The translations under genes were made by a program, and so were the position numbers. From Betaproteobacteria bacterium (GTDB taxonomy: Bacteria > Pseudomonadota > Gammaproteobacteria > Burkholderiales > SG8-41): 47,426 nt of DNA. The notes below the pieces were generated by a model. It was given only the letters and a program-made list of their open reading frames with translations. It ran no database searches and had not been told where the DNA came from. Each line of letters opens with the position of its first letter. Position 1 is the first letter of the stretch. The DNA lies in NCBI GenBank assembly GCA_021732605.1, contig JAKFUS010000007.1:1-47426 (forward strand), given 5' to 3'. This document shows, in pieces, positions 1 through 47,426 of this stretch.

Positions 1-55
1 CCTCCCCCTGAAGGGGAGGGAATCCATAGGAACTCCTTCCCCTTCAGGGGGAAGG
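1..55. repeat. Intergenic inverted-repeat element
   Basis: Two small hairpins sit side by side: CCTCCCC at 1-7 pairs with GGGGAGG at 13-19, and CCTTCCCC at 35-42 pairs with GGGGAAGG at 48-55. The two units are also nearly reverse complements of each other, so the element is a nested inverted repeat. It is followed by a G-rich run to about 70. It resembles the short dispersed extragenic repeats common in betaproteobacterial genomes and lies just downstream of mutL. It may also act as a terminator, although no T tract follows. Confidence 0.6.
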
Positions 56-118
56 CGGGGATGGGGGTGGTACTGAAAGCGCGCTTCATTCATAGTTGAT
101 GTTGTCCGAGGCTTTTGA

Positions 119-1897
119 TCATTCACCCCGCCGGAACAGGCGGTCGAGGTCGGTCACCGAGAACTGGTGCCAGGTTGGCCGGCCGTGGTTGCACTGGCCG
201 GAACGTTCGGTGGCTTCCATGTCGCGCAGCAGCGCGTTCATCTCGGGCACGGTGAGTTTGCGGTTGGCGCGCACCGCGGCGTGGCAGGCCATGGTGCCCA
301 GCAATTCGTTGCCGCGTTCAGTGGCGATGCGACTGGCGCCGTATTCGCGCACTTCATGCAATACATCCAGCGCCAGTGCCTGCGCATCAGCATCGGCGAG
401 CAGGGCTGGCACACCACGCACGATCAAGGCGCCGGGACCGGCTGGCGCGATATCGAAGCCGAGCGCCTGCAATCCTTCACGTTCATCTTCGGTGGTGGCG
501 ACGTCCAGTGCTTCGGCGGCGAAATGCACCGGCACCAGCAGCGGCTGCATCGGGATCGTGCGGCCGTCGAGTGCGGTTTTGAGTTTTTCGTACATGATGC
601 GTTCGTGTGCGGCATGCATGTCGATGATGATCAGGCCGTTGCGGTTTTCGGCGAGGATGTAAATGCCGGCGAGTTGTGCCAGCGCAAAACCCAGGGGATG
701 TTCGTCGCCGGAGGGCGGCAGCGCCGGGACTGGTGCGGCTTGCAGCAAGGTCGCTGTGTCCGTTGCTGGTCGTGGTGCGAACAGCGTGGCGTAGGCGCCT
801 GCGGGCTGGGCAATGCCGAGAGTCATTGCGCCCTGGTTGCGGTAAAACGGCGCGGCAGGGGCTGCTGACGGCGATGCAGGGGGCGCAACCAGTGCCGGCG
901 CAGCATCACCGGCCGAACGCGACAATGTTTTATGCAGCGCGTGGAATATGAACTGGTGCACGGCGCGCGAATCGCGGAAGCGCACTTCAGCTTTTGCCGG
1001 ATGTACATTGACGTCGACCAGTTGCGGGTCGATATCAAGGAACAATACAAAGGCAGGATGACGATCGTGGTGGAGCACGTCGGCATAGGCCTGGCGGATG
1101 GCATGCGCCACCACCTTGTCGCGGATGCAGCGGCCGTTGACGAAAAAATACTGTGCGTCGCGCGTACCTTTGGCATGCGAAGGTGAGCTGATGGCACCGC
1201 GAATGGCGATCTGGCCGCCGGATTCCTCGACCGGCAGCGCGCCGTCGGCAAATTCTTCGCCGAGCACGGCGGCAACGCGCGCGACCAGCGGTTGCGGCTT
1301 GACCTGCAGCCGGACGCGGCCGTTGTGGGTCAGTGCAAACGCAACGTCGGGGCGTGACAGTGCAATGCGGCGGAAGGCTTCTTCGCAATGCGCGAATTCG
1401 GTCTGTTCGGACTTGAGGAATTTGCGTCTTGCTGGCGTATTGAAATACAGCTCGCGCACGTCAATGCGTGTGCCGCGCGCCAGCGTCGCCGGTTCCGGTG
1501 CGCCCAGCGTCGGGCCTTCGGCAGTCACCCGGTAAGCGTGACGCTCTTCCGTGCGGCGGCTGGTCAGCTCCATGCGCGACACTGAGGCGATGCTGGCCAG
1601 CGCTTCGCCGCGGAAACCGAGGCTGGCGACATGTTCCAGGTCGTCGAGGGAGGTGATTTTACTGGTGGCGTGGCGGGCCAGTGCGAGGGTGAGTTCGTCG
1701 CGGCTGATGCCGCTGCCGTCGTCGATCACCGAAACCTGTTTGACGCCGCCGGCGGCGAGTTCGACACTGATCGCCTGTGCGCCGGCATCGAGACTGTTTT
1801 CCAGTAACTCCTTCAGCGCTGAGGCCGGACGTTCGATGACTTCGCCCGCGGCGATCTGGTTGATCAGGAGTTCGGGCAGGAGGCGGATCGCGGACAT
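119..1897 (-). CDS. mutL: DNA mismatch repair protein MutL
   Basis: 592-residue MutL, the mismatch-repair ATPase that couples MutS recognition to downstream nicking and unwinding. The GHKL ATPase motifs are clear at the N terminus: NQIAAGEVIERPASALKELL with the catalytic Glu and Asn, DDGSGI, and GFRGEAL. The C-terminal part carries DMHAAHERIMYE, a variant of the DQHA(X)2E(X)4E endonuclease motif, plus ACHAAVRAN and CNHGRP, so this is probably a nicking-competent MutL unlike that of E. coli. I chose the ATG at 1897 (MSAIRLLPELL) because the 61 codons upstream do not look like MutL. In many betaproteobacteria mutL follows tsaE-amiC directly; here it lies about 13 kb away from amiC. Confidence 0.95.
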   Translation of the reverse strand: MSAIRLLPELLINQIAAGEVIERPASALKELLENSLDAGAQAISVELAAGGVKQVSVIDDGSGISRDELTLALARHATSKITSLDDLEHVASLGFRGEALASIASVSRMELTSRRTEERHAYRVTAEGPTLGAPEPATLARGTRIDVRELYFNTPARRKFLKSEQTEFAHCEEAFRRIALSRPDVAFALTHNGRVRLQVKPQPLVARVAAVLGEEFADGALPVEESGGQIAIRGAISSPSHAKGTRDAQYFFVNGRCIRDKVVAHAIRQAYADVLHHDRHPAFVLFLDIDPQLVDVNVHPAKAEVRFRDSRAVHQFIFHALHKTLSRSAGDAAPALVAPPASPSAAPAAPFYRNQGAMTLGIAQPAGAYATLFAPRPATDTATLLQAAPVPALPPSGDEHPLGFALAQLAGIYILAENRNGLIIIDMHAAHERIMYEKLKTALDGRTIPMQPLLVPVHFAAEALDVATTEDEREGLQALGFDIAPAGPGALIVRGVPALLADADAQALALDVLHEVREYGASRIATERGNELLGTMACHAAVRANRKLTVPEMNALLRDMEATERSGQCNHGRPTWHQFSVTDLDRLFRRGE

Positions 1898-2017
1898 GCG
1901 GGAATTATAAGCGGTGCACACAGGCGGTAAACGGCGGGTTATAGGCGCGGCGCATGAGGGCATAAAGACCCTGCACGGAATCGCCAGTCGCGGGACGGTC
2001 GCCGCAGATTTTTGTCT

Positions 2018-2023
2018 TATAAT
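2018..2023 (+). promoter_or_regulatory. Likely pntAB -10 element
   Basis: A perfect TATAAT lies about 88 bases upstream of the pntA start in the divergent mutL-pntA gap. No convincing -35 hexamer is seen 16-18 bases upstream, so the assignment rests on the -10 alone. Confidence 0.4.
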
Positions 2024-2110
2024 CAACCCACATTGCGCACGACCGTTATGCCGTCGTCGTCGCCCTGTTTCAATCGACACACAATATCCAGTGCCAGTGA
2101 AGGGGAATTA

Positions 2111-3688
2111 ATGGCTCAGACCATCGGAGTGCCCAAAGAAACGGCCGCGGCCGAAAAGCGCGTTGCGACTGTTCCCGAGGCCGTTGAAAAACTGATCAAG
2201 CTGGGTTTCAAGGTCGTGGTGCAGTCGGGTGCGGGCGATGGGGCCAATTGCGCTGACGATACCTATCGCGCCGCGGGCGCCGGCATCATCAATACCGCCG
2301 CCGAGTTGTGGGCGGCCTCCGACATCGTGTTCAAGGTCGGCGTTCCGACGCCGGAGGAAGTCGACCTGATGCGTGAAGGCGGTACCCTGATCGGCTTCAT
2401 CTGGCCGGCGCAAAACCCGGAATTGATGCAGCAGCTGGCAGCGAAAAAGGCCACCGTGCTGGCTATCGACTCACTGCCGCGCGTACTCTCCCGCGCGCAG
2501 AAAATGGATGCACTGACTTCCCAGGCCGGTGTTGCCGGCTATCGTGCCGTCATTGAGGCCGCCAACGCCTTCGGCCGTTTTTTCAACGGCCAGATCACCG
2601 CCGCGGGCAAGGTGCCGCCGGCCAAAGTCTTCATCGCCGGCGCCGGCGTTGCGGGTCTAGCAGCGATCGGCACGGCAGCCGGTCTGGGCGCCATCGTGCG
2701 CGCCAACGACACTCGTGCTGAAGTCGCCGACCAGGTGGTTTCGCTGGGCGGTGAATTCGTCAAGGTTGATTACGAAGAAGAAGGTTCCGGCGGCGGCGGC
2801 TACGCCAAGGTGATGAGCGAGGGCTTCCAGCAGGCGCAGCGCGAGATGTACGCGAAGCAGGCCCGCGAGGTGGACATCATCATCACCACCGCGCTGATTC
2901 CCGGCAAGCCCGCCCCCCGGCTGATCACCGCCGAGATGGTGAAGAGCATGAAGCCGGGCAGCGTCATCGTCGACATGGCGGCGGAGCGCGGCGGCAACTG
3001 CGAGTTGACCGAGCCCGGTCAGGCGGTAGTGAAACACGGTGTCACCATCGTCGGTTACACCGACTTGAACTCGCGTCTGGCCAAGCAGTCATCGACGCTG
3101 TACGCCACCAATTTATTCCGCCTTGCCGAGGAACTGTGCAAGACCAAGGACGGCATCATCAACGTCAACATGGAAGACGATGCCATCCGCGGCCTGACCG
3201 TCGTCAAGCAGGGCGGCATCACCTGGCCGCCACCGCCGATCAAGCTGGCAGCTCCGCCCTCAGCCAAGCTCGCAGTGGCGCCGCCGAAGGCGCATGGCCA
3301 CGGTGCCAGCGCTGCGCCGGCATCGGCCAAGAGCACGGCAATCACCTTTCTCGTCGCTGCGCTGTTGTTCTTGTTCATTGGCGCTTATGCGCCGGCAGCC
3401 TTCCTTGGTCACTTCACGGTGTTCGTGCTGGCCTGCTTCATCGGCTACATGGTGGTATGGAACGTGACTCCCGCGCTGCATACACCGCTGATGAGCGTGA
3501 CCAATGCGATCAGCAGCATCATCGCCATCGGCGCGCTGGTGCAGGTGGCGCCCCCCGTCACCGGCGGAGTTGACCGGCCGGAGACCTGGATACTCGGTCT
3601 CGCGGTGGTCAGCATTGCGCTGACCACGATCAACATGTTCGGCGGATTCGCAGTCACCCGCCGCATGCTCGATATGTTCCGTAAATAA
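2111..3688 (+). CDS. pntA: NAD(P) transhydrogenase subunit alpha
   Basis: 525-residue alpha subunit of the proton-translocating transhydrogenase, which makes NADPH from NADH using the proton gradient. The N-terminal part is the soluble NAD(H)-binding domain, with GAGVAGL near residue 177 and [11 protein letters not shown] following it. The C-terminal ~110 residues form several hydrophobic helices after an Ala/Pro linker, so this is the undivided PntA type (E. coli 510 residues) and not the split PntAA/PntAB form. The ATG at 2111 is preceded by GAAGGGG, and the sequence [10 protein letters not shown] matches the family start; upstream in-frame Met codons do not. pntB follows after 13 bases, so the two form an operon. 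Confidence 0.96.
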
Positions 3689-3701
3689 GGAGCGACGGAG
3701 A

Positions 3702-5120
3702 ATGTCTTCTAGCATCGCCACCGTCTCCTACATCGGAGCCACGATACTTTTCATCCTCAGCCTGGGCGGGCTGTCGCATCCGGAGTCGTCGCGGCGCGGC
3801 AATCTTTACGGCATACTCGGCATGACCATCGCCGTGCTGGCGACGGTATTTGGCCCCCAGGTCACCACGCAGGGTTATGCCTGGATCATCGGTGCCATGG
3901 TGGTTGGGGGATCGATCGGTCTTTATGCCGCGCGCACCGTCAAAATGACCCAAATGCCGGAGCTGGTTGCGCTGATGCACAGCCTGGTTGGTCTGGCCGC
4001 GGCACTGGTCGGTTACGCCAATTACATCGATCCGGCGGCCTCCGGCCACCTGCAGGGCGTGGAGAAGGTGATTCACGAAATCGAGATCTATGTCGGCATC
4101 CTGATCGGCGCGGTGACGTTCTCGGGTTCGATCATCGCGTTCTGCAAACTCTCCGGCCGCATCGGCGGCAAACCGCTGCTGTTACCGGGACGACACTGGC
4201 TGAACCTGCTGGGCCTGCTGATCATTCTTTATTTTGGCCGTGAGTTCGTCCACGCCGAATCCATAGAGGCGGGCATGAAGCCGCTGATCATCATGACCGT
4301 GGTCTCGCTGCTGTTCGGCATCCACATGGTCATGGCCATTGGTGGCGCCGACATGCCGGTGGTGGTGTCGATGCTGAACAGTTATTCCGGCTGGGCCGCT
4401 GCGGCGACGGGTTTCATGCTGTCGAACGACCTGCTGATCGTCACCGGCGCGCTGGTCGGTTCGAGTGGCGCGATCCTGTCCTACATCATGTGCAAGGCGA
4501 TGAACCGCAATTTCATCAGCGTGATTGCCGGCGGCTTCGGTACCGGCGGCGGTGCGCCGGCCAAGGCCAAGGGCGACGCGGAACCTGTGGGTGAGGTTGT
4601 TTCGATCAGCGCCGTCGAAACCGCCGAACTGCTGCGCGATGCGAAGAATGTGATCATCGTGCCCGGTTACGGCATGGCGGTGGCGCAGGCGCAGCACACG
4701 GTGTTTGAAATCACCAAGTTGCTGCGCGGGAAGGGTGTCAACGTGCGTTTCGGCATCCATCCGGTGGCGGGCCGCATGCCCGGACACATGAACGTGCTGC
4801 TGGCCGAAGCGAAAGTGCCTTACGACATCGTGATGGAGATGGATGAACTGAACGAGGATTTCCCGGATACCGATGTGACCATGGTCATTGGTGCCAACGA
4901 CATCGTCAACCCGGCGGCACAGGAAGATCCGACCAGCCCGATTGCCGGCATGCCGGTACTCGAAGTGTGGAAAGCGAAGACTTCGATCGTAATGAAACGC
5001 AGCATGGCCTCCGGTTATGCGGGTGTTGATAACCCATTGTTTTATAAAGAAAATAATAGAATGCTCTTCGGTGATGCGAAGAAAATGCTGGATGAGGTAT
5101 TGGTTGCGCTGAAGTCCTGA
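3702..5120 (+). CDS. pntB: NAD(P) transhydrogenase subunit beta
   Basis: 472-residue beta subunit, the partner of PntA. The first ~270 residues are a chain of membrane helices that carry the proton path, and the C-terminal ~180 residues are the NADP(H)-binding domain, with [10 protein letters not shown], the [15 protein letters not shown] segment and [11 protein letters not shown] all visible. A strong ribosome site (AAGGAG) precedes the ATG. It is co-transcribed with pntA and followed immediately by a terminator hairpin. Confidence 0.96.
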
Positions 5121-5135
5121 GTGTTCAGTGTGTAG

Positions 5136-5163
5136 AAAAAAGGCCGCGGTTGCGGCCTTTTTT
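5136..5163. terminator. Bidirectional terminator after pntB
   Basis: The stem AAGGCCGC (5141-5148) pairs with GCGGCCTT (5153-5160) around a GGTT loop. It has an A tract on the left and a T tract on the right, so it can end both pntAB and the convergent eptA transcript. Confidence 0.85.
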
Positions 5164-5166
5164 ATT

Positions 5167-6816
5167 TCATTTCTTTTTCTCGGGTCTTGCTCCATCCAAT
5201 ATGTCCATTCTTGGGCGGTAAGCCGAGGTTTCGACTTCGAAGATGCCGAGCAGCGTGTGAAAAACGTTGGTATGCGTGAACCGATCATTGAGTTTTGCGC
5301 GTAACGCTGATTTTTTGACATCCTCGAAATTTTCGCCAAACCACATCAGTGCAGGGATGCGCAACTGGGTATCGGGGGCAATGGCTTTGGGCAGGCCGTG
5401 AAGATACAGGCCGTTTTCCCCCAGCGACTCGCCGTGATCACTGGCATAAAACAGCGCGGTCTCGAACTTGTTGTCGTTTTTCTTCAGCAGGTCGATGGTT
5501 TTGGCGAGGAAATGATCGGTGTAAAGGATTGCATTGTCATAGGCATTGCCGATCTCTTCCCTGGTACAACGGCCGAGATCGCTGTCCTTGCATGCGGGTT
5601 TGAATCTCTCGAATTGCGGGGGATAACGGCGGTAGTAGGCCGGCCCGTGGTTTCCCATCTGGTGCAGTACGATCAGGATATCGCCTTTGGGATGGGAGTC
5701 GATGAATTCCTGAAGTCCGGCCAGCATGCCCTCATCCCGGCATTCAATGTCACAGACCGGATTGATTTTCGGGGATTTGTAATCCTGGAAAACCACCCGT
5801 TCGGCAACACCTTTGGAATCCGAGTTGTTGTCGCGCCACAACACGGCGACGCCGCTGCGCTGCAGGACATCAAGCAGGTTTTCATCCGTTGCGATTTTTG
5901 ATGCTGCGGACCCTGCCTGCCCATCCAGCAAAAACATGCAGGGCACTGAGACGGCGGTGGAGGTGCCGCAGGCCCAGAAATTCGGAAGGCTGAACACATT
6001 CAGTTTCTGCAGCCGCGGATTGGTTTCGCGTGGATAACCGTTCAGTGAAAACCGGTCGGCGCGTGCTGTTTCACCGACCACCATGATCACCAGCTCGCGG
6101 TCCACATCCGAGGCCGGGATCATTGCGTCGGCGCCAACGGTCCCGATGGGGGCATGCCGGGTGGTTTTCAGCGACTGGGCTGCGTACTTGGCGACAGAGT
6201 AGAGATAATAGGTCGGGTTGGCGTGCTGGCGCAGTTCTTTGTGCTCCCGGAAAAACGAGGCATAAAACCCGCCGAAAGCCAGGACCGTGCTGATGACGAG
6301 GGTAATCGTGACGCCGGACAGTTTCAGGCGGGAAAGCAGCTCGTCGCGGAACCCCTGTTGTCGCAGCGGCGCCATGGCGACAGCGATGGCCGGCATGACG
6401 CCCAGTACGACCAGGTAGGCCAGCAATTTCAGGTTGAGCAATTCGAGGGTTTCTGAAGTGCTGGTATGCGCGATGTTGCGCATCATGTCGTCGCTGATGA
6501 TCACCCCGTAGCTGTCCATGAAGTAAGCAGAGGCAGATGACAGCAGCAGGACGATCATCAAAACCGGTTTTGTTGAACGCCTGAAGCACAATGCTGCGAG
6601 CAGGAGTGTGGTGGCTCCACCGAATACGATTACCAGGGAAAGCAGGAAAAAAATGTTGTCGCCACTGGGCGGGTATGTCTTGAGGACGTTCGCGATGAAC
6701 GTGGTGTTGCCGGAGGCCAGCAGGAATCCGGTGACGAGCAGGATCAGGGTGTTTGCAGACAGGCTGAATTTGGGCATAAAGGAATCTGTTATTTTGTATT
6801 CGGACATTCCGGGCAT
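5167..6816 (-). CDS. eptA: EptA-type phosphoethanolamine transferase
   Basis: 549-residue inner-membrane enzyme of the EptA/MCR family, which transfers phosphoethanolamine from phosphatidylethanolamine to lipid A and lowers binding of cationic peptides. About five hydrophobic helices fill the first ~190 residues, followed by the periplasmic alkaline-phosphatase-like domain. Glu249 in VGETARADRFS and the acceptor Thr285 in CGTSTAVSVPCMF are in place, as is the ASDHGESLGENG zinc motif near the C terminus. The start is uncertain: Met codons at 6816, 6807 and 6777 are all possible and none has a clear ribosome site. The longest form overlaps the start of the divergent PAP2 gene. Whether lipid A or another glycan is the acceptor cannot be told from sequence. 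Confidence 0.9.
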   Translation of the reverse strand: MPGMSEYKITDSFMPKFSLSANTLILLVTGFLLASGNTTFIANVLKTYPPSGDNIFFLLSLVIVFGGATTLLLAALCFRRSTKPVLMIVLLLSSASAYFMDSYGVIISDDMMRNIAHTSTSETLELLNLKLLAYLVVLGVMPAIAVAMAPLRQQGFRDELLSRLKLSGVTITLVISTVLAFGGFYASFFREHKELRQHANPTYYLYSVAKYAAQSLKTTRHAPIGTVGADAMIPASDVDRELVIMVVGETARADRFSLNGYPRETNPRLQKLNVFSLPNFWACGTSTAVSVPCMFLLDGQAGSAASKIATDENLLDVLQRSGVAVLWRDNNSDSKGVAERVVFQDYKSPKINPVCDIECRDEGMLAGLQEFIDSHPKGDILIVLHQMGNHGPAYYRRYPPQFERFKPACKDSDLGRCTREEIGNAYDNAILYTDHFLAKTIDLLKKNDNKFETALFYASDHGESLGENGLYLHGLPKAIAPDTQLRIPALMWFGENFEDVKKSALRAKLNDRFTHTNVFHTLLGIFEVETSAYRPRMDILDGARPEKKK

Positions 6817-7583
6817 TGAAAAAAGCTCGGGGATCCTGGGCTGTGACTATAAGGCTATCCGAAGTGATCAATCGCAAAGATGCGCAATTTGCAGTGACAA
6901 ACCTGTCCCTTCTGGTGGTTTCGGGGTTTTTCTTCGTTTGGCTGTCCAGGGACGGCGCAATTGATTTTGCGGTTTCCCGTTTTTTCTTTGATCCGGTTAG
7001 CGGCACCTTTCCCTTCAGAGATGCACCGCTATGGGCGGTGGGTGGACATACCGGCCTCAAATGGCTGGTCTTGTGCATCTGGTTTTCCAGTGCGGTTGCT
7101 GCGGTATTCATCCGTGAGTGGCGGTCGCCGCTGGTTTTTTTCTGCGTTACCGTGGCGTTTACAACGTTAATCGTCGCGCTGTTGAAAATGACCAGTGCGC
7201 ATTCCTGTCCATGGGACCTCCAGGGCTTCGGAGGGGCGGCTGACTGGTTTCCTCTGTTCGATTTACCGGCGTCCCTGACTGGGCCGGGGCATTGCTGGCC
7301 CGGTGGACACGCTGCCGGCGGATTCTCTCTGATTGCGGGATATTTTGCATTTCGCGGCAAACACCGATTCATCACATACATTGCGCTTGCCGTCGCGCTG
7401 AGTCTGGGCGTAATGATGGCATTCGTACAAATTGCCCGTGGGGCACATTTTTTGTCGCACAACCTGTGGAGTTTCTGGATTTCCTGGTTTTGCAGTTTCT
7501 TGAGTTTTTTAATCTGGCGTGCGTGTGCGCGACCCGGATCGGGAGAGCGTGATCCTGGCATTGATGGCTTTCAACGCGGTTAG
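6816..7583 (+). CDS. PAP2-family membrane phosphatase
   Basis: 255-residue membrane protein with the three PAP2 phosphatase signatures: KMTSAHSCPW, then PGGHAAGGF, then ARGAHFLSHNLWS. These supply the catalytic His and Arg residues. Five or six hydrophobic segments surround them. The family removes phosphate from lipid A, undecaprenyl pyrophosphate or phosphatidylglycerophosphate. Being head-to-head with an EptA gene, a lipid A phosphatase (LpxE/LpxF-like) role is a reasonable inference. The listed start is a TTG at 6816; a GTG at 6843 preceded by GGGGA is an equally good alternative and would remove the overlap with eptA. Confidence 0.8.
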   Translation: MKKARGSWAVTIRLSEVINRKDAQFAVTNLSLLVVSGFFFVWLSRDGAIDFAVSRFFFDPVSGTFPFRDAPLWAVGGHTGLKWLVLCIWFSSAVAAVFIREWRSPLVFFCVTVAFTTLIVALLKMTSAHSCPWDLQGFGGAADWFPLFDLPASLTGPGHCWPGGHAAGGFSLIAGYFAFRGKHRFITYIALAVALSLGVMMAFVQIARGAHFLSHNLWSFWISWFCSFLSFLIWRACARPGSGERDPGIDGFQRG

Positions 7584-7707
7584 ACGAAGAGCCCCGGATC
7601 GAAGTTTGCGCGTTTGGCAGCAGTAGTGTGCGCATGAAAGCAGGATTCAACTACTATCGCGCTTAATCCGATGAATGCCTTTTACTGGGAAAACGCAAGG
7701 AACGCAT

Positions 7708-8862
7708 ATGTCTGCTTTGAACTGGTCATCACTACGGGACGAATTCCCGACCCTCGCGAACTGGACTTATCTCGACACCGCGCGCAAGTCGGTGCCACCG
7801 CGCTGTCAGGAGCTGGCGATGCAGGACTACTGCCGCGATATCCGTGAAACTGCCGGCGCCGATGCCTGGTCGGCGGTCAATGTTGCTGAAACGCGCGAAG
7901 TCATCGCACGCCTGCTCGGCGCAAAGCCCGCCGAGATTGCCTTCACCAAAAACACCACTGAAGGCCTCAATATCGCCGCACACGCTTTTGATCTCCAACC
8001 CGGCGACAACATCGTGCTCACCGACATGGAGCATGTCGCCAATGTCTGGGTGTGGAAGCACTGGGAAAGCCGGGGTGTGGAAATCCGTTATGCAAAAAAC
8101 CGCGGCGGCCGTCTGCCGCTGGAAGTGTTTGCCGAACAGATGGATGAACGCACCCGGGTGGTGTCCACGGCGTACATCACCTATGGCAACGGTTATCGGG
8201 TGAACCTGCCCGAGCTCGGCGCGGCGTGCCGCGCGCGCGGTGCGCGCCTGGTAGTGGACGGCGTGCAGGCCGCCGGCATTCTCGCGGCACCCCTGCACAG
8301 TCTGGGGGCGGACATGGTGGCCGTCGGCGGGCACAAGAACCTGTTCGGGCTGACCGGGGTGGGCCTGCTGTATTGTCGCGAGGAACTGATTGATGAAATC
8401 CGCGCGCCGTTCCTGAAGGCGCCTGCAGCCAGGGGTTCGGTGCAGGCCAGCGCCCACCTGAAAAGCCAGTTCGACTATGTGCGCACCGCGCACCGTTTCG
8501 AGGGGGGCAATCCCAATTTTCTGGGCCTGCGTGTGTTGCGCGACAGCGCTGCATTCATTGAATCAATCGGTTTGCAGAACATCGAGGACCGTGTGCGCGG
8601 GCTTTCGACTTATTGCATGGCGCAGCTGAAGGCGGCGGGGCTGCCGGTACTGACGCCGGAGCCGTGGGCGGAGCGGGCGCAGATCGTCAGTTTTGCGGCA
8701 CCGGAGGCTGGCGGGTTGATGGATGTGCTGCGCGAAAAACACAGTGTCGTTGTCAACGTCAAGGACGGTGCGATCCGGGTTTCGATGAGTTTTTTCAACA
8801 ACGAACAGGACATCGACCGCCTGCTGGCGGCGCTATTGCAGGAGTGCGGTCACACAAGATAG
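7708..8862 (+). CDS. Class V aminotransferase / cysteine desulfurase-like
   Basis: 384-residue PLP enzyme of the class V fold. The Schiff-base lysine is Lys210 in AVGGHKNLFG, the PLP-pyridine Asp is Asp184 in VVDGVQAAG, and the phosphate-binding TKNTTEGLN lies near residue 80. Family members include SufS-like cysteine desulfurases, isopenicillin N epimerases and kynureninase-like enzymes. No desulfurase catalytic Cys loop is evident near the C terminus, so the substrate is unknown. I chose the ATG at 7708 because AAGGAA sits six bases upstream; an in-frame ATG at 7675 is less likely. It stands alone, ending about 90 bases before the CRISPR array. Confidence 0.85.
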   Translation: MSALNWSSLRDEFPTLANWTYLDTARKSVPPRCQELAMQDYCRDIRETAGADAWSAVNVAETREVIARLLGAKPAEIAFTKNTTEGLNIAAHAFDLQPGDNIVLTDMEHVANVWVWKHWESRGVEIRYAKNRGGRLPLEVFAEQMDERTRVVSTAYITYGNGYRVNLPELGAACRARGARLVVDGVQAAGILAAPLHSLGADMVAVGGHKNLFGLTGVGLLYCREELIDEIRAPFLKAPAARGSVQASAHLKSQFDYVRTAHRFEGGNPNFLGLRVLRDSAAFIESIGLQNIEDRVRGLSTYCMAQLKAAGLPVLTPEPWAERAQIVSFAAPEAGGLMDVLREKHSVVVNVKDGAIRVSMSFFNNEQDIDRLLAALLQECGHTR

Positions 8863-8895
8863 GGTGCGCAGAGGGTAGACAATCTTCTGCTAAAC

Positions 8896-8950
8896 GCGTG
8901 CGTAGCACGCCGACTTAAAATGAACGGGCTTGTCCGTTCGTTTTAAGTCG
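8896..8950. terminator. Double hairpin abutting the CRISPR array
   Basis: Two hairpins stand directly next to each other. The first is GCGTGC (8896-8901) with GCACGC (8905-8910). The second, 8911-8950, has a 17-bp stem (one G-U pair) and a six-base loop GCTTGT. The second stem carries AAAA on its left arm and TTTT on its right, so it could terminate the aminotransferase transcript. It ends four bases before the first CRISPR repeat, leaving little room for a classical leader. Confidence 0.6.
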
Positions 8951-8954
8951 AGGT

Positions 8955-9259
8955 GTTCCGACACCCCACCATCGGAACACTTGATACACTCATAATCCGG
9001 CGTCGCCCGGATATCCGCAGGGTTCCGACACCCCACCATCGGAACACTTGATACACTCCTATACCGCGTGATATTGAGGGAGTTAAGAGTTCCGACACCC
9101 CACCATCGGAACACTTGATACACTCGCAGGCACCGAAGTTAACGCATAAACCGCAGTTCCGACACCCCACCATCGGAACACTTGATACACTCCCCGCCAA
9201 AGCATAGCCCGCACATAACCAGGTTCCGACACCCCACCATCGGAACACTTGATACACTC
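8955..9259 (+). CRISPR. Type II-C CRISPR array, five repeats, four spacers
   Basis: Five identical 37-base repeats start at 8955, 9022, 9089, 9156 and 9223, a strict 67-base period with four 30-base spacers (8992-9021, 9059-9088, 9126-9155, 9193-9222). Each repeat begins GTTCCGACACC and ends CACTTGATACACTC. The plus-strand reading is the crRNA orientation, because the tracrRNA anti-repeat at 13827-13849 is its exact complement over 23 bases. The repeat end TTGATACACT matches an extended -10 promoter (TGnTAnnnT), at the same place as the repeat-borne promoters known in Neisseria type II-C arrays. No repeat is degenerate. Spacer targets cannot be determined here. Confidence 0.98.
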
Positions 9260-9262
9260 TGG

Positions 9263-9297
9263 ATGCCGCTAATTCATTGAATTAGCGGCATTTTTCT
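9263..9297 (+). terminator. Terminator at the end of the CRISPR array
   Basis: A 12-bp perfect stem, ATGCCGCTAATT (9263-9274) with AATTAGCGGCAT (9280-9291), a five-base loop and then TTTTTCTT. The T tract is on the plus strand only, which supports crRNA transcription from left to right. It lies three bases after the last repeat and touches the cas2 stop codon from the opposite side. Confidence 0.88.
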
Positions 9298-9629
9298 TAG
9301 AAAAGTTCGATTTGTTCAGGTGCATCCGGGGCCATTTTCTTGGCATTTTTCCCGAAGAATTCACGGGTCAGTCCATATTGTTTGTCGGTGAGCATGAAAA
9401 AAGCTACATGCGCACCCTCTGGAACGGCGGGTTTGAGGCGATCAATCTCTGCTTGGGCGGCTGACATGGTCGGAAAGTGTTTAAGGTACACCGAATACTG
9501 ATGTTGGACGAAATTTTCCTTTAAAAGTTGCTTGCGGAATTGGGTGTATGCGCGAACTTCCTCGCGGGTCGTAACCGGACAATCGAAGACCGCGAGTACC
9601 CACATGACGCGCCAGCCGTTGATGCCCAC
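9297..9629 (-). CDS. cas2: CRISPR-associated endonuclease Cas2
   Basis: 110-residue Cas2, the small ferredoxin-fold partner that forms the spacer-integration complex with Cas1. The family core MWVLAVFDCPVTTREEVRA is present with the conserved Asp16, followed by FRKQLLKENF and QYSVYLKHF. The listed start is a GTG whose first base is the last base of the cas1 TAG stop, the same coupling as at the cas9-cas1 joint. An internal ATG at 9605 would give a 102-residue protein starting MWVLAVFD and cannot be excluded. It is the last gene of cas9-cas1-cas2. Confidence 0.93.
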   Translation of the reverse strand: MGINGWRVMWVLAVFDCPVTTREEVRAYTQFRKQLLKENFVQHQYSVYLKHFPTMSAAQAEIDRLKPAVPEGAHVAFFMLTDKQYGLTREFFGKNAKKMAPDAPEQIELF

Positions 9630-10513
9630 TAACCAGCAGGCAACGTGAGTTGCCCTTTATTGGTTTCGAGAATCCGCACATAGCTTGCAATCGTTTCGCG
9701 CACAGCAGGGAGCAGGCGGTATGAATGTTTGCCAACGGAAATATCACTTTCGACGAATTCGACTACTTCCTTTTTCGTTTTGCTGTCCAAGGGGGTCTTG
9801 CAATCCAGCTTCCAGACATGACGTTCTACGGTGAAGCGGTAAGGCTCCATAAAATCGTCGGCGAGATTAAACGGATTTTCTGTGCTTTTATGTCCCAGTC
9901 CAAGTTCGCAGCTTAAGCCCGCGGCGATCAGTTCCCTAGCGACCAGACTGCGCAGAACGGCATAGCCATAATTCAAGCGGGAATTAATTCCATCATTGGC
10001 GCCTTCTTTTTCCCGTTTGAAGTCCTCAAACAGATTTTGCCAGTAGTGACGCGCCGCCTGGCCTTCCCGGTGCGTGCGATCGCCGAGTTCGACTTCATCG
10101 GCCATCCGTTCCAGTCGCAGCGCACCCTTGAGTTCCAGCGCGCGGAGGGTGGCGGCTTGGGTTGCGATCCTTGCTTTCACCAAAGCCTGCCACAGTGTTT
10201 CGGGCATGGGCGTCCCCAGATGTCCGATTTGTTTGCGCAGACGCGAGGATGCGGCGCGGTTGGCTGCGGTAGGCAGCATGAGCGCGGCAGGCATGTGGGT
10301 ATCATCCGTTACCATCACAGTAGCGCCAGCGCCACTGAGCGCACGCAGAGTATTTACGCTTAATGCGATAGTGTGATGGTGTAAAACCAGTACTGCAATA
10401 TCGTGCGGCGCGATAAACGCATCATTCATTCCCTCTCGACGAATACGCAGCCGGCCGATGTCAATGTTCAAGTCGGCGGGGTTCTCGATGAGCAAGATGC
10501 GATCTGAGGCCAC
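9629..10513 (-). CDS. cas1: CRISPR-associated integrase Cas1
   Basis: 294-residue type II Cas1, the integrase that inserts new spacers. Catalytic candidates are Glu150 (HREGQAARHYW), His208 (ELGLGHKS) and the acidic cluster in FNLADDFMEPYR (219-223). NDGINSRLNYGYAVLR is the hallmark Cas1 helix. The start is GTG overlapping the cas9 stop by one base, giving MASDRILLIENPADL, which fits the family N terminus. The cas genes look visibly less GC-rich than the flanking housekeeping genes, as is usual for horizontally moved CRISPR loci. Confidence 0.96.
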   Translation of the reverse strand: MASDRILLIENPADLNIDIGRLRIRREGMNDAFIAPHDIAVLVLHHHTIALSVNTLRALSGAGATVMVTDDTHMPAALMLPTAANRAASSRLRKQIGHLGTPMPETLWQALVKARIATQAATLRALELKGALRLERMADEVELGDRTHREGQAARHYWQNLFEDFKREKEGANDGINSRLNYGYAVLRSLVARELIAAGLSCELGLGHKSTENPFNLADDFMEPYRFTVERHVWKLDCKTPLDSKTKKEVVEFVESDISVGKHSYRLLPAVRETIASYVRILETNKGQLTLPAG

Positions 10514-13500
10514 TATAAATGTTTCATTTTTATAAGTGCTGTTGCCCCGAATTGTGTTGCACCAGATTCGGCGCCAAGCGCGATCCAGGACCGTGACTCA
10601 GTTACTTCAGCAACTCGAACCGTTGCGTTTGCAAGCAACTGGTGAATTACATATTTCTTCCCATTGAGGGATGCAAGCAATGTGTCGCCTCTAAAAAATC
10701 TTCGCTCACCATGTTTCAGTGCTCCGCTCGCGCGGTGAGCACGAAACACAGGAACAGAATCGGCTGTTTCAATGCGCCCATCACTTTCGATAATTGAAAT
10801 AAAAGCGTAACCATCACTTACATAGTGTTTTACAAATCCTTGGCCATGTTCAATCGGGAATGTATTGGATCCATCCAGAAATCCTCGGCCAATGCGTTGA
10901 TAGACGGCGACTCGCTTAATTTGTGTTTTGAACTGAGGATCGTAAATAGGGGTGATTAATGCTTCCTTGACGCTTTTCCCGGAAGTAATCGTGCGTTCAA
11001 AGGCGTCAGAAACGACTTTTTTGGTGTGATCGCTTACGATGTCCGATATTCCTTTTCTCGCTTTTTCCAGAGAGCCTTTGGCATCCGTCAGTTGAATGAG
11101 TGGAATACGAATAACAGCCCTTGATTTGCCGTCATCTGTAAGTGTCTTTCGATAAGCGGTTTGTTGAAAAAAATTGCCGGAAATCTGGCGATCCGGCTTA
11201 TGTCGGATATCCGCATTTTGTACGAGTGCAAAGGCTTGTTCACGCACACTTTTGAGTGGCGGCTCCACAAAAAGCCGCAGACGCACAGCTTCGCCAGCCT
11301 GTTGCCGCTCCGCAAGCGATTTGTAATTTCTCGCCATGCGCTGGTACAGGCTGCGTGATGTTTGTGCGATGACCAGTGCGTCAATCAGATGATGGCGATG
11401 GTCTATGCGCTTATCGATTTTTCGATCCGTGCGCTCAATGCCTTTACCGGTGTGCCCTTCCCAATAGGGTTTGAAACGATCAAATTCCTCCGGCGTAATT
11501 TTTTCGCCATCTTGATCCAGAACAGGTAAGCCGGCTTCGAGCCGCGCTTGGGCAATTACCGTTTCCAGCTTCCAGATGCGGCGGAGGTGCGCGGTCAGTG
11601 TTCCCCGCGACGGCGCAACAGGAGTGGGGCAGATCGCCTGCAGCCACAGCGCTGCCAGTTTGCCAATCCAGGATGTTTCGTGAAGTTGCCGCTCCGAAAA
11701 CTCGTCAATTACGGCATCATCCAAGGTTTCATGTTCATAGTCTTTTAAAATCAATAGCTTAGACTTTGCGAACTGCTTTTTCTTTTCTAATACGTCAGCG
11801 CAGTATTCGACTGCGCTCCAACGATCTTTGTCGTGACCAAAGGCTTCGTAGGGTGTCCGATCGCGCTTGGCGTCGTTGCAGCGCCGGTGCGCGAGCACGA
11901 GGTGATTCCTTTGTTTTCCAACACGGGTCAGGGAACGGGGCAAAATGTGTTCGAAATTTGTCGCGTTGCCGTCAACGGTTTCGCCCAGACTGATTCGATC
12001 ACCACAGTAAGGGCAATGCGTATCCTGTTGCTGCCAGAGGATATAGCGCAGGATATTGCGCTCAGTGCCGAGATGGTCGTTTGATTCGAGTTCCTGCCTG
12101 GTCTTGTCGCGCAGTTTCCGGTTTTTGTCGATTTTCTTTTCGATTTCACCGCGAGCCTTCAGACCAAGCGCCATGTCGCGGGATAATTCAACCACGATCT
12201 CTGCTGGCGGTTCGCCTAATTTAGTGAGCGCATCGTTTACCGCGCGCCGGACCACGCCCAGTGCCACATCGACAACGACGTTTCCTGTTGACGGATGAGG
12301 GGGTAAATGCATGAGCAGTTCCCCCGTGGATGGCGGTGGTGGATAACAGAATTGCGTAGCCGCATGTTCATCACAATGGGCATCCCGCATTTGTTTTGTC
12401 AGATTTTCCAATGCGCGTATCGAATAGCTGGCGCGACCGGACTCAAATCCCATGTTGCCTAACCGGTCGAATTTTTCCGTTTCAACCAATGCGGTGATAA
12501 ATTGGACGAGAGTTTTGTCCAAATCGCGTTTTTCTTGCTTTTCCTCCCAACGTCCTGTTTTGACATTTTTTGTGCGCTTGCTCTTGGTAAAGCGGTCTTG
12601 CCAGTCTGGTAAATCGACTTGTTCCGGCGAACCCAGATCGGCCAGAAAATTGATGATGCGTAGCTGAGTCGTTGCGTCAAACGAACGCCATTGTTCGAGC
12701 ACGTCGAGATCCTGCATCACGCGAAGCGTGCGATTGCCATAAAGCTCCTCACGACTGGAGCGCTCCATGTTGAGCGAGCGGCGTGTTGCCGGCATCAAGC
12801 CATTTTTTTCTAGTGCAAGATATATTTTCTTGAAAGTCAGTTTTCCGTCTTTCGTGATTTGGCCTGGATCGTTCAGAATTTCGCGAACAACGGATTTTTG
12901 CTCTGGCGATAAAGGCAGTGCGGATCGGCCCATGCCCCAGCGCAAGTCTGCTAATTGTTTTTCAATACGAAAGGCCTGAACTGCTGGCTGGGCCATCGGT
13001 GCGCGAGGGAGGGTTTTTTCAAGGCTGCAATTACCGACCATCGGTGCAACCGATTTCAGTGGGCGCTGATAAAAAATCGCGTCAAAGAATTGATCGCGTA
13101 TTGGTCGGTCGTCTCCAATTACAGAGTCAGGGCGTATTTCATTCAAGATGGAATGGTGCTTGGCCTGCTCAGTCCAGATGTAGTCAAACTCTTCAACGAG
13201 GAGGTCGCGATGGGTATAGAGGCCGACTTCTTTAAGTTTGAGTGTTTCGCTGTTTTTGAATCGGTGCTGCAAGTATTGGCCAACGGTCTTGCAACTAGCC
13301 GTTTTCATGGCTTCCTGCAGTTGTTCAATTCCTGGTTGGACTACGCCACGGTCGTCATCTTTTTGTTTGTCTGTCTTTGTCCTGAACCCGCCAGCGTAGC
13401 CACGTCGTTTTGCGAGTTTCAGGAATACCCGTATTAGGTCATCCAGTTCAATTCGTTTCGCTGGCGCACTGGCGCGAACTTCATGAATGTGTTGCCCGTT

Positions 13501-13785
13501 GTCGGCAGGGATTTTCTTGTGATCGAGGTTCAGCAGACTGGCGAGCATCGCAATACGCCGGAGGCGTCGTGCGCGGCGATCTATATTGCGCCGAGCGAGG
13601 CGAGCCTTACGACGACTGGCTTTCTTGGGTTCTCCTGTTTCGCCAGCTGCGTGTGGCAATACCGGCTCGGAGAAAATATGCAGCCCATGATGGATTATTC
13701 CGGCAGGTTCGTGGTTCTCATTGAGTTTGAGTGCAATAAGCCCGCATGATGCAGTGCCGATATCAAGAGCCAAGCGGTAATTCAT
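10513..13785 (-). CDS. cas9: Type II-C Cas9 RNA-guided endonuclease
   Basis: 1090-residue Cas9 that cuts target DNA guided by crRNA and tracrRNA. RuvC-I has Asp8 in LALDIGTASCG; an Arg-rich bridge helix covers about 55-80; RuvC-II has Glu533 in IVVELSRDM; RuvC-III has His799 and Asp802 in HHLIDALVIA. The HNH domain (about 590-650) has CPYCG, then FEHILPRS with His613, and Asn637 in RRCNDAKRDRTPYEAF. Glu612 stands where most Cas9s have Asp before the catalytic His. With no csn2 or cas4 beside it, the length and gene order indicate subtype II-C. The ATG at 13785 follows a strong GAGGAGG; upstream in-frame codons overlap the tracrRNA and are not Cas9-like. Confidence 0.98.
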   Translation of the reverse strand: MNYRLALDIGTASCGLIALKLNENHEPAGIIHHGLHIFSEPVLPHAAGETGEPKKASRRKARLARRNIDRRARRLRRIAMLASLLNLDHKKIPADNGQHIHEVRASAPAKRIELDDLIRVFLKLAKRRGYAGGFRTKTDKQKDDDRGVVQPGIEQLQEAMKTASCKTVGQYLQHRFKNSETLKLKEVGLYTHRDLLVEEFDYIWTEQAKHHSILNEIRPDSVIGDDRPIRDQFFDAIFYQRPLKSVAPMVGNCSLEKTLPRAPMAQPAVQAFRIEKQLADLRWGMGRSALPLSPEQKSVVREILNDPGQITKDGKLTFKKIYLALEKNGLMPATRRSLNMERSSREELYGNRTLRVMQDLDVLEQWRSFDATTQLRIINFLADLGSPEQVDLPDWQDRFTKSKRTKNVKTGRWEEKQEKRDLDKTLVQFITALVETEKFDRLGNMGFESGRASYSIRALENLTKQMRDAHCDEHAATQFCYPPPPSTGELLMHLPPHPSTGNVVVDVALGVVRRAVNDALTKLGEPPAEIVVELSRDMALGLKARGEIEKKIDKNRKLRDKTRQELESNDHLGTERNILRYILWQQQDTHCPYCGDRISLGETVDGNATNFEHILPRSLTRVGKQRNHLVLAHRRCNDAKRDRTPYEAFGHDKDRWSAVEYCADVLEKKKQFAKSKLLILKDYEHETLDDAVIDEFSERQLHETSWIGKLAALWLQAICPTPVAPSRGTLTAHLRRIWKLETVIAQARLEAGLPVLDQDGEKITPEEFDRFKPYWEGHTGKGIERTDRKIDKRIDHRHHLIDALVIAQTSRSLYQRMARNYKSLAERQQAGEAVRLRLFVEPPLKSVREQAFALVQNADIRHKPDRQISGNFFQQTAYRKTLTDDGKSRAVIRIPLIQLTDAKGSLEKARKGISDIVSDHTKKVVSDAFERTITSGKSVKEALITPIYDPQFKTQIKRVAVYQRIGRGFLDGSNTFPIEHGQGFVKHYVSDGYAFISIIESDGRIETADSVPVFRAHRASGALKHGERRFFRGDTLLASLNGKKYVIHQLLANATVRVAEVTESRSWIALGAESGATQFGATALIKMKHL

Positions 13786-13789
13786 GGTC

Positions 13790-13818
13790 TTGCCTCCTCG
13801 CAGGAACTTGGCTACGAT
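13790..13818 (+). promoter_or_regulatory. Candidate tracrRNA promoter
   Basis: TTGCCT (13790-13795) and TACGAT (13813-13818) are separated by exactly 17 bases. Transcription would start near 13825, two bases before the anti-repeat. The promoter overlaps the cas9 ribosome binding site on the other strand. Confidence 0.6.
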
Positions 13819-13824
13819 ATGAAC

Positions 13825-13922
13825 CGTATCAAGTGTTCCGATGGTGGGGACTGTCGGCAACAAGTCGTGGGCTTCGGCCCTACGACACCGATACAAAAGG
13901 GCTTCTTCGGAAGCCCTTTTCT
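13825..13922 (+). ncRNA. tracrRNA of the type II-C system
   Basis: About 98 bases. The anti-repeat at 13827-13849 is complementary to 23 consecutive repeat bases. Pairing resumes after a two-base AC bulge (TGTCGG, 13852-13857) and a single C bulge (AAC, 13859-13861), so it reaches the repeat's spacer-side end. A hairpin follows at 13864-13886 (GTCGT with ACGAC, GGGC with GCCC, UUCG loop, one bulged U). The RNA ends with a terminator hairpin that also has a UUCG loop. It is divergent from cas9. Ends are predicted from promoter and terminator positions, not measured. Confidence 0.93.
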
Positions 13923-13925
13923 TTT
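13895..13925 (+). terminator. tracrRNA terminator
   Basis: An 11-bp stem, AAAAGGGCTTC (13895-13905) with GAAGCCCTTTT (13910-13920), around a TTCG loop and followed by CTTTT. The A and T tracts are symmetrical, so it may also stop minus-strand transcription arriving from the DUF3047 gene. Confidence 0.9.
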
Positions 13926-14012
13926 GATTGTTACCCGGCGCTTAGTCGTGCGGGGTAAATCGTCCAAAATATGGTCACATATATACCCATATTGGGACTC
14001 ATGCGGAAAAGG

Positions 14013-14798
14013 TCAGTCCGCTACTGCCGCCGAGGTTGCCTGCGCAGCCTTGCGGAACAGGATGTCGCCGTAATAGGCGTGGACGTTGCCGCCGGTGTTG
14101 TCGGTGTCGGTCATGAGGCCCACCGCGCTGATCCGGCCCGGTTCTTCGCCAAAGGCGCGCCGGTAATCCTCGACCACGTTGCGGGTGACGTCCTGCCAGC
14201 GGCCGAGTTTGTCGCGCCCGGATTCAACGACGATCATGCGTACCCGCGAGGTATGTTTGTTGGGAATCACGGTTTCCCGCGGCGCGCGGTTGCCCCAGAT
14301 GTACATCAGCGTGGCATAGGGCATCTGCTGCCCGGTGAGGATGCGCACGTTGTCGAACAGCATGCGGTCCTGCGGTGTCAGTTTTTCCATGTCACCGTCG
14401 AAGCTGACCACCAGCCGCGCCGGCGCGTCTTCCAGATGTTTTTGCGAGTTGTCGGCTTTGGCGATCAGTTCATCGACTTTCCAGCGCCATTGCAGCACCG
14501 GGTAGGCGCCGGAATTCAGCGCCAGCGGATGCATCAGGCCGGAAGCCGACGATCGGGCTTCTGCGCGCACGACAGTTTTGCCCTCGCGACTGACCAGGTG
14601 GTATGCGGTTGGGCGCTTGAACGGGGAGAGTATCCATGGCTGCCAGCCCTGAGACAGTTCCGCACCAGGTGCCTGTTTGGAGAAACTGCCGACCTGTGGC
14701 AGTGCCACGGTGTCCGGTGCCTCACCGGTCGGCGTGGTTGCGCAACCCGCAGTCAGCAGCGCGGCCATCAGCAGCAACCAATATCGATACCCAGCCAT
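14013..14798 (-). CDS. DUF3047 lipoprotein
   Basis: 261-residue protein of the DUF3047 family, function unknown. The N terminus is a lipoprotein signal with lipobox LLTAGC, so it is probably anchored in the outer membrane facing the periplasm. Family-like segments include LQWRWKVDELI, FDGD and GLMTDTDNTGGNVHAYYGDI near the end, the last being typical of the conserved C terminus. The ATG at 14798 has GGAGGAG upstream and is preferred over a TTG three bases further up. It lies upstream of the CRISPR locus in its direction of transcription and ends about 90 bases before the tracrRNA terminator. Confidence 0.82.
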   Translation of the reverse strand: MAGYRYWLLLMAALLTAGCATTPTGEAPDTVALPQVGSFSKQAPGAELSQGWQPWILSPFKRPTAYHLVSREGKTVVRAEARSSASGLMHPLALNSGAYPVLQWRWKVDELIAKADNSQKHLEDAPARLVVSFDGDMEKLTPQDRMLFDNVRILTGQQMPYATLMYIWGNRAPRETVIPNKHTSRVRMIVVESGRDKLGRWQDVTRNVVEDYRRAFGEEPGRISAVGLMTDTDNTGGNVHAYYGDILFRKAAQATSAAVAD

Positions 14799-14889
14799 CA
14801 ATCTCCTCCGGTCCGTACGCTCTGTGGCGCATCTCTTGAGTTACGTATAGTAAATTAGATTTCCCGGTTTGAGCGAGGGGAATAAGACC

Positions 14890-16224
14890 CTAGGGGTTTA
14901 TCGCGATTTGCGGCGGCGAGAGGGGCGGATTTTTCGAGAAATACCGTTTGATGCCGGTAAAAATCGCGTCCGCCATCTTGTTCTGGTAGGCCGGATTTTT
15001 GAGTTTCTTTTCCTCGTCCGGATTGCTGATGAACGCGGTCTCGATCAGGATCGATGGAATGTCCGGCGCCTTGAGCACCGCAAAACCGGCTTGCTCAACA
15101 TGGCTTTTGTGCAACCGGTTAATGCCGCCCATTTCGTTAAGCACGGCCTTGCCCAGTTTCAGACTGTCGTTGATCGACGCGGTCTGCGACAGGTCGAGCA
15201 GTGTTTGTTTGAGGTATGGATCCTTGACGCCGAGATTGACGCCGCCGATCAGGTCGGCGTCGTTCTCCTGCTTGGCCAGCCAGCGCGCCGCCGCCGAAGT
15301 GGCACCGCGTTCCGAGAGTGCGAATACCGAGGAGCCGTTGGCAGAGGGTTTGATGAAGGCGTCGGCGTGAATGGAGACGAACAGATCGGCCCGCACCCGC
15401 CGCGCCTTGGCCACGCGCATATGCAACGGAATAAAAAAGTCGCCGTCGCGGGTCAGCACGGCACGCATGTTGGGCTCGTTGTCGATACGTTCCTTCAGTT
15501 TTTGCGCGATTTCCAGGGTCACGTGTTTTTCCAGCGTACCCTTGCGGCCGCGTGCACCGGGATCCTCGCCGCCGTGACCGGCGTCAATGGCGATGGTGAT
15601 CAGCCGTTCCGAGTGCGGACGCGCCGCGCGCGGGGTGGGTTTTGCCACGGGCAGTTCACTTTTGGCGATGACTTGTGGCGGTCCGGTTTCAGCGCTGGGC
15701 GGCACTGCTGCGGCCACCGGGGGCGCCGTGGGTGTCGTTGGTGTTTCGCGATTCTTCAAGAAAGCCAGCAAAGGGTCGGGCGGCTCCAGCGGATAAACGT
15801 CGAGCACCAGCCGGTGGCCGTATTCGCCGACGGGGGCCAGTGCAAAGGCTTCGGGTTTTACGCGCGCCTTCAAGTCGAACACCAGGCGCACGGTGCCCGG
15901 CTTGAAGCGGCCTACGCGCACGCCCTTGATATAGGGGTCATTGGCGCTGATCTTGCCGGCGAGTTCATTGAGTGTCGCGCTCAGTGCCACGTCTTCGAGG
16001 TCGAGCACCAGCCGGTCGGGATTGTCGAGGCTGAACAGTGCGTGCTTTACCGGCCGCTGCGATTCGATGGTAACCCGCGTGTAGTCGGGCGCCGGCCAGA
16101 CCCGCGTCGAGGTCACTAGTACATCGGTGGCGAAGGCGGGCAGGCAGAATGCAATCAGGTGCAACGCCAGAGTCGCGGTCAGGCCTTGCAGCAGACGTTG
16201 TGAGTTACGGAAGAAGCGGGGCAA
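14890..16224 (-). CDS. amiC: N-acetylmuramoyl-L-alanine amidase AmiC
   Basis: 444-residue periplasmic amidase that cleaves the peptide from MurNAc to split daughter cells. A signal peptide (to about residue 32) is followed by an AMIN domain that targets septal peptidoglycan, a Pro/Ala-rich linker, and a zinc-dependent Amidase_3 domain. Zinc and catalytic motifs are IAIDAGHGGEDPGA, SIHADAF and ILIETAFISN. No ATG is suitable. I infer the TTG at 16224, which gives MPRFFRNSQRLLQGL as the signal start; longer forms would run into tsaE. It follows tsaE by 47 bases and is probably co-transcribed with it. Confidence 0.92.
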   Translation of the reverse strand: MPRFFRNSQRLLQGLTATLALHLIAFCLPAFATDVLVTSTRVWPAPDYTRVTIESQRPVKHALFSLDNPDRLVLDLEDVALSATLNELAGKISANDPYIKGVRVGRFKPGTVRLVFDLKARVKPEAFALAPVGEYGHRLVLDVYPLEPPDPLLAFLKNRETPTTPTAPPVAAAVPPSAETGPPQVIAKSELPVAKPTPRAARPHSERLITIAIDAGHGGEDPGARGRKGTLEKHVTLEIAQKLKERIDNEPNMRAVLTRDGDFFIPLHMRVAKARRVRADLFVSIHADAFIKPSANGSSVFALSERGATSAAARWLAKQENDADLIGGVNLGVKDPYLKQTLLDLSQTASINDSLKLGKAVLNEMGGINRLHKSHVEQAGFAVLKAPDIPSILIETAFISNPDEEKKLKNPAYQNKMADAIFTGIKRYFSKNPPLSPPQIAINP

Positions 16225-16271
16225 AACGCAGGGTATAGAAGGACGGATAGCCGCTAGGCAGAAGACGGGTC

Positions 16272-16742
16272 TCAGTATGTCAGCTTGTCGAGACAACGCC
16301 GGCCAACCTCCGTGTGCGCAGTGATTGCGGTGCTGCGGCCCTGCGCTTCGGCACGCATATCGATTTGCAGATCCGCGGCGGGCAGGTCGGGCGCCTTTTC
16401 CGGCCACTCGACCAAGCATACGGATTCCGGATTGAAGTATTCCCGGAAGCCGCTTTCCTCCAGTTCCCGCGGGTCCAGGAACCGATAAAAATCAAAGTGA
16501 TACAAGTATAACTTAGAAAACTTGTAAGGTTCAAGCAGGGTGAAAGTCGGACTTTTGACCCGGCCTTCGTAACCGAGGCCACGCAGGATGCCACGGGCCA
16601 GTGTGGTTTTGCCGGCCCCCAGGTCGCCGCAAAGATGGAGCACCATGCCCGGCAGCAGCACGGGCGCCAGCGCGCGACCCAGTGCCAGGGTCTCGTCTTC
16701 GGTGGCCAGTTGCAGCGTGCGTTTATGATGCGGGGTATGCAA
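16272..16742 (-). CDS. tsaE: tRNA t6A biosynthesis ATPase TsaE
   Basis: 156-residue P-loop ATPase that works with TsaB and TsaD to make threonylcarbamoyl-adenosine at tRNA position 37. Walker A is GDLGAGKTTLARGIL, and the family segment VKSPTFTLLEPY and the DFYRFLDPRELEE block are present. The C-terminal VEWPEKAPDLP is typical. The start is a TTG at 16742; no ATG is available near the family start. It overlaps the start of the divergent queG by six bases, so promoters for both genes must lie inside the partner gene or the starts are slightly misplaced. Confidence 0.92.
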   Translation of the reverse strand: MHTPHHKRTLQLATEDETLALGRALAPVLLPGMVLHLCGDLGAGKTTLARGILRGLGYEGRVKSPTFTLLEPYKFSKLYLYHFDFYRFLDPRELEESGFREYFNPESVCLVEWPEKAPDLPAADLQIDMRAEAQGRSTAITAHTEVGRRCLDKLTY

Positions 16743-17828
16743 GAGGGTTTAGTTCACAAGGTCGTCGATTGGTCGGTGCTCCGGCGCGACATCGGGCGCT
16801 GGGGCGGGGAACTCGGTTTCCAGCAGATTGCGGTCGCCGACTGCGACCTGACTCAAGCCGAACCGCGCCTCGCGGAATGGCTGGCGCGCGGCTGGCACGG
16901 CGACATGGATTATATGGCACGCCATGGCGTCAAACGCAGCCGTCCCGCCGAGCTGGTGCCCGGGACGTTGCGCGTGATCCTGGCGCGGCTTAATTACACA
17001 CCGCCCGCCGCCCGCGACAGCTGGGCAGTGATCAACGACGATACGCGGGCTTTCGTTTCACGCTACGCCACCGGGCGCGATTACCACAAGGTATTGCGCG
17101 GCAAACTGCAGCAACTGGCGACGCGGATTGAAGCTGCTGTTGGTCCGCACCGTTACCGTGTGTTCACCGACAGCGCGCCAGTGATGGAGGTGGCACTTGC
17201 TGAAAAAGCCGGCCTCGGCTGGCGCGGCAAGCACACGCTGCTGCTCAATCGGGAAGGCGGCTCGGCGTTTTTTCTCGGCGAAATTTACACCGACCTGCCG
17301 CTGCCGGTGGATGGCGCGCAGGAAGAACATTGCGGCACCTGCAGCAAGTGCATCGATATTTGCCCGACCCAGGCCATCGTCGCGCCATACCAGCTTGATG
17401 CGCGGCGCTGCATTTCCTATTTGACCATCGAACTGAAGGGCAGCATTCCGGAAGCGCTGCGGCCGCTGATCGGTAATCGTGTTTATGGTTGTGACGACTG
17501 CCAGCTGGTGTGCCCGTGGAACCGCTTTGCGCAGATTACGGGTGAGGATGATTTTGTGGTGCGCAACGGGCTCGACGATGTGGCGCTGGTCGATTTGTTT
17601 GCGTGGGATGAAACGACGTTTGCGACGCGGCTCGCCGGCAGTGCGATCCACCGCATCGGCCATGAACGCTGGCTGCGCAATCTGGCGGTGGGACTGGGGA
17701 ATGTGCACACTGCGGCACGCGGCTCGCCGGAAATCATTGCGGCGTTACAGGCGCGCGCGGATCATCCGTCTGCATTGGTACGGGAGCACGTGGCGTGGGC
17801 GCTGGCGCGCCATACCGGTAAAGCCTGA
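16737..17828 (+). CDS. queG: Epoxyqueuosine reductase QueG
   Basis: 363-residue cobalamin- and iron-sulfur-dependent enzyme that performs the last step of queuosine synthesis on tRNA. Two [4Fe-4S] motifs are visible: CGTCSKCIDICPTQAI and CDDCQLVCPWN. The cobalamin and active-site region FTDSAPVMEVALAEKAGLGW is intact, and a HEAT-like C terminus follows. The ATG at 16737 overlaps the tsaE start; a GTG about 40 bases downstream is a possible alternative. Divergent tsaE with queG is a common betaproteobacterial arrangement. Confidence 0.94.
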   Translation: MQEGLVHKVVDWSVLRRDIGRWGGELGFQQIAVADCDLTQAEPRLAEWLARGWHGDMDYMARHGVKRSRPAELVPGTLRVILARLNYTPPAARDSWAVINDDTRAFVSRYATGRDYHKVLRGKLQQLATRIEAAVGPHRYRVFTDSAPVMEVALAEKAGLGWRGKHTLLLNREGGSAFFLGEIYTDLPLPVDGAQEEHCGTCSKCIDICPTQAIVAPYQLDARRCISYLTIELKGSIPEALRPLIGNRVYGCDDCQLVCPWNRFAQITGEDDFVVRNGLDDVALVDLFAWDETTFATRLAGSAIHRIGHERWLRNLAVGLGNVHTAARGSPEIIAALQARADHPSALVREHVAWALARHTGKA

Positions 17829-17845
17829 GCGCCCATGCCGGGTTC

Positions 17846-18361
17846 TTAAACGGTTTTTCTGGGTTCGCCCAAAGTGGCGGTTTGGTGCAAGTCGCGGCGC
17901 ATGCGGATCGCCGCTTCAACGTTCTGGTAATAACCGGCGATGTACTGGTGGTGCCGGAAACCCAGCGCTTCGTAAAAGCTGCGTGCGGCAAAATTGTTGG
18001 CGCGCATTTCGACGGTGATGTGGTTGATGCCTGCAGTCAGCGCCGATTCGATCAGCCACTCGATCATTGCCAGGCCGATGCCGCTGCGCTGATAGGGCGG
18101 TTTGACGGCGAACAGCGATAGATGCATTTTGCTATCGCCTAATTCGGCAATCGCGAATCCGGCAAGACGGTCGGGTGTGTTCGCAAAGGGCGTTTCTGCT
18201 GCCAGCACGCAGGTTTCGCGGGCGCGCAGCGCGCGCGCCACGCGCGTCGGATGCCAGGTCCAGCCGCGCAGGCCCACTTCGATCAGGCAGCGCGACATCA
18301 CGGCGATTTCGTGGATATCGCCGCCGTCGGCCGGTCGCAATCGATATGGGGTCAGGGACAC
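17846..18361 (-). CDS. GNAT-family N-acetyltransferase
   Basis: 171-residue acetyltransferase. The acetyl-CoA-binding motif A is recognisable in LFAVKPPYQRSGIGLAMIEWL and motif B in NNFAARSFYEALGFRHH. The fold resembles RimI, the ribosomal protein S18 acetyltransferase, but nothing here proves that substrate. It is convergent with queG, ending 17 bases from its stop. The start is a GTG with no good ribosome site, so the N terminus is uncertain. Confidence 0.75.
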   Translation of the reverse strand: MSLTPYRLRPADGGDIHEIAVMSRCLIEVGLRGWTWHPTRVARALRARETCVLAAETPFANTPDRLAGFAIAELGDSKMHLSLFAVKPPYQRSGIGLAMIEWLIESALTAGINHITVEMRANNFAARSFYEALGFRHHQYIAGYYQNVEAAIRMRRDLHQTATLGEPRKTV

Positions 18362-18382
18362 TGTGTGGCAGTGTAGCGCAGG

Positions 18383-18691
18383 TCAGGTGTTCGCGTCGTG
18401 GAGTGCAGCGAGCAGCTGCTGCCGGGATTCAGCGTCAAGGCTGCGCGAATTAAGTACGAAGCTGCGCAGGGTTACTGCCTGCGGATATTCGGCGCGCAGC
18501 GCGTTGAAACGGCCGAGTTCGGCGAGTAATTCCGCGCGTTCCTCAAGCAGGCGGTTGAAAAGCGCGTCGCGGGGTGCCGCCGGCACCGGATAGTGGTCGA
18601 TTTCCGCACACAGCCGCAGCTTGCGCGTTTCGAGGGCGCGGGCGATGGCCTCGCAGGTGGCTGTGATCTGGTGGGTCGCGGCGCCGGTCAC
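18383..18691 (-). CDS. Hypothetical helical protein
   Basis: 102-residue open frame from a GTG, between the GNAT gene and msrB and on the same strand. The protein is rich in Leu, Ala, Glu and Arg (LLEERAELLAELGRFNALRAEY) and would be almost wholly helical, perhaps a coiled coil. I do not recognise the family. It fills the gap between neighbours with small spacers, which favours a real gene, but the start has no clear ribosome site. Confidence 0.5.
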   Translation of the reverse strand: MTGAATHQITATCEAIARALETRKLRLCAEIDHYPVPAAPRDALFNRLLEERAELLAELGRFNALRAEYPQAVTLRSFVLNSRSLDAESRQQLLAALHDANT

Positions 18692-18712
18692 AATGCCGGC
18701 AGTGTAATGCGG

Positions 18713-19270
18713 TTAAGCGGTTTTGGGGATGAATTTGAGCGCGACGCCGTTGTTGCACCAGCGCTGCCGGGTGGGGGCCGGGCCATCCTCGAACACGTGG
18801 CCATGATGTCCGCCGCAACGCACGCAGTGGTACTCGATGCGCGTCGTAAACAGCAGGTTGTCCTTCTTGGTGGCGAACGCACCGGGGATGGTCGTGAAAA
18901 AACTCGGCCAGCCGGTACCCGACTCATATTTCATCTCGGAGGTGAATACCGGCAGGTCGCAGCCGGCGCAGGCGAACACCCCCGGACGTTTTTCAGCATT
19001 CAGCGGACTGGTGCCGGCGCGCTCGGTGCCTTCCTCGCGCAGCACGTTGAATTGCGCCTTGTCGAGTCGCTTGCGCCATTCGTCTTTTGACAGTTGCAGC
19101 GGCTCGGTGGGCGCCGGCACCTTGAAGTTTGCAGGCAGCAGTGCGCGCCAGTTTTTCTGCAGAGCTTCGATGTCTTTCATGGTGTTTGCCGTGGCGGCCT
19201 GGGCCGCGTTGAAGAGTGAAGGTCCCAGCGCTACCAGCGCCAGGCTTTGTAAAAATCCGCGTCGTTCCAT
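18713..19270 (-). CDS. msrB: Peptide-methionine (R)-S-oxide reductase, exported
   Basis: 185-residue MsrB that repairs methionine-R-sulfoxide. Zinc is bound by CAGC and CVRCGG, and the catalytic Cys is in RQRWCNNG near the C terminus. The N terminus, MERRGFLQSLALVALG, is a twin-arginine signal (RRxFL), so the enzyme probably acts in the periplasm after folding. The ATG at 19270 has AAGGAGA upstream. The gene stands alone, divergent from the quinone oxidoreductase. Confidence 0.93.
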   Translation of the reverse strand: MERRGFLQSLALVALGPSLFNAAQAATANTMKDIEALQKNWRALLPANFKVPAPTEPLQLSKDEWRKRLDKAQFNVLREEGTERAGTSPLNAEKRPGVFACAGCDLPVFTSEMKYESGTGWPSFFTTIPGAFATKKDNLLFTTRIEYHCVRCGGHHGHVFEDGPAPTRQRWCNNGVALKFIPKTA

Positions 19271-19459
19271 GTTGATTCTCCTTGTTGAAGCTCTGACCGC
19301 GCATTTCGCTGGAAATTCCAGCCGGGCAAGTGTGATTGTCTGCTGCAATGCATGAGTCGCTGCACTCTAGCAGTCCTTACGCGGTGCCGAAAGATGGCAC
19401 GGAAAGAGGCGGGCCGGATGCGCGATAATTCCCGCCTTCCCCGAAAAAAGCGCGTCTTC

Positions 19460-20455
19460 ATGAAAACCATCCAGATTCATCAATATGGTGGTCCCGAAGT
19501 GTTGCAGCGTATCGATGCCCCGGTGCCGGTGGCAGCCCCCGGCACGCTGCTGGTCCGTGTCCATCATGCCGGCATCAACTTCATGGACATCCATACGCGG
19601 CAGGGCAAGTACGAAAAATCGCGGACCTACCCGGTGCGCCTGCCGTGCACGCTGGGCATGGAAGGTGCGGGCGTGGTGGTGGCGGTCGGTGAAGGTGTCA
19701 CCACGCATCAAGCGGGGGGCCGTGTCGCCTGGTGCATCGTCTGGGGCAGTTATGCCGAATACGCGGTGGTGCCGGCGTGGCAGGCGGTGAAGGTGCCGGA
19801 TGCGCTGCCGCTGGACCTCGCGGCGGTGTCGGTATTCCAGGGTTACACCGCGCATTACCTCGCGCATGACGTCGGCCAGCTCGGACCCGGCAAAAGTTGC
19901 CTGGTGCATGCCGCGTCCGGCGGCATCGGCCAGGTATTGATCCAGCTGGCGAAACGCAGCGGCGCACGTGTGTTCGCCACCACCAGTTCGGTGGACAAGG
20001 CCGCGGTGGCGCGTGAACGTGGCGCGGACCTGGTGGTGTTGTATGACAAAGGGCGTTTTGTTGAAGCGGTGCGCGAAGCCACCGGCGGGCAGGGTGTCGA
20101 TGTGGTCTACGACTCGATCGGAAAAACTTCCTTGCGCGACAGTTTTCGTGCGGCACGCACCCGCGGCCTGATCGTCAATTACGGCAACGTGTCGGGATCG
20201 GTGAAGGATCTTGATCCGCTGGAGCTCGGTGAATCCGGTTCCCTGTTCCTGACGCGGCCGCGGCTCGCCGATCATTTGCGCGATGCCGCGGAGATCCGAC
20301 GTCGTGCCGACGATATTTTTGGCGCGCTGCTCGACGGGTCTTTGAAGATCAGCATCGCCGGGCGTTACACGCTGGACAATGTGGAAGAGGCGCATGCCGC
20401 TTTTGAGCAGCGCCGTATGATAGGCAAGCCGGTGCTGGACATCATCAAGCAGTAA
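19460..20455 (+). CDS. Quinone oxidoreductase (zeta-crystallin type)
   Basis: 331-residue zinc-free medium-chain dehydrogenase/reductase of the QorA family, which reduces quinones with NADPH. The NADPH-binding Rossmann motif is AASGGIGQVLIQLAK and the N-terminal GroES-like domain holds VRVHHAGINFMDIHTRQG. Structural zinc cysteines are absent, as expected for this family. The ATG at 19460 gives MKTIQIHQYGG, the usual start; 36 upstream in-frame codons are not conserved-looking. Confidence 0.9.
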   Translation: MKTIQIHQYGGPEVLQRIDAPVPVAAPGTLLVRVHHAGINFMDIHTRQGKYEKSRTYPVRLPCTLGMEGAGVVVAVGEGVTTHQAGGRVAWCIVWGSYAEYAVVPAWQAVKVPDALPLDLAAVSVFQGYTAHYLAHDVGQLGPGKSCLVHAASGGIGQVLIQLAKRSGARVFATTSSVDKAAVARERGADLVVLYDKGRFVEAVREATGGQGVDVVYDSIGKTSLRDSFRAARTRGLIVNYGNVSGSVKDLDPLELGESGSLFLTRPRLADHLRDAAEIRRRADDIFGALLDGSLKISIAGRYTLDNVEEAHAAFEQRRMIGKPVLDIIKQ

Positions 20456-20472
20456 CTGTTTTTATTTGCGGC

Positions 20473-20946
20473 TTATTTGATGCCGAGGCGGTAATCGACG
20501 GTCCATTTGCCGCCGCCGCGACCGATCAGATACAGCATCGGCACCGCCCAGGTCAGGTGCGTGGGCCAAGCATCGGGATAGACAAAAATCTGGATCACTG
20601 CAGTCATGCCGAGAAGCGCGGCAGCAGACAGCCTTGTGCACAAACCCAGCACCAGCAATATCGGGAACAGGTGTTCAGCATACGTTGCCATGTGCGCCGC
20701 GAACTCCGGCGGCAGCAGCGGCAGCTTGTAGTCCTCTGCGAACAGCGTGAACGTGGTGTCCTTGATGCTCAGCAGGCCATCAACCTTGGTGCGCGCCGAA
20801 TAAAAGAAAATCGCGGCAACGGCGATGCGCGAAGCCAGTGCGATCAGGTTGTGGCTGATCCAGCCATTCAGCAGCTCGGTGATGTGGTTCCAGCGTCCGA
20901 TGATTCCGCTGGCAGGCGTGTCGGTCATTGTGGTTGCGGGATTCAT
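20473..20946 (-). CDS. DoxX-family membrane protein of the buf operon
   Basis: 157-residue integral membrane protein of the DoxX family with four hydrophobic helices ([22 protein letters not shown] and following segments). DoxX genes are the usual last gene of operons containing DUF2282, DUF692 and DUF2063 genes, exactly as here. In such operons the role is not established; a redox or electron-transfer function has been proposed for DoxX proteins. The ATG at 20946 has AAGGAAAA upstream and lies 21 bases after bufC. Confidence 0.88.
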
Positions 20947-20967
20947 GGATTTTCCTTTTTGTATTCA

Positions 20968-21756
20968 TCAGGCGTTCAGATCAAGACGGCTGAATGCGCC
21001 GGCATCGAGCAGGCTGGCCATCAACTGGCCGAGATCGGCATCGGGTTGCGCTTCGAGTGCGGCCTGCGCCGCATCGGTCACGGTGCCGCCGGCAGCGCAG
21101 GTGTCGAGGAACGCACATCCGGCGCGGTCCAGCGCGCGCCATTGCACGGTATCAAGCGGCCGCGTCAGCAACGCGCCTTCGGCATGCCAATCGATGTCGC
21201 CGTCAACCACAGCGTCGCTGCGGTTGCGTGACCAGATGGTGTAGATCGGCGCGGAACCAAACCAGGCCCAGCGCGTTGCGGCATGCGGTTGCAGTCGCGT
21301 GCGGAAAAAATTGCCTGAGGCGAGTTGCGTCAATGCGGCGGGAATCAATGTGTCTTCAGAGGTAGCGGCATGCACTTCAGTCCAGAAACGATCCAGCCGT
21401 GCGACGCCGGGCAGGTACGACAATTCTGCCGCGGGTTCGAATCGGGCGAGGAAATCGGCGAAGTCCGTGCCGTAATGCAACAGCATCGGCAGCGCGGGCA
21501 GGGCGTCGCGCACGTAAACCTCAGCTGCTGCGCGCAGCCATTCTTCGCCGACCAGACGATTGATTGCCGGGTAGTTGGCTTGCAGTGCATCAATGCAGCC
21601 TTTGAGCACCGTGTTGCGATAGATCGCAAATGCCGGTTGTGCGGTCAGTGTCGCCAGCGCGGGAGATACGGCATCGTTCGTAGCTAGCAACGCCTGCGTG
21701 AAATCATCCTGAAAACGGGCGAGGAGAGTTGTACGGGCGAGAACATCAATCATCAC
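20968..21756 (-). CDS. Bufferin maturation partner (DUF2063, BufC-like)
   Basis: 262-residue protein of the DUF2063/HvfC family. The N-terminal LLARFQDDFTQALL, AFAIYRNTVLKGCIDAL and YPAINRLVGEEW segments are typical of the family. In RiPP clusters this protein binds the precursor and presents it to the DUF692 oxidase. It overlaps the upstream bufB by four bases, which indicates tight translational coupling and a joint role. Confidence 0.88.
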   Translation of the reverse strand: MMIDVLARTTLLARFQDDFTQALLATNDAVSPALATLTAQPAFAIYRNTVLKGCIDALQANYPAINRLVGEEWLRAAAEVYVRDALPALPMLLHYGTDFADFLARFEPAAELSYLPGVARLDRFWTEVHAATSEDTLIPAALTQLASGNFFRTRLQPHAATRWAWFGSAPIYTIWSRNRSDAVVDGDIDWHAEGALLTRPLDTVQWRALDRAGCAFLDTCAAGGTVTDAAQAALEAQPDADLGQLMASLLDAGAFSRLDLNA

Positions 21757-22592
21757 GCAGCCTCCGCCAGCGGGCCGCGCAGTACGGCCGCGGCGCGGTC
21801 ACGCTCGGCGAGCAGCACATCGAATGCGGGCAGGTTGTCGTCGCGCTCGATCAATGTCGGCCGCGCGCCGATGCGGCGGATCAGGCGTTCGTACAGCGCC
21901 CACACCGCCGGAGCCACCGGTGCATCGTGCGAGTCGACCATTAGCGCATCGCCGAGCTTGGGATCCGGCGCATGACCTGCGAGATGGATTTCCATCACTG
22001 CTTCGCCCGGAAAGGCGTCGATGTAATCCTCGGCGGAATAGCTCATGTTGCAGGCGCTGACGTACACATTATTGACGTCGAGCAACAGCCCGCAGCCGGT
22101 GCGGCGGGCTAGTTCGCGCAGGAATTCGGTCTCGCTCCATTCGTGGCCGTAAAGTTTCAGGTAATGCGAGGGGTTTTCGATGGCAATGCGCCGCTGCAGC
22201 GCATCCTGTGTTCGGCAGACATTGCCGGCGATACGTGCCAGTGCTTCCGTGGTGCGCGGAAATGGCAGCAGGTCGGGGTGGTACGCACCGCGCCAGGTGG
22301 ACCAGGCGAGGTGTTCTGAAATGAGTGCGGGCTCGACACGCCGCGCGAGTTCGGTCAGTCTTTTGAGATGTGCTGGATCGGGTTCGGCATCGGCGGCCAG
22401 TGACAGGGCCACGCCGTGCAGTGAAATGGGATGTTTGCCGCGGATGGCTTCCAGCCACGCCAGACGCGGACCGCCGTCCACCATGTAATTCTCGGGGTGC
22501 ACCTCAAACCACAACCCCGCTGAACTGCAGGCCAGCGCCGCATCGTAATGCTGCGGTTTGAGCCCCAGTCCGGCGGTGAGGAAGTTGGTCAT
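21753..22592 (-). CDS. Multinuclear iron oxidase, DUF692 (BufB-like)
   Basis: 279-residue DUF692 protein of the MNIO family, TIM-barrel enzymes with two or three iron ions that oxidatively modify cysteines in RiPP precursors. Likely metal ligands are visible in WFEVHPENYM, LISEHLAWS, RIAIENPSHY, LLLDVNNVYV and MEIHLAGH. It stands directly after the precursor gene and overlaps its partner bufC. In characterised bufferin systems the enzyme converts central precursor cysteines to heterocycles that bind copper; that this holds here is inference from gene order and family. Confidence 0.92.
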   Translation of the reverse strand: MTNFLTAGLGLKPQHYDAALACSSAGLWFEVHPENYMVDGGPRLAWLEAIRGKHPISLHGVALSLAADAEPDPAHLKRLTELARRVEPALISEHLAWSTWRGAYHPDLLPFPRTTEALARIAGNVCRTQDALQRRIAIENPSHYLKLYGHEWSETEFLRELARRTGCGLLLDVNNVYVSACNMSYSAEDYIDAFPGEAVMEIHLAGHAPDPKLGDALMVDSHDAPVAPAVWALYERLIRRIGARPTLIERDDNLPAFDVLLAERDRAAAVLRGPLAEAA

Positions 22593-22626
22593 GGCTGGAG
22601 GTGCGCTTTATGCGTAAGGCCCGTGA

Positions 22627-22905
22627 TTAGATGGCCTTCAGCGAACCGGTGCCGGTCGGGGTTTTGATGCCGGTGCAGGTGCCCTTGGCGACATATTTCC
22701 AGGCATTGCCCTGGTAATCGGCTTTGTTGGTGCCGGCGCAGCTGGTGCCCGGGCCCGCAGCGCAGTCGTTCTTGCCAGCCAGCGAGATGCCGTAGCAGCG
22801 TTCTTTTTCGCCTTTGATCGATGCGCCCTTGTCCTGGGCAATGGCGGCGCCGGAAAACAGGGCGGCGAGGGTGACGGCGGTGATGGCGAGATTACGCGAT
22901 TTCAT
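22627..22905 (-). CDS. Bufferin precursor peptide, DUF2282 (BufA-like)
   Basis: 92-residue exported peptide. A signal peptide runs to about residue 23 (AAIAQ). The mature part is small and holds four cysteines, Cys37, Cys48, Cys56 and Cys77, the layout of bufferin-type RiPP precursors. The middle pair ([11 protein letters not shown]) are the usual modification sites. The ATG at 22905 has AGGAG upstream; a longer frame to 22941 is less likely. It heads the bufA-bufB-bufC-DoxX operon and lies 80 bases downstream of an ECF-type promoter. Confidence 0.9.
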
Positions 22906-22984
22906 TTTGATGCTCCTGTGAGTGATCTTGATCGACAGCATGTCCAGGCCGGGATTGGCTTGGAAGGTGCCGCCTGGCAGTTAA

Positions 22985-23010
22985 TTCGCGGCATTGCGGC
23001 ACAAAGTTAC
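22985..23010 (-). promoter_or_regulatory. ECF sigma promoter of the buf operon
   Basis: Read on the minus strand: GTAACT (23010-23005), 16 bases, CGAA (22988-22985). This differs by one base from the two exact GTAACC-N16-CGAA copies near the sigma gene. It would start the bufA message with a leader of about 70 bases. Confidence 0.75.
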
Positions 23011-23125
23011 AGAGAGTTGATGTTTTTCAGTTGTTGTAAGACTGCGAGGCATTGGCCTTGGAATCGGAACGGCGGAGTAGGGGGCGCAGCAGTGACGTTG
23101 TTGCGCTGCGCTCCCCCGGCGTGGC

Positions 23126-24136
23126 TTATTGGAGGCGCCGGCCCAGCGAAACAGCGTAGGCACCGCCCCGTGCCGCCAATACCGGATCCGCGCTCGGGGC
23201 AAGCCCTGCGGGCAGCACGGTGGGCAGGAAAGTTTCGCGGTCGCAAGCCTGGTCGGTGATCTGATTGATGACCAGACGTCCCATGTTGATTTCCGCGCGA
23301 TCCGCCGGCCACGGCTCTGTCGGGTCGGTCAGCTGATCGCCCGGCTGGGCGAGTTGGGCGATGACGTTGAAGGCGACCGCCCCTTTCGCAAGGCGCTCTG
23401 TAAGTTCGGATCGCAGGAAATCCGCACCCTTGGTTTTGGCTTCGTCGTCGGTCAATCCCAGGCGTCCGGCCACAGGTTCGAAACGCCAGCGGATCGCCTG
23501 GGCCTTGCCGCTGGCGTTGGTGGCGACGAATGCATTGGTGCTCCAGTAAGGTACCGATGCGTAACTGGCCGGGACCGGCTGGCTGGCGAGGTACGCGCCT
23601 TGTTTTGTCGTGGCGGGATTGGCCTTTGAGAATGCCGTAATCGCCTCTGGATTCATTTTTCCGGTGGCGGGATCGGGGGCCCGCACTTTAAGGAAATCGA
23701 CGAATTGCTCCGGGGTCTGCGCGAAGAAGTGCGGCGCGGATACGAAAATCCATTCCAGGCGCTCACTGCCATCGGTAATGCGCAGCGCAATGCCACGCAC
23801 GCTTTTGGCATTGTCGGGCGCCTTGGGGTTGCCGCCGCCGACCGAGAAGCGTCCGATGAGCGGTGTGCGTTTGTCAGCCTGGAACATGTTCGCTCGTGTG
23901 ATCGCGGTGGCGCCGGAAGACGCCTCGAATTGACCAGCCACGCAGAATCCCTTGGCATGCGACCCCCGCGCGCCGGCATGACTGCCGAAGACGCCGTTCA
24001 GTGCATCGACAAGTTGTACGGGTGATGGAGCGGTCTGCGCCTGCACGGGCAGGGCAAAACCGGAAATTGCTGTTGCAATTGCGGTGGCAAGAACAGCCGG
24101 CTTTAGGGCAGTGATGGCGAGGGATTTCGGGTTCAT
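23126..24136 (-). CDS. Exported catalase-family peroxidase
   Basis: 336-residue heme protein of the small catalase family (SrpA-like), with a cleavable signal peptide ending near PVQAQ, so it acts in the periplasm. The distal heme histidine lies in RGSHAKGFCVAGQF, and the catalase core continues through IGRFSVGGGNPKAPD, SVRGIALRI and FFAQTPEQFVDFL. It is much shorter than a housekeeping catalase, as is usual for this family, which generally shows peroxidase activity with organic substrates. It has its own ECF-type promoter upstream and lies between the buf operon and the sigma locus, which suggests co-regulation. Confidence 0.92.
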   Translation of the reverse strand: MNPKSLAITALKPAVLATAIATAISGFALPVQAQTAPSPVQLVDALNGVFGSHAGARGSHAKGFCVAGQFEASSGATAITRANMFQADKRTPLIGRFSVGGGNPKAPDNAKSVRGIALRITDGSERLEWIFVSAPHFFAQTPEQFVDFLKVRAPDPATGKMNPEAITAFSKANPATTKQGAYLASQPVPASYASVPYWSTNAFVATNASGKAQAIRWRFEPVAGRLGLTDDEAKTKGADFLRSELTERLAKGAVAFNVIAQLAQPGDQLTDPTEPWPADRAEINMGRLVINQITDQACDRETFLPTVLPAGLAPSADPVLAARGGAYAVSLGRRLQ

Positions 24137-24219
24137 GTACAGAGCTCCGTGATAGATTTTGGGTAATCAGCCGCCCGCGCCAGCCTGGATCGGCTGGACA
24201 CGGGAGGTCTGCAGTGTGA

Positions 24220-24245
24220 TTCGGCCGGGAGCTGCCGTTGGTTGC
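24220..24245 (-). promoter_or_regulatory. ECF sigma promoter of the peroxidase gene
   Basis: Read on the minus strand: GCAACC (24245-24240), 16 bases, CGAA (24223-24220). One base differs from the consensus GTAACC. It lies about 85 bases upstream of the peroxidase ATG. Confidence 0.65.
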
Positions 24246-24269
24246 AGCCGCTTGCAAAAATATTCCGGC

Positions 24270-24632
24270 TTATTCTATCGCGGCGCTGGGGAACACGCTG
24301 CTGCGGTCGTTGGCATAGCTGCGATCCAGGTTGCGCGGCGTGATCGCGGAGTTGGGGAACACGCTGCTGCTGCCGTCGGCATAGCTGCGATCCAAGTTGC
24401 GCGGCGTGGTCCGGCTGGCGTATTGTGCGTCGCCTGCGCCATCTTCACGGGCTGCAGACGGGAACACCGAGTCCGCACCGCTCAGGCCGCTGACAGAGGC
24501 CGGCAGCCGGGCGTTCATCGAGAATCCGCCGTCTTCTTCTGCGGCAGAGGGGAACGGCGAGGCGGCGTGGACGGCGCCGCTAACGGACAGCAGGGCGGTG
24601 GTGATGATGACTGCAAAGTTGCGCTTGAACAT
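24270..24632 (-). CDS. Small secreted repeat protein, FPSAA motifs
   Basis: 120-residue protein with a signal peptide ending about GAVHA. The mature part has four copies of a short motif: SPFPSAAEEDGG, SVFPSAAREDGAG, SVFPNSA and SVFPSAAIE. The last two belong to a 22-residue tandem unit beginning TPRNLDRSYA, encoded by a 66-base direct repeat (24288-24353 and 24354-24419). There is no cysteine and no recognisable domain; it looks disordered. I do not recognise the family. Its promoter exactly matches the sigma signature, so it is likely a member of the same stress regulon. Confidence 0.75.
   Translation of the reverse strand: MFKRNFAVIITTALLSVSGAVHAASPFPSAAEEDGGFSMNARLPASVSGLSGADSVFPSAAREDGAGDAQYASRTTPRNLDRSYADGSSSVFPNSAITPRNLDRSYANDRSSVFPSAAIE
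24288..24419 (-). repeat. 66-base tandem repeat inside the secreted protein gene
   Basis: Two adjacent 66-base units share roughly their first 54 bases with few changes, and the period is a multiple of three. They encode the duplicated TPRNLDRSYA...SSVFP unit. Such in-frame repeats can expand or contract between strains. Confidence 0.85.
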
Positions 24633-24695
24633 TTGTAAATCTCCTGTGCGAGGTTGGTTGACCGGTCCAGCAATTTTGGCCGGTGTGCAGGGTAA

Positions 24696-24721
24696 TTCGC
24701 GTCAGGCAGACCAACGGTTAC
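24696..24721 (-). promoter_or_regulatory. ECF sigma promoter of the secreted repeat protein
   Basis: Read on the minus strand: GTAACC (24721-24716), 16 bases, CGAA (24699-24696), an exact match to the copy serving the sigma gene on the other strand. It lies about 65 bases before the ATG. Confidence 0.8.
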
Positions 24722-24763
24722 GAAATCTGGCAAAATTCGCCGGAAATATTTTCCCGTCAATCT

Positions 24764-24789
24764 GTAACCAATCCCGCCCCAACTACGAA
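24764..24789 (+). promoter_or_regulatory. Autoregulatory promoter of the ECF sigma operon
   Basis: GTAACC (24764-24769), 16 bases, CGAA (24786-24789), placed 17 bases before the sigma start codon. I recall the same hexamer, spacing and tetramer for the SigF promoters of Caulobacter, whose anti-sigma is also NrsF. Self-control of an ECF operon is usual. Confidence 0.82.
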
Positions 24790-24806
24790 TAGAAAGACAA
24801 GGCAGC

Positions 24807-25361
24807 GTGAGTGAGCGTGAAACACAATTGCGGGCGTTGCTGATAGGCGGGCTGGGCGGTGATGAGGCGTCCTATCATGCGTTCCTGAAGAATCTGAGTA
24901 CGCATTTGCGCGGATTTCTGCGGGTGCGCCTCGCCCGGTTGCCGGATGATGTGGAAGATTTGGTACAGGAGACTTTGCTCGCCGTGCACAACCAGCGCCA
25001 TACCTACGATCCCGGACAGCCGCTGACGGCGTGGATCCATGCCATTGCGCGGTACAAGTTAGTGGATCTCTTGCGGCGGCGCGCGGGGCGCGAGGTGCTG
25101 AATGACCCGCTGGATGAAGAACTGCAAGTGTTTGCGGTTTCCGACAATGACGCAGCCGATGCCCGGCGCGACCTCGGCAAACTGCTGGAACAATTGCCCG
25201 ACCGGCAACGACTGCCGATCGTACACATGAAGCTGGAGGGGCTGTCGGTGGCCGAGGCCGCGCGCGCCACCGGCATGTCGGAAGCGGCGGTCAAGGTGGG
25301 CGTGCATCGCGGGCTGAAGGCGCTGGCGGCACTGATAAGGAGTAACGATGAAAACAGATGA
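24807..25361 (+). CDS. ECF RNA polymerase sigma factor (SigF-like)
   Basis: 184-residue group IV sigma factor. Region 2 is recognisable in [17 protein letters not shown] and [19 protein letters not shown], and region 4 in [19 protein letters not shown] followed by the DNA-binding helix. The start is GTG at 24807 with AAGG upstream. It overlaps the nrsF anti-sigma gene by 14 bases. Pairing with NrsF assigns it to the group that includes Caulobacter SigF, which responds to heavy metals and drives bufferin operons. The four matching promoters nearby fit this job. Confidence 0.93.
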
Positions 25362-25986
25362 CTTGATTGCGATGCTGGCGGGCGACGCGAATGCGGTGGC
25401 GCCGCGGGTGTGGCAGCCGCGTTACGCGCTGGCGCTGGGCGCCGGCTTGGCCGGCGCGATGCTGCTGATGGTACTGCTGCTCGGCGTGCGGCCGGACATC
25501 ACCGCTGCCGTTCGTTTGCCGATGTTCTGGGTGAAACTCGCTTTTCCGGCGGCGCTGGCCGCGGGGGCGCTGCTCGCCGCGGTGCGCCTGTCGCGTCCCG
25601 GTGTGGCCACCGGTCGCGCCGGGGCCATGCTGGCGGCGCCGGTGTTGGCGATCTGGGTGCTGGCGGCCCTGGCGCTGCTGGGTGCGCCGGGGGACCGCGC
25701 GATGCTGGTCTGGGGCGAGACCTGGGCGGCCTGCCTGGTCAATATTCCGATGCTGTCAGTGCCGGCGTTTGTCGCCGTGTTCTGGGTGATGAAATCCCTG
25801 GCCCCGGTGCGACCTGCGCTGGCCGGCGCGGCGGCGGGGCTGCTGGCCGGCGCAGTGAGCGCAGTGGCCTATGCGCTGCACTGTCCGGAACTGGCGGCGC
25901 CATTTATCGGCCTCTGGTATCTGCTGGGCATGCTGATTCCGGCGGTGCTGGGTGCGCTGATCGGGCCGCGCTTGCTGCGCTGGTAA
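25348..25986 (+). CDS. nrsF: Anti-sigma factor NrsF (DUF1109)
   Basis: 212-residue inner-membrane protein with six hydrophobic helices and a short cytoplasmic N terminus. It holds the cognate ECF sigma factor at the membrane until stress is sensed. Only two cysteines are present, Cys129 (TWAACLVNI) and Cys179 (ALHCPEL), 50 residues apart. In Caulobacter NrsF two cysteines with the same spacing are needed for sensing chromium and cadmium, so the sensing chemistry is probably kept. It overlaps the sigma gene and has GGAG upstream. Confidence 0.93.
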
Positions 25987-25992
25987 GCGTAA

Positions 25993-26712
25993 TCAGGCGG
26001 CCGGCTTCTTTTTGTCGCCTGATTTGAATGACGGCGCGGCCTGTTTCAGCACAGTCTGTTCCAGAAATTTGGTTGCTTCATCCCGCGTTGCCTGCGATAA
26101 GGTGGCGGCGATTTTTTCCGCCGCTTCACCGTCACCGGCTTCAATGGCATCGAGGAGTGCCTGCCACTGTTTGGCGGAATATTTCTGGTGCGCCACCGAG
26201 GCCAGCGCGAGCCGCGTGTAACGGCTGGTCTGCAGCATCAGTGAAGCCAGCGTCGAGCGCAACCAGTTGTTGGACAGACTTTCGGTCAGCGTACGGTTGA
26301 CCATCAGCGCAACGCGCGTGTATTCAGCGCGGTCTTTGCCGGCGAGCTGTTGCATGCGCGCAATCGGTGCTTTGACTTTGGCGACCAGTTCAGCGCGCTG
26401 CGGGTCTTCGGCGATCCAGCGCGCGCGCAGTCCGACCAGCGCGGCGCGCACCTGGTAGAGCTCCCTGATTTCACGCACTGTGACATCAGTGACCACAGCG
26501 CCGCGGTAGGGCAGGATGGTCACCAGCCCCGCGTGCTGCAGTGAACGCAGCGCGTCGCGGATCGGGCCGTGGCTCAGGCCGAATTCCTTCGACAACAGTG
26601 CTTCAATCAACCGCGATCCCGGTGGATAACTGCCTTCGACAATGCGTTCGGCGAGCGTCGCCGCGACTTTTTCCGGCAGAGTCTGGGTCAGATCGATGGC
26701 GGGTGATGACAT
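25993..26712 (-). CDS. GntR-family regulator, FadR/FCD subfamily
   Basis: 239-residue transcription factor. The N-terminal winged helix has ERIVEGSYPPGSRLIEALLS and GLSHGPIRDALRSLQHAGLV, the GntR hallmark. The helical FCD domain that binds a metal and a carboxylic acid effector follows, and a Lys/Pro-rich tail ends it. It is divergent from the TauD-family gene. A perfect 14-base palindrome in the shared gap is a good operator candidate, so it probably controls the dioxygenase gene and itself. Confidence 0.9.
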   Translation of the reverse strand: MSSPAIDLTQTLPEKVAATLAERIVEGSYPPGSRLIEALLSKEFGLSHGPIRDALRSLQHAGLVTILPYRGAVVTDVTVREIRELYQVRAALVGLRARWIAEDPQRAELVAKVKAPIARMQQLAGKDRAEYTRVALMVNRTLTESLSNNWLRSTLASLMLQTSRYTRLALASVAHQKYSAKQWQALLDAIEAGDGEAAEKIAATLSQATRDEATKFLEQTVLKQAAPSFKSGDKKKPAA

Positions 26713-26795
26713 ATTTTCTTTATGTATTCAATGGCATAACGGCGCGAGATGACGGCAGGCAGTATACCGTCCGGACAGCGCGGATGGAATAATTA

Positions 26796-26823
26796 TTGAT
26801 TATTAATAATCTGCGAGTATAAT
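26796..26823 (+). promoter_or_regulatory. Dioxygenase promoter with palindromic operator
   Basis: TTGATT (26796-26801) and a perfect TATAAT (26818-26823) are 16 bases apart. The palindrome GATTATTAATAATC (26798-26811) covers the -35 region and half the spacer, so a bound GntR dimer would block polymerase. Confidence 0.65.
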
Positions 26824-26888
26824 TCTGCACACACCCGATCCAGCCCCCACGACTACGACACGACCGAACCACCGAGGAGGAGTAATCC

Positions 26889-27791
26889 ATGTCAGCAACC
26901 GCAGCCGCCCATTCCGCAAAGCCTGCCGCCCAATCCGGTGGCATCAGCGTAGTCCCGATTACCCAATATGTCGGCGCCGACATCATCGGCATTGATCTGA
27001 CGCAGCCGATTTCCGATGCGCAGTTTGCGCAGATCCATGACGCATGGATGCAGCATCACGTGTTGCGTTTCCGCGGCCAGAACATGACCCGGGAACAACT
27101 CCAGGATTTCAGCCGCCGTTTCGGCGAACTCGACAAGGCGCCGATCAATACCCGCGGCAAGCCCTGGGTCGAGGGTTTCCCCGAAATGGCCGTGATGTCC
27201 AACATCAAGGTTGACGGCGAATCCATCGGCAGCCTCGGTTACGGCGAAGCGGTGTGGCACACCGACATGTCGTACAACGACATCACGCCCTCGGGCGCCT
27301 TGCTCTACGGCATCGAAGTCACCAAATCCGGCGGCGAGACCGGTTTCCTCAACATGTACCATGCCTACGACACCCTGCCGGCTGACCTGAAAGCCGCGAT
27401 CGAGGGCAAATCCATCAAACACGACGCCAGCCGCAACAGCGCCGGTGATTTGCGCGCGGGCTTCAAGGCAGTGACCGATCCGCGTGAAGCGCCGGGTGCC
27501 GTGCATCCCGCGGTTGTGCGTCATCCGGTGACCGGTCGCAAGGCCTTGTTCCTTGGTCGCCGGCCCTTCGGTTATGTGATGTGCATGAGCCTGGAAGACA
27601 GTGAAGCGCTGCTCGACAAACTGTGGGCCCATGCTTCGCAGGAGAACCTCGCCTGGTTCCAGAAGTGGAACGTCGGCGACCTGCTGATCTGGGACAACCG
27701 CTGCGTGATGCACAAGCGCACCGCGTTTGATGCCAGCGAGCGCCGGCTGCTCTACCGCACGCAGATCAAGGGTGTGCGACCGCAAGCCTGA
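26889..27791 (+). CDS. TauD/TfdA-family alpha-ketoglutarate dioxygenase
   Basis: 300-residue non-heme iron oxygenase. The iron ligands are His124 and Asp126 (VWHTDMSYN) and a His near residue 274 (WDNRCVMHKRTAF); the 2-oxoglutarate Arg lies in ERRLLYRTQIKG. The family oxidises taurine, 2,4-D-like ethers, sulfate esters and similar compounds. The substrate here is unknown. A strong ribosome site (GAGGAGGAG) precedes the ATG. It is divergent from its probable GntR regulator and upstream of a Bug receptor and SDR that could belong to the same catabolic theme. Confidence 0.93.
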   Translation: MSATAAAHSAKPAAQSGGISVVPITQYVGADIIGIDLTQPISDAQFAQIHDAWMQHHVLRFRGQNMTREQLQDFSRRFGELDKAPINTRGKPWVEGFPEMAVMSNIKVDGESIGSLGYGEAVWHTDMSYNDITPSGALLYGIEVTKSGGETGFLNMYHAYDTLPADLKAAIEGKSIKHDASRNSAGDLRAGFKAVTDPREAPGAVHPAVVRHPVTGRKALFLGRRPFGYVMCMSLEDSEALLDKLWAHASQENLAWFQKWNVGDLLIWDNRCVMHKRTAFDASERRLLYRTQIKGVRPQA

Positions 27792-27814
27792 TTATCAAGA
27801 GTTGCGTAAATCAT

Positions 27815-27852
27815 CCAAAAACATGCCTCTGACGAGGTTGTCATGTTTTTGG
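27815..27852. terminator. Stem-loop after the dioxygenase gene
   Basis: CCAAAAACATG (27815-27825) pairs with CATGTTTTTGG (27842-27852), and a short inner CCTC/GAGG helix is possible. The T tract is inside the stem, so termination is plausible but not certain. Confidence 0.55.
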
Positions 27853-27942
27853 GAAAACTCAATATAATTTACCGCTGGTGATCACAGGGCGACGCTGCGG
27901 CGACGCCTTGTTTTTTTGGCGGAGGGGAAACGCCGGGGCGTG

Positions 27943-28098
27943 TTACGGCACTACCGGCAAGACGCCGGCGGTGTTGTCCTTCAGGTATTTTTCTTTCAGC
28001 TTTTTCATCGCTTCCAGATAATCTTCCATCGTGGACTGATTGTTTTCGTATTTGCCGGCGATTTTCTGATAGGCGGCAATATAGTCCGGGTCGGTCAT
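27943..28098 (-). CDS. Small hypothetical protein, 51 residues
   Basis: A short frame read directly from the minus strand: it begins MTDPDYIAAYQKIAGKYE and ends VLPVVP. It is acidic, lysine-rich and likely helical, with STMEDYLEAMKKLKEKY in the middle. AAGGA lies ten bases before the ATG, and codon use looks coding. I do not recognise it. It occupies part of the 600-base stretch between the dioxygenase and the Bug receptor, which otherwise holds only a stem-loop, a promoter-like site and a gene remnant. Confidence 0.6.
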   Translation of the reverse strand: MTDPDYIAAYQKIAGKYENNQSTMEDYLEAMKKLKEKYLKDNTAGVLPVVP

Positions 28099-28183
28099 GA
28101 TTCTGTCCTTGGTTCTGTGCTAAACCACGCGTCTTTGCGAGTCAGTCCACTATACGCGCTTCCCCCTGTGGCCGGAGGTGAAT

Positions 28184-28207
28184 TAACCATTATCGTGGTT
28201 ATATACT
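28184..28207 (+). promoter_or_regulatory. Inverted repeat next to a -10 box
   Basis: TAACCA (28184-28189) and TGGTTA (28196-28201) form a perfect 6-base inverted repeat spaced by six bases, followed at once by TATACT (28202-28207). It looks like a regulated promoter for the gene remnant and Bug receptor downstream. Confidence 0.45.
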
Positions 28208-28237
28208 GGTGCTGACTTCAACGGAGGAGTCAGCGCC

Positions 28238-28369
28238 ATGTCCCTCGAAATCACCCGCGGCCTGCAGGCCGTCGATGCCATGGAAGTGCAGGTGGTGATC
28301 GACAATGTCACCCACAGAAAGCGTCGAGGCAAGCTGCTTTTACCGAATCGTGTAAACAAAAAACGTTAG
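28238..28369 (+). pseudogene. Remnant of a metallo-beta-lactamase-fold gene
   Basis: A 43-codon frame with a strong ribosome site (GGAGGAG) nine bases upstream. The first ~25 residues (LQAVDAMEVQVVIDNVT) resemble the N terminus of metallo-beta-lactamase-fold hydrolases, in which DNVT is followed by the rest of the fold. Here the sequence turns into a Lys/Arg-rich tail and stops at TAG. I infer an internal deletion that left only the start of the gene. It could instead be a genuine leader peptide for the Bug receptor gene, which begins 22 bases later. Confidence 0.5.
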
Positions 28370-28391
28370 CTGTCATCCAGGAGGATTCGAA

Positions 28392-29372
28392 ATGAGAATG
28401 TCGTCTGGAAGGTTTTTGCATTGCTGTCTTGCCTTTGCGCTGGTCCTCAGCGGTTCCAGCCTGGTCAGTGCGCAAACCGATTATTCATCCAAGCCGATCC
28501 GCTTCCTCGTCGGCGTGGTGCCGGGCGGCGCCGCGGATATCCTCGCGCGCATCGTCGGGCAGCGCCTGGGCGAGCGCCTGAAAACCCAGGTCATCATCGA
28601 CAACCGTCCCGGCGCCAACCAGGCCATAGCCGCGCAACTGACGGCGCAGGCGGCGCCCGACGGCCATACCATACTGATCATCCCGTCCGGACATGCCATC
28701 AGTCCGTCGATTTACAAACTGCCGTTCGACTCCATCAGGGATTTTTCGGCGATTGCCATGGTGGCGATGGTGCCGAACGTGCTGGTCGTGCATCCTTCGG
28801 TCGCTGCAAGATCAGTCAGGGATTTCATTGCGCTGGCGCGGTCCAAACCCGGGGAACTGACCATGGGTTCATCGGGGCTGGGCTCGGCCAGTCATCTGGC
28901 CGGTGAGATGTTCCAGCTATACACCAAGACTAAGCTGACCCATGTGCCGTTCAAGGGGCAGGGCGCGGCGATGATCGATCTGCTCGGCGGGCGGCTGCAC
29001 ACGGGGTTCCCGTCGATTCCGGCTTCCATCCAGCACATCAAGTCCGGGAAAATGATCGCATTGGGCGTCACGCCGCAGCAGCGTTCCACGGCACTGCCGG
29101 AGGTGCCGACGCTGGGGGAGGCGGGTGTCGCCGGCTACGAAGTCAGCGGCTGGTACGGCGTGCTTGGCCCGGCGCGTTTGCCAAAAAAAATCGTCGCGGC
29201 GCTCAGCGGTGAAATCGAGGGCATGCTCAAGGATCCGGTGATGCGCGAACAGTTCAACCGGGCCGGCGCGGACCCGCTCTACAGCCCGCCGGATGCCTTT
29301 GCCCGCACCATCACCGCCGATATCGCGATGTGGGCGAAGGTCGTCAAGGCCGCCGGCGTCAAGGTGGAGTGA
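28392..29372 (+). CDS. Bug-family (TctC) solute-binding receptor
   Basis: 326-residue periplasmic binding protein with a signal peptide ending near SLVSA. The Bug signature SSKPIRFLVGVVPGGAADILAR and the segments GQRLGERLKTQVIIDNRPGA, MGSSGLGSASHL and THVPFKGQGAAMIDLLGG are all typical. Bug receptors bind carboxylates and related small molecules and are greatly expanded in Burkholderiales. No TctA/TctB membrane genes are nearby, as is usual for orphan members. A strong AGGAGG lies upstream. The SDR gene follows after 56 bases, probably in one operon. Confidence 0.93.
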   Translation: MRMSSGRFLHCCLAFALVLSGSSLVSAQTDYSSKPIRFLVGVVPGGAADILARIVGQRLGERLKTQVIIDNRPGANQAIAAQLTAQAAPDGHTILIIPSGHAISPSIYKLPFDSIRDFSAIAMVAMVPNVLVVHPSVAARSVRDFIALARSKPGELTMGSSGLGSASHLAGEMFQLYTKTKLTHVPFKGQGAAMIDLLGGRLHTGFPSIPASIQHIKSGKMIALGVTPQQRSTALPEVPTLGEAGVAGYEVSGWYGVLGPARLPKKIVAALSGEIEGMLKDPVMREQFNRAGADPLYSPPDAFARTITADIAMWAKVVKAAGVKVE

Positions 29373-29428
29373 CGCGAGCCGTTGCCCGCATCACTGCCCG
29401 CTGCTTACCGAACAGGGAGTAACACGAC

Positions 29429-30241
29429 GTGGGAAGACTGGATCACAAGGTGGCCTTCATCACCGGCGCCGGCGCCGGAATCGCCAGGGCCAGCGCACTG
29501 GCATTCTGCAAAGAAGGCGCAAAGGTGGCGATTGTTGAAATCAATGCCGAGGCGGGCCGGGCCGCCGAGCGCCAGGTGCGGGAGTCCGGCGGCGAGGGGA
29601 TATTCATCGAAACCGACGTGACGCAGGATGACAGCGTCAAACGCGCGGTCGAGGCTACAGTGGCGAAATTCGGGCGGATCGATGTGTTGATGAACTGCGC
29701 GGGCGGCTCGCTGCAGGAAGACGTGCCGGTGCATGAAATGGATCTGGAAGTCTGGCGGCGCACGATTGCCGTCAATCTGCTCCATCCTTTCCTGGTCTGC
29801 CGTCACGGCATACCGCACCTGATCAGGGCCGGCGGCGGTGTCATCATCAACATGACTTCCCACGTCGGACTGATGGGATCGTTCAAGCCCGCCTACGCGG
29901 CTACCAAGGGCGGGATCATTGCGTTGACCAAAACGCTGGCCGCTCAATACGTGCAGCATGGCATCCGCGCCAATGCCATTGCGCCGGGTTCGATACGCAC
30001 CGAGCGCCAGATCAAGCGCTGGGAAAACAAGGATTGGATGCATGCGGAAAATCCCAGTCCCGCCGCGCGTGAACGCATGGCCACGCAAAAGCTCTACCCC
30101 TACTCGGTCGGGGATCCGGCGGATGTCGCGGCGATTGCCGTGTTCCTGGCTTCCGACGAATCACGCATGATCACCGGGACCACCATTGCCGCGGACGGCG
30201 GGCGCTCGTCCTATCTGAAGGTTTACGTCGAAGAGGACTGA
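29429..30241 (+). CDS. Short-chain dehydrogenase/reductase
   Basis: 270-residue SDR oxidoreductase. The cofactor site TGAGAGIA, the NCAGG motif, and the catalytic Ser, Tyr and Lys in SHVGLMGSFKPAYAATKGG are present. Asp or Glu after the second strand (AIVEINAE) suggests NAD(H) preference. The start is GTG with AGGGAG upstream. The substrate is unknown; the gene follows a Bug receptor and probably acts on an imported metabolite. Confidence 0.9.
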   Translation: MGRLDHKVAFITGAGAGIARASALAFCKEGAKVAIVEINAEAGRAAERQVRESGGEGIFIETDVTQDDSVKRAVEATVAKFGRIDVLMNCAGGSLQEDVPVHEMDLEVWRRTIAVNLLHPFLVCRHGIPHLIRAGGGVIINMTSHVGLMGSFKPAYAATKGGIIALTKTLAAQYVQHGIRANAIAPGSIRTERQIKRWENKDWMHAENPSPAARERMATQKLYPYSVGDPADVAAIAVFLASDESRMITGTTIAADGGRSSYLKVYVEED

Positions 30242-30335
30242 ATGAGGCATCCGCATGCGCGGTGCGGGGGTTCGAGAGCGCGCAGGCACGACCGGAGGAA
30301 GTTCTCTGGTGGGCGCTTCTCCCACCCTGCAGGGT

Positions 30336-31244
30336 TTACTCCGCGCCCTCGGAACTCTCCAGTGCATCCACGTTCTTGCCGCTCGCGGCGGGCCTGGCCG
30401 CCCGTGTCGCCGGCGTTTCCAGACTTACTTTTCCCAGCGCGCCGCTGCGGTAATCGCCCAGCAGCGCCAGCGCGGCCTTGTCGAAATCAAAATCCCCACC
30501 CTTCAGCTTGAAGCCGCGCTTGGCGGCAACGGCTTCGATCACGGCTACGCCATCCAGCGTTTTGCCGTCACCCGCCAGACCGTAACGCACCGCCAGCGCT
30601 TTGGGGTAGCGTTCCAGCAGTATTTCTGCCAGACGGATCGCGACTTCGGATTCGATATAGGCCTTGGTGCCGATGATGTGGCTGGCGGCAAGCATCAGTC
30701 CGTCGTCCGGGTGTTCGATCTTGGGCCACATCAGACCCGGCGAGTCGGTGAGGCTCACCGTAGAGGACAACTCGTAACGCGCCAGCGCCTTGGTCACCGC
30801 CGGTTCATCACCGACCTTGGCCTTGCGCTGTTTGAGCAGCGCATTGATCAGCGTTGATTTGCCGACGTTGGGCACCCCCATGACCAGCATGCGCAGCGGT
30901 TTGAAATTGTCGTTGCGGTGCGGCGTGATTTTTTTCGCCGCGGCGACGATTTTTGCGGCATCGCCCGGTTTCTTTGCCGACAGCGTGATCGCCTGCACGT
31001 TTTTCTGTGCATTGAAAAACGCCAGCCACGACGGCGTGACCGCAGGGTCGGCGATGTCCATCTTGTTCAGCACCTTCAGGCAGGGCCGCTGGCGGTGGAG
31101 GCGCAGTGACTCGATGAGAGGATTTGAACTCGCCATCGGGCAGCGTGCGTCGAGAATCTCGATCACCACGTCGTGGTCGGCCATCGCGTCCTGAATCTTT
31201 TTGACCGCGACGGCCATGTGACCGGGAAACCAGTTGATGCTCAT
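30336..31244 (-). CDS. Ribosome assembly GTPase, YlqF/RbgA family
   Basis: 302-residue circularly permuted GTPase. The order of motifs is G4 (NKMD), G1 (GVPNVGKS), then G3 (DSPGLMWP), as in YlqF. The N-terminal INWFPGHMAVAVKKI is the family hallmark. RbgA helps the late steps of 50S subunit assembly in Bacillus; the proteobacterial role is less studied. A C-terminal Ala/Pro/Ser-rich tail follows. The ATG at 31244 is chosen from the family start. It lies 13 bases after the DUF1653 gene, so the two share a transcript. Confidence 0.92.
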   Translation of the reverse strand: MSINWFPGHMAVAVKKIQDAMADHDVVIEILDARCPMASSNPLIESLRLHRQRPCLKVLNKMDIADPAVTPSWLAFFNAQKNVQAITLSAKKPGDAAKIVAAAKKITPHRNDNFKPLRMLVMGVPNVGKSTLINALLKQRKAKVGDEPAVTKALARYELSSTVSLTDSPGLMWPKIEHPDDGLMLAASHIIGTKAYIESEVAIRLAEILLERYPKALAVRYGLAGDGKTLDGVAVIEAVAAKRGFKLKGGDFDFDKAALALLGDYRSGALGKVSLETPATRAARPAASGKNVDALESSEGAE

Positions 31245-31257
31245 GTTTTGTTGTTCT

Positions 31258-31479
31258 TTAGAGGCGCTCGAAGCGCGGTAGAGTTTTGCCGCCGATGACG
31301 ATGTCTCCAGCAAACATCGCAGCGGGCCGTACCCACATCCCGCCTTCACCGTACAACGGACGATAAACCACCATCGGTTCCAGTGTTTCAGAATGTTTGG
31401 CGATGCCGATCACTTCGTATTCATTGCCTTTGTAATGGCGGTAACGGCCGGGCTTGATCATGTCGGTGGCGGATGTCAT
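31258..31479 (-). CDS. DUF1653 protein
   Basis: 73-residue protein matching DUF1653: KPGRYRHYKGNEYEVIGIA, HSETLEPMVVYRPLYG and MWVRPAAMF. It is a small beta-rich domain with no known function, found alone or fused to other domains. The start could also be the Met at 31461 (MIKPGRYRHYKG). It precedes the RbgA-like GTPase in an apparent two-gene operon. Confidence 0.88.
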   Translation of the reverse strand: MTSATDMIKPGRYRHYKGNEYEVIGIAKHSETLEPMVVYRPLYGEGGMWVRPAAMFAGDIVIGGKTLPRFERL

Positions 31480-31641
31480 GTGGGGGCAGGGAGCGCTTTT
31501 TACGTGACTGCCGGGTAAGTTACCAGCGCGATATCACAGCAACTGGCCTTGATTTGCGAAGCCATTCTGCAATTTTATCATAACTTATTGTTTTTATTGA
31601 ATTAATTGGCATTGAGCGAGATCGGTTATATTCCGGGCTCC

Positions 31642-32790
31642 ATGCGACAGATTCCTGCTTTACGTATCGCACTCGCCGGCGCGCTGGCGCTGGGCGTGGC
31701 CATGGGCATCGGCCGTTTTGCGTTTACGCCGATCCTGCCGATGATGCAGGACGATGCCGGCTTGAGCATTGTTGCCGGCGGCTGGCTGGCCTCGGCCAAC
31801 TATCTCGGTTATCTGCTTGGCGCATTGGCCGCCACCGTATGGCCGCTGCGCGGCAGTATCGCGCTGACCGGCAGCCTGCTCGGCATCGCCGCAGTGACGT
31901 TTGCAATGGGCACGACCGGCGATTTTTCCGCCTGGGTCGTGCTGCGTTTTGCCGCGGGTGTGGCGAGTGCGCTGGCATTCATTGCGGTGTCGACGCGCTG
32001 CATGGCGGCGCTGGCTGCGCAGGGGCGGCAGAGGCTGAATGGCGTGATGTATGCCGGTGTGGGCAGCGGCGTCGCCGGCGCAGGCCTGTTGTGTCTGTTG
32101 CTGATGTACTGGCAGGTTGGTTCGGCGTGGGCGTGGATGGTGGCGGGTCTGGTCGCGTTATGCGCCGTGCTGCTGGTATTGCCGCTGCTGCGTACGATTG
32201 CGATGCCCGGCGTCGCCGCAACAACGGCCGACATGCGCGGCGGCCTCGGCGGATCTGCGGCACTGCTGGTGCTGTGTTACGGCATCGCCGGTTTCGGTTA
32301 CATCATTCCCGCCACTTTTCTGCCGGTGATGGCCAAGGCGGTGGTATCTGATGCCGCATTGTTCGGCTGGTCGTGGCCGGTGTTCGGGTTTGCCGCGCTG
32401 GCGTCCACATTGATTGCGGCGGCGCGCGCTGCGGCCATCGGCCAGCGCCGGGTATGGATTGCCAGTCACTGGCTGATGGCCTGCGGTGTGGTGTTGCCGG
32501 TGCTGCTGCCGGGACTGGCTGCGGTGATCGTCTCGGCGCTGCTGGTCGGTGGCACGTTTGTGGTGATCACCATGTCCGGCATGCAAGTGGCACAGGAAAT
32601 GTCCGGCGCTCATGCCGCGCAACTGGTGGCGGCAATGACCGCGGCGTTCGCACTGGGGCAGATTCTTGGACCGATCGTGACCAGCCTGCTGCTCGGTGCC
32701 GGTTACGGTTTTGCCGGGGGACTGCTGCTGGCCGGCGGCTTGCTGGCGGCCTCGGCGATTGCCTTGCAGGCCGGAGCGCGGCATACATGA
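31642..32790 (+). CDS. MFS transporter, YbfB/YjiJ family
   Basis: 382-residue transporter with about twelve hydrophobic helices. GIGRFAFTPILPMMQ in the first helix region is the YbfB/YjiJ hallmark. The substrate is unknown. The ATG at 31642 (MRQIPALRIALAGAL) is chosen over a TTG at 31606. Its stop overlaps the start of the next transporter gene (ATGA), so the two are translationally coupled. AT-rich DNA at 31560-31610 probably holds the promoter. Confidence 0.9.
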   Translation: MRQIPALRIALAGALALGVAMGIGRFAFTPILPMMQDDAGLSIVAGGWLASANYLGYLLGALAATVWPLRGSIALTGSLLGIAAVTFAMGTTGDFSAWVVLRFAAGVASALAFIAVSTRCMAALAAQGRQRLNGVMYAGVGSGVAGAGLLCLLLMYWQVGSAWAWMVAGLVALCAVLLVLPLLRTIAMPGVAATTADMRGGLGGSAALLVLCYGIAGFGYIIPATFLPVMAKAVVSDAALFGWSWPVFGFAALASTLIAAARAAAIGQRRVWIASHWLMACGVVLPVLLPGLAAVIVSALLVGGTFVVITMSGMQVAQEMSGAHAAQLVAAMTAAFALGQILGPIVTSLLLGAGYGFAGGLLLAGGLLAASAIALQAGARHT

Positions 32791-33650
32791 AGGATGCTTC
32801 GCAGGCGCTGAAGGGGGTGATGCTGATGGCGATCGGCGTGGTGCTGCTGACCATCAACGATGCCATATCCAAACATCTGGTACTGACGCATCCGGTGGGG
32901 CAGGTGATCAGTCTGCGCCAGGCGGCAACGCTGCTGGTGATTATTCCGTATGTGATGCTCGCCACCGGCTGGGGTGCGTTGCGCGTGGTCAACTGGCCGG
33001 GGCAACTGCTGCGCGGCCTGTTGTTCATTACCGGCTCGGTGTGCATCGTGTGGAGCCTGGAGCTGCTGCCGCTGGCGATGGTGATCACGATTCTGTTCAC
33101 CACGCCGATTTTTGTGGCGACTTTTTCCGCGCCGGTGCTCGGTGAACGAGTCGGAATACACCGTTGGATCGCCGTGGTCGGTGGTTTTGCCGGCGTGCTG
33201 ATCGTTGTGCAGCCGGGCATGGCGGCGTTCCAGTGGGCGCTGCTGCTGCCGGTGGTGGCGGCCTTCATCAATGCCTTTCGCGACGTGCTGACGCGACTGC
33301 TGTCACGCACCGAGACTTCGATTGCCATCCTGTTCTGGTCGAATATTGTGCTGATGGCGGGCGGTGCGCTGACCGCACCCTTCGGCTGGGAGCCAGTGAA
33401 CGGGACGGCGGCGCTGTGGTTTATCGTCGCCGGCATCTGCAACGGCGCCGCGCATTTTTTGATTATCGAGGCGCTGCGCGCAGGCGAGGCCTCTGCGCTG
33501 GCGCCGGTGCGTTACACCGCACTGATCTGGGCTGCGCTGCTGGGTTTTGTGGTTTGGGGTGAAGTGCCGGGGATGTGGCTGTGGGCGGGTGCCGCGGTGA
33601 TTGTCGGTAGCAGCCTGTACATGATCCGCGTCGAGCGCCGTCGCGGTTGA
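32787..33650 (+). CDS. EamA/DMT-family transporter
   Basis: 287-residue membrane protein with ten hydrophobic helices in two EamA repeats: the first from ALKGVMLMAIGVVLLTINDA, the second from LLPVVAAFINAFRDVLTRLL. The family exports or imports metabolites such as amino acids. The start overlaps the MFS stop by four bases. No close substrate marker is seen. Confidence 0.9.
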   Translation: MKDASQALKGVMLMAIGVVLLTINDAISKHLVLTHPVGQVISLRQAATLLVIIPYVMLATGWGALRVVNWPGQLLRGLLFITGSVCIVWSLELLPLAMVITILFTTPIFVATFSAPVLGERVGIHRWIAVVGGFAGVLIVVQPGMAAFQWALLLPVVAAFINAFRDVLTRLLSRTETSIAILFWSNIVLMAGGALTAPFGWEPVNGTAALWFIVAGICNGAAHFLIIEALRAGEASALAPVRYTALIWAALLGFVVWGEVPGMWLWAGAAVIVGSSLYMIRVERRRG

Positions 33651-33726
33651 GGCGATTGCCGCCGGACCGGCGGGTGGGTATGCTGCACTGGTAGTTCCGC
33701 CAGTCAAATACCAACAGGAGAACAAT

Positions 33727-34188
33727 ATGGAAATCCAATCAGGCACTGCCGCGCCGGAATTTACCCTGGCCGCGCACAATTCCGAACAGAAGGTCTCTCT
33801 CGCCAGTTTCAAAGGGCGACCGGTAGTGGTCGCGTTCCTGCCGTTTGCCTTTACCGGGGGATGAACGAACCAGGTCAACGGGTTCCGTGCGAACTACGAA
33901 GAATTCAAGAAGCTGAACTGCGAAATCCTGCAACTCAGCGCTGATCCATTGCCGTCCCTCAAAGCCTGGTCCGACCATTTGGGTGGAGTGCCGTTTCCGC
34001 TGATGTCCGACTACTGGCCCCATGGCGCGGTCGGCAAAGCCTTCGGCATTTTCAACGAGGAGCGCGGCATGGACAAACGCGCAGCCTATGTGATCGACGC
34101 CAAGGGTGTGGTGCGTTACGCCAAGGTCTATCCGCAGGGCACAATACCGACCAGTGACGAATTGCTGGCCGAATTGCGTAAGCTCTGA
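33727..34188 (+). CDS. Selenocysteine-containing peroxiredoxin (in-frame UGA)
   Basis: A 153-residue AhpC/TSA-type peroxiredoxin if the UGA at 33862-33864 (codon 46) is read as selenocysteine. The N terminus PEFTLAAHN...VSLASFKGRPVVVAFLP leads to FAFTGG, then UGA, then TNQVNGFRANYEEFKKL. In the family the peroxidatic cysteine sits exactly at this codon. After the UGA the frame stays open and conserved (LQLSADPLPSLKAW, FPLMSDYWP, RAAYVIDAKGVVRY) to TAA-free codons and a TGA stop at 34188. CAGGAG precedes the ATG and a terminator follows. A small stem with an AGGUC loop starts four bases after the UGA and could be part of a SECIS. A nonsense mutation is the alternative, but two further genes in the window show the same pattern. 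Confidence 0.87.
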
Positions 34189-34206
34189 ATATAGGCAGCA
34201 GGTTCG

Positions 34207-34251
34207 GGCCGGCAGGGCTTCCCGCAAAGGAATGGTCCTGCCGGCCTTTTT
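34207..34251 (+). terminator. Terminator after the peroxiredoxin
   Basis: GGCCGGCAGG (34207-34216) pairs perfectly with CCTGCCGGCC (34237-34246) and is followed by TTTTTG. A terminator right after the downstream stop supports that the two halves form one expressed gene. Confidence 0.88.
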
Positions 34252-34347
34252 GTTTCCGGGTGGCGGCTGGCCCGTGCTTTGCGTAGCTTTGCGCTGATTC
34301 ACGTCTTTCATTCGTGCCCATCATTTGCGTAAATCGGAGAGCTTGTC

Positions 34348-35130
34348 ATGCTGAAAGGTAAATGCGCCGTCGTCACCGGATCCACCAGCGGTATCGGGCT
34401 GGGTGTGGCCGAAGCTTTAGCTGCGCACGGGGTCAACATCATGCTGAACGGCTTCGGCAACGGCGCCGATATTGAAGCTCTACGCAGCCGCATCGCGCGC
34501 GAACACGGTGTCACGGTGCTCTACGACGGCGCCGACATGAGCCAACCCGCGGCCATTGCCGCGATGATGCAAAACGCGGCGGCGGCATTCGGTACGGTGG
34601 ACATCCTGGTCAACAACGCCGGTATCCAGTTTGTGTCGCCGGTCGAGGATTTCCCGCCGGAAAAATGGGATGCCATCATTGCCATCAATCTGGTGGCGCT
34701 GTTCCACACCATCCGCCATACGGTTCCCGGCATGAAAAAGAAAAAGTGGGGGCGCATCATCAACATCGCATCGGCCCATGCGCTGGTGGCCTCTCCCTTC
34801 AAGTCGGCCTATGTCGCCGCCAAACATGGTGTGGCCGGACTGACCAAGACCATTGCACTGGAAACCGCGACCTTCGGCATCACCTGCAACGCGATCTGTC
34901 CGGGTTATGTGCTGACGCCGCTGGTGGAGAAACAGATCCCCGATACCGCCAGGGCGCGCGGCATCACCGAGGCGCAGGTGGTGAGCGACGTGCTGCTCGC
35001 AGCACAACCGACCAAGCAGTTCGTCACAGTGGAGCAGGTGGCGGCGCTGGCGTGTTTTCTGGCGAGTGATGATGCGGCGTCGATTACCGGGACGCTGCAG
35101 GCGATCGATGGTGGATGGACGGCCCAGTAG
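34348..35130 (+). CDS. bdhA: 3-hydroxybutyrate dehydrogenase
   Basis: 260-residue SDR that oxidises (R)-3-hydroxybutyrate to acetoacetate. Visible are TGSTSGIG, NNAGIQ, the catalytic Ser, Tyr and Lys in IASAHALVASPFKSAYVAAK, and the long substrate loop VEKQIPDTARARGITEAQ followed by AAQPTKQFVT, which is diagnostic of this enzyme. CGGAGA lies upstream. It is convergent with a PHB depolymerase gene, so both serve mobilisation of the storage polymer. Confidence 0.92.
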   Translation: MLKGKCAVVTGSTSGIGLGVAEALAAHGVNIMLNGFGNGADIEALRSRIAREHGVTVLYDGADMSQPAAIAAMMQNAAAAFGTVDILVNNAGIQFVSPVEDFPPEKWDAIIAINLVALFHTIRHTVPGMKKKKWGRIINIASAHALVASPFKSAYVAAKHGVAGLTKTIALETATFGITCNAICPGYVLTPLVEKQIPDTARARGITEAQVVSDVLLAAQPTKQFVTVEQVAALACFLASDDAASITGTLQAIDGGWTAQ

Positions 35131-35237
35131 GACTGGCGCGAATATGTCGTCGCGCGGCCTTAAGGGCGGGAGGGGTCACGAGGGCTTGAAAGATGCGAGG
35201 GTTTAGGGTGCTGCGCGCTTCATGCAGCTTGGTCTAC

Positions 35238-36455
35238 CTATTCTGAAGAGTAGATCACATCCCGCACCGTCGGATACACCTGGCGTTCCCAGCGCTTGCC
35301 GCTGAACACGCCATAGTGGCCGACACCCGCCTGCACGTAGTGCGTGCGTAAATATTGCGGCAGGCGTGAACACAGATCCTGCGCCGCCAGCGTCTGGCCC
35401 AGCGCGCAGATGTCGTCGCGTTCACCTTCGACGGTCAGCAGCGCGGTGCGGCGGATCGCCTTCGGGTTGATGACGCGACCGCGGTAGGCCAATTTGCCCA
35501 GCGCCAGCGCGTGTTCCTGGAATACCAGTTTTACGGTTTCCAGGTAGAACTCGGCATGCAGGTCCGACACCGCAAAATATTCTTCGTAAAAACGCCGGGT
35601 TGCTGCGGCTTTTTCATGATCACCGTCGATGATCTGCTGGTAATAATCCTTGAACGACTTGATGTGCCGCTGCAGGTTCATGTTGAGGAAGGCGGAGAGC
35701 TGCACGAAGCCGGGATACACCCGCCGCCGCCCGCCGGCAAACTGCACCGGTACATGTTCAATCAGGTTGTGCTCGAACCAGTGGATGGACTTGCTGCCGG
35801 CCAGTTCGTTGACAGAAGTCGGATTGACGCGACAGTCGATCGGTCCTGCCATCAGTGTCAGGCTGGCCGGCGTCGCCGGATGTTTGTCCTCCGACATTAC
35901 CGCTATTGCCGCCAGTGCCTCGACACAGGGCTGGCAGATCGAGACCAGGTGTGAGCCCGGACCCATGACATTCAGGAAATCGATGATGTGGTCGATGTAT
36001 TCGTCGATGCCAAAACGGCCGGCTTCCATCGGCACGTCGCGCGCGTTGTGCCAATCGGTGATGTAGACGTCGTGGTCGCGCAGCATGGTGCGCGCGGTTT
36101 CGCGCAGCAGCGTTGCAAAGTGTCCGGACATCGGGGCAACGATCAGCACCCGCGGCTGCGCTGTTGTACTGTCCTTGCGGAAACGGAGCAGTGTGGCGAA
36201 TGGCGTGGTGTGGACGATTTCTTCAGTGACCGCCAGTTCACGCTTGCCGGAGACCACGGATTCAATGCCGAAGTCCGGACGTTTGTGAGTCAGGCGGGCA
36301 AGGGTGAAGACTTCGCAGGCGGCGGCCATACGGCGCAGCGGATGAAAGCATCCGGCGCTGGCCCCATAACCGAGGAACATTGGTGCAGCCATCATTGCGG
36401 CTTCCCGCATCGGATTCAGTACGTATTCCTGCGTCTGGTAGGCACTGTAGATCAT
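35238..36455 (-). CDS. phaZ: Intracellular PHB depolymerase
   Basis: 405-residue polyhydroxybutyrate depolymerase of the intracellular type. The nucleophile lies in SICQPCVEAL: this class uses cysteine, where extracellular enzymes use serine. The alpha/beta-hydrolase core continues with VLIVAPMSGH, YITDWHNARDVP, and a C-terminal His in AGVGHYGVFSGKRW. The start at 36455 (MIYSAYQTQEYVLNP) matches the family; the longer frame is not conserved-looking. It releases hydroxybutyrate from granules for the neighbouring BdhA. Confidence 0.93.
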   Translation of the reverse strand: MIYSAYQTQEYVLNPMREAAMMAAPMFLGYGASAGCFHPLRRMAAACEVFTLARLTHKRPDFGIESVVSGKRELAVTEEIVHTTPFATLLRFRKDSTTAQPRVLIVAPMSGHFATLLRETARTMLRDHDVYITDWHNARDVPMEAGRFGIDEYIDHIIDFLNVMGPGSHLVSICQPCVEALAAIAVMSEDKHPATPASLTLMAGPIDCRVNPTSVNELAGSKSIHWFEHNLIEHVPVQFAGGRRRVYPGFVQLSAFLNMNLQRHIKSFKDYYQQIIDGDHEKAAATRRFYEEYFAVSDLHAEFYLETVKLVFQEHALALGKLAYRGRVINPKAIRRTALLTVEGERDDICALGQTLAAQDLCSRLPQYLRTHYVQAGVGHYGVFSGKRWERQVYPTVRDVIYSSE

Positions 36456-36632
36456 GGGGTCATTCGATTCTTTTATTCGGCTGTATTCCGGGCTTGCCCG
36501 TATTCTTACGCAATATTTGCGCCAGCGGGAAATTTTGCATGGCATGACTCGTGCTAAAGAATTAAGCTGATCCGCGCAGGACGGCACACTATGGGTGCAT
36601 CCGGGCGTACCTATGCATGGAGGTTGGGCATC

Positions 36633-37289
36633 ATGGCGCAAGCCACTTTGAGCATCAGCAGCAAAAATTATTCATCGTGGTCGCTGCGCGGCTGGCTGCT
36701 GGCACGTTTTGCCGGCATCGAGTTCAAGGAAGTCGTGGTGTCCCCCGACGATGCGGATGCCCGTCGCGAACTGCTGCTGATCTCGCCCTCGATCCTCGTG
36801 CCCTGCCTGACCCATGGCGGCATCAAGGTCTGGGATACCCTGGCGATTGCCGAATATCTCAATGAAATCAAACCCAAAAGCGGATTGCTGCCGGCGACCC
36901 GCGCGGCCCGTGCGCATTGCCGCGCGGTTTCCGGCGAGATGCACTCCGGCTTCAGCAGCCTGCGTTCGGCGCTGCCGATGAACCTGAAGGGTGATTTTCC
37001 GAACTACAAGGTGTGGTCCAAGGCCAAGGGCGACATCGAGCGCATTACCGCGATCTGGCACGAATGCCTGGATGAATACGACGGCCCTTTCCTGTTCGGC
37101 AAGAAGCGCTGCCTGGCCGACGCGATGTATGCGCCGGTGGTGACGCGTTTCCGCAGCTACCATGTCGCTCTCGACAAGGCCTGCGCGGCCTACGCCGATC
37201 AGATCATGAAAATGCCGGAAATGGCGGAGTGGATAGTCGCCGCCAAACTCGAACACGACGACATCGAAGAACTCGACATGGAGTTCTGA
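36633..37289 (+). CDS. Glutathione S-transferase family protein
   Basis: 218-residue GST. The thioredoxin-like N-terminal domain has ISSKNYSSWSLRGWLL, with a Ser at the usual catalytic place, and VWDTLAIAEYLNE near residue 80. The helical C-terminal domain follows. The conserved cis-Pro is in SPSILVPCLTHG. The ATG at 36633 has GGAGG upstream. The physiological substrate is unknown. Confidence 0.9.
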   Translation: MAQATLSISSKNYSSWSLRGWLLARFAGIEFKEVVVSPDDADARRELLLISPSILVPCLTHGGIKVWDTLAIAEYLNEIKPKSGLLPATRAARAHCRAVSGEMHSGFSSLRSALPMNLKGDFPNYKVWSKAKGDIERITAIWHECLDEYDGPFLFGKKRCLADAMYAPVVTRFRSYHVALDKACAAYADQIMKMPEMAEWIVAAKLEHDDIEELDMEF

Positions 37290-37316
37290 GGTGGGCAGTC
37301 CCCCAGCTTCGGCTCC

Positions 37317-37739
37317 TTACTTCCAGGGCTGGGGTGCGGGTACTGCTGCGGGCGCAGGCATGTCGATGCTGGTGAAATCCGCCGGGCCGACGATTTCCAG
37401 ATACTCCATGTCCGGCGAATAATCGAACAGGTAGTGCACGATGCCCGGACGCTGGTGTACGCAGTCGCCGGCGCTGACCAGCGTTTCCTTGTCCTCATAC
37501 ATGAACTTGGCCCAGCCTTTGGTCATGATGACGATATGGAATTGCGCCTCATGACGGTGCCAGCCTGTGCCTTTTTCGGGCGCTTTGTTCGCCCGTACCA
37601 TCTGGGCGATGACCTTGCCGGCGGTGGCGTCGGCGATGCCGAGGTCGCGGTAAATGAAGAAATCCCGCAGTCCGTCAGACCGGAAATCGGTATCCCCGGG
37701 TTTGACGTGTGAAAACTTGGTGACGGTTCGGTCGAGCAT
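37317..37739 (-). CDS. Cupin-domain protein
   Basis: 140-residue single-domain cupin. The metal-binding core is GTGWHRHEAQFHIV, with His, His, Glu or Gln and a further His in RPGIVHYLFD. Both beta-barrel motifs are present. GGAGG precedes the ATG. It is convergent with the GST gene. The sequence is not related closely to the UGA-containing cupin at 45 kb, and its frame is uninterrupted. Function is unknown. Confidence 0.85.
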   Translation of the reverse strand: MLDRTVTKFSHVKPGDTDFRSDGLRDFFIYRDLGIADATAGKVIAQMVRANKAPEKGTGWHRHEAQFHIVIMTKGWAKFMYEDKETLVSAGDCVHQRPGIVHYLFDYSPDMEYLEIVGPADFTSIDMPAPAAVPAPQPWK

Positions 37740-37843
37740 GGCCAGCCTCCTGTCGAAATGACGTTGCTAACCCTAGCATAAGTTGTTCCAGACCTGTAGT
37801 GCACGGTGCCGGTGCGGATGCACCGCGGTGGGGCGCCATTGGC

Positions 37844-38170
37844 TCAATGCAGCGTGGTGATCGTAGCCATTGCGCGCGGCTGCAGGTTGAGCAGCATGAC
37901 CCGATGCCCGAGCATCACCACACTGCCTTTGACCCGGTTGTCGCCGGTATCGCTGAACTCGAAATCATAGGCCCGTTGCAGCAGCAGCCGACCTTCAGCG
38001 TTACGTGCCGGTTTGAGGCTGGAGATGCTAACCGTGTCATCGAGGAACAGCAGGCTTTCGGCGTCACAGGCGGCGCGCGCCGCGGCGACTGCGGCCTCAC
38101 GCGCCTGCATGCTGTCCCACCACAACCAGCCGAGTGCGGCGAACAGGATCAGGAAAAAAATTTCGGTCAT
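37844..38170 (-). CDS. DUF3301 membrane-anchored protein
   Basis: 108-residue protein with one N-terminal membrane helix (IFFLILFAALGWLWWDSMQARE) and a small beta-rich domain with YDFEFSDTGDNRVKGSVVMLG, matching DUF3301. It would be anchored in the inner membrane. Function is unknown; the family is common in Gamma- and Betaproteobacteria. Confidence 0.85.
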   Translation of the reverse strand: MTEIFFLILFAALGWLWWDSMQAREAAVAAARAACDAESLLFLDDTVSISSLKPARNAEGRLLLQRAYDFEFSDTGDNRVKGSVVMLGHRVMLLNLQPRAMATITTLH

Positions 38171-38389
38171 GGCTGTGCTTGATGGTGATCTGCGGTCATC
38201 ACGTTACCAGACTTGGGCAGTTAACCCCTGAACGGTCAAACCGGCGCGACGGGCTTGGAGGCGAATCACCATCTGGAACGTACGAAAGTGACGCCGCGGG
38301 ATTGGGTTAGACTAATCCGCATCATTCCCGGCGCGCCCCGAAGGAAGTCCCCTTGGGGGGGCAAGACCGGGGTCATCCGGAGGAGCAGC

Positions 38390-39427
38390 ATGATTGCACT
38401 GAAATCGCGGACGCACACCGTTGAAGACCTCGGCAGCGCCATAGACCTTTGTTATGCCAACGGCTGGACCGACGGTCTGCCGGTGATTCCGCCGACCGCG
38501 GAGCGCATTACTGCGATGCTCGAGGCGGCGAATCTCAAACCTGAACACCAGCTCGCTTTCATCGAAAACCGCCAGGTCTCGGTGACTGCGGAGAAGGTTG
38601 CGATCAACGCGGTGATGGCCGGCTGCAAACCCGAATTCATGCCGGTGATTGCGGCCACGGTCGAAGCGCTGGCCGATGCCAAATACGGTTATCACGGCCC
38701 GGCGACCAGCACCGGCGGTGCGGCGGTGTTCATGCTGATCAACGGCCCGATCGCCAAACAGCTCAACATCAACAACGGCGACAATCTGTTCGGCCAGGGC
38801 TGGCGCGCCAATGCCACCATCGGCCGTGCAATCCGGCTGATGATGCAGAACGTGATCGGCACCACACCCGGGGTACTGGACCGCAGCAGCCTCGGCCACG
38901 CCGGAAAATACACCTTCTGTATTGCCGAGAACGAGCAGGACAGTCCGTGGCCGGCGTTCCATACCACACGCGGTTTCCGGCCCGAGCAGAACGCAGTGAC
39001 GATCTTCGCCGCCTACGCGCCGCACCAGTATTCGAACGGCCTCAGCGCAACCCCTGAAGGCGTGCTGACCACGGCCTGTGCGCAGATGCGCGTGTCGGCA
39101 GGCACCAACCGCCAGCCCCAGTACGCGATGGTGTTTGCCGGCGAGCATCAGGAGATCATGAAAAAGGGTGGCTGGTCGCGCGAGGACGTGCAGCAGTACG
39201 TGTTCGAAAACACCCAATCGAAAACAGCCGACCTGCAGCGTGCGAACATCCGTCCCGGTCCGATCACCGACGAAACGGAAAAAACTTTTTCCCCGCTGGT
39301 TGATACACCGCAGGATTTGCTGGTCATCGCTGCCGGTGGCCGTGCCGGTGTGCAGTCCGCCTATATTCCCGGCTGGGGCGGCAAAAACGGTTCACAGAGT
39401 GTGACCCGGGAAATAAAAAATTATTAA
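38390..39427 (+). CDS. Conserved unknown protein next to the UGSC gene
   Basis: 345-residue soluble protein with no signal peptide or membrane helix. The N-terminal block YANGWTDGLPVIPPTAERI is highly motif-like, followed by AGCKPEFMPVIAATVEAL, HGPATSTGGAAVFMLINGP and FGQGWRANATIGRAIRL. Cysteines are in DLCYANG, AGCKPE, TFCIAE and TACAQM. I cannot name a function. I believe proteins with the TDGLPV-PPT motif accompany UGSC proteins in other genomes, but that is memory. A strong GGAGGAG precedes the ATG at 38390. It is followed 51 bases later by the UGSC gene, so both probably belong to one pathway. Confidence 0.75.
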   Translation: MIALKSRTHTVEDLGSAIDLCYANGWTDGLPVIPPTAERITAMLEAANLKPEHQLAFIENRQVSVTAEKVAINAVMAGCKPEFMPVIAATVEALADAKYGYHGPATSTGGAAVFMLINGPIAKQLNINNGDNLFGQGWRANATIGRAIRLMMQNVIGTTPGVLDRSSLGHAGKYTFCIAENEQDSPWPAFHTTRGFRPEQNAVTIFAAYAPHQYSNGLSATPEGVLTTACAQMRVSAGTNRQPQYAMVFAGEHQEIMKKGGWSREDVQQYVFENTQSKTADLQRANIRPGPITDETEKTFSPLVDTPQDLLVIAAGGRAGVQSAYIPGWGGKNGSQSVTREIKNY

Positions 39428-39443
39428 TATAATCAAATACTTA

Positions 39444-39449
39444 TATAAT
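39444..39449 (+). promoter_or_regulatory. -10 box before the UGSC gene
   Basis: A perfect TATAAT lies in the AT-rich 51-base gap (39428-39478) after the upstream gene, 29 bases before the UGSC ATG. The gene may have its own promoter in addition to read-through. Confidence 0.4.
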
Positions 39450-39478
39450 AAACGGCAACATTACAGAAGGAGACTACG

Positions 39479-40012
39479 ATGTCATTGCAAATCTACGATC
39501 CAACCACTGAAGTGAAAGGCCGCACGATTGCCTATGCGGCGCGCCCAAAGTCGCTGAAAGGCCTGCGCATCGGCCTGGTCGACAACACCAAACACAATTC
39601 CGACCAGATCCTGCTGCGTGTCGCCGGCATTCTCGAACGTGAACACGGCGCGAAAACGCATGTCATCCGCAAAAAGAAAAGCTCCGGTGCGGCACCCAGC
39701 CCGGAGATGATCGCTGAATATAAAGCCAACTGCGATGTGGTCGTCGCAGGCGTCGGCGACTGAGGGTCATGCAGCTCGGGCAGTGTGCTCGACAGCATCG
39801 TATTTGAGCAGCAAGGAGTACCGTCGGCGTCGATCGTGACGCATGTGTTTATCGTGACGGGCAAGGCCATGGCGCGGACCTGGGGTGTGCCGGATTTCAA
39901 ATTCCTGGTGCTGCCGCATCCGATTGCCAACCTGACGCCGGAACAGATGGATCAGCGCGCGGCGGAGATTACGCCACAGGTTGTTGAGTTGTTGTTGAAG
40001 GGACAGCAGTAA
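39479..40012 (+). CDS. UGSC-motif selenoprotein (in-frame UGA)
   Basis: 177-residue protein if the UGA at 39761-39763 (codon 95) is read as selenocysteine. The sequence around it is VVAGVGD-U-GSCSSGSVLDS, the U-G-S-C motif that gives this family its name. The N-terminal half is SLKGLRIGLVDNTKHNSDQI, and the second half continues in frame with FEQQGVPSASIVTHVFI and WGVPDFKFLVLPHPIANL to TAA at 40012. GAAGGAG precedes the ATG. The UGSC family is a known selenoprotein group of unknown function; the neighbouring U and C suggest a redox selenenylsulfide. It lies between an unknown partner gene and a Bug receptor. Confidence 0.93.
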
Positions 40013-40084
40013 GCATTTGAGCGGATGGCGGGCGGCATGATGCCGTTCCGCCGGTGTTACGCAGGATTTCCGGAGGAGGAAACC

Positions 40085-41062
40085 ATGCATTACGCTGCAC
40101 AATTCGTCTTCGGAGCACTATTGGCTGGAGTTGCCGCAGTCGCCGGCGCACAGGCCTGGTCACCGAGTAAAAACGTAGAAGTCGTCGTGCCCAATCCGCC
40201 GGGCGGCAGCAACGATAAAACCGCGCGCAGCCTGGAACGCATCCTCATCACCAACAAGCTGCTGCCGGTGACGCTGAGCATCCAGAACAAATCGGGCGGC
40301 GGCGGTTCGATTGCCTACACCTATGTGCAGCAGCATCCGGGTGATCCGCATTATCTGGTGGTTGCCGGTCCGGCGATCCTGACCAACCATATCGTCGGTT
40401 CTGCGCCGCTGCGTCATTCAGATCTGACCCCTGTGGCGTCACTGTTTGACGATTACACGGTGTTCGCGGTCAACGCCAATTCATCCCTCAAAACCGGCAA
40501 GGATCTGATCGACCGCCTGCGCAAGGATCCGAAGTCGGTGACCATCGGATTCTCGCCGCTGCTCGGCAGTCACAACCACATCGCCGCCGGCGTGCTGATG
40601 AAAACCATAGGCGGCAACGCACGCGACCTGAAAGTGGTGGCGTTCAAGGGATCAGCCGAAGCGGTGACCACGCTGCTCGGCGGTCACATCGATCTGGTGA
40701 CCACCGCCGCCGGCAATGTCGCGCCGCATGTCGCCGCGGGCCGGCTGCGGGTGATTGGCATCACTTCGGCGCAACGTTTCCCCGGCGCGTTTTCCACGAT
40801 ACCGACCTGGAAAGAGCAGGGGGCAGATTTCACCTTCGGCGCTTGGCGTTCGATCTTTGCGCCCAAGGGCCTGACGCCGCAGCAACTGGCGTACTGGGAA
40901 GGCGTGCTGCGCAAATCCACCGAAGCGCCGGAGTGGAAAGAAGAACTGGAAAAAAACATCTGGTCCGACGTGTTCACCGGAAGCGCGCAATTCGCCAAGG
41001 AACTCGAACAGGATTACGCGTCGATGAAAGCCGTGCTGTTGGATCTCGGGCTGGCCAAATAA
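40085..41062 (+). CDS. Bug-family (TctC) solute-binding receptor
   Basis: 325-residue periplasmic binding protein with a signal peptide ending about AVAGA. Family segments are VEVVVPNPPGGSNDKTAR, SIQNKSGGGGSIAYTYV and VVAFKGSAEAVTTLLGGHIDL. GGAGGAAA lies before the ATG at 40085. It is distinct in sequence from the Bug protein at 28.4 kb. Its position after the UGSC gene suggests it captures the substrate handled by the UGSC protein and the gene before it, though that is inference. Confidence 0.92.
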   Translation: MHYAAQFVFGALLAGVAAVAGAQAWSPSKNVEVVVPNPPGGSNDKTARSLERILITNKLLPVTLSIQNKSGGGGSIAYTYVQQHPGDPHYLVVAGPAILTNHIVGSAPLRHSDLTPVASLFDDYTVFAVNANSSLKTGKDLIDRLRKDPKSVTIGFSPLLGSHNHIAAGVLMKTIGGNARDLKVVAFKGSAEAVTTLLGGHIDLVTTAAGNVAPHVAAGRLRVIGITSAQRFPGAFSTIPTWKEQGADFTFGAWRSIFAPKGLTPQQLAYWEGVLRKSTEAPEWKEELEKNIWSDVFTGSAQFAKELEQDYASMKAVLLDLGLAK

Positions 41063-41084
41063 CAGCGGTTTTTCCGCGCTGAAC

Positions 41085-41110
41085 AAAAGGGGCCGTCGGC
41101 CCCTTTTTTT
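41085..41110 (+). terminator. Terminator after the Bug receptor
   Basis: AAAAGGGGCC (41085-41094) pairs with GGCCCCTTTT (41098-41107) around a GTC loop, with further T residues following. It closes the 38.4-41.1 kb operon. Confidence 0.9.
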
Positions 41111-41196
41111 ATCAGCGCCGCGGCCTGTTATGCTCCGGCCTGCGGCGCGTGTTGCGCCCGCATCGAGCCGGCGCCCAACCGGCGGAAAGTTTTCCC

Positions 41197-42339
41197 TTGA
41201 GCGAACATCCACAAATTCATTTTAACGATGGCACCGAAGATCGATCCGCGCGCTGGCGCTCGGAAAGCGGTGCCACGCCGCCCAAACGCGTGGTGGTCGC
41301 CGACGACACAATGACCGCTGACTCCGCATATCGCCTTGCCGCCGAAGGCACGGGCCTGTTGTGGCGCAGTGATTTCCAGAACGCGCGCCAGTTGCTGCAG
41401 GCGCTGATGCGTCGCGTTGACCGGCCGCGCAAAGTGCGGCGCAAACAGGCGGAGACCGACACCACGCCCGGTGCGGCCTTCCATCGCCATCGCCAGGCCC
41501 AGGCACAGCGCGCGCATACCCTGTCCATGCTGTTGATTCCGCTGGAAGCGGATTACGGCATTCCGCTGGGCCGCGCGCCTGATGTGCGGCTGGCCTGCAG
41601 CGAGGCCTGGGGGGCGCCGGGCGGTGCTGCCAGCGTGGTTTCTCTGCGCGAACTGCTGGGGCTGATCGGAGCCCATGAATGGCGCAAAAAAGGCGTCGAT
41701 GTGCCGGCGCTGGGTGCGCATATCCATCCGTACTACGGTGTGTTTGCGCCGATTCGCAGCGAATACGTGAAACTGGTGGCGCAGGCGACCTTGCCTGCGA
41801 TGTCGCTGGCCTTTGACATCGGTACCGGCACGGGAGTGCTGGCGGCAGTGCTGGCGAAGCGCGGCGTTGCCAAAGTCATCGCCACTGAAACCGATGCCCG
41901 TGCACTGGCCTGTGCGCGCGAGAACATTTCGCGGCTGGGATTGAATGCGCAGGTGGAGGTCGTCGAAACCGACATGTTCCCGGAAGGTCGCGCGCCGCTG
42001 ATCGTGTGCAATCCGCCGTGGATCCCGTCCACACCCAGCGCGCCGATCGAACGCGCGGTCTACGACGCCGGCGGCAAAATGCTGCGTGCCTTTTTGGCCG
42101 GACTGGCCGAACACCTGGAACCGGAAGGCGAGGGCTGGCTGATTCTGTCAGACATCGCGGAACACCTGGGTCTGCGCACGCGCGAGGAACTGCTGGCGCT
42201 GATCGATGCGGCAGGGTTGAAAGTCAAAAGCCGCAGCGAGGCGCGGCCGATGCATCCCAAGGCCAAGGACGCGAGCGATCCGTTGCATGCAGCGCGGTCG
42301 GCGGAGATTACGGCGTTGTGGCGGTTGGTGGTGCGCTGA
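41197..42339 (+). CDS. Class I SAM-dependent methyltransferase
   Basis: 380-residue methyltransferase. The SAM-binding motif is AFDIGTGTGVLAAVLA, followed by VIATETDARALACARENI, and the catalytic NPPW of N- or Q-modifying enzymes is at IVCNPPWIPS. The N-terminal ~170 residues are a separate domain. The architecture resembles the HemK/RlmG group, which modify glutamine or guanine amino groups; the target is unknown. The start is uncertain: TTG at 41197 with GGAAAG upstream, or GTG at 41149. Confidence 0.85.
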   Translation: MSEHPQIHFNDGTEDRSARWRSESGATPPKRVVVADDTMTADSAYRLAAEGTGLLWRSDFQNARQLLQALMRRVDRPRKVRRKQAETDTTPGAAFHRHRQAQAQRAHTLSMLLIPLEADYGIPLGRAPDVRLACSEAWGAPGGAASVVSLRELLGLIGAHEWRKKGVDVPALGAHIHPYYGVFAPIRSEYVKLVAQATLPAMSLAFDIGTGTGVLAAVLAKRGVAKVIATETDARALACARENISRLGLNAQVEVVETDMFPEGRAPLIVCNPPWIPSTPSAPIERAVYDAGGKMLRAFLAGLAEHLEPEGEGWLILSDIAEHLGLRTREELLALIDAAGLKVKSRSEARPMHPKAKDASDPLHAARSAEITALWRLVVR

Positions 42340-42354
42340 CGCCAGATTCGGGCA

Positions 42355-42879
42355 TCACGGAAACAATACGTCGAATAACTGAGCGGCAGACAGGGGTCCG
42401 CGAAACTCTTTGACCGGCACATTGCGATAATTGGATCGCAATTTTTGTTCTCCGTCAGCAGTGCGCCGTCCCGGTGCCCTTGATACTTTGAAGTCGTCGA
42501 TTAATGGCATAGGTTCGTTTGGTAACGCACCAAAAAACCGGAATTCCCGCAGCTGAAGAGAGGCGATGGAGTGCGACATCAAGACCACGCAGGCGCCCGG
42601 CAGGTTAGAGAATGAGAGGCGTACTGAGCAATGCATCGGAACCTTTTCATCGTGAGTTTGCTTCAATTGAACATAGCGCGACAGAGAGCCAACTGTTAGC
42701 ACAAGATCAAAGCCGAGGTCGTCTACCTCGGAGTTGAATACTTGGAGTGGTTTCATTGGGTCGCGCTGCCACATCACAGATGATAATTCCGCGACAAGGG
42801 CATGAGTCAGTACGTTCTCGACGTAACTCGACCTCTCTGCCAAGGCTTTAAGCCGCTGCTCGCGTTTCGTGGAATTCAT
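42355..42879 (-). CDS. Unknown protein with nuclease-like core
   Basis: 174-residue protein I cannot assign to a named family. The middle segment FNSEVDDLGFDLVLTVG followed by SRYVQLKQTHD has the spacing of a PD-(D/E)xK nuclease core (Glu/Asp, Asp on a strand, then Gln-x-Lys), which is a fold-level guess. The start MNSTKREQRLKALAERS at 42879 lies 13 bases after the BrnA-like antitoxin stop, so it is the third gene of that operon. The codon use and lower GC suggest acquired DNA. It may be a defence or regulatory add-on. Confidence 0.65.
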   Translation of the reverse strand: MNSTKREQRLKALAERSSYVENVLTHALVAELSSVMWQRDPMKPLQVFNSEVDDLGFDLVLTVGSLSRYVQLKQTHDEKVPMHCSVRLSFSNLPGACVVLMSHSIASLQLREFRFFGALPNEPMPLIDDFKVSRAPGRRTADGEQKLRSNYRNVPVKEFRGPLSAAQLFDVLFP

Positions 42880-42892
42880 GATGCCTGGCGTG

Positions 42893-43204
42893 TCAGCTCT
42901 GGTCTTTGATTTCAGGCGCTTTTTCGGCCGGTGACGGCTGCGGTTCGGTGAGCCGTCCTGTGACGTATTTGTGCAGCACACTGGCAATCAGCGTCTGGTA
43001 AGGTACACCTTCCTGCATTGCTTTCACCTGAACATCTTGCAAGTCGCTGGATGACAGCCTGATGTTGACCCGTCGGTCTTTGACCGCAGTGGCGCGAGCG
43101 GCAGCCTTGAATTTTGCAAGCTCCGCTTTGGTGACGACCGACTTCAGTTGGCCTTTTTCATAGGCGCCGAGAATTTCTTTTTCGTAAGCGTCATTTTTCG
43201 GCAT
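42893..43204 (-). CDS. BrnA-like antitoxin
   Basis: 103-residue protein with a ribbon-helix-helix C-terminal part (DRRVNIRLSSSDLQDVQVKAMQEGVPYQTLI), the usual DNA-binding and dimerising unit of BrnA/CopG antitoxins. It overlaps the toxin gene by 14 bases. AAGGTG precedes the ATG at 43204. It should neutralise the toxin and repress the operon. Confidence 0.85.
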   Translation of the reverse strand: MPKNDAYEKEILGAYEKGQLKSVVTKAELAKFKAAARATAVKDRRVNIRLSSSDLQDVQVKAMQEGVPYQTLIASVLHKYVTGRLTEPQPSPAEKAPEIKDQS

Positions 43205-43484
43205 CGGGTTCACCTTGATTCAAATAAGCCTTGGTGGCTTTGCGGCTCGGGATGATTGTTTTTAGAAAAAAATGTGCTTGCTCATCAATAAACGGTACCA
43301 GGTACACATAGTTGTCTACGGCCACGACCAGAATCCGCTGCCGCGGGTATTTGGCCGGATTCGGATGGGCCAGGATGTCGAGCAAGCCATCAGACTCAAT
43401 GGCGACGACGATGGTTTCAAACGACACGCCTCGCGCAGCCGAGAGAGTTTCATTTTTCTCCGGATTCCACCGAAACGGCTTCAT
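43191..43484 (-). CDS. BrnT-like ribonuclease toxin
   Basis: 97-residue protein of the BrnT/RelE-like fold. The N terminus FRWNPEKNETLSAARGVSFE and the strand block RILVVAVDNYVYLVPFIDE are family-like, and the C-terminal IIPSRKATKAYL carries the basic residues expected of this RNase. BrnT toxins cleave mRNA to stop growth. It heads a three-gene operon with the antitoxin and the nuclease-like gene. Confidence 0.83.
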   Translation of the reverse strand: MKPFRWNPEKNETLSAARGVSFETIVVAIESDGLLDILAHPNPAKYPRQRILVVAVDNYVYLVPFIDEQAHFFLKTIIPSRKATKAYLNQGEPDAEK

Positions 43485-43623
43485 GGCCGCATCCTAGTCC
43501 GGTGTGTGCCTTTTGTCATCACTGCGCTCTGGTGAGGCAGAAGGTGCCTGCGGCTTGAACAATGATGAGGGCCGCCATTCTGTAAAATAAATTAATAAAA
43601 ACAATTACTTATATGTATCTCTG

Positions 43624-44133
43624 TCAGCCCAGAATCCCGGGATTCAGTTGCCAGGTGGAGTAGGTGAGGGCGCAGGCGAATGTTACCCACGCCAGGTAAG
43701 GCAATAGCAGTGCAGCCGCCAGCGTATGCAGCCGCCGGAACGCAACGATGGTGCCGGCGATCAGCGCCCACAGCAGCAGGATCTCGGCAAACGCCAGCGC
43801 ACCCTGATGCCAGACAAAAAACAGCCAGGTCCAGACCGCGTTTGCCGCGAGCTGCACGACAAACAGCGTGAGTGCGCCACCGGCGCGGCGAAAACCGTGA
43901 TTGCGCCACACCAGCCATGCAGCGACGCCCATCATCAAATACAGGGCCGTCCAAACCGGGGCGAACAGCCAGCCCGGCGGTGCCCACGCGGGCCGGAACA
44001 GTTCCAGGTAGAAGGTTTTGGCCTGCGCCGAGGCCACCGCACCGATGGCAGCGGCAGCAAAGGTCAAAATCAGCCAGCCGGCAAAACCGAGTAACTGCTT
44101 GCGCATGGAAAAATGGGTATTGGTGTTGTGCAT
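43624..44133 (-). CDS. TspO/MBR family membrane protein
   Basis: 169-residue membrane protein with five hydrophobic helices. The family signature PAWAPPGWLFAPVWTALYLMMG lies near residue 50 and WTWLFFVWHQGALAFAEI follows. TspO proteins bind tetrapyrroles such as protoporphyrin and cholesterol-like ligands and modulate stress responses. The start may be the Met at 44106 (MRKQLLGFAGW) instead of 44133. Confidence 0.93.
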   Translation of the reverse strand: MHNTNTHFSMRKQLLGFAGWLILTFAAAAIGAVASAQAKTFYLELFRPAWAPPGWLFAPVWTALYLMMGVAAWLVWRNHGFRRAGGALTLFVVQLAANAVWTWLFFVWHQGALAFAEILLLWALIAGTIVAFRRLHTLAAALLLPYLAWVTFACALTYSTWQLNPGILG

Positions 44134-44266
44134 AAGGGCTTTGAATCAGGCGACAGGCCGATGATGCATTATGCGTGCGGTGACGCGGTTGCTGCTAATA
44201 ACGAGCGAGAGGCGCTAAGTCCAGACAACCAATCGCTTACGGAAATTTCTGGGCCTTGACTGACAA

Positions 44267-44968
44267 TTATTTCGCTCCCGCCTTTTCCAGTATGGCTGCC
44301 ATCTCCTTGTAGCCGCGCCCCTTGGCCAGCCTGAGCGGGGTGTTGCCGTTGCGGTCTGCCAGTTGCAGGTTGGCGCCGGCAGCGACCAGTGCCTGCAGCG
44401 TGGCGACATGGCGTGGACCGCCGTTGCCCAGCACGATGGATTCGACCAGCGCGGTCCAGTGCAGGTTGTTGATGTGATCGAGCGGCGCGCCGGCGGCGAT
44501 CAATTGTTTGACCACGCCGTGGTGGCCGAGGTGGGCGGCGGCGATCAATGCGGTGCCGTCGTAGCGGCTGGTGGTGAGTTTTGCGCTGGCGCCTGCGGCG
44601 AGCAGCGCACGCAGGGCATCTTCATTATTGGCGACTGATGCAATGGTGACTGCGTCGTAACGATCTTTTTCGAGCAGGCCGAGGTTCGCGCCGGCTTTCG
44701 CCAGTGCGCGGATGGCTTCGACTTTGCCGGAGTGGGTGGCGATATGCAGCGGCGTGCGGCCGTAGGGATCGCGGGCGTTGATGTCGGCATTCGCTGCAAC
44801 CAGGCGGTTGATTTCAGCGGCATCGCCGCGGTGTGCCGCGGCGTGCAGACCGCTGTAGCGCGCCACTTCAGCGGCGCCCGGGGCCACCTGAGCCGATGCC
44901 ATGGGCGCCAGCAGCATGATTCCACATACGGCAGCCCGCAGGGCGTATGAGCAGGACAAAATGCGCAT
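44267..44968 (-). CDS. Exported ankyrin-repeat protein
   Basis: 233-residue protein with a signal peptide ending about MASAQ and about five ankyrin repeats (GLHAAAHRGDAAEINRLVAA, GRTPLHIATHSGKVEAIRAL, and further copies to the end). Its ATG follows directly after the stop codon of the UGA-containing cupin gene (TGA then ATG), so translation is coupled. Export and ankyrin repeats suggest a periplasmic protein-binding role, possibly with the cupin as its partner. Confidence 0.88.
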   Translation of the reverse strand: MRILSCSYALRAAVCGIMLLAPMASAQVAPGAAEVARYSGLHAAAHRGDAAEINRLVAANADINARDPYGRTPLHIATHSGKVEAIRALAKAGANLGLLEKDRYDAVTIASVANNEDALRALLAAGASAKLTTSRYDGTALIAAAHLGHHGVVKQLIAAGAPLDHINNLHWTALVESIVLGNGGPRHVATLQALVAAGANLQLADRNGNTPLRLAKGRGYKEMAAILEKAGAK

Positions 44969-45292
44969 TCAGTCCACTATGAACAGTTTGGCGCCCACGC
45001 TCGTGTATGAGCGGTGCGGCTCGGCGTCATCAGCCACCTGGTAGCTCATGCCCGGCTTCAGTGTGAATTTTCGCCCATCCTTGAGTTCGGTGTGAAGTTC
45101 ACCCCCAATGCATAGAAGCACATGGCCTTTCACTCACCAGTGGTCTGCCAAATATCCCGGCGTGTACTCAACCATTCGAACGCGGATGTCACCAAAGGAT
45201 TGCGTGCACCAATACGCGATACCTGACTCGCCTTTGTGCTCTTGGCGTTTCATTTTTGACCAGTCAGTCGTGCCGAACGGGATATCTGACAT
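44969..45292 (-). CDS. Small cupin, probable selenoprotein (in-frame UGA)
   Basis: 107-residue single-domain cupin if the UGA at 45136-45134 (codon 53) is read as selenocysteine. The first part is MSDIPFGTTDWSKMKRQEHK, then GDIRVRMVEYTPGYLADHW, UGA, VKGHVLLCIGGELHTELKD and LKPGMSYQVADD to a TGA at 44971-44969. The frame and the cupin fold run straight across the UGA. In related small cupins I recall a conserved Cys beside this Asp-His-Trp, so U for C is expected chemistry. The downstream ankyrin gene begins immediately after the stop, so read-through would be coupled to it. A nonsense mutation would remove most of the cupin barrel. Confidence 0.8.
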
Positions 45293-45367
45293 CTTCGTTA
45301 TCGATTCACCATTGATAATTGATCCAAGTGCATGTGCCCGCGCTCAATCGGTTTTATCAAGATTTTG

Positions 45368-46189
45368 TCAGCGCTTCGCTGCCTGATAAAGCGGTATGAC
45401 CGTCGGCAGCAGCGCTTCAATCTGCTGGATGCGGCTGGTTTCCGCGGGGTGGGTACTGAGAAATTCCGGCGGGCGGCTGCCGCTCTGACCGGCCTTGAGC
45501 ATTTTCTGCCACAGCGTGACGCCGGCACGCGGGTCGTAACCGGCACGCGCCGAGAGTTCGAGACCGATGCGGTCGGCTTCGGATTCATCATTGCGGCTGA
45601 AGGTGGTGGCGATCAGTGCTTCGTAACCCGCATTGGCCAGGCCGGCAGCGCCGTCACCCAGGCCCAGCAGTGCGGCGCCGATGCCGATTGCGGTCTGCGC
45701 GGCAATGGCCTGCGACACCTGTTCGCGGGAATGTTCGCGCAGTGCATGTGCGATCTCGTGGCCCATCACCACTGCGATTTCGTCGTCGCTCAGGTTCAGG
45801 CGTTTGATCAGCCCGGTATAAAACATGATCTTGCCGCCGGGCATGCAGAAGGCATTGAGTTCGTCGCTGCTGATGGTATTGACTTCCCATTTCCAGCCGG
45901 GCGCGTCAGCGCGGAAGGCGCGGGTCTGCGGCGTAATGCGGCTGGCAATGGCGCGCACGCGGCTGGTCAGCCCCGGTTCGGTATTGAGCGTGCCCTTTTT
46001 CCTCGATTCGGCCTGCAGCTGGCTGTAGGCCTTGACCGCCATCTGGTCGAGTTCGGTCGAAGACACCAGCAGCAGTTGTTTGCGCTCGGCGCCGACCACG
46101 CCGCCGGAGGTGGTGGATTCGCAACTGGCGGTGGTGCCCACCGTGATGGCGGTGAGTGCAAGGGCGATCAGTTTGTACAAGGGGGCCAT
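45368..46189 (-). CDS. M48-family metallopeptidase
   Basis: 273-residue zinc protease. The zinc motif HEIAH is at 144-148 in VVMGHEIAHALREHSRE, and the third ligand Glu lies in NDESEADRIGLEL. An N-terminal signal ends near TTASCES, which may be lipidated. The STHPAETSRIQQIEALLP end is typical of the Ste24/BepA-like group that acts on envelope proteins. The ATG at 46189 has GGAG upstream. It lies 75 bases before the cupin gene on the same strand. Confidence 0.92.
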   Translation of the reverse strand: MAPLYKLIALALTAITVGTTASCESTTSGGVVGAERKQLLLVSSTELDQMAVKAYSQLQAESRKKGTLNTEPGLTSRVRAIASRITPQTRAFRADAPGWKWEVNTISSDELNAFCMPGGKIMFYTGLIKRLNLSDDEIAVVMGHEIAHALREHSREQVSQAIAAQTAIGIGAALLGLGDGAAGLANAGYEALIATTFSRNDESEADRIGLELSARAGYDPRAGVTLWQKMLKAGQSGSRPPEFLSTHPAETSRIQQIEALLPTVIPLYQAAKR

Positions 46190-46314
46190 GTCATTGCTCC
46201 GGTGCAGATGCTGTGAGCGGGATTTTACCGCGGCGGGAACAGTCATTTGTGACGGGGTGGGGCAATCTGCGTAGAATGCGCCCCTTCGTGCTTTTTCGTT
46301 ATTCGTAGACCCCC

Positions 46315-47426
46315 ATGATTCGTTTCAGCCGGATTACGCTCCGCCGCGGCGCCAAGGTGCTGCTTGAAGACGCGGATGTCGCACTCAATCCCGGCGACAA
46401 GATCGGCCTGATCGGCGCCAACGGCACCGGCAAGTCCAGCGTGTTTGCCATGCTGCGCGGTGAATTGCATGCCGACCAGGGTGAAGTTGATTTTCCGCAG
46501 CGCTGGCGCGTCGCGCATGTCGCCCAGGAAACCCCGGCGCTGGATCGTCCGGCGATTGAATACGCCATCGATGGCGACGCTACGCTTCGTCGATTGGAAG
46601 CTGATCTCGCTGCCGCCGAAGCGGCTGACGACGGCGAAGGCATCGGCTCGATCTACGCCGACCTCAGCGATGCCGACGCATGGACGGTGCGGCCGCGCGC
46701 AGAGCAGTTGCTTTACGGACTGGGTTTCAGTCACGAACAGATGGAGCAGCCGGTCGCGAGTTTTTCCGGCGGCTGGCGCATGCGGCTGAATCTTGCGCAG
46801 GCGCTGATGTGCCCGTCGGACCTGCTGCTGCTGGACGAACCGACCAACCACCTCGACCTCGATGCCATCCTCTGGGTGGAGGAATGGCTGAAGAAATACA
46901 AGGGCACGCTGGTCATCGTGTCGCATGATCGGGATTTCCTCGACGGCGTGGTCAATGTCATCGTGCACATCGACAACAAGAAACTCAAGCGTTACGCCGG
47001 GCATTACTCTGACTTCGAGCGCCAGCGCGCCGCTGCGGTGGTGCTGGTTGCCGGCATGATCGAGAAACAGCAGCGCGAACGCGCGCACCTCGAATCCTTC
47101 ATCAACCGCTTCAAGGCGCAGGCGAGCAAGGCGCGCCAGGCGCAGAGTCGCATGAAAATGCTGGCGAAAATGGAAGACCTGGCGCCGCTGCATGCCTCGG
47201 CACCGTTCCAGTTTGAATTCCGTGAACCGCTGCGTGCGCCCGATCCGCTGCTGGTGATGGAGAACGTGTCGGCCGGTTATCGCTCGACGGAAATGGAAGG
47301 GGCCGCGGACAAGGTGGTGCTCAGCCGCATCAAGTTTTCATTGCAGAGCGGCCAGCGTTACGGACTGCTCGGCATCAACGGCGCTGGAAAATCGACCCTG
47401 ATCAAGACCATCGCCGGCGAACTGGC
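46315..47426 (+). CDS. ABC-F family ATPase (YheS-like), partial
   Basis: The first ~370 residues of an ABC-F protein; the gene runs off the right edge. The first ATPase has Walker A GANGTGKSS, signature SFSGGWRMRLNLAQAL and Walker B LLLLDEPTNHLDLDA. The Glu/Arg/Lys-rich linker (IEKQQRERAHLESFINRF) leads to the second domain, whose Walker A GINGAGKST is present at the end. ABC-F proteins bind the ribosome E site and regulate translation elongation; the order fits YheS or Uup. No membrane segment is present. Confidence 0.92.
   Translation, partial: MIRFSRITLRRGAKVLLEDADVALNPGDKIGLIGANGTGKSSVFAMLRGELHADQGEVDFPQRWRVAHVAQETPALDRPAIEYAIDGDATLRRLEADLAAAEAADDGEGIGSIYADLSDADAWTVRPRAEQLLYGLGFSHEQMEQPVASFSGGWRMRLNLAQALMCPSDLLLLDEPTNHLDLDAILWVEEWLKKYKGTLVIVSHDRDFLDGVVNVIVHIDNKKLKRYAGHYSDFERQRAAAVVLVAGMIEKQQRERAHLESFINRFKAQASKARQAQSRMKMLAKMEDLAPLHASAPFQFEFREPLRAPDPLLVMENVSAGYRSTEMEGAADKVVLSRIKFSLQSGQRYGLLGINGAGKSTLIKTIAGEL

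Follow-up and report, generated by a model that had tools for sequence, protein, structure and literature searches.

A cupin gene interrupted by an in-frame UGA

The window analyzed here, that is, the whole stretch of DNA under study, comprises 47,426 nucleotides of contig JAKFUS010000007.1 (assembly GCA_021732605.1) from a betaproteobacterium. It contains the following genes and features around a small cupin frame.

44267..44968, minus strand: ankyrin-repeat protein, downstream neighbour; its ATG at 44968 abuts the cupin stop
44969..45292, minus strand: DHCW-motif cupin, with the UGA read through; 107 residues and a stop, NF038084 match
45134..45136, minus strand: in-frame UGA, codon 53, at an invariant Cys column (Cys in 77/77 homologous copies read)
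45368..46246, minus strand: M48 metalloprotease, upstream neighbour

The cupin frame starts with an ATG at 45292, 75 bases after the end of the M48 gene, carries UGA as codon 53 and terminates at a second UGA at 44969-44971. Its minus-strand translation (45292-44969) reads MSDIPFG...YLADHW-UGA-VKGHVLLCIGGEL...LFIVD-stop. When C was written for the internal UGA, the product matched NF038084 (NCBIfam, DHCW motif cupin fold protein) and scored 179.1 bits where 70 are required (E 1.8e-53), protein residues 3-107 being aligned with model positions 2-106 of 106. A genome search with the same model, reading through stops, gave 172.2 bits for this cupin, and the match of the read-through product to Pfam Cupin_2 was below the cut-off (15 vs 27.2 bits). 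Because the NF038084 match spans residues 3-107, the two halves constitute one cupin and a frameshift is absent. These results bear out a previous sequence-only reading of the window, which had described a cupin interrupted by UGA at codon 53 alone, with cupin-like halves in an unshifted frame and with the next gene starting right after the final stop. Elsewhere on the minus strand, a BrnT-like protein (43191-43484) scored just under the Pfam cut-off (27.9 vs 34.5 bits), and a possible antitoxin frame was seen by eye after this gene.

Selenocysteine machinery and other UGA-containing genes

It had been proposed that the genome should be checked for selA, selB, selC and selD, and all four were found in the window's genome, so that a lack of selenocysteine (Sec) machinery no longer stands as an objection to recoding. 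SelA scored 571.6 bits, SelB 423.3 bits and selC, a tRNA-Sec with the anticodon UCA, 75.9 bits; these three are located on one contig. SelD scored 421.1 bits, and its own frame carries a UGA in the motif GGGUGCK. A search of the same genome for formate dehydrogenase (TIGR01553) gave sub-cut-off matches only, none of them with stops.

Two further genes with an in-frame UGA had been reported within 12 kb of the cupin, and both were recovered as follows.

33727..34188, plus strand: peroxiredoxin with a TxxU motif; UGA at 33862-33864
39479..40012, plus strand: UGSC family (seleno)protein; UGA at 39761-39763

They lie 11.3 kb and 5.4 kb from the cupin, respectively, and contain one internal UGA each. 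The UGSC family gene matched NF041046 (150.8 bits) and PF24696 (197.1 bits). The peroxiredoxin, with the motif AFTGGUTNQ, matched Pfam AhpC-TSA (115.8 bits), and all its NCBIfam matches were under their cut-offs. Table 1 of PMC9312934 includes both UGSC and Prx (TxxU) among its selenoprotein families. Judging from their families, their motifs and the place of the UGA within each motif, these two genes probably encode selenoproteins. The UGSC gene stands beside a TctC-type receptor gene and would serve well as a positive control for the insertion of Sec in this genome.

The UGA occupies an invariant cysteine column

Homologues of the cupin were collected by whole-genome searches with NF038084 in sets that overlap and that each include the window's genome; the model scored over its cut-off in 14/100 relatives, 59/399 genomes of the order, 13/74 of the family, 38/398 of the phylum and 6/369 of the class. 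The DNA was read for 77 full or near-full-length homologous copies from 74 genomes (47 + 25 + 5), partial copies and copies without a fetched locus standing outside this number. All 77 copies have Cys at the codon-53 column, and UGA occurs in the window copy alone; the Cys codon was seen as TGC or TGT in 71 of the 77, and the other six rows, which have RGH for KGH, were read from the translation. The impression that related small cupins have Cys at this position was therefore correct, and the proposed count of Cys versus UGA did not give the outcome that had been named as refuting Sec, homologues without Cys at this column.

Twenty columns, column 53 among them, are identical in all of 47 aligned homologues, and apart from the UGA for Cys the window cupin departs from none of them. 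Its identity with these homologues is 61-80% for 44 of the 47 and 54% at the lowest. Two changes in conserved columns are unusual: R29C, where 44/47 homologues have R, and E63G, where 35/47 have E and none (0/47) has G. At least 90% of the 48 alignment rows share Cys61. Variation within the pocket motif was seen elsewhere in the family: four copies from the same taxonomic family (L026, L029, L069 and L070) have G-Y-W-C for D-H-W-C, so that the first pocket His is replaced by Tyr and the Cys is kept, and a further DHCW cupin (L028) has D-H-G-C.

A competing explanation of the UGA is that the cupin is a young pseudogene, in which the TGC or TGT codon of a recently acquired Cys cupin became TGA by nonsense mutation or by an assembly or sequencing error, leaving a fragment of at most 52 residues. 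We regard this as a serious possibility, at somewhat less than even odds. R29C and E63G are in its favour, as relaxed selection would also yield changes of this kind in the sequence. Against it, the frame and its length are otherwise undamaged, and the stop sits on the very codon where Sec would make most sense. If codon 53 was TGC, 48 single-base changes in the cupin gene give a stop (13 of them TGA), and one of the 48 falls at codon 53, mutation bias being unweighted in this count. In addition, no in-frame stop was found in the other over-cut-off NF038084 matches of the relatives, order, family, phylum and class sets; two sub-cut-off fragments contain one, a TGA in genome G200 and a TAA in genome G890. 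The position of the stop, together with the stop-free homologues over the cut-off, favours recoding.

Search for a SECIS element

The sequence-only reading had also suggested looking for a SECIS fold downstream of the UGA, and this search lent the proposal no support. The stretch concerned is the following.

45092..45133, minus strand: the 42 bases that follow the UGA, the expected place of a SECIS; only weak hairpins

Folding of the single strand after the cupin UGA was no better than that of shuffled sequences (z -0.68 and -0.90), and the 45-base folding energy of the cupin ranked 21 of 48 among the cupin homologues. We then coded the bSECIS rules as given in the legend to Fig. 2 of PMC13188914 (a loop of 3-9, no fewer than 4 pairs in the upper stem, G in the first two positions of the loop, a spacing of 16-37 and an energy of -7.5 or lower). 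The energies obtained were -8.4 kcal/mol for the cupin, -13.5 for UGSC, -14.5 for SelD and -5.5 for the peroxiredoxin. The same rules were applied to 72 of the 77 Cys homologues, the five class-set copies being left out; 54 of the 72 also passed, and 45 of the 72 at least equalled the cupin's energy. Given that so many Cys homologues pass, the cupin's own pass means little. With a stricter G[G/U] loop and a spacing of 14-37, the values were -3.2 for the cupin, -4.5 for the peroxiredoxin, -12.2 for UGSC and -12.5 for SelD, and 65/72 Cys homologues reached -3.2 or lower. Rfam gave no gathering match in the window; a lax threshold produced one chance-level match on the other strand (E 1.4).

We therefore lean towards the view that the cupin has no convincing SECIS, which is a point in favour of the gene being broken. 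However, the hairpin downstream of the peroxiredoxin UGA fails the bSECIS energy rule, so that the result for the cupin neither confirms nor excludes an element. According to the parts of PMC13188914, PMC12013277 and PMC9312934 that deal with this point, some known selenoprotein genes depart from the SECIS model. Some SECIS elements in the present genome may likewise be weak or atypical, as the peroxiredoxin hairpin illustrates.

Search for other UGA forms

We also looked for a second UGA-bearing copy. The exact pattern D-H-W-UGA-x-[AAR or AGR]-G-H had seven matches in 84,980 species genomes, none of them cupin-like in frame by eye, in a scan that may omit the window's own and very near genomes and that misses copies with a divergent motif. 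A single motif match on a viral contig was rejected as chance, because this phage-like contig has a long frame that overlaps the match in a different reading frame. Thus, neither the exact-motif scan nor the over-cut-off family matches from the relatives, genus, order, family, phylum and class contained a UGA-bearing homologue elsewhere, and the empty scan adds to the case for a broken gene. Some new selenoproteins have been accepted without UGA homologues elsewhere, as stated in a portion of PMC12013277. SelB was over its cut-off in 34 of the 74 Cys-cupin genomes, in which the Cys is kept (35/75 with the window's genome included), and this counts against recoding. This indicates that the capacity for Sec is common among carriers of the cupin and that the UGA form is rare.

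Origin of the gene

Among 21 genomes of the genus, the cupin gene was found in the window's own and was not found in the other 20; among the genus genomes with a completeness of 90% or more and a contamination of 5% or less, it occurred in 1/14. No cupin match was detected around the M48-like genes of the genus relatives in the 20 loci fetched. The corresponding segment is as follows.

44969..45367, minus strand: segment that four relatives (L114, L116, L120 and L122) lack between M48 and ankyrin

In these four relatives the two genes adjoin. In another relative (L124) a partial ankyrin match follows just after M48, and in a further one (L123) an ankyrin match lies approximately 1.1 kb on; the remaining 14 relative loci had no ankyrin match near M48 in the stretch examined. 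The base composition of the cupin also differs from that of its surroundings. Its GC content is 53.9% (63.6% at third positions), compared with 63.2 and 65.5% in its two neighbours (76.4 and 75.5% at third positions) and 57.5-62.3% in eight other genes of the window, so that it is lower than all ten genes measured. In the cupin tree, its placement was nowhere firm and the highest identity was 80%; its end branch measures 0.18, where the median is 0.12, and is not among the long branches listed, a point on the side of recoding. Long end branches (0.96 and 0.79) were observed for two other DHCW cupins (L027 and L028). No conserved neighbourhood of DHCW cupins was found; the widest neighbour cluster occurs in 7/78 loci and gives no clue to a substrate.

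This looks like a fairly recent gain of a single gene. The insertion between two genes that adjoin in four relatives, the finding of the cupin in one genome of the genus and the low GC content can be counted in favour of a broken gene, but a recent gain fits either a Cys gene that later turned to Sec or a Cys gene that later broke.

Recoding or loss of function

Decay is favoured by the missing convincing SECIS, by the lack of any further UGA form, by what looks like a recent insertion and by the changes R29C and E63G. The earlier claim that recoding is likelier than mutation gains from the Sec machinery, the invariant Cys column and the two other genes with an in-frame UGA and gains nothing from the SECIS search, and it survives as the more likely reading: in our judgement, which was not computed, the probability that UGA 53 of this DHCW-family cupin is recoded as Sec is roughly 0.58. 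A third explanation, in which near-cognate suppression or decoding as another amino acid lets a little full-length protein be made with no selenium in it, would agree with a frame that stays open and a downstream ATG directly at its stop, but it is highly improbable, given that neighbouring genes such as M48 end on UGA, that the genome has a tRNA-Sec and that chance seldom puts such a codon at an invariant Cys.

Fold and putative metal site

If the UGA is recoded, it would be decoded by SelB and the tRNA-Sec to give the full 107-residue protein, in which the invariant pocket Cys of the DHCW cupins would have become Sec. We modelled the protein with AlphaFold2 from the alignment of 48 rows, writing Cys in place of Sec. 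The model, with a mean pLDDT of 96.5, consists mainly of strands. Its best fold match in the PDB was 8awp_A, an engineered TM1459 variant (E 2.7e-6, TM-score 0.78, 14% identity), and a PDB sequence search with the cupin gave weak matches only. The model thus suggests a single-domain, TM1459-like cupin barrel. TM1459 is a Mn cupin of Thermotoga maritima that, as described in sections of PMC5031596, has H52, H54, H58 and H92 as its Mn ligands and uses organic hydroperoxide and oxygen to cleave alkenes. The candidate ligands in the window cupin are as follows.

45140..45142, minus strand: His51 codon, equivalent to TM1459 H52 by spacing; nearly invariant in 48 rows
45122..45124, minus strand: His57 codon, equivalent to TM1459 H58 by spacing; invariant in 48 rows
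45014..45016, minus strand: His93 codon, taken as TM1459 H92; invariant in 48 rows

The spacing H51-x-U53-x3-H57 is exactly that of H52-x-H54-x3-H58 in TM1459, and the distance from H57 to H93 is two residues longer than that from H58 to H92; in a weak match, His93 was aligned with a His of ectoine synthase. On the basis of the fold, the spacing and cupin motifs, residue 53 probably replaces TM1459 H54. The idea that the UGA lies in a metal pocket beside a metal-binding His is upheld to this extent, its support coming from the fold and the ligand spacing.

We propose that H51, U53, H57 and H93 may bind a metal of the Mn or Fe type, with Sec in the place of TM1459 H54. Such a metal site would probably include a single chalcogen ligand, which would be Cys in the DHCW family and Sec in the window cupin, and would react with peroxide or oxygen. 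In this chemistry the Sec might serve as a ligand of the metal or as a redox group next to it. From its position on the strand, Cys61 is a possible resolving thiol, and Cys29 might be considered as a partner of Sec53. The complete picture, in which three His and a Sec hold the catalytic metal, the protein represents the first cupin-fold selenoprotein family, the Cys-to-Sec change is recent and took place in a single-gene acquisition, and the SECIS is weak or atypical, is offered tentatively, and we would not bet on all its parts holding at once.

Comparison with known selenoproteins and cupins

The main texts of two reviews on prokaryotic selenoproteins (PMC13188914 and PMC9312934) and of a prediction paper from 2025 (PMC12013277) nowhere use the term cupin, and NF038084 and DHCW are absent from the main text of PMC13188914. 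Likewise, Table 1 of PMC9312934, with 87 selenoprotein families, names no cupin. Literature that mentions cupins together with selenoproteins was, as far as titles and the beginnings of abstracts tell, not about such a protein, and DHCW had unrelated uses among the matches listed. If the cupin carries Sec, the selenoprotein family that it represents would be new, and within its established cupin family it would be a novel variant. According to a passage in PMC13188914, the fold of most selenoproteins characterised so far is thioredoxin-like; Sec at the metal site of a cupin would bring in another fold and, possibly, a metal-selenolate centre of a new type. The protein is small and should express easily. 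A Cys-to-Sec change without a strong SECIS would also bear on how little SECIS is needed.

The UGSC protein and the peroxiredoxin belong to recognised selenoprotein families and are not cupins, although they share the cupin's window. The NCBIfam name of NF038084 has no selenoprotein mark, whereas that of the UGSC family carries one. The DHCW family and the window cupin have the pocket motif D-H-W-[C/U] in common, and they differ in that the 77 family copies read have Cys and the window cupin has UGA. TM1459 has four His ligands; a DHCW cupin has three His in place by spacing, and the other position is Cys or UGA. Moreover, TM1459 binds Mn, whereas metal binding by the DHCW cupin is suggested by this analogy. 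The formate dehydrogenase alpha subunit, in which Sec is bound directly to the catalytic Mo or W as described in part of PMC13188914, differs from the DHCW cupin in both fold and cofactor; nevertheless, it has a Sec-metal bond like the one that we infer as a candidate for the cupin.
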